Shown here: piece by piece, positions 1 through 64,000 of the stretch
How positions within the stretch are numbered: position 1 is the stretch's first letter
How the letters are laid out: each line of letters opens with the position of its first letter
Assembly: GCA_029779845.1 (NCBI GenBank)
Contig: JAKOZT010000134.1
Coordinates: 40,448 to 104,447 of the forward strand
Length of the DNA: 64,000 nt
Origin: Pseudomonadota bacterium
Lineage (GTDB): Bacteria > Pseudomonadota > Gammaproteobacteria > Burkholderiales > Burkholderiaceae_C
Direction of reading: 5' to 3'
The notes under the pieces: generated by a model
The model's database searches: none
What the model was told of the DNA's origin: nothing
Seen by the model: the letters and a program-made list of their open reading frames with translations, nothing else
Translations under genes and position numbers: made by a program

Positions 1-2
1 CC

Positions 3-719
3 GCGATGGTGTCGCAAGGCGTGCATGCGACCACCGGCTGGGCGGTGTTCGCGCTGCTGGCCGCGCTGCTGACCGCGATCGCCTGGCCGCAGCTGCGTGG
101 CGCGGTGGCCGCGCCGGCGGCGTCCGACATCCACGACGCCGCGCCGCCGCGCGGCACCATCACGGCCTTCACGCTCGCCTACGGCCTGGCGGGCTTCGGC
201 TACATCGTCACCGCGACCTTCCTGCCGGTGATCGCGCGCCAGGCCTTGCCGGGCTCGGTGTGGCTGGACCTGTTCTGGCCGCTGTTCGGCTTCGGCGTCG
301 CGCTCGGCGCGCTGATCACGGTGCGCCTGCCGCCGCGCATCGACCGCCGTCACCTGCTGATGGCCTGCTACGCGATGCAGGCGGCCGGCGTGCTCTTGAG
401 CGTGTGGCTGCCCACGCGCGCCGGCTTCGCCTTCGGCAGCCTGCTGCTGGGCCTGCCCTTCACCGCGATCACGCTGTTCGCGATGCAGGAGGCGCGGCGC
501 CTGCAGCCGCACGGAACCTCGGCGCTGATCGGCCTGCTGACGGCCGCCTACGGCCTGGGCCAGATCGCGGGTCCGCCGATGGTGGCCTGGCTGCTGACGC
601 GCACCGCCAGCGCGGCCGAAGGCTTCGCGCTCGCGCTGCAGACCGCCGCGGCGGCATTGCTCGCCGGGCTGGTGATCTACGGGGTGCTGGCGCGGCGCCA
701 GCCGCTCAGCGCCGCGTAG
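3..719 (+). CDS. MFS transporter, YbfB/YjiJ-like, C-terminal part (truncated by window edge)
   Basis: Hydrophobic multi-TM translation ([28 protein letters not shown]...[28 protein letters not shown]); 5' end lies outside the window. Confidence 0.75.
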
Positions 720-960
720 CGCCGGCCGGCGGGCCGCGCCGCTCGAGGTGGCGGAAGGTGATGCGGCCCTTCGACAGATCGTAGGGCGAGAGTTCCAGCG
801 ACACGTTGTCGCCGGCCAGCACGCGGATGTGGTGCTTGCGCATCTTGCCGCCGGCGTAGGCGATCAGCTGGTGGCCGTTGTCCAGCGTCACGCGAAAACG
901 CGAGTCGGGCAGGACTTCGTTGACGACGCCGTGCATCTCGATGAGTTCTTCCTTGGCCAT
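706..960 (-). CDS. infA: Translation initiation factor IF-1 (84-aa variant)
   Basis: [70 protein letters not shown] matches the IF-1 S1/OB fold pattern; extended C-terminus. Confidence 0.93.
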
Positions 961-967
961 GCGGTGT

Positions 968-1240
968 TCACTCCGGGGAGGTGGTGGATGGGTCGAATGC
1001 GGGCACGGGCCGGCCGATCCAGGCCAGCGCCTGCTCGGTGGCGAAGCGAGTCGCCTGCTCGTGGCTGTCGAAGGCGGGCACGAAGCGCATCACGCGGTCG
1101 TGCGTCATGCTGCCGCGGCCGCTGCGGATGGAAACGGCGGCGGCATAGCGGCCGCAGCCCAGGGGACGGGTCAGGGGAGAAACGAGGTACTTCCCGATCT
1201 GGAGGGAGGATTGAATGGAGATTCCTTGTCGGGCCGGCAT
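968..1240 (-). CDS. Small hypothetical protein upstream of infA
   Basis: 90-aa ORF ending 7 nt before infA, same strand; no recognised domain. Confidence 0.45.
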
Positions 1241-1398
1241 GCCGCAGCGCGGGGCTGCTGACGGGTCGGCGTGAATGGCGCGCGTTCAGCGCGCGCGGGG
1301 CGCGGAGACCAGCTCGTGATCCCGGCGATGGGCTTCATGCTTCACAGCAGATGCAGCCATCGCGATGAGTTGCGCAGTTTAACACGAGGGCTCATCGC

Positions 1399-1872
1399 TC
1401 AGCCGCCCGCCTCCAGATTGGCGCGCATGCGCTCGAGCAGCGAGCGCAGCTGCGCGCGCTCGGCCGCGGCCAGCCCGGCCAGCGAGGCTTCGGCAAGGCG
1501 GCGCCGCTCGCGCTGCACCGCCTGGTGCTGGGCGCGCGCGCGTTCGCTCAGGTGCAGTCGCGTGACGCGGCGGTCGTTTTCGTCGGCGTGAGCCTCCAGC
1601 CAGCCGCGCTCGCGCAGCGCGTTGACGATGCGCGCCAGCTGGCCTTTGTCGCGCCCCGAATGCTCGGCCAGCTCGCTCTGCGTGGCGCCGGGGCGGCGCG
1701 CGAAGAAGCCGAGCACGCGCGCCTCCAGCGGCGTCAGGTCCTGCTCGCCGTCGCGCAGCGCCTGATGCTGGCGCGCGCGCAGCAGGTGCATCAGCGCGTG
1801 CAGGGCGTCGAACAGGTCGTCCGCGCCGGCAGGTTTGTCCGATTGGTTGACATGGTCAAGTGTTTTACGCAT
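1399..1872 (-). CDS. MarR family transcriptional regulator
   Basis: Winged-helix pattern LTPLEARVLGFFARRPGATQSELAEHSGRDKGQLARIVNALRERGWLEAHADENDRRVTRLHLSERA. Start at 1872 or 1884. Confidence 0.88.
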   Translation of the reverse strand: MRKTLDHVNQSDKPAGADDLFDALHALMHLLRARQHQALRDGEQDLTPLEARVLGFFARRPGATQSELAEHSGRDKGQLARIVNALRERGWLEAHADENDRRVTRLHLSERARAQHQAVQRERRRLAEASLAGLAAAERAQLRSLLERMRANLEAGG

Positions 1873-1899
1873 GATGGGTGACATTATCAACCAATCCGG
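1838..1899. promoter_or_regulatory. Predicted MarR operator: GATTGGTTGA (1841-1850) inverted with TCAACCAATC (1887-1896)
   Basis: Perfect 10-bp inverted repeat spanning the marR/SIP divergent start region; TTGACATGGTCAA (1847-1859) is itself palindromic. Confidence 0.6.
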
Positions 1900-1905
1900 T
1901 TTTCC

Positions 1906-2661
1906 ATGACGCCTTACGACTCCCCTGCCCCCGTGTCCGCGCGCCGCATCGAGCGCGTGCGTTTCGAGCTGCGCCGCCGCGACCTGCGCGTGGCGCGCGT
2001 CGAGCGCGTCGGCAGCGGCTTCGCGCGCATCGTCTTCACGGGCGACGCGCTGGCCGATTTCCAGTCGCTCTCCTTCGACGACCACGTCAAGTTCATCTTC
2101 GCCGATGCGCAGGGCGAGACGCTGATGCGCGACTACACGCCGCGGCGCTTCGACGCGCAGCGCCGCGAGCTCGCCATCGAGTTCGCGCTGCACGGCCACG
2201 GCCCCGCCGCCGAATGGGCGCGCCAGGCCGCGCCCGGGCAGGCGGCGACGATCGGCGGGCCGCGCGGCTCGATGATCATCCCGATGGACTACGACTGGCA
2301 CCTGCTGGCCGGCGACGCCTGCGCGCTGCCGGCGATCGCGCGCCGCCTCGAAGAGCTGCCCGCCGGCACGCCGGTGCGCGTGCTGGTGCAGATCGACGAC
2401 GCGGCCGACGAGCGCCGCCTGGCCACCGCCGCGGCCGCGCAGGTGCAGTGGGTGCGCACAGAGGAGGAATGGCTGGCGGCGCTGCGCGCGATGCCGCTGC
2501 CGCGCGGCGAGGGCTTCGTCTGGTGCGCCGGCGAGGCCGCCGCGATGCGCGCGGCACGCGACATGCTGATCGCCAAACACCGCCACCCGCGCGAGGCGAT
2601 GCGCGTGGCCGCCTACTGGAAGCGCGGCGCGGCGGATTTCCACGAGCGGCTGGACGGCTGA
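1906..2661 (+). CDS. Siderophore-interacting protein / FAD-dependent ferric reductase
   Basis: SIP family features: ...FSFDDHVKFIFADAQGETLMRDYTPRRFDAQRRELAIEFALHGHGPAAEWARQAAPGQAATIGGPRGSMIIP. Confidence 0.88.
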   Translation: MTPYDSPAPVSARRIERVRFELRRRDLRVARVERVGSGFARIVFTGDALADFQSLSFDDHVKFIFADAQGETLMRDYTPRRFDAQRRELAIEFALHGHGPAAEWARQAAPGQAATIGGPRGSMIIPMDYDWHLLAGDACALPAIARRLEELPAGTPVRVLVQIDDAADERRLATAAAAQVQWVRTEEEWLAALRAMPLPRGEGFVWCAGEAAAMRAARDMLIAKHRHPREAMRVAAYWKRGAADFHERLDG

Positions 2662-2706
2662 GCCGGCATCGACGCGGCCGTCTCCACCAGCGCAGACATC
2701 AGGCCC

Positions 2707-5700
2707 TCATCCACATTGCCCCACGTACCCGCAGGCCGTGCAGAAATCGCAGCCGTCCTTGTGGATCACCGTCGGGTTGCCGCACTCCGGGCACACCGAG
2801 CCGGCCTGCAAGGGCGGCGTGGTGACGGCGCTGGCGCCGGCCTTGGGCGTCTCCAGCACGCCCATGTCGCGCAGCGGGAAGCCCTGCTCGTCGAGCACGC
2901 CCAGCATCGCGTAGCGGTGGATGATCAGCCGCGCCAGATACGCCACGGTCGACGGCCACACCTGCTGGCGGCGCTCGCCGTGCGGCAGGCCCGGCACGAA
3001 AGCCATGAAGTGGCCGAGCGGCTCGGCGTAGTTCAGCAGCTTGCGCAGCTTCATGCCGATCCAGGCCGGGTCGATGACGCGCATGTCGAGCGAGAGGATG
3101 CGCGCCAGCCCGTCCATCGCGCGCGGGTAGTTGCCGGAGAAGCCCACCGCGCAGGGGCGCGTCACCGTGCCGCCGGAACCGCTGTCCGGGCCGGGCAGCG
3201 TGACTTCCTTGAGCGTCAGCGTGAAGTTTTCGCCGGTGGCGGGGTTGTCGACATCCACCGACCAGGCCAGCGTGCCCGAGGGCCCGGTGCGCGGCTCGTC
3301 GCGGCTGAACATCGCGTCGATCACCGGCGTGGGCGCCTTGCTTCCCAGGCGCGGCAGCGCCTTGAGCTGCTCGCAGCGCCAGCGCACCACCGCCGCGGTG
3401 GCCGCCACCACACCGGGGAACAGCCGCTTCTCGCCGTGCGGCGGGAAGGCCATCTCGAACGCGCGCTCCTCGGCCACCGTCGCCAGCGCGTCGAGCTTCA
3501 GTTGCAGCCAGGCCGGGTCGTTGGCGCGCAAGTCCATCGACAGCGTCTTGGCCATCGCGCCCAGGCCGCGCGGCTGCTCGGCGCCGTTCACCCACACCTC
3601 AAAGGGCTGGGGTGAGCCGCCGCCTTCCGGCGCGAGTTCGCCGACGAAAAGGGCGAAGCTGCCGAACGGGTGGTTGATCATGTAGGTCCACGCCGGGTTG
3701 CCGCCGGGCAGTTCGGGGCGGCCCGGCCAGCGCAGCGAGGACAGCACCGGCGCCGGCAGGCGGTCGAGCGCGAGGCGGCGGTTCTTGTCGTCGATCTGCA
3801 AGGGCGCGGCGGCGGTCGGCGTGACGCTCAGCACCGAGCCCAGCACCGCGTTGGGCCGGTAGGTCGCGAGGCCCTTCAGGCCCGACTGCCAGGCTTCCAG
3901 GTAGAGGTGCTGGAAGTCCTCGTACGGGTAATCGGCCGGCACGTTGACGGTCTTGCTGATCGCGGTGTCGATGCACGGCGCGACTGCGGCCACCATCGCC
4001 TCGTGCGCCTTGGCGCTCATCTCCAGCGCGGTGACGAAGGCCTCGGTCAGCGGCGCCTTCTCGCCCTTCAGATGGCGGTACAGGCGCCAGGCGTGGTCCT
4101 CGACCGCGTACTCCTTGAAGCCGCCGTCGGGCATGCGCTTCTTGCGCGTGTAGGTCCAGCTGAAGGCCGGCTCGATGCCGTTGCTGGCGTTGTCGGCGAA
4201 GGCCAGGCTGATGGTGCCGGTGGGCGCGATCGACAGCAGGTGCGAGTTGCGCAGGCCGTGGGCGCGGATGCGGTCCTTCAGCGGCTGCGGCAGGCGCGAG
4301 GCGAAGGTGCTGCCGCTCAAATACAGGTCGGCATTGAAGAGCGGGAACGCGCCGCGCTCGCGCGCCAGGTCGCTGGACGCCTCGTAGGCCGCGTCGCGCA
4401 TCACCTCGCTGATGCGGCGCGCCATCGCGCGCGCTTCCGGCGTGTCGTAGCGCAGGTTCAGCATCACCAGCGCATCGCCCAGCCCGGTGAAGCCCAGGCC
4501 GATGCGGCGCTTGTTGCGCGCCTCCTGCTGCTGCTGCGGCAGCGGCCAGACGGTGACGTCGAGCACGTTGTCGAGCATGCGCGTCGCGACCCTGGCGACC
4601 TTGACGAAGGCCGCGTCGTCGAACGAGGCGTGGGGCTCGAAGGGATCGCGCACGAAGCGCGTCAGGTCGATGGAGCCGAGGCAGCAGCAGCCGTAGGGCG
4701 GGAGCGGTTGCTCGGCGCACTGTCCGGTAACCAGGCCGTTGAAGATCACCGTGTTGTGATCGGCCTGCGTCGTGTCGTAGACCGGCTGGCGACCGATCGG
4801 CTCGATGGCCGCAATACGCGCCGTGAAGCGCTGATGCTTGTACAAGGCCTTTCCGGCGAGCCATTCCTCGTACTTCGTACGCTTGGCCGGCAACAGGAAC
4901 CCGACTTCGCGCATGAAGGCATCGCGCGATTCACCGTCGATGATCAACTCGTGCAGATCTTGGCAGGCGTACTCGCGCAAGCCGCCGCGCCCGTCCGGGA
5001 GCGGTCGCGCGCCCGCGGCACGTCGCCGATGGATGCGCGCGAAGACACCGAAGTTGGCGAGCAGCACCTGCACGTCCTGCAACAAGGGTCGATGCACGGA
5101 GCTGAGCCGGATCGAGCAGGTCTGCCGCGAAGACGACACGTTGACGGTTCCGTCGGTCTGGAACAGCGCCTGCAAATAGGCCCGGACGCATGCTTCGCTG
5201 CCGCGCCAGACGACTTCGGGCACGCGCAGCTTCGTCTCGCGCGTGAAGCCGAGCGCGACCAGCGCGCGCGCCAGCAGCACCGAGCGGAGAGAGACCTGAT
5301 TGCGGGCCGGAACCGCCACCGGGGCCACGGTGTAGTTCCGCGGCCTCTCCGCCAGCCCGGCGATCAGCAGGTTGATCGCCGCAGCGGCCGTGTCCGCCAG
5401 CGCACGCTCCTCGTTCCACAAGGTGAGGACCGCCGCCTCCTGCCCTCGGCCCCGGTTCGTGAAGTGGCCATCGCCGGTGATCAGCCCGAGCAGCAGGCCC
5501 AGTTGCGCGCTGCCCTGGTCGCCGAATTGGCCCTTCGCGCACTGCACCCAGAGTTCGTCGCCCGCCCGCAGATCGGCGAGCCGCAGCTTCCCGCGCGCCG
5601 TGTAGAACTCGTGCCACGCGGTCGCCTCGATCTCGTAACCCTCGGCCGTCGACACGCGGAACACCTCCGCATCCGCGGACGTCATGAAGGCGGGCACGGC

Positions 5701-6759
5701 ATCACGGACTTCGGTGCCGCGATCCGACATGCCGAGCGCGCGCCGGTCGACCGTCACCTGCAACGGCGCTCCGGCCCGATACAGCTCGCCGATCGGCACG
5801 AGACCATGTTGCGTGGCGAGCCGCGTCCCTGCCGTCACGCACGGGTTGGTGCTGGCGATCGTCTCGCAGTAGCTCAGGTTGTTGTCGCGATTGATGTGAT
5901 CCAGGAACAGCACGCCCGGCTCGGCGTGGTCGTAGGTCGAGCGCATGATCTGTTCCCACAGGTCGCGCGCGCGGATCTTGCGATAGACCCACAGCCCGTG
6001 ACCGTGCGCATCGGCCTTCTGGTAGGCGCCCGCGGCCTTCTGCGCGGCGCCGGGCTCGGCGCGGTGCACCAGCTCGAAATCGGCGTCGGCCTGCACCGCC
6101 TCCATGAAGGCGTCGGTCACGCCCACCGAGATGTTGAAGTTCTTCAGGTCGCCGCCGTCCTTGGCGTGGATGAATTCCTCCACGTCGGGGTGGTCGCAGC
6201 GCAGCACGCCCATCTGCGCGCCGCGCCGCGCGCCGGCGCTCTCCACCGTCTCGCAGCTGCGGTCGAACACGCGCATGTAGCTCACCGGACCGGAGGCGCT
6301 GCTCTGCGTGCTGCCGACCCACGCGCCGCGCGGGCGGATGCGGCTGAAGTCGTAGCCGACGCCGCCGCCGCGGCGCATCGTCTCGGCGGCTTCGGTCAGC
6401 GCGGTGTAGATGCCGGGGTGGCCTTCATCGTCGTGCGCGATCGAGTCGCCCACCGGCTGCACGAAGCAGTTGATCAGCGTGGCCGACAGCTCGGTGCCGG
6501 CGGCCGACTGGATGCGCCCGGCCGGCACGAAGCCGGCATCGAGCGCGGCGGCGAAGCGCTCTTCCCACTGCTTGCGCTGCTCGGGCGGCTCGGCCTGCGC
6601 GAGCGCGCGCGCCACGCGCGCATGCACCGCGGCGATCGAGCGCTCGCCGCCCTTGGCGTACTTCTCGATCAGCACCTCTTCGCTGATCGGCTGGGCGGGC
6701 AGGTTGTGCGCGGTGGGGGGAACGGCGGCGGCGTCGGGGCTCTTGCGGGCTTCTTGCAT
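2707..6759 (-). CDS. nrdJ: Adenosylcobalamin-dependent (class II) ribonucleoside-diphosphate reductase, interrupted by an intein
   Basis: RNR motifs [13 protein letters not shown]...[33 protein letters not shown]-terminal zinc-ribbon [28 protein letters not shown]; continuous 1350-aa ORF. Confidence 0.93.
4720..5841 (-). other. In-frame intein (374 aa) with LAGLIDADG/DOD homing endonuclease, inside nrdJ
   Basis: Begins CVTAGTRL after ...STNP; block B TAWH; DOD motifs [11 protein letters not shown] and [11 protein letters not shown]; block [22 protein letters not shown]; next residue C resumes RNR ([10 protein letters not shown]). Removal restores [20 protein letters not shown]. Confidence 0.93.
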
Positions 6760-6815
6760 GGGGGCGGTCTCCGGGGCGAGGGCGCACGGTAGCCGGGTGG
6801 CCCGCGCACGCCCTT

Positions 6816-6837
6816 AACCTAGATGAAACCTGGATGA
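6816..6837. promoter_or_regulatory. Tandem 11-bp direct repeat AACCTAGATGA/AACCTGGATGA upstream of nrdJ
   Basis: Two adjacent 11-mers with 1 mismatch, 57-78 bp upstream of the nrdJ start; 11-bp period is typical of OmpR/PhoB-family binding sites. Confidence 0.4.
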
Positions 6838-6910
6838 AAAGACAGCCCCGCATGGTGCCCGATCGCGGCACCCTGCTGCGCACCAAACCCCTGCCGCCGG
6901 CAGGCCGATG

Positions 6911-8935
6911 TCAGAGTCCGCGCTTGGCGCGCGTCAGCAGCGTCGCCACCTCGCTGGACACGCGCGCGAACGCCGAGCCGGAGCCGATCAGCCGCTCGGC
7001 ATCGGCGTAGGCGCCCGCGTTGATCTGGCGCGCCACCGCGCCGGCCGCGCTGTGGAATTCGGCGTGCTTGTCCAGCAGCGCCGTGAAGCCCGGCCGCGTG
7101 CCCCAGCGCTGGCCGCCGCTGCCGTGCAGCCACTGGCCGAGCGGGCAGCGGTCGTCGCGGCAGAGGGTGTCGGCGTCGAGCTGCGCATGCTCGGCGATCG
7201 CCTTGCGCAGCGTCACCTTCCACTGGCGGTGCGCGGCTATCGCCTTGTCGAAATCGAAGTCGTCGGCGCGCGCATCGGCAGCCGCCGCGTCGTCGAGCCG
7301 CGCGCCGGCCGGCAGGCGGAAGCGGTCCACCTCGTGGGCGAGCGCGCTGGCCTGGTCCTTCATCGCCGACGAGGCGGCCGCGGTCTGCTCCACCAGCGCG
7401 GCGTTCTGCTGCGTCATGTGGTCGAGTTCCTGCACCGCCGCGCCGATCTGCGCGATGCCCAGGCTCTGCTCGCGCGCGCCGTTGGCGATCTCGCCGAGCA
7501 GGTCGTTGACGCGCTGCGAGGCGCCGACGATGTCGTGCATCGTCTCGCCGGCGCGCTGCACGATGCCGGCGCCGGCTTCCACCTCGCCGACACTGCGGCC
7601 GATCAGCGCCTTGATCTCGCGCGCCGCGTCGGCGCTGCGCTGCGCCAGCGTGCGCACCTCGCCGGCCACCACCGCGAAGCCGCGCCCCTGCTCTCCGGCT
7701 CGCGCCGCTTCCACCGCCGCGTTCAGCGCCAGGATGTTGGTCTGGAACGCGATGCCGTCGATGGTGCCGATGATCTCGGCGATGCGTCGCGACGAATCGC
7801 GGATGCTGTTCATCGTCTGCACCACCTCGTCCATCACGCGCCCGCCGGCGCCGGCGATCTCGGCGTTTTGCGCGGCGACGCGCGAGGCCTCGTCGGTGTG
7901 GTCGGCGCTGCTCTGGACGGTCGACGAGATCTCCTCCATCGACGCGGCCGATTGCTCCAGGTTGGCGGCGGCCTGCTCGGTGCGCGAGGACAGGTCCATC
8001 GCGCCGCTGGCGATCTCGCTGCTCGAATGCACGATCTCGTCGCTGGAGCGGCGCACGCGCAGCACCATCGTGCGCAGCGAGTCCTGCATCGCGCGCAGCT
8101 CGAACATCAGCTGCGCGGCCTCGTCGTGGCCCCAGGGCGAAGGCGAGGTGGTCAGGTCGCCCGCGGTCATCGCGCGCAGGTGGCGGCGCGTCTCGCGCAG
8201 GCCGCCGTCCATCACGCGGTAGAAGCTCAGGAACAGGTAGCCGGCCAGCAGCAGCGAGACCGCCACCACGCCGGCGTCGATCAGCAGATGGCGCTGCGTC
8301 GCCTCGCGCACATCGCCGACGTAGATGCCCGAGCCGATCACCCAGCCCCAGGGCTCGAAGCCCTGCACGTAGGAGATCTTGTCGACCGGCCGCTCGCTGC
8401 CCGGCTTGGGCCACTGGTAGGCGACGAAGCCCTTGCCGCTTTCGCGCACCTTGGCAACGAAGGCCTTGAACAGGTGCAGGCCGTTCGGATCCTTCGTGTC
8501 GGAGACGTCCTTGCCGTCCAGCTCGGGCTTGATCGGGTGCATCACGACGCGCGGCTGCATGTCGTTGATCCAGAAGTACTCGCTGCCCTCGTAGCGCAGC
8601 CCCGCGATGGCCTCGCGCGCGAGGCGCTGCGCCTGCTCGCGGTCGAGCTTGCCGCTGGCCTCCTGCGCGTGCGCCCAGACGACGATGCCGTGCGCCACCT
8701 CGACGTGCTGGCGCGTCGCGTCCTGGCGCGATTGCATCGCCTGCTCGGCCTGCGCCTTGAACTGCCAGCCGATCAGGCCGAGCAGCGGCACGACGAAGGC
8801 CGCCGAGATGATCATCGCCTTGACGTTGAAGCGCAGCGCGCGGAACAGGCGCACGCCGGGCGCCCAGATGCCGTGGTAGGCGAAGAAGCCGGCGTCGGAC
8901 GACGGCGCGGCGGTGCGCAGGGAGATGGCTGTCAT
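6911..8935 (-). CDS. Methyl-accepting chemotaxis protein with Cache-type sensor and C-terminal CZB zinc-binding domain
   Basis: MCP signalling hairpin ...[50 protein letters not shown]-like [12 protein letters not shown]...[20 protein letters not shown]; Cache-like [26 protein letters not shown]. Confidence 0.93.
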
Positions 8936-9049
8936 GGTGGTACTTCTTGGTTCTTGTGGGGCGGACAGGCGCAAGCCGCGCTCGCGCGCGACGCTTCCAT
9001 CACCTATTTCGGCGCAACAAAGCGGAACTTGATATCTGACGCGCGCAAA

Positions 9050-10234
9050 TCACTTGTGGGCGCGCGACCGGCCGAGCCAGACCAGCAGCCGCCCCGCCCA
9101 GCCCAGCATCGCCAGCGCGAACAGCGCCGCCGCGGCCGCCAGCAGGCCCGCCGGCTCGCCGTACAGCGCCGCCGCGACGCGCAGCAGCACCGCGACTTGC
9201 AGCACGACGAACAAGGCCCACGCCGGGCCGTCGGCGGCGATCGAGCGGCCCGCCTGAGCGCTGGCCACGCGCGTGACCATCGCCACCATCGTCGTCGCCA
9301 GAAAGCCGGCCGTGAAGGCATGCTGCGCGGCGCGCGGCTGCGCCAGCGCGGCCAGCGCGAAGGCCGTCGCCAGCCAGACGATGCCGGCTTGCAGCATCAC
9401 GATCAGCTTGAGCCGCGCGCCGCCTTGCAGGCGCAGCCAGCGCGCGGCGAGCGCGCCGAGCAGCAGCGCGGCGCCGCCGTCGACGCCGATGCGCAGCGCG
9501 CGCGCCGGCTCGATCACCGCGAACACGCCTTGCAGCAGGCACAGCGCCACCAGCGCCGCCAGCAGCCAGTGCGGCGAGCGCGCGGCCAGGCGCGGCGCGA
9601 CGTCGTCGTCGAACACCGGCAGCATGCGGTGCAGCGCGGCGATGAACACGGGCGCGACGAAGCCCCACAGGCCGAACAGCAGCGCGGCGCGGGCGAGGTC
9701 GGCGCGGCCGGCGGCGAGCGCGGCCGCCGCCAGCAGTTGCAGCGCGCCGCCCAGCCACGAGGCCGCGGCGATGAGGCGCAGGTGGAGCCGGTCGGGCGCC
9801 GGCGAGCGGCGCAGCAGTCCGGTGAAGCGCAGCACCAGCACGAGCCACGCCGACGCCGCGAGCGCGAGGCCGAAGGCGGCCAGCCCGGCCTGCCGGTGAA
9901 CGCCGGCCAGGAAGACGAACCAGCCCAGCACCTGCGCCGCCACCGGCAGGCGCAGCGCTCGCGCCGGCAGCGCCGCCACGCGCAGCCACTTCGGCCCGGC
10001 GGTGAACAGGAAGCCGGCGAAGAACAGCGGCATGAAGCCGAAGCCGAACAGCAGCCCATGCGCCAGACCGGCCGCCACCGCCCAGGGCCACGGCCACACG
10101 ATGCCCGCCGCGCGCGCCAGCAGCCAGGCGAACCACCAGAGGCAGGCGCAGGCCAGCACGATCGCGGCGGCGCCGAAGCCGAGCCCATGCGGCGCTTCGA
10201 GCAGCGCCCGCCAGCGCCGGCGCCCGGCGGCCAT
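9050..10234 (-). CDS. nnrS: NnrS family heme-copper membrane protein
   Basis: Multi-TM protein with NnrS-like segments (HGLLFGFGFMPLFFAGFLFTAGPKWL, FVAPVFIAALHRMLPVF, HAFTAGFLATTMVAMVTRVA). Confidence 0.88.
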   Translation of the reverse strand: MAAGRRRWRALLEAPHGLGFGAAAIVLACACLWWFAWLLARAAGIVWPWPWAVAAGLAHGLLFGFGFMPLFFAGFLFTAGPKWLRVAALPARALRLPVAAQVLGWFVFLAGVHRQAGLAAFGLALAASAWLVLVLRFTGLLRRSPAPDRLHLRLIAAASWLGGALQLLAAAALAAGRADLARAALLFGLWGFVAPVFIAALHRMLPVFDDDVAPRLAARSPHWLLAALVALCLLQGVFAVIEPARALRIGVDGGAALLLGALAARWLRLQGGARLKLIVMLQAGIVWLATAFALAALAQPRAAQHAFTAGFLATTMVAMVTRVASAQAGRSIAADGPAWALFVVLQVAVLLRVAAALYGEPAGLLAAAAALFALAMLGWAGRLLVWLGRSRAHK

Positions 10235-10242
10235 CGTCGTCC

Positions 10243-11478
10243 TCAGGCCGGCTGCAGCGCCTCGGCGCGCGTCAGCAGCCGCTCCATCAGCTCGCGCACG
10301 CTCTTGATCTGCTCGCCGAAGGGCAGCGCGCCGGCGCCGCGGAAGAACAGGCCCTTCTTCAGGTCGCCACGCAGCGCGGCGGCGAGCTGGTTGTCGATGC
10401 AGAACTGGCCCCAGCCCTTCAGCCCGTCGCGCAGCCCGCACTGCGCCAGGCAGTCGAAGGCCTTGGTGCAGCGCGTCTTGACGTGCGTGACGGCCTGCAG
10501 CTTGTGCTCGATCTTCAGGTAGGCGCGCAGCCAGGGCGTGCCCACCGCGCGCGCGGGCAGGCCGGCGACGCTGGTGAACTCGACCATGTCCTCCTCCTTC
10601 GCGCCGGCCAGCACCTGCTTGAAGGCGTTGCTGGCGTCGCTCTCGGTGGTGACGGCGAAGGCCGAACCGAGCTGCACCGCGGCCGCGCCGAGCGACTGCA
10701 GCCGCGCGATGTCCTCGAAGCTGCGGATGCCGCCGGCGGCGATCAGCGGAATGTCGCGCTCGATGCCGGCGCTGCGGAGGAACTCGCGCGACGCCGGGAT
10801 CACGTTCTCGAAATCGAAGCGCGAGTCGTTGACGTCGGCGATCTTCGCCGCGCCGAGGTGGCCGCCGGCCAGGCGCGGATGCTCGATGACGATGGCGTCG
10901 GGCAGGCGCTTCTTGCGCTCCCACTTCTTGACGATCAGCTGCACGCCGCGCGCGTCCGACAGGATGGGCACCAGCAGCGCATCGGGGTGCTCGGCGGCGA
11001 GCTCGGGCAGGTCCAGCGGCAGGCCGGCGCCGACCACGACGGCGTCGATGCCTGCCTCCAGCGCGCGCTTCACCGACGCGGCGTACTCGGCCACCGCGCG
11101 CATCACGTTGATCGCCACCAGCCCGCGGCCCTGCGACAGCCGGCGCGCGGCGACGATCTCGCGCTCGATCGCTTCGAGGTTGGCGGCGTCGATCCGCGCC
11201 TTGGTGTCGGCGTCCATGCCGGGGCGCGAGGCCAGGCCTTGCGTGCGCTCCATCAGGTCGGGGTGATGGCGGCGCAGGTCCACCGACGAGATCGTGCCCA
11301 CGCCGCCGAGCGCGGCCACGCTGCCGGCCAGCTTGTGCGCCGACACGCCCACGCCCATGCCGCCCTGCACCACCGGCAGCAGCGCGCGGCCGCGCAGGCG
11401 CAGCGCGGCCAGGCCGCTGCGCTCGAAATGCGACCGCATGCGCGGGTCGATGGCGTCGGCGTCGGTCTTCAAGAGCAT
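10243..11478 (-). CDS. Nitronate monooxygenase (2-nitropropane dioxygenase-like)
   Basis: TIM-barrel NMO pattern (LLPVVQGGMGVGVSAHKLAGSVAALGGVGTISS; GIDAVVVGAGLPLDLP; IPLIAAGGIRSFEDIARLQSLGAAAVQLGSAF). Confidence 0.88.
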   Translation of the reverse strand: MLLKTDADAIDPRMRSHFERSGLAALRLRGRALLPVVQGGMGVGVSAHKLAGSVAALGGVGTISSVDLRRHHPDLMERTQGLASRPGMDADTKARIDAANLEAIEREIVAARRLSQGRGLVAINVMRAVAEYAASVKRALEAGIDAVVVGAGLPLDLPELAAEHPDALLVPILSDARGVQLIVKKWERKKRLPDAIVIEHPRLAGGHLGAAKIADVNDSRFDFENVIPASREFLRSAGIERDIPLIAAGGIRSFEDIARLQSLGAAAVQLGSAFAVTTESDASNAFKQVLAGAKEEDMVEFTSVAGLPARAVGTPWLRAYLKIEHKLQAVTHVKTRCTKAFDCLAQCGLRDGLKGWGQFCIDNQLAAALRGDLKKGLFFRGAGALPFGEQIKSVRELMERLLTRAEALQPA

Positions 11479-11530
11479 GGGCACGAATCCTCCGAGGCTG
11501 CGACTGTCGGGGTGAAGAGGGCAACTCAGG

Positions 11531-11544
11531 TTGACAGTCATCAA
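11531..11544. promoter_or_regulatory. FNR/DNR-type box TTGACAGTCATCAA
   Basis: 9/10 match to TTGAT-N4-ATCAA; centre 59.5 bp upstream of the NMO start. Confidence 0.7.
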
Positions 11545-11568
11545 GCACGGCTCACGCACAATGGCGCG

Positions 11569-12081
11569 ATGAACGTCTTCGGCATCGCCGGCCACTCCGG
11601 CATGGGCAAGACCACGCTGCTGGAGCGGCTCGTGCCGCTGCTGACCGCGCGCGGCCTGGTGATCTCGCTCGTCAAGCACAGCCACAAGGCGATCGAGGTC
11701 GACCGCCCCGGCAAGGACTCGTACCGCCTGCGCGAAGCGGGCTGCCAGGAGGTGCTGCTGCTCGGCGAGAGCCGCTGGGCGCTGATGCACGAACTGCGCG
11801 GCGCGCAGGAGCCGCCGCTGCCCTACCTGCTCGGCCGCCTTCAGCACTGCGACCTGGTGCTGATCGAGGGCTTCAAGTCGGGCGATTTCCCGAAGCTCGA
11901 AATCTGGCGCCCGTCGCTGGGCCGCGAGATGCTGTGGCCGAACTGGCCGGGCATCGTCGGCATCGCCTCCGATGCGCCGCGGCCCGAGGGCGCGGCCGCC
12001 GGCCTGCCGTGGCTGGACCTGCACGACGCCGGCGCGCTGGCCGACTTCGTGCTGGCCCACGCGCAGGTGCGCTCAGGCTGA
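11569..12081 (+). CDS. mobB: Molybdopterin-guanine dinucleotide biosynthesis protein MobB
   Basis: MNVFGIAGHSGMGKTTLLERLVPLLTARGLVISLVKHSHKAIEVDRPGKDSYRLREAG; P-loop and LIEGFK motif. Confidence 0.92.
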   Translation: MNVFGIAGHSGMGKTTLLERLVPLLTARGLVISLVKHSHKAIEVDRPGKDSYRLREAGCQEVLLLGESRWALMHELRGAQEPPLPYLLGRLQHCDLVLIEGFKSGDFPKLEIWRPSLGREMLWPNWPGIVGIASDAPRPEGAAAGLPWLDLHDAGALADFVLAHAQVRSG

Positions 12082-12083
12082 GA

Positions 12084-12719
12084 TCACTTCGACGCCGCCT
12101 CCGACGCCGCCGGCAGCGTCGCCGCGCCTTCCTTCTCGGCCCCGATGAACTGCTCGATCGGCGGCAGCGTGTGGGCGATGCCCTTGTGGCAGTCGATGCA
12201 GGTCTTGCCCTCGTTGAAGGCCTGCTGGTGCGTGTTGGCCGCGCGCCGGTTCTGCTCGGCGTAGTCCATCGAGTTGAAGTTGTGGCAGTTGCGGCATTCC
12301 TGGCTGTTGTTCTTCTTCATGCGGTCCCACTCGTGCTGGGCCAGCACCGCGCGCTTGGCGTTGAACTTCTCGGGCGTGTCGATCGTGCCCAGCACCTTGT
12401 GCAGCACCTCGTTGCTCGCCTGGACCTTGCGGATGATCTTCGGCACCCACTCCCTGGGCACGTGGCAGTCGGGGCAGGTGGCGCGCACGCCGGTGCGGTT
12501 CTGGTAGTGCACCGTGTTGCGGTACTCGACGTAGACGTTCTCCTTCATCTCGTGGCACGAGATGCAGAACTCCTCGCGGTTGGTCCATTCCAGCACGGTG
12601 TTGAAACCGCCCCAGAACAGGATGCCGAACACGAAGGCGATGCCCACCGCGCCGGTGGCCAGCCCCCACACCCACCCGCCCAGGCGGCGGACGCGCCCCT
12701 TGTTGTTGTTCTCGGCCAT
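12084..12719 (-). CDS. napC: NapC/NirT tetraheme cytochrome c
   Basis: Four CxxCH motifs (CISCH, CPDCH, CRNCH, CIDCH), N-terminal TM, NapC-like sequence. Confidence 0.95.
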
Positions 12720-12729
12720 GCGATTCACC

Positions 12730-13185
12730 TCACTGCAGCCCGCGGGCGCGCTTGAAGCTGTTGTCCACCAGCGGCTTGGCGTCGGTCTGCGGCACGTGGC
12801 ACTGGGTGCAGAAGTAGCGCCGCGGGCTGATGTTGTCCAGCTCCTGCCCTTCGCGCGTGCGGAAGTGCGTGACGCTCACCTTGGTCGCGCCGCTCGCCTT
12901 GGCCTTCTGCCAGGCGTGGCAGTCCATGCACTTGTTGTAGTTCTTGGTGATCTGGTAGCCGGCGGTGTTGTGCGGGATCAGCGGCGGCTGCTGCACGAAG
13001 TCGCGGTCAGCCACCGGGTGGTCGCGCTCCTGGTGCGAGGCGGTCGGCGCGTTGTCCTGCGTCACCGGCGTGCCGTCGCGCAGGCTGCGCAGCTTCACCG
13101 GCTCGTCGGCGGCGGGGGCGAGCTGGGTGCCGAGCGCGAAGATGCCGGCGGCCAGTGCGTACTTGAGGAGATCGCGGACTCTCAT
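12730..13185 (-). CDS. napB: Periplasmic nitrate reductase small subunit, diheme cytochrome c
   Basis: Two CxxCH motifs (CMDCH, CTQCH), [24 protein letters not shown]. Confidence 0.95.
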
Positions 13186-13187
13186 GG

Positions 13188-14090
13188 TCAGTCCCTTCGG
13201 GTGTCGAATCGGTGGGTAAAGCGGAAGACGTCGGGGCCGCACACGTCGATGCAGCGGCCGCAGTTGGTGCATTCGCGCTCGGTGATCACGGGCGCTGCGC
13301 CGTCCTTGCCCTTCAGCGGGATCACGATGACCTGCGGCTCGGGGCACACGGCGTAGCAGTCGGCGCAGTCGTTGCAGCGGCTCGAATGCGCGGCGCTGAC
13401 GCGCAGCAGGCTCTTGCTGCCGATCAGCGAATAGGCGGCGCCGGCCGGGCACAGGTGGCCGCACCAGCCGCGCGGCGCGATCAGCAGGTCGAACAGGAAC
13501 ACCGCCGCCGCCGCGCCCCAGGCGAGCGTGCCGCCGAAGATCAGCGCGCGCTGCGTCATCGAGACCGGGTTGACGCTCTCCCACACCGTCTGGCCGGCGA
13601 TCGCGCTGGCCGCCAGCACGGCGGCCAGCAGCCAGTAGCGCAGCGTGCCGCGCGGCGCGCGGCCGGTGGTGATGCGCAGGCGGCGGCGCAGCCACGAAGC
13701 CGAATCGGTGACCACGTTGACCGGGCACACCCAGCTGCAGAACACCCGGCCGCCGACGAGCGCGTAGAAGACGATCACGATCGCCACGCCGGTCAGCGCC
13801 GCGGCTTCGGGCCAGTGGCGCGCGGCCAGCGACTGCGCCAGCACGAAGGGGTCGGTGAGCGGCAGCACGCCGAGCGTCAGGCTGGCGGCGAGGTTGCCCT
13901 TGACGATCCAGATGCCGGCCAGCGGCCCGAGCAGGAACAGCGCGAGGACGGACAGCTGCGACAGGCGGCGCAGCACCAGGAAGCGGTGCGCGAGCCACCA
14001 GCCCTTGTCGCGCACGGCCTCGCGGCCGGGCGTCTTGACGGCGCTGGCGCGGTGCAGGCCGAAGCTGCGGCTGCTCACGGACGCGCTCAC
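13188..14090 (-). CDS. napH: Quinol dehydrogenase ferredoxin subunit NapH
   Basis: Multi-TM protein with two 4Fe-4S clusters ([30 protein letters not shown]) and [12 protein letters not shown] start. Confidence 0.93.
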
Positions 14091-14902
14091 TTCGCCGCTC
14101 CCGAGGCCGGCTGCGACGGCGCCTGGCGATACGGATCGCGCCCCGAACGCAGCGGCACGATGTCGCCCGGCACGGCCTGCTCGGGCAGGTTCTGCACCGG
14201 CTGCTCGAAGGTCGGCCGCCCGGCCTGGTTGCCGGCCTCCCAGCCCTTGCGGTAGTGGTGGCCCAGCTCGCCGCGCGCGATCTGGATCGGCAGCACCTTG
14301 ATCGCCGCCTGCTCGAGCACGCAGCTCTTCTCGCACTTGCCGCAGCCGGTGCAGGCGTCGGCGTGCACTGTGGGCAGCAGCATCGCGTGGCGGTCGCTGC
14401 GCGGGTTGCTGATCTTCTCCAGCGTGATCGCCTTGTCGATCACCGGGCAGACGCGGTAGCACACGTCGCAGCGCAGCCCGAGGAAGTTCAAACAGTTCTC
14501 CTCGTCGATCAGCACCGCCACGCCCATCTTCGCCTGGCCGATGTCGGTCAGCGCGTGGTCGAGCGCGCCGGTCGGGCAGGCCTTGACGCAGGGGATGTCC
14601 TCGCACATCTCGCAGGGGATGTCGCGCGCCTCGAAGTAGGGCGTGCCGATCGCCACGTCGCGCGCGAGGCCGTCGCCCCAGCGCGAGAGCTTGAGGTTCT
14701 GCGGCGGGCAGTCGCGCACGCACAGGCCGCAGCGGATGCAGGCGCCGAGGAAGCGGTCTTCGGCGATCGCGCCGGGCGGCCGCAGCGCCTGCGCCGGCCG
14801 CGCCTGCGCGCCGCGGCCGACCAGCGCCGCACCGCCGGCGATCATCGCGGCGGTGGTGGCGCTGGCGCCGGCTTGCAGCAGGCTGCGGCGGGAGAGGTCC
14901 AT
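14087..14902 (-). CDS. napG: Ferredoxin-type protein NapG
   Basis: Tat-like N-terminus [12 protein letters not shown] and four Cys clusters ([47 protein letters not shown]). Confidence 0.94.
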
Positions 14903-14918
14903 CGTGCCCGGCTCCCGA

Positions 14919-17468
14919 TCAGGCGCGCGTGACCTTCACGGCGCACTTCTTGAAGTCGGTCTCCTTCGAGATCGGGCAGGTCGCGTCCAGCGTCAGCTTG
15001 TTGACCAGCCGGCCCTCGTCGAAGAACGGGATGAACACCAGCCCGCGCGGCACCTTGTTGCGGCCCTTGGTCTCGACGTTGGCGGTGATCTCGCCGCGCC
15101 GCGAGGCCAGCTTGACCTGCATGCCACGCTGGATGCCGCGCGCCTTGGCGTCGTCGGGGTGCATGAACACCACCGCCTCGGGCACCGCGCGGTGCAGCTC
15201 GCCGACGCGGCGCGTCATCGAGCCGGTGTGCCAGTGCTCCAGCACGCGGCCGGTGCACAGCCACAGGTCGTAGTCCTTGTCGGGGCTCTCGGCGGCGGGC
15301 TGGTAGGGCAGCGCGAAGATCACCGCCTTGCCGTCCTTGTGGCCGTAGAACTGCACGCCCGCGCCCTTCTTCACGTACGGGTCGTAGCCCTCGCGGAAGC
15401 GCCACAGCGTCTCCTTGCCGTCGACCACCGGCCAGCGCAGGCCGCGCACCTCGTGGTAGGCGTCGAAGGGCGCGAGGTCGTGGCCGTGGCCGCGGCCGAA
15501 CTCGGCGTACTCCTCGAACAGGCCCTTGTGCAGGTAGAAGCCCAGCTCCTTGCTCTCGGCGTTGCTGTAGTCCTTGATGTACTTGGCGTTGACGCGGGTG
15601 AGGTCGGCCAGCGGGTACTTGTTGACCTTGCCGTTCCTGTAGAGCACGTCGAAGAGGGTCTTGCCCTTGTACTCGGGCTTCCTGGCGAGCAGCTCGGCCG
15701 GCCACACCTCCTCGACCTTGAAGCGCTTGCTGAACTCGACGTACTGCCACAGGTCGCTCTTCGCCTGGCCGGGCGCATTGACCTGCTGGCGCCAGAACTG
15801 CGTGCGGCGCTCGGCGTTGCCGAAGGCGCCTTCCTTCTCGACCCACATCGCCGAGGGCAGGATCAGGTCGGCGGCCATCGCGCTGACGGTCGGGTAGGCG
15901 TCGCTGACCACCACGAAGGTGGCCGGGTTGCGCCAGCCGGGCAGGATCTCGCCGTTGATGTTCGGCCCGGCCTGCATGTTGTTGGTCGTGCTGGTCCAGT
16001 AGCACTTGAGCTTGCCGTCCTTCAGCGCGCGGCTCTGCGCCACGGCGTGCAGGCCGATCTTGTCGGGCAGCGTGCCTTCGGGCAGCAGCCAGATCTCCTC
16101 GGTGTGCTTGCGGTGCTCGGGGTTGGTGACCACCATGTCGGCGGGCAGGCGGTGCGCGAAGGTGCCCACCTCGCGCGCGGTGCCGCAGGCGCTGGGCTGG
16201 CCGGTCAGCGAGAACGGGCTGTTGCCCGGCTGGCTGATCTTGCCGGTCAGCAGGTGGATGTTGTAGACCATGTTGTTGGCCCAGGTGCCGCGCGTGTGCT
16301 GGTTGAAGCCCATCGTCCACAGCGACATCACCTTGACCTTCGGGTCGGCGTAGAGCTTGGCCAGGTCCTCGAGCTGCTTGACCGGCACGCCGGAGAGCTT
16401 GCTGACCTTCTCGGCGGTGTACTCGCTGACGAACTTGGCGAACTCGTCGAAGCTGCTCGGCGTCGCGTCGTTCGGGTTGCCCTTGGGCTTGCCGTCGGCG
16501 CCCGGGTAGCCGTTGCTCTTGGCGTCCTTCTCCAGCGCGTGCGCCGGGCGCAGGCCGTAGCCGATGTCGTCGGCGCCCTTCTTGAAGTTGACATGCTTCT
16601 TGACGAAGTCCATGTCCACCTTCTTGTTGCTGATCAGGTAGTGCGCGATGTAGTTGAGGATCGCCAGATCCGTCTGCGGCGCGAAGATGATCGGCTGGTC
16701 GGCCAGGTCGAAGCTGCGGTGCTCGAAGGTCGACAGCACCGCCACCCTGACGTTCGGGTTCGACAGCCGCCGGTCGGTGATGCGGCTCCACAGCACCGGG
16801 TGCATCTCGGCCATGTTCGAGCCCCACAGCACGAAGGCGTCGGCCTGCTCGATGTCGTCGTAGCAGCCCATCGGCTCGTCGATGCCGAAGGTGCGCATGA
16901 AGCCGGCCACCGCGCTGGCCATGCAGTGGCGCGCGTTCGGGTCGAGGTTGTTGGAGCGGAAGCCCGCCTTCCACAGCTTGGCCGCCGCGTAGCCCTCGAA
17001 GATCGTCCACTGCCCGGAGCCGAACATGCCCACGCCCGCCGGGCCGTCGCTCTTGAGCGCTTCCTTCCACTTCGCGGCCATCAGGTCGAAGGCCTCGTCC
17101 CAGCTCACCGCGACGAACTCGCCGTTCTTGTCGTACTTGCCGTCCTTCTTGCGCATCAGCGGCGTGGTCAGGCGATCCTTGCCGTACATGATCTTGGACA
17201 GGAAGTAGCCCTTGATGCAGTTCAGCCCGCGGTTGACCGGCGCGTCGGGATCGCCCTGCGTGGCGACGACGCGGCCGTCCTGCACGCCCACCATCACCGC
17301 GCAGCCGGTGCCGCAGAAGCGGCACGGCGCCTTGTCCCAGCGCACCGCGGCGTCGTTCGGCGCCGGCGCCGCGGCGGGCGCGCCGAGCGCGGTGATCGGG
17401 ATGCCGGCCGCGGCGGCGCTGGCGGTCAGGGCCTGGGTCTTGAGGAAGTCACGGCGGGTCGGTTGCAT
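14919..17468 (-). CDS. napA: Periplasmic nitrate reductase catalytic subunit (Mo-bisMGD)
   Basis: Tat signal [27 protein letters not shown] 4Fe-4S motif; full 849-aa NapA-like sequence. Confidence 0.97.
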
Positions 17469-17562
17469 CTGGCGTTCTCCATGCGGCGCAGGCAGCGCCG
17501 GTTCGGTTCTCTTTGTCTGTCGAGATCCTGTTCCGGGATCAGGGTCTTGTCCTTGAAGCGGT

Positions 17563-17901
17563 TCAAGATCCGCCGGACTTGGTGTTGCTTGCCCACTCCT
17601 TCAGGCTGCCGCGCCAGGCGCGGTAGTCCTCCACCGCGCCGGAGCCGGCGGGCGGCGCATCGGGGCCGGAGTATTCGTAGACCAGCGAGGTGCCCAGCAC
17701 CTCGGGCCACAGCGCGATCGCGGCGAGCGTCGCAGCAGCGCTGTGCACGACGCCCTCGACCTCGGCGTCTTCGAGCACCATCACCAGCCGGCCGTCGCCG
17801 GGGTTGAGCGCGACGTCCACGCCCGGCAGCGCGGCGGCGCGCGGCAGCACCGCATCGAGATGCTGCGGGCGGACCCGCACGACTGCGCCGAGAATGCTCA
17901 C
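17563..17901 (-). CDS. napD: Nap maturation chaperone NapD
   Basis: [50 protein letters not shown] start upstream of napA. Confidence 0.88.
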
Positions 17902-17958
17902 CCACGACTCCTGTTTGGAAACGAGGCCGCACTGTGCGTGCGCCACAGCGGGTCGCGA

Positions 17959-17972
17959 TTGAGCACCATCAA
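17959..17972. promoter_or_regulatory. FNR/DNR-type box TTGAGCACCATCAA in the napF/napD divergent promoter region
   Basis: 9/10 match to TTGAT-N4-ATCAA; centre 64.5 bp upstream of the napD GTG. Confidence 0.7.
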
Positions 17973-18002
17973 ACGACATACCCCGAGGAGTTCCCGCCCA
18001 AG

Positions 18003-18497
18003 ATGGATCCGCGCCGAAGGTCGTTTCTTCGCGGCAAGCTCGCGGACGTCGGCGCGCGGGAAGTCCCCCCGCCGCCGCGCCCGCCCTGGTCGCTGCACCC
18101 CGACGCGCAGTTCACGTCGCGCTGCACGCGCTGCGGCGACTGCGTACGCGGCTGCCCGCGCGGCGTGCTGCACGCCCGCGGCGGCGGCTATCCGCAGATC
18201 CGCTTCGACGCGGCAGGCTGCAGCCTGTGCGGCGAGTGCGCGAGTGCCTGCCAAAGCGGCGCGATCGACCGCGCGACGATGGCGCAGGCCTTCGAGTGGC
18301 GCGTCGACATCGGCGCGGCCTGCCTGAACCGGCGCGGCGTCGAGTGCCGCGTCTGCGGCGATGCCTGCGAGGCGCGCGCGCTGCGCTTCGTGCCCGCGCG
18401 CGGCGGCATCGCGCAATTGCGCGTCGACACCGAGGCCTGCACCGGCTGCGGCGAGTGTGTCAGCGTCTGCCCGGTGGCGGTGATCAGCCTGCGCTGA
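18003..18497 (+). CDS. napF: Ferredoxin-type protein NapF, divergent from napDAGHBC
   Basis: MDPRRRSFLRGKLAD; clusters CTRCGDCVRGCPRG, CSLCGECASACQSG, CRVCGDACEARA, CTGCGECVSVCPV. Confidence 0.92.
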   Translation: MDPRRRSFLRGKLADVGAREVPPPPRPPWSLHPDAQFTSRCTRCGDCVRGCPRGVLHARGGGYPQIRFDAAGCSLCGECASACQSGAIDRATMAQAFEWRVDIGAACLNRRGVECRVCGDACEARALRFVPARGGIAQLRVDTEACTGCGECVSVCPVAVISLR

Positions 18498-19806
18498 GCG
18501 TGTCGACCGCCGGCGGCCACCAGCGCATCACCACGCGCAGGCCCGGCGCGGCGTTGGCGATGCGCAGCTCGCCGCCATGCGCCTGCGCGACCAGCCGGCA
18601 CAGGTAGAGCCCGAGGCCGACGCCGCCGGCGCCGCGCGTGCGCGCGCTGTCGGCGCGGAAGAACGGCTCGGCCAGCTGCGGCAGCTGTTCGTCGGCGACG
18701 CCGGGGCCGTGGTCGCGCACGCCGAGTTCGAGCCCGCCGTCGGCGCCGCGCGCGAGGAACACCTCCGGCGGCTCGGCCGACGCGGGGCTGTGGCGCAGCG
18801 CGTTGGCGATCAGGTTGCGCAGCAGCAGGCGCAGCCGGGCCGGATCGGCGTGCACGCGGCCGGCCTCGTCGTCCAGATCGAGCCGCAGCGCGCGCGCCGC
18901 GAAGCCGTTGCTTGCGGCCACCTCGCGCACCAGCGCCGCCACGTCGACACGCTCGGTCTGCAAGGCGGCGTGGCCGGCGGCGAGGCGCTCGCTTTCGAGC
19001 AGGTCGGTGATCAGGTCGCGCATCTCGCCGAGGTCGCGCAGCAGCGCGTCGCGGTGCTCGCCCTCGCCCACCAGCTCGGCGTTCAGGCGCGCGCGCGTCA
19101 GCGGGCTGCGCAGCTCGTGGCTGATCGCCAGCAGCAGCGCGCGCTTGGCGTCGAGCATGCCGCGCAGGCTGGCGGCCATGCGGTTGATGCGTTCGGCCAG
19201 GTCGCCCAGCTCGTCATCGTGCCGGCTCGCGATGGGCTGCGCGAACTCGCCGCGGCCGAAGCGCGCCACGCCGGCGCCGATCGCCTCCAGCGGCTTCAAC
19301 AGATGGCGCACGTAGGCATAGGCCAGCGCGGTGAGCAGCAGCAGCGCGGCGAGCGTGAACCAGCCGAACAGGCGCGGCTGCGCCTGCGGCGGCGGGGCGG
19401 CCAGGCCGAAGGCGATGCGGTGGCCGTCGGCGCTGTGGCGCACCAGGCTCCATTGCGAGGGGCCGAAGCGGTGTTCGTGCGCTGAAGCCTCCTCGTCGTG
19501 CGGATGCGAGTCGTAGTGCAGCAACGGGCCGTCGATGCGAATCGTCACCGGCAGCCGCGCGGCGATCGCAGCGGCGCGGACGGCGTCGGGCGGCGCGCCG
19601 ATCTCGGCCACCAGCCGGTCGGCGTAGTCGGCCACGATGGGCTGCACCCAGCCCTGCCAGCCGGCGCGCAGCGCGCGCTGCGTGCCGAACATGAACACGC
19701 CCGAGGTCGCCAGCGCGAGCAGCAGGAACAGCGTGACCAGGCGCCACTTCAGCGAATGGCGCCAGCGCCGCCGCGCTTCCTTCCAACGGCCGTGGCGGCG
19801 CTTCAT
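18484..19806 (-). CDS. Sensor histidine kinase (HAMP-HisKA-HATPase, CpxA/RstB-like)
   Basis: LLAISHELRSPLTRARLNAEL H-box, HATPase motifs NLIANALRHSP, VRDHGPGV, GGVGLGLYLCR. Confidence 0.93.
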   Translation of the reverse strand: MKRRHGRWKEARRRWRHSLKWRLVTLFLLLALATSGVFMFGTQRALRAGWQGWVQPIVADYADRLVAEIGAPPDAVRAAAIAARLPVTIRIDGPLLHYDSHPHDEEASAHEHRFGPSQWSLVRHSADGHRIAFGLAAPPPQAQPRLFGWFTLAALLLLTALAYAYVRHLLKPLEAIGAGVARFGRGEFAQPIASRHDDELGDLAERINRMAASLRGMLDAKRALLLAISHELRSPLTRARLNAELVGEGEHRDALLRDLGEMRDLITDLLESERLAAGHAALQTERVDVAALVREVAASNGFAARALRLDLDDEAGRVHADPARLRLLLRNLIANALRHSPASAEPPEVFLARGADGGLELGVRDHGPGVADEQLPQLAEPFFRADSARTRGAGGVGLGLYLCRLVAQAHGGELRIANAAPGLRVVMRWWPPAVDTLSAG

Positions 19807-19810
19807 GAGG

Positions 19811-19891
19811 CGGGCCGAGCGCCGGGCCGCTCCCAAGCCGGCCCGCATCCCCGCGGGGGATCGGCCGACGTACCCGGCGGCCGAGGGGCAG
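19811..19891 (-). repeat. 81-bp structured dispersed repeat, copy A (between response regulator stop and histidine kinase start)
   Basis: Reverse complement matches 25616-25696 at 79/81 positions. Confidence 0.92.
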
Positions 19892-20581
19892 TCATAAACG
19901 TACTCCGGCGAAGGTGTAGCCGGCGTTGCGCAGCGTCTTGATGCAGTGCAGCGGCTCGAGCTTGCGGCGCAGCCGGCTGACCAGGATGTCGACCGCGCGG
20001 GTGTGGATGTCTTCGGCGGCCTGGCCGCGCAGCCGCTCGAGGATGTCGTCGCGGTGGAACACCTTGTTCGGCGTGCCGGCCAGCAGCGCGAGCAATTCGA
20101 ACTCGGTGCCGGTCAGCTCGACGGCCTCGCCGCGGCGCTCGACGCTGCGCCGGTCGAGGTCGATCACCAGGCCGTCGAAACGCCAGACACGCGATGCCGA
20201 TGCGGGTGCGTGCGCTGCCGGCACCGCGCGCCGCAGCACCGTCTGCAAGCGCGCCAGCAGCTCGCGCGGCTCGAAGGGCTTGGGCAGGTAGTCGTCGGCG
20301 CCGAGCTCGAGGCCGACCACGCGGTCCATCACGTCGCCGCGCGCGGTCAGCATCACGATCGGCAGCGTGCTCTCCTTGCGGATCGTGCGGCACAGCTCGA
20401 AGCCATCCATCTCGGGCAGCATCACGTCGAGGATCGCCGCGTCGAAACCGCCGCCGCGCAGCAGCGCCAGCCCTTCGCTCGGCCGCGTCGCATGCACCAG
20501 CTCGAAGCCCGAGCGCGCCAGGTAGGCGCGCAGCGGCGGCCCGAGGGCTTCGTCGTCATCGATCAGCAGCAGGCGCGGCAT
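19892..20581 (-). CDS. OmpR-family response regulator
   Basis: Receiver MPRLLLIDDDEALGPPLRAYLARSGFE...AILDVMLPEMDGFELCR...LGADDYLPKPFEPRELLARL and wHTH C-terminus. Confidence 0.94.
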   Translation of the reverse strand: MPRLLLIDDDEALGPPLRAYLARSGFELVHATRPSEGLALLRGGGFDAAILDVMLPEMDGFELCRTIRKESTLPIVMLTARGDVMDRVVGLELGADDYLPKPFEPRELLARLQTVLRRAVPAAHAPASASRVWRFDGLVIDLDRRSVERRGEAVELTGTEFELLALLAGTPNKVFHRDDILERLRGQAAEDIHTRAVDILVSRLRRKLEPLHCIKTLRNAGYTFAGVRL

Positions 20582-20602
20582 CCAGCGATCTTCGCACCAG
20601 CT

Positions 20603-21076
20603 TCAACCGCGCCAGCCATGCCGCCCCCGGCGGTTCATGAACTCGCGCACCTTGGCCTGCTGCTCGGGCCGCAGGCTGTCGTAGAAGTCGCCGAAGGCGG
20701 CGATCAGCTCGGGGCTCTTGTCGTTGATCGCGGTGGTCTTGGGATCGACCAGCGCCTTGGCCTTGGCGCGGTCGAAGGTGCTGCCAGCCACCAGCGACTG
20801 CATTTCCTCGCGCGGGTTGCCGCCGGCCACCAGCGCATTGCGCTGCTCGCGCAGCTTGTCGGCCACGACGCCGAGCCTGGCCTTCTGCGCTTCGTCGAGG
20901 TCGAGCCGGCTGCCGACGCGCTCGACCAGCCGCGCCTTCATCTTCGCCGCGTCTTCTTCGCTCATCGCCTGCCAGCCCATGCCGGGGTGCATGCGGTGCG
21001 AGCAGGCGGCCAGGCCGCCGAACAGCACGCTGGCGCCGAACACGCCGATCAGGGTGCGCTTGATCCATCGCTTCAT
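20603..21076 (-). CDS. Spy/CpxP-like periplasmic protein
   Basis: Signal peptide with lipobox-like LAAC; LDLDEAQKARLGVVADKLREQRN and LRPEQQAKVREFMNRR; located upstream of RR/HK. Confidence 0.72.
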   Translation of the reverse strand: MKRWIKRTLIGVFGASVLFGGLAACSHRMHPGMGWQAMSEEDAAKMKARLVERVGSRLDLDEAQKARLGVVADKLREQRNALVAGGNPREEMQSLVAGSTFDRAKAKALVDPKTTAINDKSPELIAAFGDFYDSLRPEQQAKVREFMNRRGRHGWRG

Positions 21077-21262
21077 CTCAGTGCTCCGTCGTTGAGGGAT
21101 GAAGCGATGGTGCGAGCGGCGCGCTCGCGTGTCCTTTCGGCGCGGTATCGCCGCGTAACGTTTTTTGTCGTCACTCGCCGCCGGGGCCCGGCGGCGCGGC
21201 GGCGGGTCCGGCGCTCATGGGCGACATTCTGGGCCGCCGTGCCGGCCGCGCCGGCCTCAGGG

Positions 21263-21943
21263 TCAGCGCGCCAGCCGCGCTCGCATCGCGGCGATCACCG
21301 CCTTGTAGTCGCGCTGGCCGAAGATCGCGCTGCCGGCCACGAAGGTGTCGGCGCCGGCATCGGCCACCGCGCGGATGTTGTCGACCTTGATGCCGCCGTC
21401 GACCTCGAGGCGGATGTCGCGCCCGCTCGCGTCGATGAGCTTGCGCGCGCGCTCGATCTTCTTCAGCGCCGCCGGAATGAAGCTCTGCCCGCCGAAGCCC
21501 GGGTTGACGCTCATGATCAGCACCAGATCGACCTTGTCGATCACCCACTCCAGCGCGTCCAGCGGCGTGGCGGGGTTGAAGACGAGGCCGGCCTGGCAGC
21601 CTTCGGCCTTGATCAGCTGCAGCGTGCGGTCGACGTGCGCGCTCGCCTCGGGGTGGAAGCTGACCAGGTCGGCGCCGGCCTTCGCGAAGGCCTGCGCCAG
21701 CGCGTCGACCGGCTGCACCATCAGGTGCACGTCGATCGGCGCCTTGGCGCCGTCGGGCGTCACCGCGTGCTTGCGCAGCGCCTCGCAGACCATCGGGCCG
21801 AAGGTCAGGTTGGGCACGTAATGGTTGTCCATCACGTCGAAGTGGATCCAGTCGGCGCCGGCCGCGAGCACGTTGCGCACCTCTTCGCCGAGGCGGGCGA
21901 AGTCGGCGGAGAGGATGCTCGGTGCGATGCGGTAAGTGCTCAT
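21263..21943 (-). CDS. rpe: Ribulose-phosphate 3-epimerase
   Basis: [22 protein letters not shown]...[17 protein letters not shown]...[14 protein letters not shown]...[12 protein letters not shown]. Confidence 0.97.
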
Positions 21944-21979
21944 GGAAAGAATTCTAGGTGCGCTCCTAGAATCGCCGTC

Positions 21980-22354
21980 ATGGCCCGGCCCGAGCTCACC
22001 AACACCGTCGTCGTGCGTCCGCTGCCCGAGCAGTCGGACCCGGCCGCAGGCCAGCACGCCTTCGCCTACACGATCACGATCCGCAACACCGGCGACATCG
22101 CCGCGCAGCTGATCGCGCGCCACTGGATCATCACCGACGCCGAGGGCCGCACCGAGGAAGTGCGCGGCCTCGCGGTGGTGGGCCACCAGCCGCTGCTGCA
22201 GCCCGGCGAGCGCTTCGAGTACACCAGCTGGACGCGCATCCCCACGCCGCACGGCAGCATGCGCGGCACCTTCTTCTGCATGACGGAAGACGCGCGGCCC
22301 TTCGACGCCCCGGTGCCGGAGTTCGCGCTGGCCGCCGCGGCGACACTGCATTGA
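21980..22354 (+). CDS. apaG: ApaG protein
   Basis: [55 protein letters not shown]...GSMRGTFF. Confidence 0.95.
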
Positions 22355-24369
22355 GCGCCGGCGCCGCGATCGCCGGCCGCGCCCGCGCCGCCGGCTGGGA
22401 CCTGACCGCGCTGCTCAACGCCGCCGATCCGAAAGCCTCGCTGGCCGAGCGCCAGCTCTGGCTGGTGCGCCTGATGGAGTGGCTGCGCCGCGCGCCGCTG
22501 GAAGGCGAGGCCGAGCGCGCCACGCCGCTGCCGGTGCTGCGCCTGAAGCACCTGCTCAACGTGCTGCAGCGCCACGACGAGCACCGCCTCGCGGTCGGCG
22601 CGCTGCTGGCGCGCTTCTGGCGCGAGGTCGACACCGTCGCGCTGCTGGCCGACTTCGGCTTCGCGCCGCGCACCAACTTCTTCGGCGAGCTGGGCCAGCG
22701 CCTGCGCTTGCGCCTCTTGCCGATCACGCCCGAGACGCAGGACCTGGGCGAACTGTTCGCGCTGCTGTTCCCGAGCGAGCGCGACGCGCAGTGGCTGGCC
22801 GCGATCGACGACGACACGCTGGCGCGCCTCGTCGACGCGCTGGCGCCGCTGGCCGCGCAGGCCGGCGACTGGCGCGAACCGCTGGTCGAGGGCATCGCCT
22901 ACCTCGCCGCGGCAGTGCGCGCCTCGGGCCACTCGGGCGCCTTGCGCCAGCGCATGAGCGCCGAGCTGCTCGCCGACGACCCGTTCCGCCAGCTCGCCAG
23001 CAGCGCCGAGCGGCTAGGCGGGCACACGCGCTCGGGCAACGACGCAGCCTTGCTGCAGGAAGCGCAGTACCTGCGCGCGCTGCTCGACGCCTGCCGGCGC
23101 GCCGCGGCCAGCGTGCGCGCGCACCTGGAGCAGTACGGCGTGTCGGTCGGCATCGTCTTCGAGACCGACCAGCTGCGCGCGCGCTGCGAGCGCATCGAGG
23201 CGCTGCTGAACACGCTGCTCGCACCGCAGCCGGCGCGCGAGCTGCTGCGCCTGATCGCCGACCTGGCGCAGCAGGCGCAGGCGCGGCGCGGCATCCGCAG
23301 CCTGTTCGCGCGCCACTACTCGCTGCTGGCGCGCAAGGTGGCCGAGCGCAGCGCCGAGACCGGCGAGCACTACATCACGCGCGACCGCGCCGAGTACCGC
23401 GCGATGCTGCGCGCCGCGGCCGGCGGCGGCGCGGTGATCGTGCTCACCACCTTCATCAAGTTCGGCATCGGCGCGCTCGCCCTGGCGGCGTTCTGGTCCG
23501 GCTTCGCGGCCGGCATCAACTACGCGGCGAGCTTCGTGCTGATCCATCTGATGCACTGGACGGTGGCGACCAAGCAGCCGGCGATGACCGCGCCGGCGAT
23601 GGCGGAGAAGCTGAACGACGTCAGCGACGACGCGCGCGTCGAGGCCTTCGTCGACGAGGTGGCGCACCTGATCCGCTCGCAGGCCGCCGGCATCTTCGGC
23701 AACCTGATGCTGGCCGGGCCGGTGGTGCTGGCGGTTCAGCTCGCCGCGCAGGCCGCCTTCGGTGCGCCGCCGGTGGGCGCGGCGCAGGCCGGGTACGTGC
23801 TGCACTCGCTCACGCTGCTCGGGCCGACCGCGCTGTACGCGGCGTTCACCGGCGTGCTGCTGTTCGCCAGCTCGATCATCGCCGGCTGGGCCGAGAACTG
23901 GTTCGTCTGGCACCGGCTCGACAGCGCGATCGCCTGGAACCCGCGCTCGATCGCGCTGCTCGGCGCGGCGCGCGCGCGGCGCTGGGCGGCGTGGTGGCGC
24001 GCCAACGTGTCGGGCCTCGCGGCCAACATTTCGCTCGGCCTGATGCTCGGGCTGGCGCCGGCGATCGCGGGCTTCTTCGCGCTGCCGATCGAGGTGCGCC
24101 ACGTCACGCTGTCCACCGGCCAGCTCGCCGCCGCCTTGGGCGCGCTCGGCTTCGGGCTGCTGCGCGAGGGCGCGTTCTGGTGGTGCGTGGCCGGCATCGC
24201 CGTCACCGGCGTGCTCAACCTGACGGTCAGCTTCGCGCTCGCCTTCAAGGTGGCGCTGCGCTCGCGCGGTATCCGCCTGGCCGATCGCAGCCGCATCTAC
24301 CGCGCGATCCGCGCGCGGCTGCGGACCCAGCCTTTGTCGTTCGTGTTCCCGCCGAAGGACTCAGCCTGA
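22351..24369 (+). CDS. Gcr-family 'site-specific recombinase'-like membrane protein
   Basis: 672-aa protein with N-terminal helical region and C-terminal TM segments, adjacent to apaG; TTG start overlapping the apaG stop. Confidence 0.72.
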
Positions 24370-24486
24370 ATCGCGCTCGTCGTCGCGACGGCGCTCGCCC
24401 TTCCTGCGCCCGGAGAACATCGTCCACCACACGATCAGCAGCAGGACGGCGAGCGCGCCTAGCGCTTCCAGCAGAATCAATCCCAT
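24361..24486 (-). CDS. Putative 41-aa single-TM membrane protein
   Basis: [41 protein letters not shown]: one TM plus positive tail; start codon overlaps the mltA start on the other strand. Confidence 0.4.
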   Translation of the reverse strand: MGLILLEALGALAVLLLIVWWTMFSGRRKGERRRDDERDSG

Positions 24487-25612
24487 GACGATGTCTCGAT
24501 GCCGCGCGTTGATGGGCGCGGCGATTCTAGGAGGGCTGGCGGCCTGCGCCGTGGTGCCGCCGCCCGAAGCTCCCCCCACCCCCGTCCCCTCGGCCACGCC
24601 GGGCGCCGCGACGCCCATCGTGCGCCACCGTGCGCGCTGGCTGCCCGCCGACTGGAGCGAGCTGCCCGGTTGGGCCGGCGACGCGACGCGCGAGCTGTGG
24701 CCCGCCTTGCAACGCGGCTGCGAGAGGCCGGCGCCGGGTTGGGAGAGCGTCTGCCTCGCGGCGCGCGCCATCACCCCGGCCGGCGACGCCGAGGCGCGCG
24801 CCTGGCTGCAGCAGCGTTTGCGGCCCTACCGCGTCGAGAGCCTGGAAGGCAGCGCCGAAGGCCTGGCCACCGGCTACTTCGAGCCGCTGGTGGCGGCGCA
24901 GCGCGAGAAGCGCGCGCCGTACCAGGTGCCGCTGCACGCGCTGCCCGACGACCTCGCCGCGCGCAAGCCGTGGTGGACACGCCGCCAGATCGACACGCTG
25001 CCCGCCGCGCAGGCCGCCCTGCGCGGGCGCGAACTCGCCTTCGTGGCCGACCCGCTCGACGCGCTGCTGCTGCAGGTGCAGGGCTCGGGCCGGCTGCTGA
25101 TGAATGAAGCCAACGGCAGCAAGCGCCAGGTGCGCGTGGCCTACGCCGGCCACAACGACCAGCCCTACAAGTCGGTGGGCCGCTGGCTGATCGAGCAGGG
25201 CGAGCTGAAGCCCGGCGAGGCCTCGTGGCCGGCGATCAAGGCCTGGGCGCGCGCGAACCCGAAGCGCCTCAACGAGCTGCTGTGGAGCAACCCGCGCTAC
25301 GTGTTCTTCAAGGAGGAGGCGCTGCCCGATCCGGGCGTCGGCCCCAGGGGCGCGCAGGCCGTGCCGCTGACGCCGGGGCGCTCGATCGCCGTCGACCCGC
25401 AGGCCGTGCCCTACGGCACGCCGGTGTGGCTGGACACCACCGAACCGCTGTCGAGCACGCCGCTGCGCCGCCTCGTGATGGCGCAGGACACCGGCAGCGC
25501 GATCACCGGCGCGGTGCGCGCCGACTACTTCTGGGGCTGGGGCGAAGACGCCGAGGCGCAGGCCGGGCGCATGAAGCAGCCCTTGCGCATGTGGGTGCTC
25601 TGGCCGCGGTGA
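24485..25612 (+). CDS. mltA: Membrane-bound lytic murein transglycosylase A
   Basis: Lipoprotein signal GGLAAC; LATGYFEPLVAAQREK, VQGSGRLLMNE, MAQDTGSAITGAVRADYFWGWG. Confidence 0.94.
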   Translation: MTMSRCRALMGAAILGGLAACAVVPPPEAPPTPVPSATPGAATPIVRHRARWLPADWSELPGWAGDATRELWPALQRGCERPAPGWESVCLAARAITPAGDAEARAWLQQRLRPYRVESLEGSAEGLATGYFEPLVAAQREKRAPYQVPLHALPDDLAARKPWWTRRQIDTLPAAQAALRGRELAFVADPLDALLLQVQGSGRLLMNEANGSKRQVRVAYAGHNDQPYKSVGRWLIEQGELKPGEASWPAIKAWARANPKRLNELLWSNPRYVFFKEEALPDPGVGPRGAQAVPLTPGRSIAVDPQAVPYGTPVWLDTTEPLSSTPLRRLVMAQDTGSAITGAVRADYFWGWGEDAEAQAGRMKQPLRMWVLWPR

Positions 25613-25615
25613 TGT

Positions 25616-25696
25616 CTGCCCCTCGGCCGACGGGTACGTCGGCCGATCCCCCGAGGGGATGCGGGCCGGCTTGGGAGCGGCCCGGCGCTCGGCCCG
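25616..25696 (+). repeat. 81-bp structured dispersed repeat, copy B (between convergent mltA and GGDEF gene)
   Basis: 79/81 identity to reverse complement of 19811-19891; contains CGGCCGAC-GGGTAC-GTCGGCCG and ATCCCC-CGA-GGGGAT hairpins. Confidence 0.92.
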
Positions 25697-25702
25697 GAGA
25701 AA

Positions 25703-26809
25703 TCAGCCGGAAACCACCTTGTTGCGCCCCTGCTGCTTGGCCTCGTAGAGCGCGCGGTCGGCGCGCGCGATCGCCTCCACCGGCGATTCGCCCCCGGCCA
25801 CTTCCACCAGCCCGGCCGAGAGCGTGAAGGCCAGCTCGGCCGCACCGTGCGCGACGCGCAGCGCCTCGACGCGCGTGCGCAGCCGCTCCAGGCCGAGGCG
25901 CGCGGCGGTGAGGCCGGTGTCGGGCAGCATCAGCATGAACTCCTCGCCGCCCCAGCGCGCCAGCACGTCGGCCTCGCGGATCGCCGCCAGCGCCTCGGCG
26001 GCGAAGACTTCCAGTACGCGGTCGCCCGCCGGGTGGCCATGCGCGTCGTTGATGCGCTTGAAGCGGTCGATGTCGAGCACCGCGAGGCAGAAGCGGCCGC
26101 CGCCGCGCACGCAGCGCGCGCGCTCGGCCTCGATCAGCGCGGCCATGTGGCGGCGGTTGGCCAGGCCGGTCAGCTCGTCGCGCTGCGCCAGCGCCTCGTT
26201 GCGCGCCAGCGCCTCGCGCAGCTCGGCCTTCTGGCGCTTGAGCGCATCGCGCAGCAGCCCGAGCTGGCCGGCCAGGATGGACACCGCCGGCAGGAAGATC
26301 GCGATGACGAGGAAGTGCGCGAACTCCACCTCGGGCGGGTAGACCAGCGGATCGCGCCAGGCCATCACGCCCATCGCGGTGCCGAACAGCTGCAGCGCCA
26401 GCCAGCTCATCAGCCGCACCTGGCGCGGGCTCAGCGAGTACAGGCCGAACATCAGTACCACCATCATGATCGGGAACACCGCGCCGCGGCCGCGCCCGGC
26501 CAGCATGTAGGCGAGCGCCCCCACCACCAGCGAGAAGCTCATCTGCGCCAGCGTCAGCGAGGGGTCGCTCCAGCGCTCGCTGAGGCCGCTGCGGATCGCC
26601 GCGTAGAAGCCCAGCATGCCGCCCATGCCGAACAGCGCCAGCGCCAGCATCGGCCCGGGCGCGGCCAGGCCCGCGCCGACCAGGTAGCCCATGCTCGCCA
26701 CGCTGTAGGCCATCAGCGCGCAGGCGAGCAGGCAGCGCGCGCTGCGCAGGCGCAAGCGCCGCTCGCGGCCGAGCAGCGCATCGACCAGGGCTCGCCAGCG
26801 CGCGCTCAT
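25703..26809 (-). CDS. Membrane-bound diguanylate cyclase (GGDEF)
   Basis: N-terminal TM region; RDELTGLANRRHM, DIDRFKRINDAHGHPAGDRVL, ARWGGEEFMLMLP. Confidence 0.94.
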   Translation of the reverse strand: MSARWRALVDALLGRERRLRLRSARCLLACALMAYSVASMGYLVGAGLAAPGPMLALALFGMGGMLGFYAAIRSGLSERWSDPSLTLAQMSFSLVVGALAYMLAGRGRGAVFPIMMVVLMFGLYSLSPRQVRLMSWLALQLFGTAMGVMAWRDPLVYPPEVEFAHFLVIAIFLPAVSILAGQLGLLRDALKRQKAELREALARNEALAQRDELTGLANRRHMAALIEAERARCVRGGGRFCLAVLDIDRFKRINDAHGHPAGDRVLEVFAAEALAAIREADVLARWGGEEFMLMLPDTGLTAARLGLERLRTRVEALRVAHGAAELAFTLSAGLVEVAGGESPVEAIARADRALYEAKQQGRNKVVSG

Positions 26810-27378
26810 CGCGGCCGATCACCCGCAGGCGCCTCGCCCGCGGCGCGCAAGTGGCCCAGCGGCAGCGCGCCGCCCGACTTCACCTCGCCGAGCGAGAAGC
26901 TGGTGTGCACGTCCTTCACGTGCGGCAGGCTCATCAGCGCGTCGAGCGCGAAGCGCGAGAAGGCGTCGAGGTCGGTGGCCATCACCTGCAGCTCGAAGGT
27001 GCCCGAGCCCGAGATGTAGTGGCAGGAGATCACCTCCGGCTGGCGGCGGATCGCCTCCTCCAGCACGCGCGTGGCCTCGGCGGTGTTGCGGTCGGCGTCG
27101 ATGCGCACGAAGGCCAGCACGCCCAGGCCGATCTTGCGCCGGTCGATCTCGGCGCGGTAGCCGGTGATGAAACCCTGCTCCTCCAGCCAGCGCATGCGCC
27201 GCCAGGTCGGCGCGGCCGACAGCCCGATGCGCGAGGCCAGCTCGGCGTTGGACAGGCGCGCATCCTGCTGCAACTCGCGCAGGATGGCGATGTCGTAGCG
27301 ATCGAGGCTCGCGCCGTGCGCATCGGCGGCTTCGCCGGTTGCGGAGGTCGGAGCTGGGGTTTTCCCTTGAATGGGCAT
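26806..27378 (-). CDS. Lrp/AsnC family transcriptional regulator
   Basis: LDRYDIAILRELQQDARLSNAELASRIGLSAAPTWRRMRWLEEQGFITGY and RAM domain. Confidence 0.94.
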   Translation of the reverse strand: MPIQGKTPAPTSATGEAADAHGASLDRYDIAILRELQQDARLSNAELASRIGLSAAPTWRRMRWLEEQGFITGYRAEIDRRKIGLGVLAFVRIDADRNTAEATRVLEEAIRRQPEVISCHYISGSGTFELQVMATDLDAFSRFALDALMSLPHVKDVHTSFSLGEVKSGGALPLGHLRAAGEAPAGDRPR

Positions 27379-27387
27379 TTCGAGCGC

Positions 27388-27422
27388 GATTTTGCTTGTT
27401 CTTCACTATCAAACGCAAGATC
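27388..27422. promoter_or_regulatory. Imperfect 35-bp dyad between lrp-like gene and iorAB
   Basis: GATTTTGCTTGTTCTTCACTATCAAACGCAAGATC; outer arms GATTTTGC/GCAAGATC match 7/8. Confidence 0.35.
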
Positions 27423-27517
27423 GTTTCTCGACCGTGCCTTGATCCGGCAATGAAAGAAAGCACTTCACCGCAGCGAATCCCTACACTCGTCCGAGCCCAC
27501 CCAAGGAGCGACGCCCC

Positions 27518-30500
27518 ATGAACGCACCCCTGCCCGAGGCCGTCCGCAAGGCCATCGAAAGCGCCTCGCTCGACGACAAGTACAGCCTGGACCACGGCCG
27601 CGCCTTCATGAGCGGCGTGCAGGCGCTGGTGCGGCTGCCGATGCTGCAGCGCCAGCGCGACCTCGCAGCCGGGCTGAACACCGGCGGCTTCGTCAGCGGC
27701 TACCGCGGCAGCCCGCTCGGCGGCTACGACCAGGCGCTGATGGCGGCGAAGAAGCACCTGGAAGCCAACCACATCGTCTTCCAGCCCGGCGTCAACGAGG
27801 AACTCGGCGCGACGGCCGTGTGGGGCACGCAGCAGCTCGACCTCTATCCGCAGGCGAAGAAGTACGACGGCGTGTTCGGCATCTGGTACGGCAAGGGCCC
27901 GGGCGTGGACCGCTGCTCCGACGTCTTCAAGCACGCCAACATGGCGGGCACCGCGAAGCATGGCGGCGTGATCGCGATCGCCGGCGACGACCACGTCGCC
28001 AAGAGCAGCACCGCCGCGCACCAGAGCGACCACATCTTCAAGGCCTGCGGGCTGCCGGTGTTCTTCCCGTCGAGCGTGCAGGACATCCTCGACATGGGCC
28101 TGCACGCCTTCGCGATGAGCCGCTATGCCGGCGTGTGGACCGGCATGAAGACGATCCAGGAGGTGGTGGAGTCGAGCGCCTCGGTGAGCGTCGACCCGGG
28201 GCGCGTGAAGATCGCGCTGCCCGAGGACTTCACGATGCCGCCCGGCGGCGTGCACATCCGCTGGCCGGATGCGGCGCTGGCGCAGGAGGCGCGCCTGTTC
28301 GACCACAAGTGGTACGCGGCGCTGGCCTACGTGCGCGCGAACCGGCTCAACCACAACGTGATCGAAGGCCCGAACGACCGCTTCGGCATCATCGCCAGCG
28401 GCAAGGCCTACAACGACACGCGCCAGGCGCTGGCGGATCTGGGCCTGAGCGACGAGCGCTGCCGCGCGCTGGGCATCCGGCTGCACAAGGTCAACGTGGT
28501 GTGGCCGCTGGAGGCGACCATCACGCGCGAGTTCGCGCAGGGGCTGCAGGAGATCCTGGTCGTCGAGGAGAAGCGCCAGGTCATCGAATACCAGATCAAG
28601 GAAGAGCTGTACAACTGGCGCGCCGACGTGCGGCCCAACGTGCTGGGCAAGTTCGACGAACCCGAGGGCGACCTCTCCGGCGGCGAATGGTCGATGCCGA
28701 ACCCGGGCGGCAACTGGCTGCTGCGCGCCAAGGCCGACCTGACGCCGGCGATCATCGCCAAGGCGATCGCGCGGCGGCTGAAGAAGCTCGGCTTCGCGCC
28801 CGAAGGCAGCGAGACGGCGGCGCGCATGGACGCGCGGCTCGACGTGATCGCCGCGCGCGAACGCGCGATGGCGACGATGAAGTCGGACACCGGCGACCGC
28901 GCGCCCTGGTTCTGCAGCGGCTGCCCGCACAACACCAGCACGCGCGTGCCGGAAGGCTCGCGCGCGATGGCCGGCATCGGCTGCCACTTCATGTCGGTGT
29001 GGATGGACCGCAGCACCAGCACCTTCAGCCAGATGGGCGGCGAAGGCGTGGCCTGGGTCGGGCAGGCGCCGTTCACGAAAGACGCGCACGTCTTCGCCAA
29101 CCTCGGCGACGGCACCTACTTCCACAGCGGCCTGCTGGCGATCCGCCAGGCGATCGCGGCGGGCGTGAACATCACCTACAAGATCCTCTACAACGACGCG
29201 GTCGCGATGACCGGCGGGCAGCAGGTGGGCGAGCGCCCCGAGGGCCACTCGGTGATGCAGATCCAGAAGAGCCTGACCGCCGAGGGCGTGAAGAAGATCG
29301 TCATCGTCAGCGACGAACCCGAGAAGTACGACGGAGCCGCGCTGGAGCCCGGCATCACCGTGCACCACCGCGACGAGCTGGACGCGATCCAGCGCCGGTT
29401 CCGCGAGATCCCCGGCACCACCGCGATCATCTACGACCAGACCTGCGCCACCGAGAAGCGCCGCCGCCGCAAGCGCGGCAAGCTGGCCACGCCGGCGAAG
29501 ACGGTGGTGATCAACGAGCTGGTGTGCGAAGGCTGCGGCGACTGCTCGGTGCAATCGAACTGCCTGTCCGTCGAGCCGGTCGAGACCGAGTTCGGCCGCA
29601 AGCGCCGCATCAACCAGAACACCTGCAACAAGGACTTCTCCTGCCTGAAGGGCTTCTGCCCGAGCTTCGTCACCGTCGAAGGCGGCGCACTGAAGAAGGC
29701 GAAGAAGGAAATCCGCGGCGACCTGTCGTCGCTGCCGCCGCTGCCCGAGCCGTCGCTGCCGGTGACCGAGCAGCCCTGGGGCATCGTGGTCGGCGGCGTC
29801 GGCGGCACCGGCGTGATCACCATCGGCCAGCTGCTCGGCGTGGCCGCGCACCTGGAAGGCCGCGGCGTCGTCACGCAGGACGCCGGGGGTCTGGCGCAAA
29901 AGGGCGGCGCGACCTGGAGCCACATCCAGATCGCCAACCGGCCGGAGGCGATCCACACCACCAAGGTCGACACCGCCAAGGCGGACCTCGTGATCGCCTG
30001 CGACGCGATCGTCGGCGCCAACAAGTACACGATGAGCGTGATGCGCGAAGGCCGCACCTTCGTCGCGCTGAACACGCACGGCACGCCGACCGCCGCCTTC
30101 GTGCGCAACCCCGACTGGCAGTTCCCGGGCGGCAGCTGCGAGGCCGCGCTCGCCGCGGCGGTGGGCGCCGGCATGGTCGGAGGCTTCGACGCCGAGCAGG
30201 CCGCGGTGCAGCTGGTGGGCGACTCGATCTACACCAACCCGCTGCTGCTCGGTTATGCGTGGCAGAAGGGCCGCGTGCCGCTGAGCCACGCCGCGCTGAT
30301 GCGCGCCTTCGAACTGAACGGCGTGCAGGTGGAGAACAACCAGGCCGCCTTCGAATGGGGCCGGCGCTGCGCGCACGACCTCGCGGCGGTGCGCTCGCTG
30401 TTCGCGGCGGCGGCGGTGATCGAGTTCGTCAGGAAGCCCTCGCTCGACGAAGTGATCGGCAAGCGCGTCGAGTTCCTCACCGCGTACCAGAACGCGGCCT

Positions 30501-31084
30501 ACGCGGCGCAGTACCAGGCTTTCGTCGACAAGGTGCGGCAGGCCGAATCGGGTCTCGGCAGCACCAAGCTCGGCGAAGCGGTGGCGCGCTACCTCTTCAA
30601 GCTGATGGCCTACAAGGACGAGTACGAGGTCGCGCGGCTGCACACCGATGCCGCCTTCACGAAGAAACTCGCCGACATGTTCGAGGGCGACGTGAAGCTG
30701 GTGCACCACCTCGCGCCGCCGCTGCTGGCGAAGACGAACGCCCAGGGCGAGCCGGTCAAGCAGGCTTACGGGCCGTGGATGCGCTCGGCCTTCGGCGTGC
30801 TGGCGAAGCTGAAGGGCCTGCGCGGCACCGCGCTCGATCCCTTCGGCCGCAGCGAAGAGCGCAAGACCGAGCGCGCGCTGATCGGCGAATACCGCGAGTG
30901 CATCGAGGAGCTGCTGCGCACGCTGTCGGCAGCCAACCTCGCCCTGGCCGTGGAGATCGCCCGCATCCCGGAAGAGATCCGCGGCTACGGCCACGTCAAG
31001 GCGCGCCACCTCGCGGCGGCGCGCGCCAAGTGGGGCGGGCTGATGGCGCAGTGGCGCGGTGACCCGGCCCAGCGCGCCGCCTGA
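27518..31084 (+). CDS. Indolepyruvate ferredoxin oxidoreductase, fused alpha/beta subunits
   Basis: TPP-binding region GIGCHFMSVWMD...LGDGTYFHSG; Cys cluster CEGCGDCSVQSNCLSV; C-terminal gamma-like VGGVGGTGVITIGQLLG. Confidence 0.93.
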   Translation: MNAPLPEAVRKAIESASLDDKYSLDHGRAFMSGVQALVRLPMLQRQRDLAAGLNTGGFVSGYRGSPLGGYDQALMAAKKHLEANHIVFQPGVNEELGATAVWGTQQLDLYPQAKKYDGVFGIWYGKGPGVDRCSDVFKHANMAGTAKHGGVIAIAGDDHVAKSSTAAHQSDHIFKACGLPVFFPSSVQDILDMGLHAFAMSRYAGVWTGMKTIQEVVESSASVSVDPGRVKIALPEDFTMPPGGVHIRWPDAALAQEARLFDHKWYAALAYVRANRLNHNVIEGPNDRFGIIASGKAYNDTRQALADLGLSDERCRALGIRLHKVNVVWPLEATITREFAQGLQEILVVEEKRQVIEYQIKEELYNWRADVRPNVLGKFDEPEGDLSGGEWSMPNPGGNWLLRAKADLTPAIIAKAIARRLKKLGFAPEGSETAARMDARLDVIAARERAMATMKSDTGDRAPWFCSGCPHNTSTRVPEGSRAMAGIGCHFMSVWMDRSTSTFSQMGGEGVAWVGQAPFTKDAHVFANLGDGTYFHSGLLAIRQAIAAGVNITYKILYNDAVAMTGGQQVGERPEGHSVMQIQKSLTAEGVKKIVIVSDEPEKYDGAALEPGITVHHRDELDAIQRRFREIPGTTAIIYDQTCATEKRRRRKRGKLATPAKTVVINELVCEGCGDCSVQSNCLSVEPVETEFGRKRRINQNTCNKDFSCLKGFCPSFVTVEGGALKKAKKEIRGDLSSLPPLPEPSLPVTEQPWGIVVGGVGGTGVITIGQLLGVAAHLEGRGVVTQDAGGLAQKGGATWSHIQIANRPEAIHTTKVDTAKADLVIACDAIVGANKYTMSVMREGRTFVALNTHGTPTAAFVRNPDWQFPGGSCEAALAAAVGAGMVGGFDAEQAAVQLVGDSIYTNPLLLGYAWQKGRVPLSHAALMRAFELNGVQVENNQAAFEWGRRCAHDLAAVRSLFAAAAVIEFVRKPSLDEVIGKRVEFLTAYQNAAYAAQYQAFVDKVRQAESGLGSTKLGEAVARYLFKLMAYKDEYEVARLHTDAAFTKKLADMFEGDVKLVHHLAPPLLAKTNAQGEPVKQAYGPWMRSAFGVLAKLKGLRGTALDPFGRSEERKTERALIGEYRECIEELLRTLSAANLALAVEIARIPEEIRGYGHVKARHLAAARAKWGGLMAQWRGDPAQRAA

Positions 31085-31123
31085 ACCCGGCCGCTCCTGG
31101 CCCTGAACGCCGCTGAGCGACGA

Positions 31124-32554
31124 ATGGCGGCGATGACCTTTTCGATCCTGCACGTGCTGGTGGTCGCGCTCCTGGGCGTGCGCATCCTGCTGCGCCCGCA
31201 CCGGCAGCCCGAATCGCGTGCCGCGTGGCTGATGGTGGTGATCGCCGCGCCCTTCGTCGGCGCCGTGCTGTACGCGCTGCTCGGCGAAACGGGCATCGGG
31301 CGCGAGCGCACGCGGCGCCTGCGCGAAGTGGCGCAGGCGCTTCCCCCACCGTGCGTCGGCGCGGCGGCGCACCTGCCCGACGCCGGCGAAGGCCGCGCCG
31401 CGCCGCTGTTCGCCGTGGGGTACGCGATCAGCGGCTATCCGGCCGTGAGCGGCAACAGCGCCGCGCTGATGGCCGATTCGGATGCGACCATCGCTTCGAT
31501 CGTCGCGGACATCGAGGCCGCCGCGCACAGCGCCCACCTGCTCTTCTACATCTGGCTGGACGACGGCAACGGCACGCGCGTGGCCGAGGCGCTGATGCGC
31601 GCGGCGCGCCGCGGCGTCGCCTGCCGCGCGATGGTCGACGACATCGGCTCGCGCGCGCTGGTGCGCGGCGCGCTGTGGAGCCGCATGCGCGAGGCCGGCG
31701 TCATGCTGCGCACCGCCCTGCCGGTGGGCAACCCGCTGGTGGAGATGGTGCGCGGGCGCATCGACCTGCGCGACCACCGCAAGATCGTGGTGATCGACAA
31801 CCGCATCACCTATTGCGGCAGCCAGAACTGCGCCGATGCGGCCTTCCTGCCCAAGAAGAAGTACGCGCCGTGGGTCGATGCGGTGATGCGTTTCGAAGGC
31901 CCCATCGTCCAGGAGAACCAGCACCTGTTTGCGCTGAACTGGACAGGCAACGGCGGCGACGACATCACCGGCCTGCTCGTCGCCTCGCCCGACGCGCCGA
32001 AGCCCGGCTTCAGCGCGCAGGTCATCGCCAGCGGGCCGACCTACAGCCCCTCGGCGGTGCCCGAGCTGTTCGCCACGCTGATCTACGCCGCGCGCCGCGA
32101 ACTGATCATCACCACGCCGTACTTCGTGCCGGTGCCCGAGCTGCTGTCCGCGCTGTGCGCGGCGGGCCACCGCGGCGTGGCCACGACGATCATCTTCCCG
32201 GCGCGCAACGACGACGCGGTGGTCGGCGCGATCTGCCGCAGCCACTATGCGGCGCTGCTCGACGCCCGGGTGCGGGTCTTCGAGTTCCAGCCCGGCCTGC
32301 TGCACACGAAATCGCTCACGCTGGACGGCGAGGTCACGCTGATCGGCTCGGCCAACCTGGACCGGCGCAGCTTCGAGTTGAACTACGAGAACAACATCCT
32401 GTTGCACGACGCCGCCTGCACGCAGCAGATGCGGGCGCGCCAGATGGCCTACCGGCAACAAAGCCGCGAGGTGACGCGCGCCGAGGTCGACGCCTGGCCC
32501 CTGCGCCGCCGGCTGCTCGACAACGCGCTGAGCCTGTTCGGGCCGATCCTCTGA
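31124..32554 (+). CDS. cls: Cardiolipin synthase (phospholipase D family)
   Basis: Two HKD-type motifs (DHRKIVVIDNRITYCGSQN; HTKSLTLDGEVTLIGSANLDRRSFELNYE). Confidence 0.93.
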   Translation: MAAMTFSILHVLVVALLGVRILLRPHRQPESRAAWLMVVIAAPFVGAVLYALLGETGIGRERTRRLREVAQALPPPCVGAAAHLPDAGEGRAAPLFAVGYAISGYPAVSGNSAALMADSDATIASIVADIEAAAHSAHLLFYIWLDDGNGTRVAEALMRAARRGVACRAMVDDIGSRALVRGALWSRMREAGVMLRTALPVGNPLVEMVRGRIDLRDHRKIVVIDNRITYCGSQNCADAAFLPKKKYAPWVDAVMRFEGPIVQENQHLFALNWTGNGGDDITGLLVASPDAPKPGFSAQVIASGPTYSPSAVPELFATLIYAARRELIITTPYFVPVPELLSALCAAGHRGVATTIIFPARNDDAVVGAICRSHYAALLDARVRVFEFQPGLLHTKSLTLDGEVTLIGSANLDRRSFELNYENNILLHDAACTQQMRARQMAYRQQSREVTRAEVDAWPLRRRLLDNALSLFGPIL

Positions 32555-32595
32555 ACCGGCCGCCTCTCGGCGCGGACCGTCCTGCCCTAAACATT

Positions 32596-32638
32596 TGAAC
32601 GGTCACGTCAAGCGACGTGAAACTCCGTTGAATGGTCG
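32596..32638. promoter_or_regulatory. Direct repeat TTGAACGGTC/TTGAATGGTC flanking palindrome CACGTC-AAGC-GACGTG
   Basis: 10-bp direct repeat (9/10) with 33-bp period; 6-bp perfect palindrome at 32605-32620, upstream of cytochrome b561/YceI genes. Confidence 0.4.
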
Positions 32639-32681
32639 CGGCTAAAGTGCCGGGCATCGGCTCACGCCCTGCCCGACGACC

Positions 32682-33221
32682 ATGCCCGACACCTCCACCC
32701 GCTACACCCTGCCCGCCATCGCGCTGCACTGGCTGCTCGCGCTGGCGCTGATCGTTTCGTTCTGCGTCGGCGTCTACATGAGCAGCCTGCCGATCTCGCC
32801 GCAGCGCCTGAAGCTCTACAACTGGCACAAGTGGGCCGGCATCTGCATCCTGGCGCTGTCGGCGCTGCGCCTGCTGTGGCGAGCGACGCACCGCCCGCCC
32901 GAAGACGTGCCCATGCCCGCGTGGCAGCGCCGCGCGGCGCACGCCACCCACGTGCTGCTGTACGTGCTGTTCTTCGCCGTGCCGCTGGCCGGCTGGGCCT
33001 ACAGCTCGGCGGCGGGCTTCCCGGTGGTGCTGTTCGGCGTGCTGCCGCTGCCGGATTTTGTTTCACCCGACAAGGAACTCGCCGAGGCGATCAAGCCTCT
33101 TCACGGGATCCTCGCCTTCACGATGGCCGCGCTGGTGCTGGCCCACGTGGGTGCCGCGATCAAGCACCACTTCATCGACCGCGACGGCCTGCTGAATCGC
33201 ATGCGCCCCGGCCGCGCCTGA
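32682..33221 (+). CDS. Cytochrome b561
   Basis: Four TM segments with His residues; YTLPAIALHWLLALALIVSF, YNWHKWAGICILALSALRLLWR, HGILAFTMAALVLAHVGAAIKHHFIDRDGLLNRM. Confidence 0.94.
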   Translation: MPDTSTRYTLPAIALHWLLALALIVSFCVGVYMSSLPISPQRLKLYNWHKWAGICILALSALRLLWRATHRPPEDVPMPAWQRRAAHATHVLLYVLFFAVPLAGWAYSSAAGFPVVLFGVLPLPDFVSPDKELAEAIKPLHGILAFTMAALVLAHVGAAIKHHFIDRDGLLNRMRPGRA

Positions 33222-33244
33222 ACCGACGAGAAAGAACGACAGCC

Positions 33245-33811
33245 ATGAAAACCTACCTCGCCACCAGCACGCTCGCGCTGGCCGCCGCCTTCAACGCCGC
33301 GCCGGCCTGCGCGCAGCAGCTCGTGAGCGCCGGCAGCGAGATCGCCTTCACCAGCAAGCAGATGGGCGTGCCGGTGGACGGCAAGTTCCGCAAGTTCGAC
33401 GCCAAGGTCGCGTTCGATCCGAAGAAGCCCGAGGCCGCGGCCATCGCCTTCACGGTCGACCTCGCCAGCGTGTCGCTGGGCGCGGCCGAGACGGAGGCCG
33501 AGATCGTCAAGCCCGACTGGTTCGACACCAGGAAGTTTCCGCAGGCCACCTTCCAGAGCACGGCCGTCAAAGCCGCCGGCCCCGGCAAGTACGAAGTGGC
33601 CGGCAAGCTGACGATCAAGGGCACGGCGCAGAACGTGGTCGTGCCGGTGGCGCTGACGCAAGCCGGCGCCAGCACCACCGCGGCCGGCAGCTTCGTGCTC
33701 AAGCGCCTGGCCTTCCGCATCGGCGACGGCGACTGGAAGGACACCTCGATGGTCGCCGACGACGTGCAGGTGCGCTTCAAGCTCACGCTGACGGGCATCA
33801 ACGCCCTGTGA
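33245..33811 (+). CDS. YceI family periplasmic protein (copy 1)
   Basis: Signal peptide; SEIAFTSKQMGVPVDGKFRKFDAKVAFDP...FPQATFQSTAVKAAGPGKYEVAGKLTIKG. Confidence 0.92.
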   Translation: MKTYLATSTLALAAAFNAAPACAQQLVSAGSEIAFTSKQMGVPVDGKFRKFDAKVAFDPKKPEAAAIAFTVDLASVSLGAAETEAEIVKPDWFDTRKFPQATFQSTAVKAAGPGKYEVAGKLTIKGTAQNVVVPVALTQAGASTTAAGSFVLKRLAFRIGDGDWKDTSMVADDVQVRFKLTLTGINAL

Positions 33812-33872
33812 CGCGCACTCTCTGAACATTTCCCCTTCCCCACAACCATCACTCCCAGGAGAGGACTCGCCC

Positions 33873-34442
33873 ATGACCCAGAAGACCCTGCTCGCCACGG
33901 CCCTGCTGGCCGCCGCCGGCTTCGCCCACGCGCAGAGCGCGACCTACCACGTCGAGCCGACGCACACCTTCGTCACCTTCGAGGCGAAGCACTTCGGCAC
34001 CTCGACGCTGCGCGGCCGCTTCGACAGGAAGGACGGCAGCGTGCAGATCGACCGCGCCGCCAAGACCGGCAAGGCCGAGATCACGATCGACATGAACTCG
34101 GTGAGCACCGGCGTCGGCCCGCTCGACGGCCACCTGAAGAGCAAGGACTTCTTCGACACCGCCGCCAACCCGAGCGCGAAGTTCGTCGCCGACAAGTTCG
34201 TCTTCGACGGCGACAAGGTCGCCGAGGTGTCGGGCGCGCTGACGCTGGCGGGCAAGACCAACCCGGTGACGCTCAAGGCCACCAACTTCAACTGCTACCA
34301 GAGCCCGATGCTCAAGCGCGAGGTGTGCGGCGGCGACTTCGAGACCACGCTGGTGCGCAGCCAGTACGGCATCGTCTACGGCCTGCCGGGCATTCCCGAC
34401 AACATCCGCCTGCTGATCCAGATCGAGGCGATCAAGCAGTAA
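33873..34442 (+). CDS. YceI family periplasmic protein (copy 2)
   Basis: ATYHVEPTHTFVTFEAKHFGTSTLRGRFDRKDGSVQID...PSAKFVADKFVFDGDKVAEVSGALTLAGKT. Confidence 0.94.
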   Translation: MTQKTLLATALLAAAGFAHAQSATYHVEPTHTFVTFEAKHFGTSTLRGRFDRKDGSVQIDRAAKTGKAEITIDMNSVSTGVGPLDGHLKSKDFFDTAANPSAKFVADKFVFDGDKVAEVSGALTLAGKTNPVTLKATNFNCYQSPMLKREVCGGDFETTLVRSQYGIVYGLPGIPDNIRLLIQIEAIKQ

Positions 34443-34455
34443 GCGGATTGCCGCG

Positions 34456-35025
34456 ATGAAGCGCACCCTGGCCGCCGCGTTCGGGGCCGGGTGCGCACTG
34501 CTCGCCGGTGCGCAGCCGGTGAGCTACCGGCTCGATCCGGCGCACAGCTTCGTGCATTTCGAGGTGATGCACTTCGGCACCTCGACGCTGCGCGGGCGCT
34601 TCGGCCCGCTCGACGGCATCGTCGAATTCGATCGTTCGGCGCGGCGCGGCGAGGTGTCGGTGATCGTGCCGACGCGCATCGTCAGCACCGGCGTCGCGCC
34701 GCTCGACGGCCGGCTGCGCCAGGCCGACCTGCTCGCCAGCGACGCCTGGCCCGAGGCCTTCTTCGTCGCGCGGCAATTCGTCTTCGCGGGCGATGCGCTG
34801 CGCGAGCTGCGCGGCGAGCTGACGCTGCGCGGCATCAGCCGGCCGCTGGCCTTGCGCGCCGAGCGTTTTTCCTGCGGCGTACACCCGGTCGTCCAGCGCG
34901 ACTGGTGCGGCGGCGACTTCGAAGCCGAGCTGCGCCGCAGCGATTTCGGCATGGACTTCGGCCTGCCGCTGGTGGCCGACCGCGTGCGCCTGCGCGTGCA
35001 GGTGGAGGCGATCGCGCAGCGGTGA
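34456..35025 (+). CDS. YceI family periplasmic protein (copy 3)
   Basis: VSYRLDPAHSFVHFEVMHFGTSTLRGRFGPLDGIVEFD; clear paralogue of copy 2. Confidence 0.92.
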   Translation: MKRTLAAAFGAGCALLAGAQPVSYRLDPAHSFVHFEVMHFGTSTLRGRFGPLDGIVEFDRSARRGEVSVIVPTRIVSTGVAPLDGRLRQADLLASDAWPEAFFVARQFVFAGDALRELRGELTLRGISRPLALRAERFSCGVHPVVQRDWCGGDFEAELRRSDFGMDFGLPLVADRVRLRVQVEAIAQR

Positions 35026-35153
35026 TACGCGCAACGCTGTTCATCTTCTGAACAAGCGTTCGAAGGGTTTTACCCACTTGATGCGACAGAGGTCGGACGA
35101 GAGAGTCAGGGCTCGTTCTTCCCGCGACCGCATTCACAACGGAGACCCCCTCG

Positions 35154-36266
35154 ATGAGCAAGTCCACGCCTGCCCCGCGCCGCCGATTCCTGAAGTCCGC
35201 CGCCACCACCACGGTGGCCGCCGGCGCGATGGCCGCGCCGATGGTGTCGAACGCGCAGACGACGACGCTGCGCTTCCAGAGCACCTGGCCCGCCAAGGAC
35301 ATCTTCCACGAGTACGCCAACGACTTCGCCAAGAAGGTCAACGACATGGCGGGCAACCGGCTGAAGATCGAGGTGCTGCCGGCCGGCGCGGTGGTGCCGG
35401 CCTTCCAGCTGCTCGAGGCGGTGGCCAAGGGCACGCTCGACGGCGGCCACGGCGTGGTGGCCTACCACTACGGCAAGAACTCGGCGCTGGCGCTGTGGGG
35501 CTCGGGCCCGGCCTTCGGCATGGACCCGAACATGGTGCTCGCCTGGCACTACTACGGCGGCGGCGAGGCGCTGCTCGTCGAGATCTACAAGGCGCTCGGC
35601 CTGGACGTGAAGTCCTTCCTCTACGGCCCGATGCCGACGCAGCCGCTGGGCTGGTTCAAGAAGCCGATCGCGCGCGCCGACGACCTGAAGGGCCTGAAGT
35701 ACCGCACCGTCGGCCTGGCGGTCGACGTGTTCACCGAGCTGGGCGCGGCGGTCAACCCGCTGCCCGGCGGCGAGATCGTGCCGGCGCTGGATCGCGGCCT
35801 GATCGACGCGGCCGAGTTCAACAACGCCAGCTCCGACCGCGTGCTCGGCTTCCCCGACGTGGCCAAGAACTGCATGCTGCAGAGCTTCCACCAGTCGGGC
35901 GAGCAGTTCGAGATCCTGTTCAATGGCGCGAAGTACAACGGCCTGCCGGCCGAGCTGAAGAAGGCGATCGACGTCGCCGTCGAGGCCTCCAGCGCCGACA
36001 TGAGCTGGAAGGCCATCGAGCGCAACTCGAAGGACTACCAGGAGATGAAGAAGGCCGGCGTCAACTTCTACAAGACGCCCGACGCGATCCTGCGCGCGCA
36101 GCTCGACGCCTGGGACAAGGTGATCGCCAAGAAGGCCGGCGAGAACGCGATGTTCAAGAAGGTGCTCGACTCGCAGAAGGCCTATGCGCAGCGCGTGATC
36201 CCCTGGCAGAACGACTACATGGTCGACTACAAGATGGCCTACAACCACTACTTCGGCAAGAAGTAA
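35154..36266 (+). CDS. TRAP transporter substrate-binding protein (DctP)
   Basis: Tat-like signal MSKSTPAPRRRFLKSAATTT; DctP-type sequence with ALDRGLIDAAEFNNASSDRVLGFPDVAKNCM. Confidence 0.94.
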   Translation: MSKSTPAPRRRFLKSAATTTVAAGAMAAPMVSNAQTTTLRFQSTWPAKDIFHEYANDFAKKVNDMAGNRLKIEVLPAGAVVPAFQLLEAVAKGTLDGGHGVVAYHYGKNSALALWGSGPAFGMDPNMVLAWHYYGGGEALLVEIYKALGLDVKSFLYGPMPTQPLGWFKKPIARADDLKGLKYRTVGLAVDVFTELGAAVNPLPGGEIVPALDRGLIDAAEFNNASSDRVLGFPDVAKNCMLQSFHQSGEQFEILFNGAKYNGLPAELKKAIDVAVEASSADMSWKAIERNSKDYQEMKKAGVNFYKTPDAILRAQLDAWDKVIAKKAGENAMFKKVLDSQKAYAQRVIPWQNDYMVDYKMAYNHYFGKK

Positions 36267-36293
36267 GGCCACCCGAGCCGCTGCCTCCCCCAC

Positions 36294-36325
36294 GGCCATC
36301 CGCCACACCGGATGGCCGGTTTTTT
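36294..36325 (+). terminator. Intrinsic terminator between dctP and dctQ
   Basis: GGCCATCCG-CCACAC-CGGATGGCC followed by GG and TTTTTT. Confidence 0.88.
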
Positions 36326-36337
36326 GTGCCCCTTCCG

Positions 36338-37000
36338 ATGAACCTCCAATCGCTCCTGCACACGGCGGACCGCATCAGCACCTGGGTCGGCAAGGCCGCC
36401 TCGTGGCTGATCGTCGCGCTGATGGTGGTGGTCTGCGCCGAGGTGTTCAAGCGCTATGCGCTGAACGCCCCGACGGCGTGGATCTTCGACGCCAACAACA
36501 TGATGTACGGCTCGCTGTTCATGCTGTGCGGCGCCTACGCGCTGGCGCACGACGGCCACGTGCGCGGCGACTTCCTGTACGGCAGCTTCAAGCCGCGCAC
36601 GCAGGCGGCGCTCGACCTGGTGCTGTACGGCGTCTTCTTCCTGCCCGGCGTGCTGGCGCTGACGATCTCGGGTTGGGACTACTTCGGCGACTCGCTGCGC
36701 ATCCGCGAGCAGACCTTCAACGCGACGCCGCTGCCGGTGTACCCGTTCAAGTTCGTGATCCCGGTGGCCGGCGCGATCCTGCTGATGCAGGGCATCGCCG
36801 AGATGATCCGCTGCGCGGCCTGCCTGAAGACCGGCCAGTGGACCGAGCGGCTGAAGGACGCCGAGGAGATCGACGTCGTCGAGCAGCAGCTCGCCAAGAG
36901 CGAGTACGTCGACGACGAGGCGCGCCGCGCGGCGATCGAGAGCGCCAGGCACATCGAGGAAACGGCCGCGCAGCAGCGCATCGGCGGAGCGAAATCATGA
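36338..37000 (+). CDS. TRAP transporter small permease (DctQ)
   Basis: Four TM segments; DctQ-like context between DctP and DctM. Confidence 0.9.
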   Translation: MNLQSLLHTADRISTWVGKAASWLIVALMVVVCAEVFKRYALNAPTAWIFDANNMMYGSLFMLCGAYALAHDGHVRGDFLYGSFKPRTQAALDLVLYGVFFLPGVLALTISGWDYFGDSLRIREQTFNATPLPVYPFKFVIPVAGAILLMQGIAEMIRCAACLKTGQWTERLKDAEEIDVVEQQLAKSEYVDDEARRAAIESARHIEETAAQQRIGGAKS

Positions 37001-38868
37001 GCAACGCCGCACTCGGCCTGACGATGCTCGGCCTCATCGTCGTCGTGATCCTGCTCGGCTTCCCGACGGCGTTCACGCTGATGGGGCTGGGCATGTTCTT
37101 CGGCTTCATCGCCTTCTACAACCCGCAGGTGCACTGGCTGGACAACCAGGTGTTCGACCTGATGGTGCAGCGCGCCTTCGGCGCGATGACCAACGAGACG
37201 CTGCTGTCGATCCCGCTGTTCGTGCTGATGGGCTACGTGATGGAGCGCGGCGCGCTGGTGGACAAGATGTTCCACAGCGTGCAGCTCGCGTTCCGCCGCG
37301 TGCCCGCCTCGCTGGCGGTGACCACGCTGATCGTCTGCACCTTCTGGGGCATCGCCAGCGGCCTGGTCGGCGCGGTGGTGGTGCTGATGGGCGTGATCGC
37401 CTTCCGGCCGATGCTCAAGGCCGGCTACGACACGCGGCTGGCGGCCGGCGTGATCACCGCCGGCGGCACGCTGGGCATCCTGATCCCGCCCTCGGTGATG
37501 ATCATCGTCTACGCGGCGGTGGCCGGGCAGTCGGTGGTCAAGCTCTACGCGGCGGCGATGTTCCCGGGCTTCTTCCTCGCACTGCTGTACCTCGTCTACA
37601 TCCTCGGCTGGGCGCTGATCAACCCGAAGGTGGCGCCCAAGCTGCCGCCCGAGCAGCTGGTGGTGCCGATCTCGCCGCTGGCGGCCTGGCTGCGCGAGCG
37701 CCACTCGCGCCTGATGCTGCCGGCGCTGCTGCGCGCGCTGGTCACGCCCTCGCGCGAAGGCGCGCCGGCCGGCACCGGCTTCGGCATGCTGCTGGCCAAC
37801 CTGGTGCGCGCGCTGGTGCCGCTGCTGCTGACGCTGGTGTGCCTGGGCACGGTGTGGTGGTACGTGACGATCTACTCGCTGAAGGACAACGTGCCGCAGG
37901 CCGCGCCGGCGGCGGTGTCGGCGCAGGCCGAGGCGCCGGCCACGGCCGGCGGCCTGCAGGAGCCGCCCGGCGCCGACAGCGGCGGCGGCGGCAGCGGCGG
38001 CCTGCAGGAACCGCCCGGCTCGGAGACCCCGGCGCGCAGCGGCGCCGAGGAAGGCGGCCTGCAGCAGCTCGGCACCGATGTCCAGGTCGACCAGCACATC
38101 ACGCTGGTGCCCGAGGGCTTCTACAGCGGCTTCGCGGCGGTGAGCGTGGCCACGCTGCTGCTGCTGGCGTACTACTACTGGAAGTTCGACGCCGAGCAGT
38201 TCGAGATCCTGCGCATGCTGATCACGTCTGTCATGCCGCTGACGGTGCTGACGCTGGTGGTGCTGGGCGTGATCCTGTTCGGCATCACCACCGCCACGGA
38301 GTCGGCCGCGGTGGGCGCGGCGGGCGCCTTCCTGATGGCCTGGCAGGCGCGCACGCTGACCTTCCAGCGCATCAAGGAGGCGGTGTTCCTGACCGCCAAG
38401 ACCACCGCGATGGTGTGCTGGCTGTTCGTCGGCTCGGCGCTGTTCTCGGCGGTGTTCGCCATCCTCGGCGGGCAGAGCCTGGTGGAGCAGTGGATCATGG
38501 CGATGGACCTGTCGCCGCTGCAGTTCCTGATGCTGTCGCAGGCGATCATCTTCGTGCTCGGCTGGCCGCTGGAGTGGACCGAGATCATCGTGATCTTCGT
38601 GCCGATCTTCCTGCCGCTGCTGTCGCACTTCCAGATCGACCCGCTGCTGTTCGGCACGCTGGTGTTCGTCAACCTGCAGGCAGCCTTCCTGTCGCCGCCG
38701 GTGGCGATGTCGGCCTTCTACCTGAAGGGCGTGAGCCCGCCGCACGTGACGCTCAACCAGATCTTCGCGGGCATGATGCCGTACATGCTGATCGTGATCC
38801 TGTGCATGGCGATCATGTACGTGTGGCCGGGCCTGACGCTCTGGCTGCCGAACTACCTGTACGGCTGA
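36997..38868 (+). CDS. TRAP transporter large permease (DctM) with internal insertion
   Basis: DctM motifs GFPTAFTLMGLGMFFGF, GTLGILIPPSVMIIVYAAVAGQSVVKLYAAAMFPGFFLAL; about 623 aa, insertion between TMs. Confidence 0.92.
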   Translation: MSNAALGLTMLGLIVVVILLGFPTAFTLMGLGMFFGFIAFYNPQVHWLDNQVFDLMVQRAFGAMTNETLLSIPLFVLMGYVMERGALVDKMFHSVQLAFRRVPASLAVTTLIVCTFWGIASGLVGAVVVLMGVIAFRPMLKAGYDTRLAAGVITAGGTLGILIPPSVMIIVYAAVAGQSVVKLYAAAMFPGFFLALLYLVYILGWALINPKVAPKLPPEQLVVPISPLAAWLRERHSRLMLPALLRALVTPSREGAPAGTGFGMLLANLVRALVPLLLTLVCLGTVWWYVTIYSLKDNVPQAAPAAVSAQAEAPATAGGLQEPPGADSGGGGSGGLQEPPGSETPARSGAEEGGLQQLGTDVQVDQHITLVPEGFYSGFAAVSVATLLLLAYYYWKFDAEQFEILRMLITSVMPLTVLTLVVLGVILFGITTATESAAVGAAGAFLMAWQARTLTFQRIKEAVFLTAKTTAMVCWLFVGSALFSAVFAILGGQSLVEQWIMAMDLSPLQFLMLSQAIIFVLGWPLEWTEIIVIFVPIFLPLLSHFQIDPLLFGTLVFVNLQAAFLSPPVAMSAFYLKGVSPPHVTLNQIFAGMMPYMLIVILCMAIMYVWPGLTLWLPNYLYG

Positions 38869-38901
38869 AACGGCGGCCCGTCGGCGCGGCGCGCAGCCTG
38901 T

Positions 38902-38923
38902 CGCCGCGCGCTCGCGCGCGGCG
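38902..38923. other. GC-only palindrome CGCCGCGCGC-TC-GCGCGCGGCG downstream of dctM
   Basis: Perfect 10-bp arms with a 2-nt centre between dctM stop and the sensor kinase start; no T tract. Confidence 0.4.
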
Positions 38924-38947
38924 CGCCGCGGCCGTACAGTCGCCGCG

Positions 38948-40219
38948 ATGACGAGCCCCTCCGACCCCGGCCGCTGGGCCGCCTTCAAGGCGTCCGTGGT
39001 GCGCGGCTACCACGCCTACGGCGGCTGGCTGGTGACGATCAGCTGGTGGAAGTTCATCGCGCTGTCGGTGCTGCTGCTGGTGGTCAGCGGCGTCGCGCAG
39101 AAGCTGCCGCCGTTCAACCTGCGCATCCCGCTGTGGACGCAGCTCGACGGCGTGCCGTTGCCGCCCGAGCCGCCCAAGCCCGTCGTGCACATCGAGCGCA
39201 GCCGCAAGGCGGCCCCGGCGAGCGCGGCAAGCTCGGCGAGCGGCGCCTCCGCGCCTGCCTCGGCGCCCGGCACCGAGATCGAGATCCGCCTGCCCGCCGG
39301 CGCCGACGGCGAGGCCGTGCGCGAAGCGGTGCGCGAGGCACGCGAGCAGATCAAGGAGGCGATCGAAGCCGCCGGCGACGCCGCCGAGGAAGCCGCCGAA
39401 GCCCAGCGCGACATCACCGTGAACATCACGCCGCACCGCCGGCGCGACTACTTCACGCTCGGCGACGAGCTGCCCACCATCGCCTTCCTGTGGATCGCGA
39501 TGTCGATCATCCTGAAGATCACCTACAAGGGCCGCCTGCAGGCCGAGGTGAAGGCGGCGCAGGCCACCGAGACGGCCGAGGCCGAGCAGCTCAAGCGCCA
39601 GGTGGTGGAGGCGCGCATGGCGGCGATGCAGGCGCAGGTGGAGCCGCATTTCCTGTTCAACACGCTGGCCTCGATCGACCACCTGATCGAGACCGATCCG
39701 GCGCGCGCCTCGACGATGCAGAAGAACCTGATCGCGCTGCTGCGCGCCAGCATGCCGACGATGCGCGAGGCCGGCGGCACCGGCGGCGCGCACGACCTCG
39801 GCCGCGAGATGGCGGTGATCACGCCCTACCTCGAGATCCTCAAGGTGCGCATGGAAGACCGCCTGGCCACCGAGATCGACGTGCCCGAGGGCCTGCGCTC
39901 GGCGGCCTTCCCGCCGATGATGATCCAGAGCCTGGTCGAGAACGCGATCAAGCACGGCCTCGAGCCCAAGCCGGAGGGCGGGCGCCTGTCGGTGAAGGCG
40001 CAGATCGTGCACGGCAAGCTGGCGGTGACGGTGTCCGACAGCGGCGTCGGCTTCGGCCGCGCCGCCACCGCGGGCACCGGCATAGGCCTCACCAACATCC
40101 GCGAGCGCCTCGCGCTGCTGTACGGCGCGAAGGCCGCGCTCGCGGTGGCACAGAACCCCGGCGGCGGCACGCAGGCGACCATCACCGTGCCCTACGAAGC
40201 GAGGATGCCCACGCCATGA
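38948..40219 (+). CDS. LytS/AlgZ-type sensor histidine kinase
   Basis: VEPHFLFNTLASIDHLIETDP His-kinase motif, VENAIKHGLEPKPEGG, GTGIGLTNIRERL. Confidence 0.93.
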   Translation: MTSPSDPGRWAAFKASVVRGYHAYGGWLVTISWWKFIALSVLLLVVSGVAQKLPPFNLRIPLWTQLDGVPLPPEPPKPVVHIERSRKAAPASAASSASGASAPASAPGTEIEIRLPAGADGEAVREAVREAREQIKEAIEAAGDAAEEAAEAQRDITVNITPHRRRDYFTLGDELPTIAFLWIAMSIILKITYKGRLQAEVKAAQATETAEAEQLKRQVVEARMAAMQAQVEPHFLFNTLASIDHLIETDPARASTMQKNLIALLRASMPTMREAGGTGGAHDLGREMAVITPYLEILKVRMEDRLATEIDVPEGLRSAAFPPMMIQSLVENAIKHGLEPKPEGGRLSVKAQIVHGKLAVTVSDSGVGFGRAATAGTGIGLTNIRERLALLYGAKAALAVAQNPGGGTQATITVPYEARMPTP

Positions 40220-41019
40220 AAGCCCTCATCGCCGACGACGAGCGCCTGATGCGCGAGCAGCTGCGCGCGCGCCTCGCGGAAGCCTGGCCCGGGCTGGACA
40301 TCGTCGCCGAGGCGAAGAACGGCGCCGAGGCGGTGCAGCTGACCGAGCAGTTGCACCCCGACATCGTCTTCCTCGACATCCGCATGCCGGGCATGACCGG
40401 CGTCGAGGCGGCGCGCGCGATCGCGCAGCTGCCGGTGGGCGACGAGGCCGCCGACGGCTGGAGCGGCTGCGAGATCGTCTTCATCACCGCCTACGACGAA
40501 TACGCGGTCGAGGCCTTCGAGCAGGGCGCGGCCGACTACGTGCTCAAGCCGGCCGAGCGCGAGCGCCTGGCGCGCACCGCCGAGCGCATCCGCCGCCGCA
40601 CCGCGCAGCGCGGGCGCGGCGAAGGCCCCTCGCTGGCCGGCCTGCAGCCGCTGCTGCAGAAACTCTCCGCGCACATGAACCCGGGCGCGCCGGCCCGGCT
40701 GAAGTGGATCCAGGCGAGCGTCGGCCAGAGCATCCAGATGATCCCGGTCGAAGACGTGCTGTTCTTCATCTCCGACGAGAAGTACACGCGCGTGCAGACC
40801 GCGAGCCTCGAAGCGCTGATCCGCAAGCCGATCAAGGAGCTGGTGGAGGAGCTGGACGCCGAGCAGTTCTGGCAGATCCACCGCTCGACGCTGGTCAACG
40901 TGCAGGCGATCGCCGGCGTGAGCCGCGACCTGCGCGGGCGCCAGCTCGTCAGCGTCAAGGGCCACCCGCAGAAGCTCGAGGTGAGCCGCAGCTTCACGGG
41001 GCTGTTCAAGGGCATGTGA
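40216..41019 (+). CDS. LytTR-family response regulator
   Basis: Receiver MKALIADDERLMREQLRARL...DIVFLDIRMPGMTGVEAAR; LytTR domain DVLFFISDEKYTRVQT...FWQIHRSTLVNVQAIAGV. Confidence 0.95.
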   Translation: MKALIADDERLMREQLRARLAEAWPGLDIVAEAKNGAEAVQLTEQLHPDIVFLDIRMPGMTGVEAARAIAQLPVGDEAADGWSGCEIVFITAYDEYAVEAFEQGAADYVLKPAERERLARTAERIRRRTAQRGRGEGPSLAGLQPLLQKLSAHMNPGAPARLKWIQASVGQSIQMIPVEDVLFFISDEKYTRVQTASLEALIRKPIKELVEELDAEQFWQIHRSTLVNVQAIAGVSRDLRGRQLVSVKGHPQKLEVSRSFTGLFKGM

Positions 41020-41089
41020 GGCGGCGGCGGAATAGCGGCGCGGCCTGCCGCGTACACGCTTCGTCCATCCACCTCACGAGGAACAGCCC

Positions 41090-41476
41090 ATGCGCTTCGC
41101 TCTCCTGCCGGCCGCCACGGCCCTGCTGCTCGCCGCCTGCTCGCACATGCCGATGTCGATGACGGGCAAGGCGCCCGCCAGCGCCGTCGACGGCGTGCTC
41201 GTCGGCCCCACCCAGATGACGCTCTACACCTTCGACCGCGACGCCGCCGGCTCCGGCAAGAGCGTGTGCAACGGCCCCTGCGCCGCCAACTGGCCGCCGC
41301 TGGCGGCCGGCGCCGACGCCGCCGCGAGCGGCGACTGGAGCGTGGTGACACGCGACGACGGCAGCCGCCAGTGGGCCTACAAGGGCAAGCCGCTGTACCA
41401 CTGGGTGAAGGACCAGAAGCCCGGCGACCGCAGCGGCGACGGCTTCAACAACGCCTGGCGGCTGGCGCGGCCTTAA
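41090..41476 (+). CDS. Small secreted lipoprotein (COG4315-like)
   Basis: Lipobox LLAAC; MTLYTFDRDAAGSGKSVCNGPCAANWPPL...YKGKPLYHWVKDQKPGDRSGDGFNNAW. Confidence 0.88.
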   Translation: MRFALLPAATALLLAACSHMPMSMTGKAPASAVDGVLVGPTQMTLYTFDRDAAGSGKSVCNGPCAANWPPLAAGADAAASGDWSVVTRDDGSRQWAYKGKPLYHWVKDQKPGDRSGDGFNNAWRLARP

Positions 41477-43512
41477 GCCTTCGCAGGCGCTGCCGCCGCG
41501 CGCGCGGCAGCGGCCTCGCGCAGCGCCTTCAGCTTGGCGCGCGGGTCTTCCTTCTGCTGCACCTCGTGCAGCTTCATCTCGGCGATGAAGCGGCTGGGCA
41601 CGCCGGCCACCGTCTCGCGGCCGCGCTTGCGGCGGCGCAGCGTGCTGACGGCGAGCGTCTGGCGCGCGCGCGTGATGCCCACGTACATCAGGCGGCGCTC
41701 TTCTTCGAGGCGCTGCGGCGTCATCTCGTCGGTTTCGCTTCGGAACGGCAGCAGCCCTTCGTTGATGCCGGCCAGCAGCACGTGCGGCCACTCCAGGCCC
41801 TTGGCGGCATGCAGCGTCGACAGCGTCACCACATCCTGCTCGTCGCCGCGCTCGGCCAGGCTGATGATCACCGAGATGGTCTGCGCGATGTCGAGCACGC
41901 TCTTCTTCTCGGTCTCGACCGCGACGCCGCCGTCGTTCTCGATCTCGCCGCCGCAGCGCTTGGCGATCCAGTCGACGAAGTCGAGCACGTTGGTCCAGCG
42001 CGCGGCGGCGAGCTTCTCGCTGTCTTCGCCGTCGTGCAGGTGCTGCTCGTAGGCGATGTCCTTCAGCCAGCCCATCAGCAGCGTGCGCGCGTCCTCGGCG
42101 CCGACGGTGTGGCGCGCGCGGTATTCGAGGTCGTTCACGTAGCGGCCGAACTCGTGCAGCGAGCCGACCGTGCGCGCGTTCAGCACCGTGCCCAGGCTCT
42201 CGGCGAAGAGCGCTTCGTACAGGCTCGTCTTCCACTTCGCGGCGAACTCGCCCAGGCTCGCCAGCGTCTGGTGGCCGATGCCGCGCTTGGGCGTGGTCAC
42301 CGCGCGCAGGAAGGCCGGGTCGTCGTCGTTGTTGACCAGCAGGCGCAGCCAGGCGCACAGGTCCTTGATCTCGGCGCGGTCGAAGAAGCTCTGCCCGCCC
42401 GACACCTTGTAGGGAATGCTCGCGCGGCGCAGCGCCTGCTCGAACACCCTGGCCTGGTGATTGGCGCGGTACAGCACCGCGAAGTCCTTGAACGCGACGC
42501 TGCCGCCCTGGCCGCGCTGGCCCTGGATGAAGGCCACCGCGCGCTCGGCCTCGTGCTCCTCGCCGTCGCACTCCATCACGCGCACCGGCTCGCCGTCGCC
42601 GAAGGCGCTCCACAGCTTCTTCTCGAACAGCTTGGGGTTGTGCGCGATCACCGCGTTGGCGGCGCGCAGGATGTGGCCGGTGGAGCGGTAGTTCTGCTCC
42701 AGCGGAATCACCTTCAGCGCCGGGTACTCGGCCGGCAGGCGGCGCAGGTTCTCGACCGTCGCGCCGCGCCAGCCGTAGATGCTCTGGTCATCGTCGCCCA
42801 CCGCGGTGAACATCGCGCCCTCGCCGGCCAGCAGCTTGAGCATCTCGTACTGCACGGCGTTGGTGTCCTGGTACTCGTCGACCAGCAGGTAGCGCAGCTG
42901 CTGCTGCCACTTGGCGCGCGCCTCGGCGTCGCGGCGCAGCAGCGCCACCGGCAGGCCGATCAGGTCGTCGAAGTCGACCGCCTGGAAGGCCGCGAGGCGC
43001 TCCTCGTAGCGCTGCATCACCTGGCGCGCGACGCGCTGGTCGTCGTCCTCGGGCTCGACCTGCGCGCTGTTCAGGCCCTGGTTCTTCCACAGGCTGATCG
43101 CCCACTGCCAGCGCCGCGCCAGCGCGTTGTCGGTGCTGCCGCCGGCGTCCTTCAGGATCGCCAGCACGTCGTCTGAATCGAGGATGCTGAACTGCGGCTT
43201 CAGGCCGATGCGCGCGCCGTCCTCGCGCAGCAGGCGCACGCCCAGCGAGTGGAAGGTGCTGACCACCAGCGGCTTGGCGGCGCGCGCGCCGATCAGCGCC
43301 TTGGCGCGCTCGCGCATCTCGGCGGCGGCCTTGTTGGTGAAGGTGATCGCGGCGATCTGCGCCGGCGCGTAACCCGCCCGCAGCAGCCGCGCGATCTTGT
43401 GTGTGATCACGCGCGTCTTGCCCGAGCCGGCGCCGGCCAGCACCAGGCAGGGGCCGCCGAGGTGGTGCACCGCCTCCATCTGGGCCGGGTTGAGCGAGGC
43501 GGGTTCGGACAC
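41473..43512 (-). CDS. rep: UvrD/Rep-type ATP-dependent DNA helicase
   Basis: Walker A LAGAGSGKTRVIT, VDEYQDTNAVQYE, GDDDQSIYGWRGA, EQNYRST, STLHAAKGLEW; start inferred as GTG at 43512. Confidence 0.92.
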   Translation of the reverse strand: MSEPASLNPAQMEAVHHLGGPCLVLAGAGSGKTRVITHKIARLLRAGYAPAQIAAITFTNKAAAEMRERAKALIGARAAKPLVVSTFHSLGVRLLREDGARIGLKPQFSILDSDDVLAILKDAGGSTDNALARRWQWAISLWKNQGLNSAQVEPEDDDQRVARQVMQRYEERLAAFQAVDFDDLIGLPVALLRRDAEARAKWQQQLRYLLVDEYQDTNAVQYEMLKLLAGEGAMFTAVGDDDQSIYGWRGATVENLRRLPAEYPALKVIPLEQNYRSTGHILRAANAVIAHNPKLFEKKLWSAFGDGEPVRVMECDGEEHEAERAVAFIQGQRGQGGSVAFKDFAVLYRANHQARVFEQALRRASIPYKVSGGQSFFDRAEIKDLCAWLRLLVNNDDDPAFLRAVTTPKRGIGHQTLASLGEFAAKWKTSLYEALFAESLGTVLNARTVGSLHEFGRYVNDLEYRARHTVGAEDARTLLMGWLKDIAYEQHLHDGEDSEKLAAARWTNVLDFVDWIAKRCGGEIENDGGVAVETEKKSVLDIAQTISVIISLAERGDEQDVVTLSTLHAAKGLEWPHVLLAGINEGLLPFRSETDEMTPQRLEEERRLMYVGITRARQTLAVSTLRRRKRGRETVAGVPSRFIAEMKLHEVQQKEDPRAKLKALREAAAARAAAAPAKA

Positions 43513-43582
43513 GGAGGACGAGGGCGGCAATGGGGCGCGCCATGATAGCGGCGCCCTCATTCGCGCTGCGATACTCGGCGCC

Positions 43583-44575
43583 ATGCAGGCGATCCTGGCC
43601 GTCACCTTCCCCTTCTTCGCACTCGTCCTGCTCGGCTACCTCGCGGTGCAGCGCGGCTACCTGCCCGAATCGGCGATCCCCGGCCTGAACGGCTTCGTGC
43701 TGTTCTTCGCGCTGCCGTGCATGCTGTTCCGCTTCGGCGCGAGCATGCCCTTCGCGCAATTGATCGACCCGGTGCTGATCGTGATCTGGGGCGGCAGCGC
43801 CGCGCTGATGGTGCTGTTCACGATCGCGCTGACGCTGCGCCGCACACCCGAGAGCGCCGGCGTGGCCATGAAGGACGCGGCCTTCGGCGCGCTGGTCGCG
43901 GCCTTCCCGAACTCGGGCTTCATGGGCTTCCCGCTTTTGATCGGCCTGCTCGGCGAGAAGACCGCCGGGCCGCTGATCGGCTGCATCCTGATCGACATCG
44001 TCTTCACCAGCTCGCTGTGCCTGGCGCTGGCGCAGCTGCGCCCGGCCAGCGAGACGGCCACGCAGCACGGCATCGTCGCGCCCTTCCTGCGCGCGCTGCG
44101 CGGCGCGCTGACGAACCCGCTGCCCTGGGCGATCGCGCTCGGCGCGCTGGTGGCGGCCACCGGCGTGAGCCAGCCCGGGCCGTTCAAGGACATCGTTCGC
44201 ATGCTGGGCGACTCGGCGACGCCGGTGGCCCTCTTCACCATCGGCGCGGTGCTGTGGCGCGCGCAGCAGCACGCGCACAGCCGCACGCCGCTGCGCGACT
44301 TCCTGCCGGTGGCGCTGGTCAAGCTGTTCGTGCACCCGCTCTTGGTGCTCAGCGGCGGCGTGGTGGCCAACGCGCTGGGCGCGGGCGTCTCGCCCTTCGC
44401 GCTGACGGTGCTGGTGCTCAACGCCGCGCTGCCGAGCGCGAGCAACGTGGCGATCCTCGCCGAGCGCTACGGCGCCGACAACGGCCGCGTGACGCGCATC
44501 ATCATGGTCAGCACAGCGCTGGCGTTCGTCAGCTTCTCGCTGATCGCGTGGCTGTTCGGCGTGCGCAAGGACTGA
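43583..44575 (+). CDS. AEC (auxin efflux carrier) family transporter
   Basis: MQAILAVTFPFFALVLLGYLAVQRGYLPESAIPGLNGFVLFFALPCMLFRF; multi-TM. Confidence 0.92.
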   Translation: MQAILAVTFPFFALVLLGYLAVQRGYLPESAIPGLNGFVLFFALPCMLFRFGASMPFAQLIDPVLIVIWGGSAALMVLFTIALTLRRTPESAGVAMKDAAFGALVAAFPNSGFMGFPLLIGLLGEKTAGPLIGCILIDIVFTSSLCLALAQLRPASETATQHGIVAPFLRALRGALTNPLPWAIALGALVAATGVSQPGPFKDIVRMLGDSATPVALFTIGAVLWRAQQHAHSRTPLRDFLPVALVKLFVHPLLVLSGGVVANALGAGVSPFALTVLVLNAALPSASNVAILAERYGADNGRVTRIIMVSTALAFVSFSLIAWLFGVRKD

Positions 44576-44588
44576 GCGCCGAAAGAAA

Positions 44589-44618
44589 AACCCGCCGGGC
44601 GTCGCCGCCGGGCGGGTT
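44589..44618. terminator. Candidate bidirectional hairpin terminator between AEC gene and atpC
   Basis: AACCCGCC...GGCGGGTT stem between convergent genes; preceded by GAAAGAAAAA. Confidence 0.65.
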
Positions 44619-44637
44619 CTCGCGATCGCGCGGGCGA

Positions 44638-45054
44638 CTACTTCCTGCGCAGCTTCTGGATCGCCGCGAGCTGCGCAGCCATCGTCGCGAACTCGCTTTG
44701 CGCGGCGGCGAAGTCGATGTCGCTCTTGGCGTTTTTCATCGCTTCCTCGGCGAGCTTCTTCGCCTCGGTGGCCTTGGCCTCGTCGAGGTCGTGGCCGCGG
44801 ATCGCGGTGTCGGCGAGCACCGTCACGCAGTTGGGCTGCACCTCGAGGATGCCGCCGGCGACGAAGACGAACTCTTCCTGGCCGTTGTCGGCGCGCTCGA
44901 TGCGCACCGCGCCCGGCTTGATGCGCGTGATCAGCGGCGTGTGGCGCGGCAGGATGCCGAGCTCGCCGGCTTCGCCCGGCAGCGCGACGAACTTCGCCTC
45001 GCCGGAGAAGATGCTCTCTTCGGCGGAGACGACGTCGACGTGGATGGTGGCCAT
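44638..45054 (-). CDS. atpC: ATP synthase F1 epsilon subunit
   Basis: [48 protein letters not shown]. Confidence 0.97.
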
Positions 45055-45065
45055 CGTGCGGCTCC

Positions 45066-47401
<2,336 letters not shown>

Positions 47402-47425
47402 GGTCAGGACTCCTTGGGCTGGGGC

Positions 47426-48979
<1,554 letters not shown>

Positions 48980-49007
48980 GTCTTTCTCCGGGACGACCTG
49001 GCCACGC

Positions 49008-49541
49008 TCACGCGGACAGCACCGCCTTCATTTGTTCCAGACGGGCCTTGACCGAGGTGTCGAGCACCTCGTCGCCGACCGCCACGCGGATGCCACCGAT
49101 CAGCGACGGGTCGACCGCGACGCTCGCCTTGAGCTTGCGGCCGAAGCGCTTCTCCAGCGAAGCCACCACCTGCTGGAGCTGCGCGGCGTCGATCGGGAAG
49201 GCGCTGAGCACCATGGCGTCGGACACGCCGGAGCGGGCGTTGACGAGCGCGTGGAACTGCGCGGCGATCTCCGGCAGCGCGGCGAGGCGGCCGTTGTCGA
49301 TCACGGTGCGCAGCAGGTTCTTCGCGCCCTCGCCGAACGTGGCCTTGGCCGCGGCGGTGATCAGCTCGAACACCTGCTGCGGCGGCACCTTCGGGTTGTC
49401 GGCGAACTGGCGCACCTGCTCGTTGCCGGCGACCGCGGCGAGCGCGTTCACCTGCTCGGAGACGGCCGCCGCGTCGTTCGGCGCGATCGCCTTGAACAAG
49501 GCTTCGGCATACGGCCGGGCGATGGTTGCCAGCTCGGCCAT
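49008..49541 (-). CDS. atpH: ATP synthase delta subunit
   Basis: [23 protein letters not shown]...[29 protein letters not shown]. Confidence 0.96.
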
Positions 49542-49543
49542 GC

Positions 49544-50014
49544 TCAGAGCTCCGCTTTCAGGCGATTCAGCAGCTCGGCGTGCACGGAGGGGTTGACCTC
49601 CTTGCGCAGGATCTGCTCGGCGCCCTTGACCGCCAGCGCGGCGACCTGGTCGCGCAGCGCCTCGCGGGCCTTGACGGCTTCCTGCTCGGCCTCGGCGCGC
49701 GCGGCGGCGATGATCTTGGCGCCCTCGTCGGACGCGCGGCCCTTGGCCTCCTCGATCATCTGCTGCGCCAGGCGCTCGGCGTCGGCCAGGCGCTGCTGGG
49801 CGTCGTTGCGGGCGGCGGAGAGCTGCTCCTCGACACGCTTGTTGGCGGCGGCGAGGTCGGCCTTCGCCTTGTCGGCGGCCGACAGGCCGTCGGCGATCTT
49901 CTGCGCACGCTCGTCGAGCGCCTTCGTGATCGGCGGCCACACGAACTTCATCGTGAACCACACCAGGATCAGGAAGACGATCAGCTGCGCAATCAGCGTA
50001 GCGTTGATGCTCAC
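49544..50014 (-). CDS. atpF: ATP synthase F0 b subunit
   Basis: [44 protein letters not shown]. Confidence 0.97.
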
Positions 50015-50067
50015 GTTGTTGCCTCTGAAACGTCAGGGGGATGTCGCGCTGCGGCAGCGGCGACGGC

Positions 50068-51239
<1,172 letters not shown>

Positions 51240-51264
51240 GAACGTCTTCTCGATTCGTTGCGTT

Positions 51265-51753
51265 TCAACGGGCGCGCCACAACAGCGCGACCCAGTTCAC
51301 TTTCATGCACACCACCATCGTGATCAGCAGCGTGGGCCAGCTCAAGCCGGGCACCACCTTCGCCGCGATCACGAGCATGGCGATGGCCACCCCGATCTTC
51401 AGCATCTCCCAGAACAGGAACCCCGCGGCCGCGGCCACCGGGGAACCCGCCCCTCTTCTTCTTGTCATGCCGCGCGCCAGCAAGGCGCCCGGCAAGGCCA
51501 CGGCCAGCGCGCCGTAGAGCGCCGACCAGGCGGCCCCGCTGCGTTGCGTGACCAGCCAGACGACGGCCGTGCACAACAACCCCGCCGCGGCCTGCGCCGC
51601 GACGACCCGCCAGGGCGAGACCTGCGGGAGACGCGCCCTCAAGGCCTGCGCTTCTTCGCGCGACAGCGTCTTGAAAGGCTCGTCCCGTGCCTCATCTGCA
51701 CAGCCTTCGTGTCCTGCGAGGTACTTCGCACCGTGGTCGATCGTGTCGGTCAT
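51265..51753 (-). CDS. atpI: ATP synthase subunit I
   Basis: Small multi-TM protein upstream of atpB; AtpI-like context. Confidence 0.82.
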
Positions 51754-51790
51754 GGTGCGCGGTCACGTCTGCTTGCAGCAAAGCCTCGGA

Positions 51791-51796
51791 ATTATA
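51791..51796 (-). promoter_or_regulatory. Candidate -10 box TATAAT for the atp operon
   Basis: Minus strand reads CGTATAATTCC 38 nt upstream of the atpI start; -35 is weak. Confidence 0.4.
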
Positions 51797-51943
51797 CGTG
51801 GTTACCCGGTCTTTTCGACCGCCCCCGGTTCCGACATGTGCCGGCCCGGCTGCGGCGCGCATGGTGGGGCGGTTGCCTTACGTCACGCTTGACGATTCCT
51901 TCGGATCGACAATCGCGGCTCGTTCAGCCTTCCGCCTCCTCCC

Positions 51944-54049
51944 ATGCGTCTGCCGCGCGCACTGCTCGCCGCCCTGCTCTCGATGCCGCTCGTGGCCTTC
52001 GCGCTGCCCGGCGGCAGCGCCGTCGTCACCACCGAGCAGGTGCGCGCCGAACTGGTGGCGCACGCGCCGCAGGGCGTGCAGCCGGGCCAGCCGCTGTGGC
52101 TGGCCCTGGCGATCGAACATCGGCCGCACTGGCACACCTACTGGAAGAACCCCGGCGACTCGGGCCTGCCGACCACCTTGCAATGGACGCTGCCGCCCGG
52201 CTTCGCGGCCGGCGAGATCGACTGGCCGACGCCGCAGCGGCTGCCGATCGGCCCGCTGGTGAACCACGGCTACGAAGGCCGGCTGCTGCTGCCGGTGAAG
52301 GTCGAGGTTCCATCCGGTTACGGCGGCGACACGCTCAGCGTGAAGCTGCGCGCCGACTGGCTGGTGTGCAAGGACGTCTGCATTCCCGAAGGCGGCGACT
52401 TCGCGCTCGACATCCCGGCACGCTCGGCCTTCGCGGCGCACGCGGCCGATTTCGACGCGGCGCTGGCCGCGCGGCCGCGCGCGCTGCCCGACGCGAAGGC
52501 GTCCGCGACGGTGGGCAACGACGGGCTGGCGCTGGAAGTCGCCGGCCTGCCTGCCGCCTGGGCCGGCAAGGCGGTCGAGTTCTTCCCCGAAGCGATCGGC
52601 GTGCTCGACAACGCGCTGCCGCGAAAAGCCGAATGGGACGGCGCGCGCTGGCGCGTGCGCGTGCCCTTGTCCGACCAGCGCAGCGACGCGCCGGCGCACA
52701 TGGACGCGGTGCTGGTCGCCCCCGGCGAGAAGGCCGGCGTGCGCATCGGCTTCGACATCGCCGGCAGCTGGCCCGCGCCGGGCAGCACCCCGGCCCCGGC
52801 ACCCGCCGCCGCGCCGGGGGGCAACCCCGCCTCCCCCGGCCTCGCCCTCGCGCTGCTGTTCGCGCTGCTCGGCGGCGCGCTGCTCAACCTGATGCCCTGC
52901 GTGTTCCCGGTGCTGTCGCTGAAGGTGCTGGGCTTCGCCGCGCATGCGAGCGACCGGCGCGCGCTCGCGCTCGGCGGCATCGCCTACACGCTCGGCGTGG
53001 TGCTGTCCTTCGTCGCGCTGGCCGGCGCGCTGCTCGCGCTGCGCGCCGGCGGCGAGCAGCTCGGCTGGGGCTTCCAGCTGCAGTCGCCGGCGGTGATCGC
53101 GCTGCTGGCCGCACTCTTCACGCTGATCGGCCTGAACCTCGCCGGCGTGTTCGAGTTCGGCTCGGTGCTGCCCAGCAGCCTGGCCAGCCTGCAGGCGCGC
53201 CACCCGGCGGTCGATGCGCTGCTCACCGGCGTGCTCGCGGTGGCGGTCGCCTCGCCCTGCACCGCGCCCTTCATGGGCGCGTCGCTCGGCCTGGCGGTCA
53301 CGCTGCCGGCGGCGCAGGCGCTGGCGGTGTTCGCCGCGCTCGGGCTGGGCATGGCGCTGCCTTACCTGGCCGCCAGCCTGTGGCCGGCGCTGGCGCGCGC
53401 GCTGCCGCGGCCCGGCGCGTGGATGGCGCGCTTCAAGGTGCTGATGGCCTTCCCGATGTTCGCCACGGTGATCTGGCTGGTGTGGGTGATCGGCCAGCAG
53501 ACCGGCATCGACGGCGCCGCCGCGCTGCTGGCCGTGCTGCTCGCGCTCGCCTTCATCGCCTGGGCGCTGGGCACGCCGGGCATCGGCCGCATCGCACGCG
53601 CCAGCTTCGGCGTGCTGGGCGCACTCGCCTTCGCCGCGGCGCTGTCATGGATGCTGCCGGCCTTCCAGGCCTCGGCGGCGACCGGGCCGGCGCGCAGCGG
53701 CGCGGCGGAAACGCACTGGCAGCCGTGGAGCGAGCAGCGCGTCGCCGAGCTGCGCGCCGCCGGCACGCCGGTGTTCGTCGACTTCACCGCCGCGTGGTGC
53801 GTGACCTGCCAGTACAACAAGCGCACCACGCTGGTGGATGCGCAGGTGCTGGCCGACTTCGCCGCGCGCGGCGTGGTGCTGCTGCGCGCCGACTGGACGC
53901 GCCGCGACGCCGCGATCACCGCCGCGCTAGCCGCCTTCGGCCGCAACGGCGTGCCGGTGTACGCGCTCTACGGCCGCGACGGCGCGCCGCAGATCCTGAG
54001 CGAGATCCTCAGCGTGCGCGAGGTGCGCGACGCGCTGTCCCGCCTGTGA
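51944..54049 (+). CDS. dsbD: Thiol:disulfide interchange protein DsbD-like
   Basis: N-terminal periplasmic domain (WLVCKDVCIPEGG), central TM LLNLMPCVFPVLSLK...ASPCTAPFMG, C-terminal thioredoxin DFTAAWCVTCQYNK. Confidence 0.92.
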   Translation: MRLPRALLAALLSMPLVAFALPGGSAVVTTEQVRAELVAHAPQGVQPGQPLWLALAIEHRPHWHTYWKNPGDSGLPTTLQWTLPPGFAAGEIDWPTPQRLPIGPLVNHGYEGRLLLPVKVEVPSGYGGDTLSVKLRADWLVCKDVCIPEGGDFALDIPARSAFAAHAADFDAALAARPRALPDAKASATVGNDGLALEVAGLPAAWAGKAVEFFPEAIGVLDNALPRKAEWDGARWRVRVPLSDQRSDAPAHMDAVLVAPGEKAGVRIGFDIAGSWPAPGSTPAPAPAAAPGGNPASPGLALALLFALLGGALLNLMPCVFPVLSLKVLGFAAHASDRRALALGGIAYTLGVVLSFVALAGALLALRAGGEQLGWGFQLQSPAVIALLAALFTLIGLNLAGVFEFGSVLPSSLASLQARHPAVDALLTGVLAVAVASPCTAPFMGASLGLAVTLPAAQALAVFAALGLGMALPYLAASLWPALARALPRPGAWMARFKVLMAFPMFATVIWLVWVIGQQTGIDGAAALLAVLLALAFIAWALGTPGIGRIARASFGVLGALAFAAALSWMLPAFQASAATGPARSGAAETHWQPWSEQRVAELRAAGTPVFVDFTAAWCVTCQYNKRTTLVDAQVLADFAARGVVLLRADWTRRDAAITAALAAFGRNGVPVYALYGRDGAPQILSEILSVREVRDALSRL

Positions 54050-54066
54050 TGCCGGAAGGAGTTGCC

Positions 54067-54678
54067 ATGAAGACATCGTCGATCCGCTTCATTGCCGCCG
54101 CGGCCACGCTGGCTGCCTCCGCCTCGGCCTTCGCGGTCGCGGTGGGCCAGATCGCGCCCGCCTTCAGCGCCGTCGACACCGCCGGCAAGACCGTCTCGCT
54201 GGCCGACTTCAAGGGCAAGGTGGTGGTGCTCGAATGGGTCAACCCCGGCTGCCCGTTCGTGCGCAAGCACTACGAGAGCGCCAACATGCCGGCGACGCAG
54301 AAGAGCGCGCTGGCGCAGGGCGCGGTGTGGCTGGCGATCAACTCGACGCATACCGGCTCGGGCGACTACCTGCAGCCCGCCGCGCTGGCCGCGTGGATCA
54401 AGGACAAGGGCGGCGTGCCCAGCGCGACGCTGATGGACGCCGACGGCAAGATCGGCCGCGCCTACGGCGCTCGCACGACGCCGCACATGTACATCATCGA
54501 CACGAAGGGCACGCTGGTCTACGCCGGCGCGATCGACAGCAAGCCGACCGCGAACCCGGCCGACATCGCCACCGCCACCAACCACGTCAGGCAGGCGCTC
54601 GCCGAGGTGGCGGCCGGCAAGCCGGTGAGCCAGCCGGTCACGCAGGCCTACGGCTGCTCGATCAAGTACGGCGACTGA
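54067..54678 (+). CDS. Thioredoxin-fold redoxin (AhpC/TSA-like), exported
   Basis: Signal peptide; VGQIAPAFSAVDTAGKTVSLADFKGKVVVLEWVNPGCPFVRKHY. Confidence 0.9.
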   Translation: MKTSSIRFIAAAATLAASASAFAVAVGQIAPAFSAVDTAGKTVSLADFKGKVVVLEWVNPGCPFVRKHYESANMPATQKSALAQGAVWLAINSTHTGSGDYLQPAALAAWIKDKGGVPSATLMDADGKIGRAYGARTTPHMYIIDTKGTLVYAGAIDSKPTANPADIATATNHVRQALAEVAAGKPVSQPVTQAYGCSIKYGD

Positions 54679-54693
54679 TCGGCCGATCAGCCA

Positions 54694-55596
54694 TCAGCCC
54701 ACCGCGAAGTTGACCGGCAGCCCCGGCACGTCGACCTCGAAGGCGAGCACGCAGCCCGCCGCCGGCTGTGCGGCCAGTTCGCTTTCCGGCCGCTTGTCGC
54801 GCGCGGTGGTCACATAGATCGTCTTCAGGTCGGCGCCGCCGAAGCAGGGCATGGTCGCGCAGCGCACCGGCAGCGCCAGCTCGCGCACGGTCTCGCCGCT
54901 CGGCGAAAGACGCAGCAGGCGCTGGCCCTCGAACATCGCCACCCAGTAGCAGCCTTCGGCGTCCACCGCCGCGCCGTCGGGGCGGCCGCCGTAACTCTCC
55001 AGCGGCTGTCCGGCCTGCTTGAGCGGAAAGCGCGCGAACACGCGCCGGCTGCTGAGCTCGCCGGTCGAGGGCTCGAAATCGAAGGCGTGGATGGTGTGGG
55101 CCGTGGTGTCGGTCCAGTACATCGTGCGGCCGTCCGGGCTCCAGGCCAGGCCGTTGGCGACGGTGGCCTCGCCGGCGCGCTTGGCCAGCTTGCCGCCGGC
55201 CCAGCAGTGCAGCGTCGCCTTCGCCGCATCGCGCGGCTCGTAGATCGTGCCGGCCCAGAAGCGCCCTTGCGGATCGCACTTGCCGTCGTTGAAGCGCTCG
55301 TGCGCCGGGTCGTAGGGCGGCTCGGCGAGCCGCGTGCGTTCGCCGCTGGCAGGGTCGAAGCGGAACAGGCCGTCGCGCATCGCCAGCAGCAGCGTGCCGT
55401 CCAGGCAGGGCGCGCAGCTGCCGGGTTCGGACTCCAGCTCCCAGTGCTTCAGTTCGCCGCTCGCCGGATCGAAACGGTTCAGCCGCCGGCCCGGAATGTC
55501 GACGTAGTAGAGCGCCGCTTCGCGCGGATGCCAGAACGGCGATTCGCCGAGCCGCGCGGGGGAAGCGACGGCGACGCGGATCTCCGGCTCGTTCAC
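54694..55596 (-). CDS. SMP-30/gluconolactonase/LRE family protein
   Basis: LGESPFWHPREAALYYVDIPGRRLNRFDPASGE...NDGKCDPQGRFWAGTI...NGLAWSPDGRTMYWTDT; GTG start. Confidence 0.93.
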   Translation of the reverse strand: MNEPEIRVAVASPARLGESPFWHPREAALYYVDIPGRRLNRFDPASGELKHWELESEPGSCAPCLDGTLLLAMRDGLFRFDPASGERTRLAEPPYDPAHERFNDGKCDPQGRFWAGTIYEPRDAAKATLHCWAGGKLAKRAGEATVANGLAWSPDGRTMYWTDTTAHTIHAFDFEPSTGELSSRRVFARFPLKQAGQPLESYGGRPDGAAVDAEGCYWVAMFEGQRLLRLSPSGETVRELALPVRCATMPCFGGADLKTIYVTTARDKRPESELAAQPAAGCVLAFEVDVPGLPVNFAVG

Positions 55597-56459
55597 AGCA
55601 CGCCCACGTCGAGCTGCATCCACGCGCGCGTGCTCTCGCCCGGCGCGAGGCTGCGCAGGCCGTGGGCGAGCGGATCGGCCATGTGGATCGCGTTGCTGAC
55701 GTGGCTGACCGGCTCGACGCAGAAGTAGTCCTTGGTCTGCGGCGTGTAGACCACCAGCCGGTCGAGCGAGGAGGTGAGCTGCAGCGAGAAGCGCTCGTCG
55801 CGGATGCGCGCCGCGCCGCGCCAGCCGTCGAAGCAGTGGTCGAAGTCGAGGTGCGCCACGTCGCCGTCGATGCCGGGCTGCGCCACCTTGCGCACCGGCA
55901 GCTGCAGCGCGTCCTTGTCCCAGCGGCCCGCGACTTCGGCATGCAGCCGGCTGCGCGCGCGCTTGGGGAAGTACGGGTGCCAGCCCAGGCCGACGGGCTG
56001 CGCGGCTTCGGCGAGACTGGTCAGCACCATCTCGACGTGCAGCGACTGCGGGCCGAGCGTGAAGTACTGGCTGGCCTCGAAGGCGAACGGCCAGTCGGCG
56101 TCGGGCGCATGGCGGTAGCGCAGCACCACTTCGAGCGCGCTCGACGACACCGTCTCCCAGGGGCGCTGCCAGCCGACGCCGTGCAGCGAGTGCGGCCCGT
56201 CGTCGGCGCTGGCGCGCGTCGTGTAGTCGTGCCCCTTCCAGCGAAAGCGGGCGTGGCCGAGGCGGTTGGAATACGGCAGCAGCGGGTAGCAGGCGGAGGC
56301 GCGCGAACCCGCCAGCTCGACCGGCTCGCTGCTGCGCAGGATCGGCGTCTCGCCGTGCCAGAGGCCTGCGATGCAGCCGCCGAGGTCGGGGCGCAGCGCC
56401 AGGCGCAGCGCGCCGGCGTGGAGTTCGAAGCTGTGGGTGGTGGAGGCGTGGGATGTCAT
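55593..56459 (-). CDS. Aldose 1-epimerase family protein
   Basis: YPLLPYSNRLGHARFRWKGHDYT...HSLHGVGWQRPWE...LGWHPYFPKR. Confidence 0.93.
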   Translation of the reverse strand: MTSHASTTHSFELHAGALRLALRPDLGGCIAGLWHGETPILRSSEPVELAGSRASACYPLLPYSNRLGHARFRWKGHDYTTRASADDGPHSLHGVGWQRPWETVSSSALEVVLRYRHAPDADWPFAFEASQYFTLGPQSLHVEMVLTSLAEAAQPVGLGWHPYFPKRARSRLHAEVAGRWDKDALQLPVRKVAQPGIDGDVAHLDFDHCFDGWRGAARIRDERFSLQLTSSLDRLVVYTPQTKDYFCVEPVSHVSNAIHMADPLAHGLRSLAPGESTRAWMQLDVGVL

Positions 56460-56466
56460 GCGGGAA

Positions 56467-57273
56467 TCAGTAGCCTTGGGTTCCGGACGACACCGAGTGC
56501 ACATGCTCGCTGCCCGAGGTGCGCAATGCGGCGATGGCGGCGCGCGCGCCCTGCATGTACAGCCCGAGGTCGGAGCCGACCGCGACGAAGTCGAAACCCG
56601 CCGCGCGGTACTGCGCCACCGCCTCCGGGCTGCCGCCGATCGTGCCGACCGGTATGCCGATCGCCTTGCAGCGCAGCACGGCCTGCGACATCAGGTCCAT
56701 CACCGCCGGGTGGGTCAGGTGGCCCACGTGGCCCATCGAGGCCGACAGGTCGCTCGGCCCGATGAACAGGCCGTCGACGCCGTCGACCGAGGCGATCGCC
56801 TCGAGCTGCCGCACCGCCTGCACGGTCTCGAGCTGCGCGATCACGCCCATGCCCTTGTTCGCGTTGGAGATGTAGTTCGGCAGCGTGCCGAAGCGGCTGG
56901 CGCGGCTCATCGTCGAGATGCCGCGCAGGCCCTGCGGCGGGTAGCGCGTGGCGGCCACCGCGCGCGCCGCCTCGTCGGCGTTCTGCACGAAGGGGAACAT
57001 CACCGTGGTCGCGCCGGCGTCGAGCACGCGCTTGACCAGCACCGCGTCGTTCCAGGCCACGCGCACGATGGGCACCATCTTCGTGGCCGACAGCGCCTGC
57101 AGCATCTGCACGACGTCCATCATGTCGACCGGCGAGTGCTCCATGTCGAGCACCGCCCAGTCGAAGCCGGCATGGCCGGTGGCCTCGGCCACCAGCGGAC
57201 TGGCCGACATCACCCAGGTGCCCACCGGCGGGTGGCCGCCGGCGGACTTGAGCAGTTGCCGGAAAGGATTCAT
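56467..57273 (-). CDS. HpcH/HpaI family aldolase
   Basis: AGFDWAVLDMEHSPVDMMDVVQMLQAL...TVMFPFVQNADEAARAVAATRYPPQGLRGI...IGPSDLSASMG. Confidence 0.94.
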   Translation of the reverse strand: MNPFRQLLKSAGGHPPVGTWVMSASPLVAEATGHAGFDWAVLDMEHSPVDMMDVVQMLQALSATKMVPIVRVAWNDAVLVKRVLDAGATTVMFPFVQNADEAARAVAATRYPPQGLRGISTMSRASRFGTLPNYISNANKGMGVIAQLETVQAVRQLEAIASVDGVDGLFIGPSDLSASMGHVGHLTHPAVMDLMSQAVLRCKAIGIPVGTIGGSPEAVAQYRAAGFDFVAVGSDLGLYMQGARAAIAALRTSGSEHVHSVSSGTQGY

Positions 57274-57295
57274 GGCGTGCTCCTTCTTCTCTTCG

Positions 57296-57820
57296 TCAGT
57301 AGCGGCTCGGGCTGTCCGCGAGGTCGGCGCGCAGGTAGTGCGCGCCGGGCAGGGGGTTGAAGTAGTAGGGCGCGGTCTCGGCGAAGCCCAGCGAGGCGTA
57401 CAGCTCGCGCGCGGCCTCCATGTCGTCGAGCGTGTCGAGCAGCATCACCGAGTAGCCGCAGCGGCGCGCCTCGTCCATCAGCGCCTCGGCGAGACGGCGG
57501 CCGAGGCCGAAGCGGCGGAACGCGGGGCGCACGTAGAGGCGCTTCATCTCGCAGGCGTTGGCGTGGTCGACGTCGTGCAGCGCGCGCATCGCGCCGCAGC
57601 CGGCCACCTCGCCGTCGACCAGCGCCAGCAGCAGCTGCCCGGCCGGCGCGGCGTAGTCGCCCGGCAGCGTGGCCAGTTCTTCCTCGAAGCCCTGGAAGCA
57701 CAGGTCCACGCCCAGGCCTTCGGCGTATTCGCGGAAGATCGCGCGCACGGCGTCGATCGCTTCTGCCCCTTCGGGTACGACGAGGCGGATGTCGGGGCCG
57801 ATGTCGGCGGTCATGGGCAT
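57296..57820 (-). CDS. GNAT family N-acetyltransferase
   Basis: CEMKRLYVRPAFRRFGLGRRLAEALMDEARRCGYSVMLLDTLDDMEAARELYASLGF. Confidence 0.93.
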   Translation of the reverse strand: MPMTADIGPDIRLVVPEGAEAIDAVRAIFREYAEGLGVDLCFQGFEEELATLPGDYAAPAGQLLLALVDGEVAGCGAMRALHDVDHANACEMKRLYVRPAFRRFGLGRRLAEALMDEARRCGYSVMLLDTLDDMEAARELYASLGFAETAPYYFNPLPGAHYLRADLADSPSRY

Positions 57821-57880
57821 GTCGTCGGGTCTGCAAGGCCGACGATAACGCCTCCGGCGCCCACCGGGGCGCGACCCCGG

Positions 57881-58852
57881 TCAAGCGCCCGTCAGCACCC
57901 GCGCGAACAGCGCGCTGTCGACGTTGCCGCCGCTGAGCGCGAGGCCGACGCGCCGGCCCGCCCAGCGCTCGCGCTGCTGCAGCAGCGCGGCGAGCGCGGC
58001 GGCTCCCGCGCCTTCGGCGACGTTGTGGGTGTCGGCGAACAGCGCGCGCATCGCGTGAGCGACTTCGTCGTCGGTGACGCTCACGATCTCATCGACCTCG
58101 CGGCGGATGATCGCCAGCGCCTGCGGCTCCGGCACGCGGCAGGCCATGCCGTCGGCGAGCTGCGTGCTGACCGGCGCCTCGATGGCGCGGCCGGCCTCGA
58201 ACGACAGGCGGTAGGCCGGCGCGTGCGCCGACACCACGCCGACGATGCGCGTGGCCACGCCGCTGGCGGCGCGCGCCGCGGCGCAGGCGCAGATGCCGGA
58301 GCCCAGGCCGATGGGCACGAACACCGCCTCGGGCGCCTTGCCGGGCGCGAAGTGGCCGAAGAACTCCATCCAGTACGTCGCGACGCCGCGCACCAGATCG
58401 ATGTCGAACGACGGCACCATCAGCGCGCCGCGCTCGGCGGCCAGCGTCGCGGCATGCTCGCGCGCGGCCTGGAAATCCTCGCCGTGTTCGATCAGCTCGG
58501 CGCCGAGCGCGTGCATCGCGGCGTTCTTCTCCCGCGAGTTGCCGTGCGGCACGACGATGATCGAGCGCAGGCCGTGGCGCGCCGCGGCGTAGGCGATCGA
58601 CTGGCCGTGGTTGCCGCGCGTCGCGCTGATCACGGCGCGCACGTTCGGCTCGCGGCGCGTCAGCGCATCCATGTAGACCAGCCCGCCGCGCAGCTTGAAG
58701 GCGCCCACCGGCGTGTGGTTCTCGTGCTTGACCCACACCTGCGCGCCGCAGCGCGCATCGAGCAGCGGCCAGCGCTGCTGCGGCGTCGGCGGCATGGCCT
58801 GGCGAACGATTTCGAGCGCGCCGAGCAGCGAGTCGCGGTTTGGCAGGGTCAT
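57881..58852 (-). CDS. PLP-dependent threonine dehydratase-like enzyme
   Basis: KHENHTPVGAFKLRGGLVYM (PLP Lys), ISATRGNHGQSIAYAA, PIGLGSGICA. Confidence 0.93.
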   Translation of the reverse strand: MTLPNRDSLLGALEIVRQAMPPTPQQRWPLLDARCGAQVWVKHENHTPVGAFKLRGGLVYMDALTRREPNVRAVISATRGNHGQSIAYAAARHGLRSIIVVPHGNSREKNAAMHALGAELIEHGEDFQAAREHAATLAAERGALMVPSFDIDLVRGVATYWMEFFGHFAPGKAPEAVFVPIGLGSGICACAAARAASGVATRIVGVVSAHAPAYRLSFEAGRAIEAPVSTQLADGMACRVPEPQALAIIRREVDEIVSVTDDEVAHAMRALFADTHNVAEGAGAAALAALLQQRERWAGRRVGLALSGGNVDSALFARVLTGA

Positions 58853-59445
58853 GCGATGAATCCTTCGAGGCGGATGCGGCCGTTGGGGGAATCGATCTGC
58901 GCGACGCAGGCCTTCGCGTCGAACGCGGCCAGCCGCAGCGGGCTGGCCGGCAGCTGATCGGCCGGGTGCACATCGCCCCATTCGATCAGCGTCGGCAGCG
59001 CGCCGCCGCCCGGGCGGCGGCCGTCCGCGCGCACCGCGATGCGCCAGCGCAGCAGGCCCTGCGGCGTGGCGCGTTCGGCGGCGAGGATCTCGCCACGGTC
59101 GACGCCGGCCGCAGCCGACGCCGCGCATTCGGCCGCGAGGTCGTCGCAGCGCGCCACCCAGTGGATCAGGCGCGGTTGTTCGGCGAGCGCCGCTTGCAGC
59201 ACGGGGTCGTCCAGTTCGAACCAGCGCCGGCGCGAAGGCGCAGGCGCCTCGGGGTCGATCGCGATGACCTCGAGGTAGCAACGCGGAAAGGCTTGCGACG
59301 ACAGCGACAGCAGCCGGTTGTGCGTGCCCATCAGCGCATGCTTGCCGCCGGGGCCGGGCGCGACGCCGAAGGTGGCTTCGCACCAGGCCGCGCCTTGGTC
59401 CAGCGTGGCCGCGCCGATCACGAGGTGGTCGATCTGCCGGCTCAC
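58849..59445 (-). CDS. VOC/glyoxalase-like domain protein
   Basis: VSRQIDHLVIGAATLDQGAAWCEATFGVAPGPGGKHALMGTHNRLLSL; GTG start. Confidence 0.85.
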   Translation of the reverse strand: MSRQIDHLVIGAATLDQGAAWCEATFGVAPGPGGKHALMGTHNRLLSLSSQAFPRCYLEVIAIDPEAPAPSRRRWFELDDPVLQAALAEQPRLIHWVARCDDLAAECAASAAAGVDRGEILAAERATPQGLLRWRIAVRADGRRPGGGALPTLIEWGDVHPADQLPASPLRLAAFDAKACVAQIDSPNGRIRLEGFIA

Positions 59446-60278
59446 AGCGAGACGCGCCCGTCGATCAGCACCACGCTGTCGCCGCCGATCCAGACCTCGC
59501 CGTCGCGCTGTTCGACATGCACGCGCCCGGCGCGGCCCATCGCCGTGCCCTGGGAGGCGACGTAACGCGGCGGCAGCATGCCCGCCCCGATCAGCCACTG
59601 CGCCAGCCCGGCGTTCAGGCTGCCGGTGACCGGATCCTCCTGCACGCCCAGCGTCGGCACGAAGGCGCGCACCTCGATGTCCGCCGCGCCGCCCGGCCAG
59701 GGCGCGGCGACGCCCAGTTCCAGCGCGTCCATCGCGGCGAAGTCGGGTTGCAGCGCCAGCAGCTCGTTGCGCGAGCCGAGCATCACCGCGATGAAGTTCG
59801 GCCCGTTGGCGACCCAGTTCGACGCGCGGATCGCGTCGCGCGGGATCTTCAGGCAGCGCGCGATCTGCGCCAGCGTCGCTTCATCGACCGCGCCGCTGCG
59901 CCGCAAGGGCGGCGCGGCGAACGCCAGGCGCGTGCCGTCGCGGCGCACGCGCACCAGGCCGACGCCGCATTCCTGCACCACTTCGTCGTCGCGCCAAGCG
60001 CGCCCGCCGGCGGCAAGCCAGGCGTGGCAGCTGCCCAGCGTCGGGTGGCCGGCGAAGGGCAGTTCGCGGTCCGGCGTGAAGATACGCACGCGGTAGTCGG
60101 CGCCGGCTTGCGTGGGCGGCAGCAGGAAGGTGGTTTCGCTGAGGTTGGTCCAGCGCGCGAAGGCGGCCATCTGCGCATCGCTCAGGCCCTGCGCGTCGTG
60201 CACCACGGCGAGCGGGTTGCCCTTCAGCGGCTGGTCGCTGAAGACGTCGAGCTGGGTGAACTTCCTCGCCGTGCTCAT
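59442..60278 (-). CDS. PhzF family phenazine biosynthesis-like isomerase
   Basis: FTQLDVFSDQPLKGNPLAVVHDAQGLSDAQMAAFARWTNLSETTFLLPP...RELPFAGHPTLGS. Confidence 0.95.
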   Translation of the reverse strand: MSTARKFTQLDVFSDQPLKGNPLAVVHDAQGLSDAQMAAFARWTNLSETTFLLPPTQAGADYRVRIFTPDRELPFAGHPTLGSCHAWLAAGGRAWRDDEVVQECGVGLVRVRRDGTRLAFAAPPLRRSGAVDEATLAQIARCLKIPRDAIRASNWVANGPNFIAVMLGSRNELLALQPDFAAMDALELGVAAPWPGGAADIEVRAFVPTLGVQEDPVTGSLNAGLAQWLIGAGMLPPRYVASQGTAMGRAGRVHVEQRDGEVWIGGDSVVLIDGRVSL

Positions 60279-61441
60279 GCGTGCTCCTTCAAGGTCTTCG
60301 CCAGCAGCGCGACGCCGCGTGCGATGTCGTCCGGCGGCACGGTGACGAAGCTCAGCCGCAGCGTGTTGGCCTTGGCATGGTCGGCGAAGAAGGCCGCGCC
60401 GGGCACGTAGGCCATGCCGTTGTCCACCGCCTTGGGCAGCAGCGCGGTGGCGTCCATGCCCTCGGGCAGTTCGACCCAGAAGAACATGCCGCCGGCCGGC
60501 ACCTGCCAGCGGCAGCCGGCCGGCAGGTGATGTTCGAGCGCCGTGCGCATCGCATCGCGCTGCGCCTTGTAGCGCGCGCGCACCGTCGGCACGTGGTCGC
60601 GCAGGAAGCCGTCGCGGATCACCTCGTGCACCACGCGCTGGTTGAAGCCGGGCGTGTGCAGGTCGGCGGCCTGCTTGGCCTGCAAGAGCTTGGAGAAGAT
60701 CGCCTCCGGTGCGACCACGTAGCCGAGGCGCAGCCCCGGCGCCAGCACCTTGGAGAACGAGCCGAGGTAGATGCTGTTGCCCGGCGCGCGCGCCGACAGC
60801 GGCGGCGGCGGCGCGGCGTCGAACCACAGCTCGCCGTAGGGGTTGTCCTCGACGACCGGCAGGCCCATCGCCAGTGCCTTGTCGGCCAGCACGAGGCGCC
60901 GCGCCGCGCTCATGCAGCGTCCGCTCGGGTTCTGGAAATTCGGCAGCAGGTAGACGAAGCGCGCGCCGCGCGCGGCGTCCAGCGCCTCGGGCAGCGGGCC
61001 GTCGTCGTCGCCCTCGACCGAGATCACCTCCGGCTCGTAGGGCGCGAAGGCCTGCAAGGCGCCCAGGTAGGTGGGCCGCTCGACCGCCACGCCGCTGCCG
61101 GCGTCGATCAGCACCTTGCCGACCAGGTCCAGCCCCTGCTGCGAGCCGGTGGTGATCAGCACCTGCGAGGCGTCGCAGGCCAGCCCCTGCGCGCCCATCT
61201 CGGCGGCCACCCACTCGCGCAGCGGGCCGAAGCCCTCGCTGGCGGCGTATTGCAGCGCCTCGCGCGGCGTGTCGCGCAGCACGCGCTCGCAGGCGGCGCG
61301 CATCGCCTCGACCGGGAAGCTCTCCGGCGCCGGCAGGCCGCCGGCCAGCGAGACGATGCCGGGCTTCTCGGTGACCTTGAGGATCTCGCGGATCACCGAG
61401 GGGTTCATGCGTTCGGCGCGGCGGGCGAGGACGAAGCTCAT
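60275..61441 (-). CDS. PLP-dependent aminotransferase, class I/II (2-aminoadipate aminotransferase-like)
   Basis: PGIVSLAGGLPAPESFPVEAM, TTGSQQGLDLVGKVLID, YLLPNFQNPSGRCMS, YLGSFSKVLAPGLRLGYVVAP. Confidence 0.94.
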   Translation of the reverse strand: MSFVLARRAERMNPSVIREILKVTEKPGIVSLAGGLPAPESFPVEAMRAACERVLRDTPREALQYAASEGFGPLREWVAAEMGAQGLACDASQVLITTGSQQGLDLVGKVLIDAGSGVAVERPTYLGALQAFAPYEPEVISVEGDDDGPLPEALDAARGARFVYLLPNFQNPSGRCMSAARRLVLADKALAMGLPVVEDNPYGELWFDAAPPPPLSARAPGNSIYLGSFSKVLAPGLRLGYVVAPEAIFSKLLQAKQAADLHTPGFNQRVVHEVIRDGFLRDHVPTVRARYKAQRDAMRTALEHHLPAGCRWQVPAGGMFFWVELPEGMDATALLPKAVDNGMAYVPGAAFFADHAKANTLRLSFVTVPPDDIARGVALLAKTLKEHA

Positions 61442-61491
61442 GCGGGGGTTCTCCGAGGAACGGGGCGATGCCCGCAGTCTAGGCACACCAC

Positions 61492-61539
61492 CAGCACAGT
61501 GGCAGTACACTTTGCCGGATCTGATCTCGCACTGTACTG
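61492..61539. promoter_or_regulatory. Three CAGTACAGT-type half sites between aminotransferase and MocR genes
   Basis: CAGCACAGT (61492-61500), CAGTACACT (61503-61511), ACTGTACTG (61531-61539, inverted). Confidence 0.6.
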
Positions 61540-62997
61540 ATGAGCCGGCCAGCACACGCCCTGCCCGCCGCGCCGCTTTCGCGCGGCGCCGACAGCACGC
61601 TCACCGAGCAGCTCGCGGCGCGTTTCGCCGAGCGCATCCGCGCCCGGCTGCTGGCGCCCGGCGCGAGGCTGCCCTCGGTGCGCGAGTGCGCACGCCGCCA
61701 CGCGGTGAGCCCGACCACGGTGGTTTCCGCCTACGACCAGCTGCTCGCCCAAGGGCTGGTGGAAGCGCGCGCGCAGCGCGGCTTCTTCGTGCGCGCGCCG
61801 CTGGGCGAAGCGGCCGCCGGTCCGGCCCGCAGCGCCGCGGCCGCACCGCGCGCGCCGGTGCCGATCAGCGCCACCACGCTGATCCGCGGCATGTTCCAGC
61901 CGCCCGGCGCGCAGCCGATGCCGGGCCTGGGCACGCTGCCGGTGGAGTGGCTCGACGCCCCGCTGCTGGCCGCCGCGATGCGCAAGGCCGGCGCCCAGCT
62001 CGGCCGCGGCGCCCTGCAGTACGGCGAGCCGGCCGGCGAGGCGCGCCTGCGCCGCGCGCTGGCGGCGCGGCTGGCCGAACACGGCATCAATGCCGGCAGC
62101 GAGCAGATCGTCACCACCATGGGCGCGACGCACGCGCTGGACATCGTCACACGCACGCTGCTCAAGCCGGGCGAATCGGTGCTGGTCGACGAGCCGGGCT
62201 GGTCGGTGGAGTACGCGCGGCTGGCGGCGCTGGGCATGCGCGTGCTGCCGGTGCCGCGCGGCCCCGAGGGGCCGGACCTGGCCGCGATGCAGCGCCTGAT
62301 CGAGGCCCAGCCGGAGGCGGCGCGGCCGCGCCTGTACGTCACCGTCTCGGTGCTGCACAACCCGACCGGCGCGTCGCTGAGCCTGCAATCGGCGCACAAG
62401 GTCTTGCAGCTGGCGCAGGCGCACGACTTCGCGATCGTCGAGGACGACACCTACGCGCACATCGCGCCGGCGCACCTGCCGCGCCTGGCGGCGCTGGACG
62501 CGCTGGAGCGCACCGTCTACGTCGGCGGCTTCTCGAAGATCCTCACGCCGAGCTGGCGCGTCGGCTACATCGCCGCGCCGGCGCGCTGGGTCGATCGCCT
62601 GATCGACACCAAGCTGCTGGGCACGCTGACCACGCCGTCCATGACGGAGTTGGCGCTGGCTCACTGCCTGGAGCAAGGCCTGCTGCGCCGCCACGCCGAG
62701 CGCGTGCAGCGGCTGCTGGCGGCGGCGCGGGAGCGCTCGGTGGCGCTGGCGCGCGCCCACGGCTGCCGCTTCGCCGCCGAGCCGCGCGGGCTGTTCGGCT
62801 GGGTCGACACCGGCGTGGACACCGAGCGCCTCGCCCAGGCGATGCACGACGACGGCTGGCTGATCGCGCCCGGCGCGCTGTTCCACGCCACGCACCGGCC
62901 GACCACCCTGATGCGCATCAACTTCGCGACCACCCAGAACGCCCGCTTCTGGCAGGCCCTGGACGGCGCGCGGAGTGCGCTGCGGCCTCTTTCGTAA
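61540..62997 (+). CDS. MocR/PdxR-type GntR regulator with aminotransferase domain
   Basis: wHTH LTEQLAARFAERIRARLLAPGARLPSVRECARRHAVSPTTVVSAYDQLLAQGLVEARAQRGFFV plus PLP domain with VGGFSKILTPSWRVGYI. Confidence 0.95.
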   Translation: MSRPAHALPAAPLSRGADSTLTEQLAARFAERIRARLLAPGARLPSVRECARRHAVSPTTVVSAYDQLLAQGLVEARAQRGFFVRAPLGEAAAGPARSAAAAPRAPVPISATTLIRGMFQPPGAQPMPGLGTLPVEWLDAPLLAAAMRKAGAQLGRGALQYGEPAGEARLRRALAARLAEHGINAGSEQIVTTMGATHALDIVTRTLLKPGESVLVDEPGWSVEYARLAALGMRVLPVPRGPEGPDLAAMQRLIEAQPEAARPRLYVTVSVLHNPTGASLSLQSAHKVLQLAQAHDFAIVEDDTYAHIAPAHLPRLAALDALERTVYVGGFSKILTPSWRVGYIAAPARWVDRLIDTKLLGTLTTPSMTELALAHCLEQGLLRRHAERVQRLLAAARERSVALARAHGCRFAAEPRGLFGWVDTGVDTERLAQAMHDDGWLIAPGALFHATHRPTTLMRINFATTQNARFWQALDGARSALRPLS

Positions 62998-63028
62998 CGA
63001 CCGGTAACGAGAGAGAATCGCCGCTGCG

Positions 63029-63769
63029 ATGGACAGCGAACTCTTCCAACCCACGTTGCCGCTCGGCGAGCCCGAGCTGATGCGCGCCAGCGCCTACCAG
63101 CGCTACCTCGACGAGCTGCGCAGCAGCTCGGGCGGCATCAGCACGCGCATCTCGCAGCTGAGCCCCTCGCTGAAGGCCGACCTGCTGCGCTTCGGCGACG
63201 ACGGCGGCGCCTCCGAAGTCGTCGAGGTGATGGCCGCCTGCGTGCGCCACGGCAAGCGCGTGACCATCCACATCCAGAGCGACGAGCGCGTCGTGCCGCT
63301 GACGGTGTTCGCGCAGGAGCGGCTGGTGCACTGCCCGGTGTCGCCGGAGGAGCTGTTGGGCAAACCCATGCTCGACCTGAAGGTGATGCACGTGGAGCCG
63401 GCGCTGCTGCAACCGCCCAGCGAGCCGGGCGCGACGCTGGTCGGCGACGCCGACGCGCACTACCCGCTCGCGCCGCTGCTGTGGGAGCTGGCGATGCGCG
63501 GCCTGCGCCGCGAGCTGCTGCCCGAGATCGCCGGCCCGGCGGTGTACCGCGTGGCGCCGGGGCTGGACACCACCTCGCTGCCGGCCAGCGGCGCGGTGAT
63601 GGCCGCCATCCAGCGCCTGGCGCGCCAGGGCGCCTCGCTGAAGGAACTCGCCGACTGGCCCGGCATGGACCGCGAGCGCGCGACGCGGCTGCTCAATGCG
63701 CTGTACCTGCAAAGCGGGCTGATCGTCAGCCGCTCGCATCCCGACGCGGCGCGGGATGCGTGGTTCTGA
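63029..63769 (+). CDS. Conserved-looking hypothetical protein, possible C-terminal winged helix
   Basis: 246-aa ORF; C-terminal MAAIQRLARQGASLKELADWPGMDRERATRLLNALYLQSGLIVSR looks HTH-like. Confidence 0.7.
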   Translation: MDSELFQPTLPLGEPELMRASAYQRYLDELRSSSGGISTRISQLSPSLKADLLRFGDDGGASEVVEVMAACVRHGKRVTIHIQSDERVVPLTVFAQERLVHCPVSPEELLGKPMLDLKVMHVEPALLQPPSEPGATLVGDADAHYPLAPLLWELAMRGLRRELLPEIAGPAVYRVAPGLDTTSLPASGAVMAAIQRLARQGASLKELADWPGMDRERATRLLNALYLQSGLIVSRSHPDAARDAWF

Positions 63770-63832
63770 TACCGACCAGCGATCAATCGTTCAGAAAGCC
63801 GGCAGCGTGGTCCAAGCGGCAAAGGGCCGTGC

Positions 63833-64000
63833 GGGCCGCCCGCGGCGCTTCGATGAGACGGTCGGCCCTGCGGGCCGACTGCCTTGCGCTGCTCGGTCTC
63901 GCGGCCCCGCCGCGGAACTCGCTTCGCGGGCTATCGCCCGCTGCGCTCAATCACCCGCGGCGAGCATGAGGACGAAGCGCGCGGGTACGCGCGCGGGCCA
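63833..64000. repeat. Non-coding, hairpin-rich GC tract (possible dispersed repeat), runs off window edge
   Basis: Contains perfect GTCGGCCC-TGC-GGGCCGAC hairpin and several GGCCGT/GCGGGCC motifs; no credible ORF. Confidence 0.4.

Follow-up and report, generated by a model that had tools for sequence, protein, structure and literature searches.

The 81-bp repeat at positions 19811–19891 of the window (the whole stretch of 64,000 nucleotides analysed here) is one copy of a dispersed family of hairpin-rich sequences, many of which lie between two genes of the same operon. From the comparison of copies, insertion sites and reading frames we conclude that the repeat is probably a MITE-like element with stop/start overlaps as its insertion sites, and that it probably persists as a translated relay, which would preserve the translational coupling of the two genes that it separates.

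Structure, copy number and distribution

The sequence-only reading had described this copy (copy A) as a palindromic dispersed repeat with three predicted stem-loops inside the operon of a response regulator (RR) and a histidine kinase (HK), and that description is correct. On the plus strand, hairpin 1 (19811–19845) is the most conserved, hairpin 2 follows at 19847–19861, and hairpin 3 (19862–19883) carries the most covariation. The folding energy of the single sequence is no better than that of shuffles for copy A (z = –0.09), compared to z = –2.1 for the second copy in the window, copy B; as the value for copy A is not significant, covariation was used instead. In an alignment of 40 copies 97.6% of cells are paired, 10 pairs are changed on both sides compared to 3.3 in shuffles, and the covariation score was reached by none of 500 shuffles, so that all three stem-loops are supported by covariation. 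A covariance model, proposed earlier as a check, was built from the 40 copies. Against the covariance models of Rfam, the 6.8 kb from 19400 to 26200 gave no hit at E values of up to 1.

A genome-wide BLAST search returned at least 40 matches with 87–100% identity, and the covariance model gave 51 matches at E < 0.01 in the source genome (G000, a draft that is 94% complete). The count of at least 51 disposes of the concern, raised in the sequence-only reading, that only two copies might exist. The element is present in all eight sampled genomes of the genus, with 8–45 copies in each of seven congeners. Elsewhere in the family it is patchy and occurs in other genera, and outside the family the covariance model gave one marginal match. 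Among the matches listed for an exact 24-mer, the named genomes are Piscinibacter, Roseateles/Pelomonas, Aquabacterium, Methylibium, Rhizobacter, Ideonella and Rubrivivax, together with further similar Burkholderiales and a few MAGs with other labels. A plasmid search for the element gave no match, and among phages the sole match was weak and partial, in a Streptomyces phage.

Copy B, 98% identical to copy A, lies at 25619–25699 (plus strand) in the sense used earlier; the covariance model places it at 25614–25696 on the minus strand, where it fills the gap between two convergent genes, an MltA-like lytic transglycosylase gene with its stop at 25612 and a GGDEF gene with its stop at 25703. With up to three mismatches allowed, the window contains a 27-mer core twice, compared to zero occurrences in 100 shuffles. 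A third match to the covariance model at 55006–55077 (plus strand) is weak (19.9 bits, E = 0.16) and is probably due to chance or to a decayed copy. The window also holds, at 33873–35025, two neighboring paralogous genes of 189 aa whose DNA is ~72% identical (direct repeats, 580 bp separation).

Loci L048–L152 of Roseateles/Pelomonas (e.g. L057, L079, L113) form a longer subfamily (~140 nt), in which an additional hairpin separates hairpin 1 from hairpin 2. Its members are nearly always antisense and close after a stop codon, usually before the start of the next gene; an antisense gene is on the 3' side in 31 of 35, a niche unlike that of the short family. Diverged relatives of the element (L078, L072 and L277; e.g. 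GGGCCGCCGCGCCGGGCCGCCCCAAGCAAGGCCCG...) point to a broader superfamily in Burkholderiales.

Gene neighborhood and insertion sites

Copy A comprises 83 positions of the family sense strand (19811–19893, plus strand; R1 cmsearch, 92.6 bits). A re-check of the window sequence confirms the 81-mer and shows that its placement on the minus strand was exact. The 81-mer begins right after the RR stop codon (19894–19892) and finishes 4 nt short of the HK ATG at 19806, as had been claimed. The response regulator (Response_reg and Trans_reg_C; 19892–20581) and the sensor histidine kinase (HAMP, HisKA and HATPase_c; 18484–19806) are both encoded on the minus strand. The kinase ORF remains open if it is extended to 19848, an ATG within the repeat, and the N-termini of the kinases of relatives fit a start at 19806. 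In a first ATGA (19892–19895, minus strand; a single NTGA in the relatives, L249–L251 and L253) the RR stop TGA overlaps the start of a putative relay frame, and in a second (19803–19806, minus strand), a putative target-site duplication, the TGA of that frame overlaps the HK start ATG. The inserted unit plus the flanking ATGA duplication covers 19803–19895, and over the same interval on the minus strand an in-frame ORF of 30 codons leads from the RR stop to the HK start (translation MTAPRPPGTSADPPRGCGPAWERPGARPAS, then stop). On the plus strand, which is the family sense of copy A, a frame is open as well (19805–19897; translation MRRAERRAAPKPARIPAGDRPTYPAAEGQS, then stop). The inserted sequence is an open in-frame reading frame and not an untranslated hairpin spacer. 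In the alignment, a Shine–Dalgarno-like GAGGGG (19883–19888, plus strand) lies ~5 nt ahead of the downstream ATG in sense copies; that of copy A, which lies antisense in its operon, is not used for HK.

Genes were called with a simple codon-usage caller trained on the window, and genome-wide gene context was taken from fetched loci with this caller. Among 163 non-redundant copies with both neighbors called, co-directional genes flank 120 copies in sense and 17 in antisense; the neighbors are convergent for 19 copies and divergent for 7. The sequence-only reading, though right on the placement of the repeat, took it in the less common orientation: for most copies, the other strand serves as the sense strand. 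The 3' end of that sense strand (GAGGGGCAGTC) abuts a start codon; it has the form GAGGGGC-A/T-G-T/A-C, with the start codon immediately after it in most copies. Within operons the layout is gene1-ATGA-element-ATGA-gene2. The flanking pairs include genes that we take, from their sequences, to be murC/ddl, feoA/feoB, mrdA/rodA, fliL/fliM, hemF/nadD and pyrB/pyrC, and the genes next to different copies are unrelated to one another. In 15 of the 163 copies the caller extended a neighboring gene at its N- or C-terminus into the element, which again lies within the called coding frame; L288, L290, L325 and L011, L037 are such in-frame extensions, N-terminal on the downstream gene or C-terminal on the upstream gene.

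The RR and HK genes of congeners share four bases, which read GTGA in G007, G001 and G003 and ATGA in G002. This single overlap, compared to ATGA-element-ATGA in the window, implies that copy A is an antisense insertion with a duplicated ATGA, and its anatomy argues for preserved RR–HK coupling. At murC/ddl, a plain ATGA is found in G007, G001 and G005, and ATGA-element-ATGA, in sense orientation, in the source genome. We searched the flanks of elements from two pairs of related genomes in the partner genome and aligned 20 filled/empty pairs. At least 9 of the 20 have one NTGA when empty and two when filled (e.g. L356/L401, L358/L402, L359/L399, L333/L368), and in several the duplication is not clear. 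L336/L370 and L337/L369 are pairs without gene overlap, in which the element lies at the second gene's start codon and an upstream in-frame ATG now opens the frame through it. At feoA/feoB and mrdA/rodA the spacing varies among relatives, so that the empty sites there do not fix exact boundaries. In convergent copies, copy B among them, the left ATGA/NTGA is missing and no duplication is evident. NTGA is thus no absolute requirement for insertion; it may be what the element truly targets, or its presence may in part be due to survival.

The reading frame through the element

In 62 of 65 copies with A/GTGA upstream and NTGA downstream, the frame from the first NTGA has its stop in the TGA of the second. 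Thirteen in-frame spacings occur (82, 85, 88, 91, 94, 100, 103, 106, 109, 112, 118, 124 and 136 nt). The two commonest, 85 and 109 nt, are in frame automatically if the length of the element is fixed. When these are left out, 29 of 32 copies are still in frame (p about 2e-11 if copies are independent, an optimistic value because related copies are not). Where an ATGA lies within 60 nt upstream the three phases are populated 63:2:3, compared to 11:8:18 for the internal control, CTGA/TTGA. In a second set of 60 loci, read after the frame hypothesis had been formed and counted by hand, 19 of 20 ATGA junctions are in frame, and 2 of 5 CTGA junctions. All five antisense copies of the same geometry, copy A included, are in frame and their peptides differ. 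When hairpin 1 is shifted by one base, the total length stays in phase and the local peptide is different. Tandem copies ~90 nt apart (L047, L072, L084, L102, L142, L327) have lost the inner stop, so that the frame continues. None of 78 relay cores contains an in-frame stop; as the sequence is GC-rich and other frames are mostly open too, openness alone is weak and it is the phase that constitutes the evidence. An early reading of the repeat as a leader that supplies just a Shine–Dalgarno site was dropped once this phase had been seen.

The same observations bear on the alternative of an ordinary MITE-like element that inserts at ATGA with target duplication and whose frame is an unused by-product of a fixed length. 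We consider this unlikely. It would explain why the dominant lengths are in frame, and it agrees with covariation that keeps the hairpins and with codon positions that lack protein-type constraint: the synonymous share of codon changes is 0.20 compared to 0.30 expected at random, an excess of non-synonymous changes, third codon positions are the least variable, and no sign of purifying selection on the amino-acid sequence was found. It does not, however, account for eleven further spacings that are all equal modulo 3, for CTGA junctions at chance, for compensated base shifts in hairpin 1 or for the loss of inner stops in tandem copies. The frame pattern would instead fit selection on the passage of ribosomes and not on the product.

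In the relay that we propose, a non-autonomous, hairpin-rich mobile element (83-nt core, about 85–110 nt including the left arm) would insert at an NTGA stop/start overlap, or right at a start codon, leaving NTGA on both sides and both neighboring genes intact. The old start codon would then open a frame of 30–38 codons through the element. The stop of this frame would be the TGA within the second ATGA, where the downstream gene now starts. On finishing gene 1, ribosomes could restart on the element frame, cross it and restart on gene 2, helped in sense copies by the Shine–Dalgarno-like GAGGGG end. One coupled junction would be turned into two, and the element would be tolerated; frame-breaking copies are rare, presumably because gene 2 would be uncoupled or starved. 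Copy A would be an insertion of this kind between RR and HK, antisense yet in frame. A broader suggestion from the same sequences, on which our confidence is evenly balanced, is that there exists a class of mobile elements specialized for coupling junctions, which insert at NTGA in either orientation, carry a ribosome-relaying frame and are near-neutral in operons of essential genes.

An element that lands in an operon will normally disrupt coupling and bring about polarity. A translation-transparent element would, if our reading is true, show how selfish DNA can colonize operons of essential genes, and insertion into those such as murC-ddl and mrdA-rodA would be nearly neutral. Natural sets of operons with and without the translated spacer would then make dependence on termination–reinitiation directly testable. 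In Roseateles, Piscinibacter, Methylibium and related genera, the element may also account for the origin of many small ORFs that lack annotation.

Other readings and comparison with known elements

On the lines of the sequence-only reading, the repeat would be a REP/BIME-like element that stabilizes or terminates RNA at 3' ends and leaves less kinase than regulator, which now appears improbable. Stable hairpins and tight packing behind stop codons agree with it, as does the longer Roseateles/Pelomonas subfamily, antisense after stop codons. Location at gene 3' ends is nevertheless not the rule of the short family, which is mainly in sense between co-directional genes (the 120 of 163) and usually ends at a start codon, and the unit measures about 83 nt or more compared to 20–40 bp. 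A Y1/RAYT transposase was not found in the source genome, and the 6.8 kb searched against Rfam held no match. REP/BIME and REPIN with RAYT (PMC3733652, PMC2817692, PMC3116915) are also chromosomal, dispersed, palindromic and intergenic; the present element differs from the 20–40 bp palindrome with its GTAG/CGTC tag in being longer, in lying in sense at start codons and in lacking GTAG, CGTC being just internal and variable in its three-hairpin 83-nt unit.

Still less probable is a cis-regulatory RNA leader, a riboswitch or attenuator acting on the downstream gene. Covarying hairpins and a Shine–Dalgarno-like end at a fixed distance ahead of the ATG would suit such a leader, but the downstream genes are unrelated (ddl, feoB, rodA, fliM, nadD, acpS, pyrC), both orientations and convergent copies occur, sites are empty in relatives, and no Rfam model matches. 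A family of short genes for a functional peptide of 30–38 aa (RAERRAAPKPARIPSGDRP...) is hardly credible, for although most copies have an open frame with its own start and stop, the pattern of codon changes speaks against a conserved peptide, shifted and antisense copies encode unrelated peptides, and the element peptides have no match in Pfam/NCBIfam.

The preferred reading, a MITE-like element with a relay frame, agrees with the size class of MITEs (~70–300 bp, non-autonomous, without a transposase gene): the 83-nt core is present in about 51 copies and has no coding capacity beyond 30–38 codons. Target-site duplication and empty sites in relatives were found, the duplication not being evident in convergent copies. 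Terminal symmetry consists of a short ATGA/TCAT that is inseparable from the target duplication. Transposition would presumably be enzyme-driven; neither a transposase nor a parent IS for the element was found. Y1 transposase (PF01797/RAYT) has one match in G004 and none in the other seven of the eight genus genomes, the 94% complete draft G000 included. RAYT/Y1 as mobilizer was rejected; it was not found in the source genome.

We found no earlier description of the element in open-access text, nor any description there of an element at stop/start overlaps whose frame ends on the next start codon. Rickettsia palindromic elements (RPE), reportedly described by Ogata in 2000, lie in frame inside genes. 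RPE and other MITEs are earlier examples of small mobile palindromes that contain open frames (PMC2229807, PMC10969869). RPE resemble the present element in being small, palindromic and dispersed, with open frames tolerated in translated regions (PMC2229807, PMC10969869). They are inserted inside one protein, whereas the present element lies mainly between two genes at a stop/start overlap and, unlike RPE, ends its frame on the start of the next gene. According to PMC2229807, YPAL/RU-2 of Yersinia and NEMIS of Neisseria are likewise short dispersed hairpin elements, some with open frames, and YPAL also has filled and empty sites; the passages on these elements describe no relay at stop/start overlaps. 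At ATGA gene overlaps, coupling by termination–reinitiation has been established experimentally in other systems (PMC6728339). The junction type and the proposed mechanism are the same, with native gene pairs there and an inserted element here.
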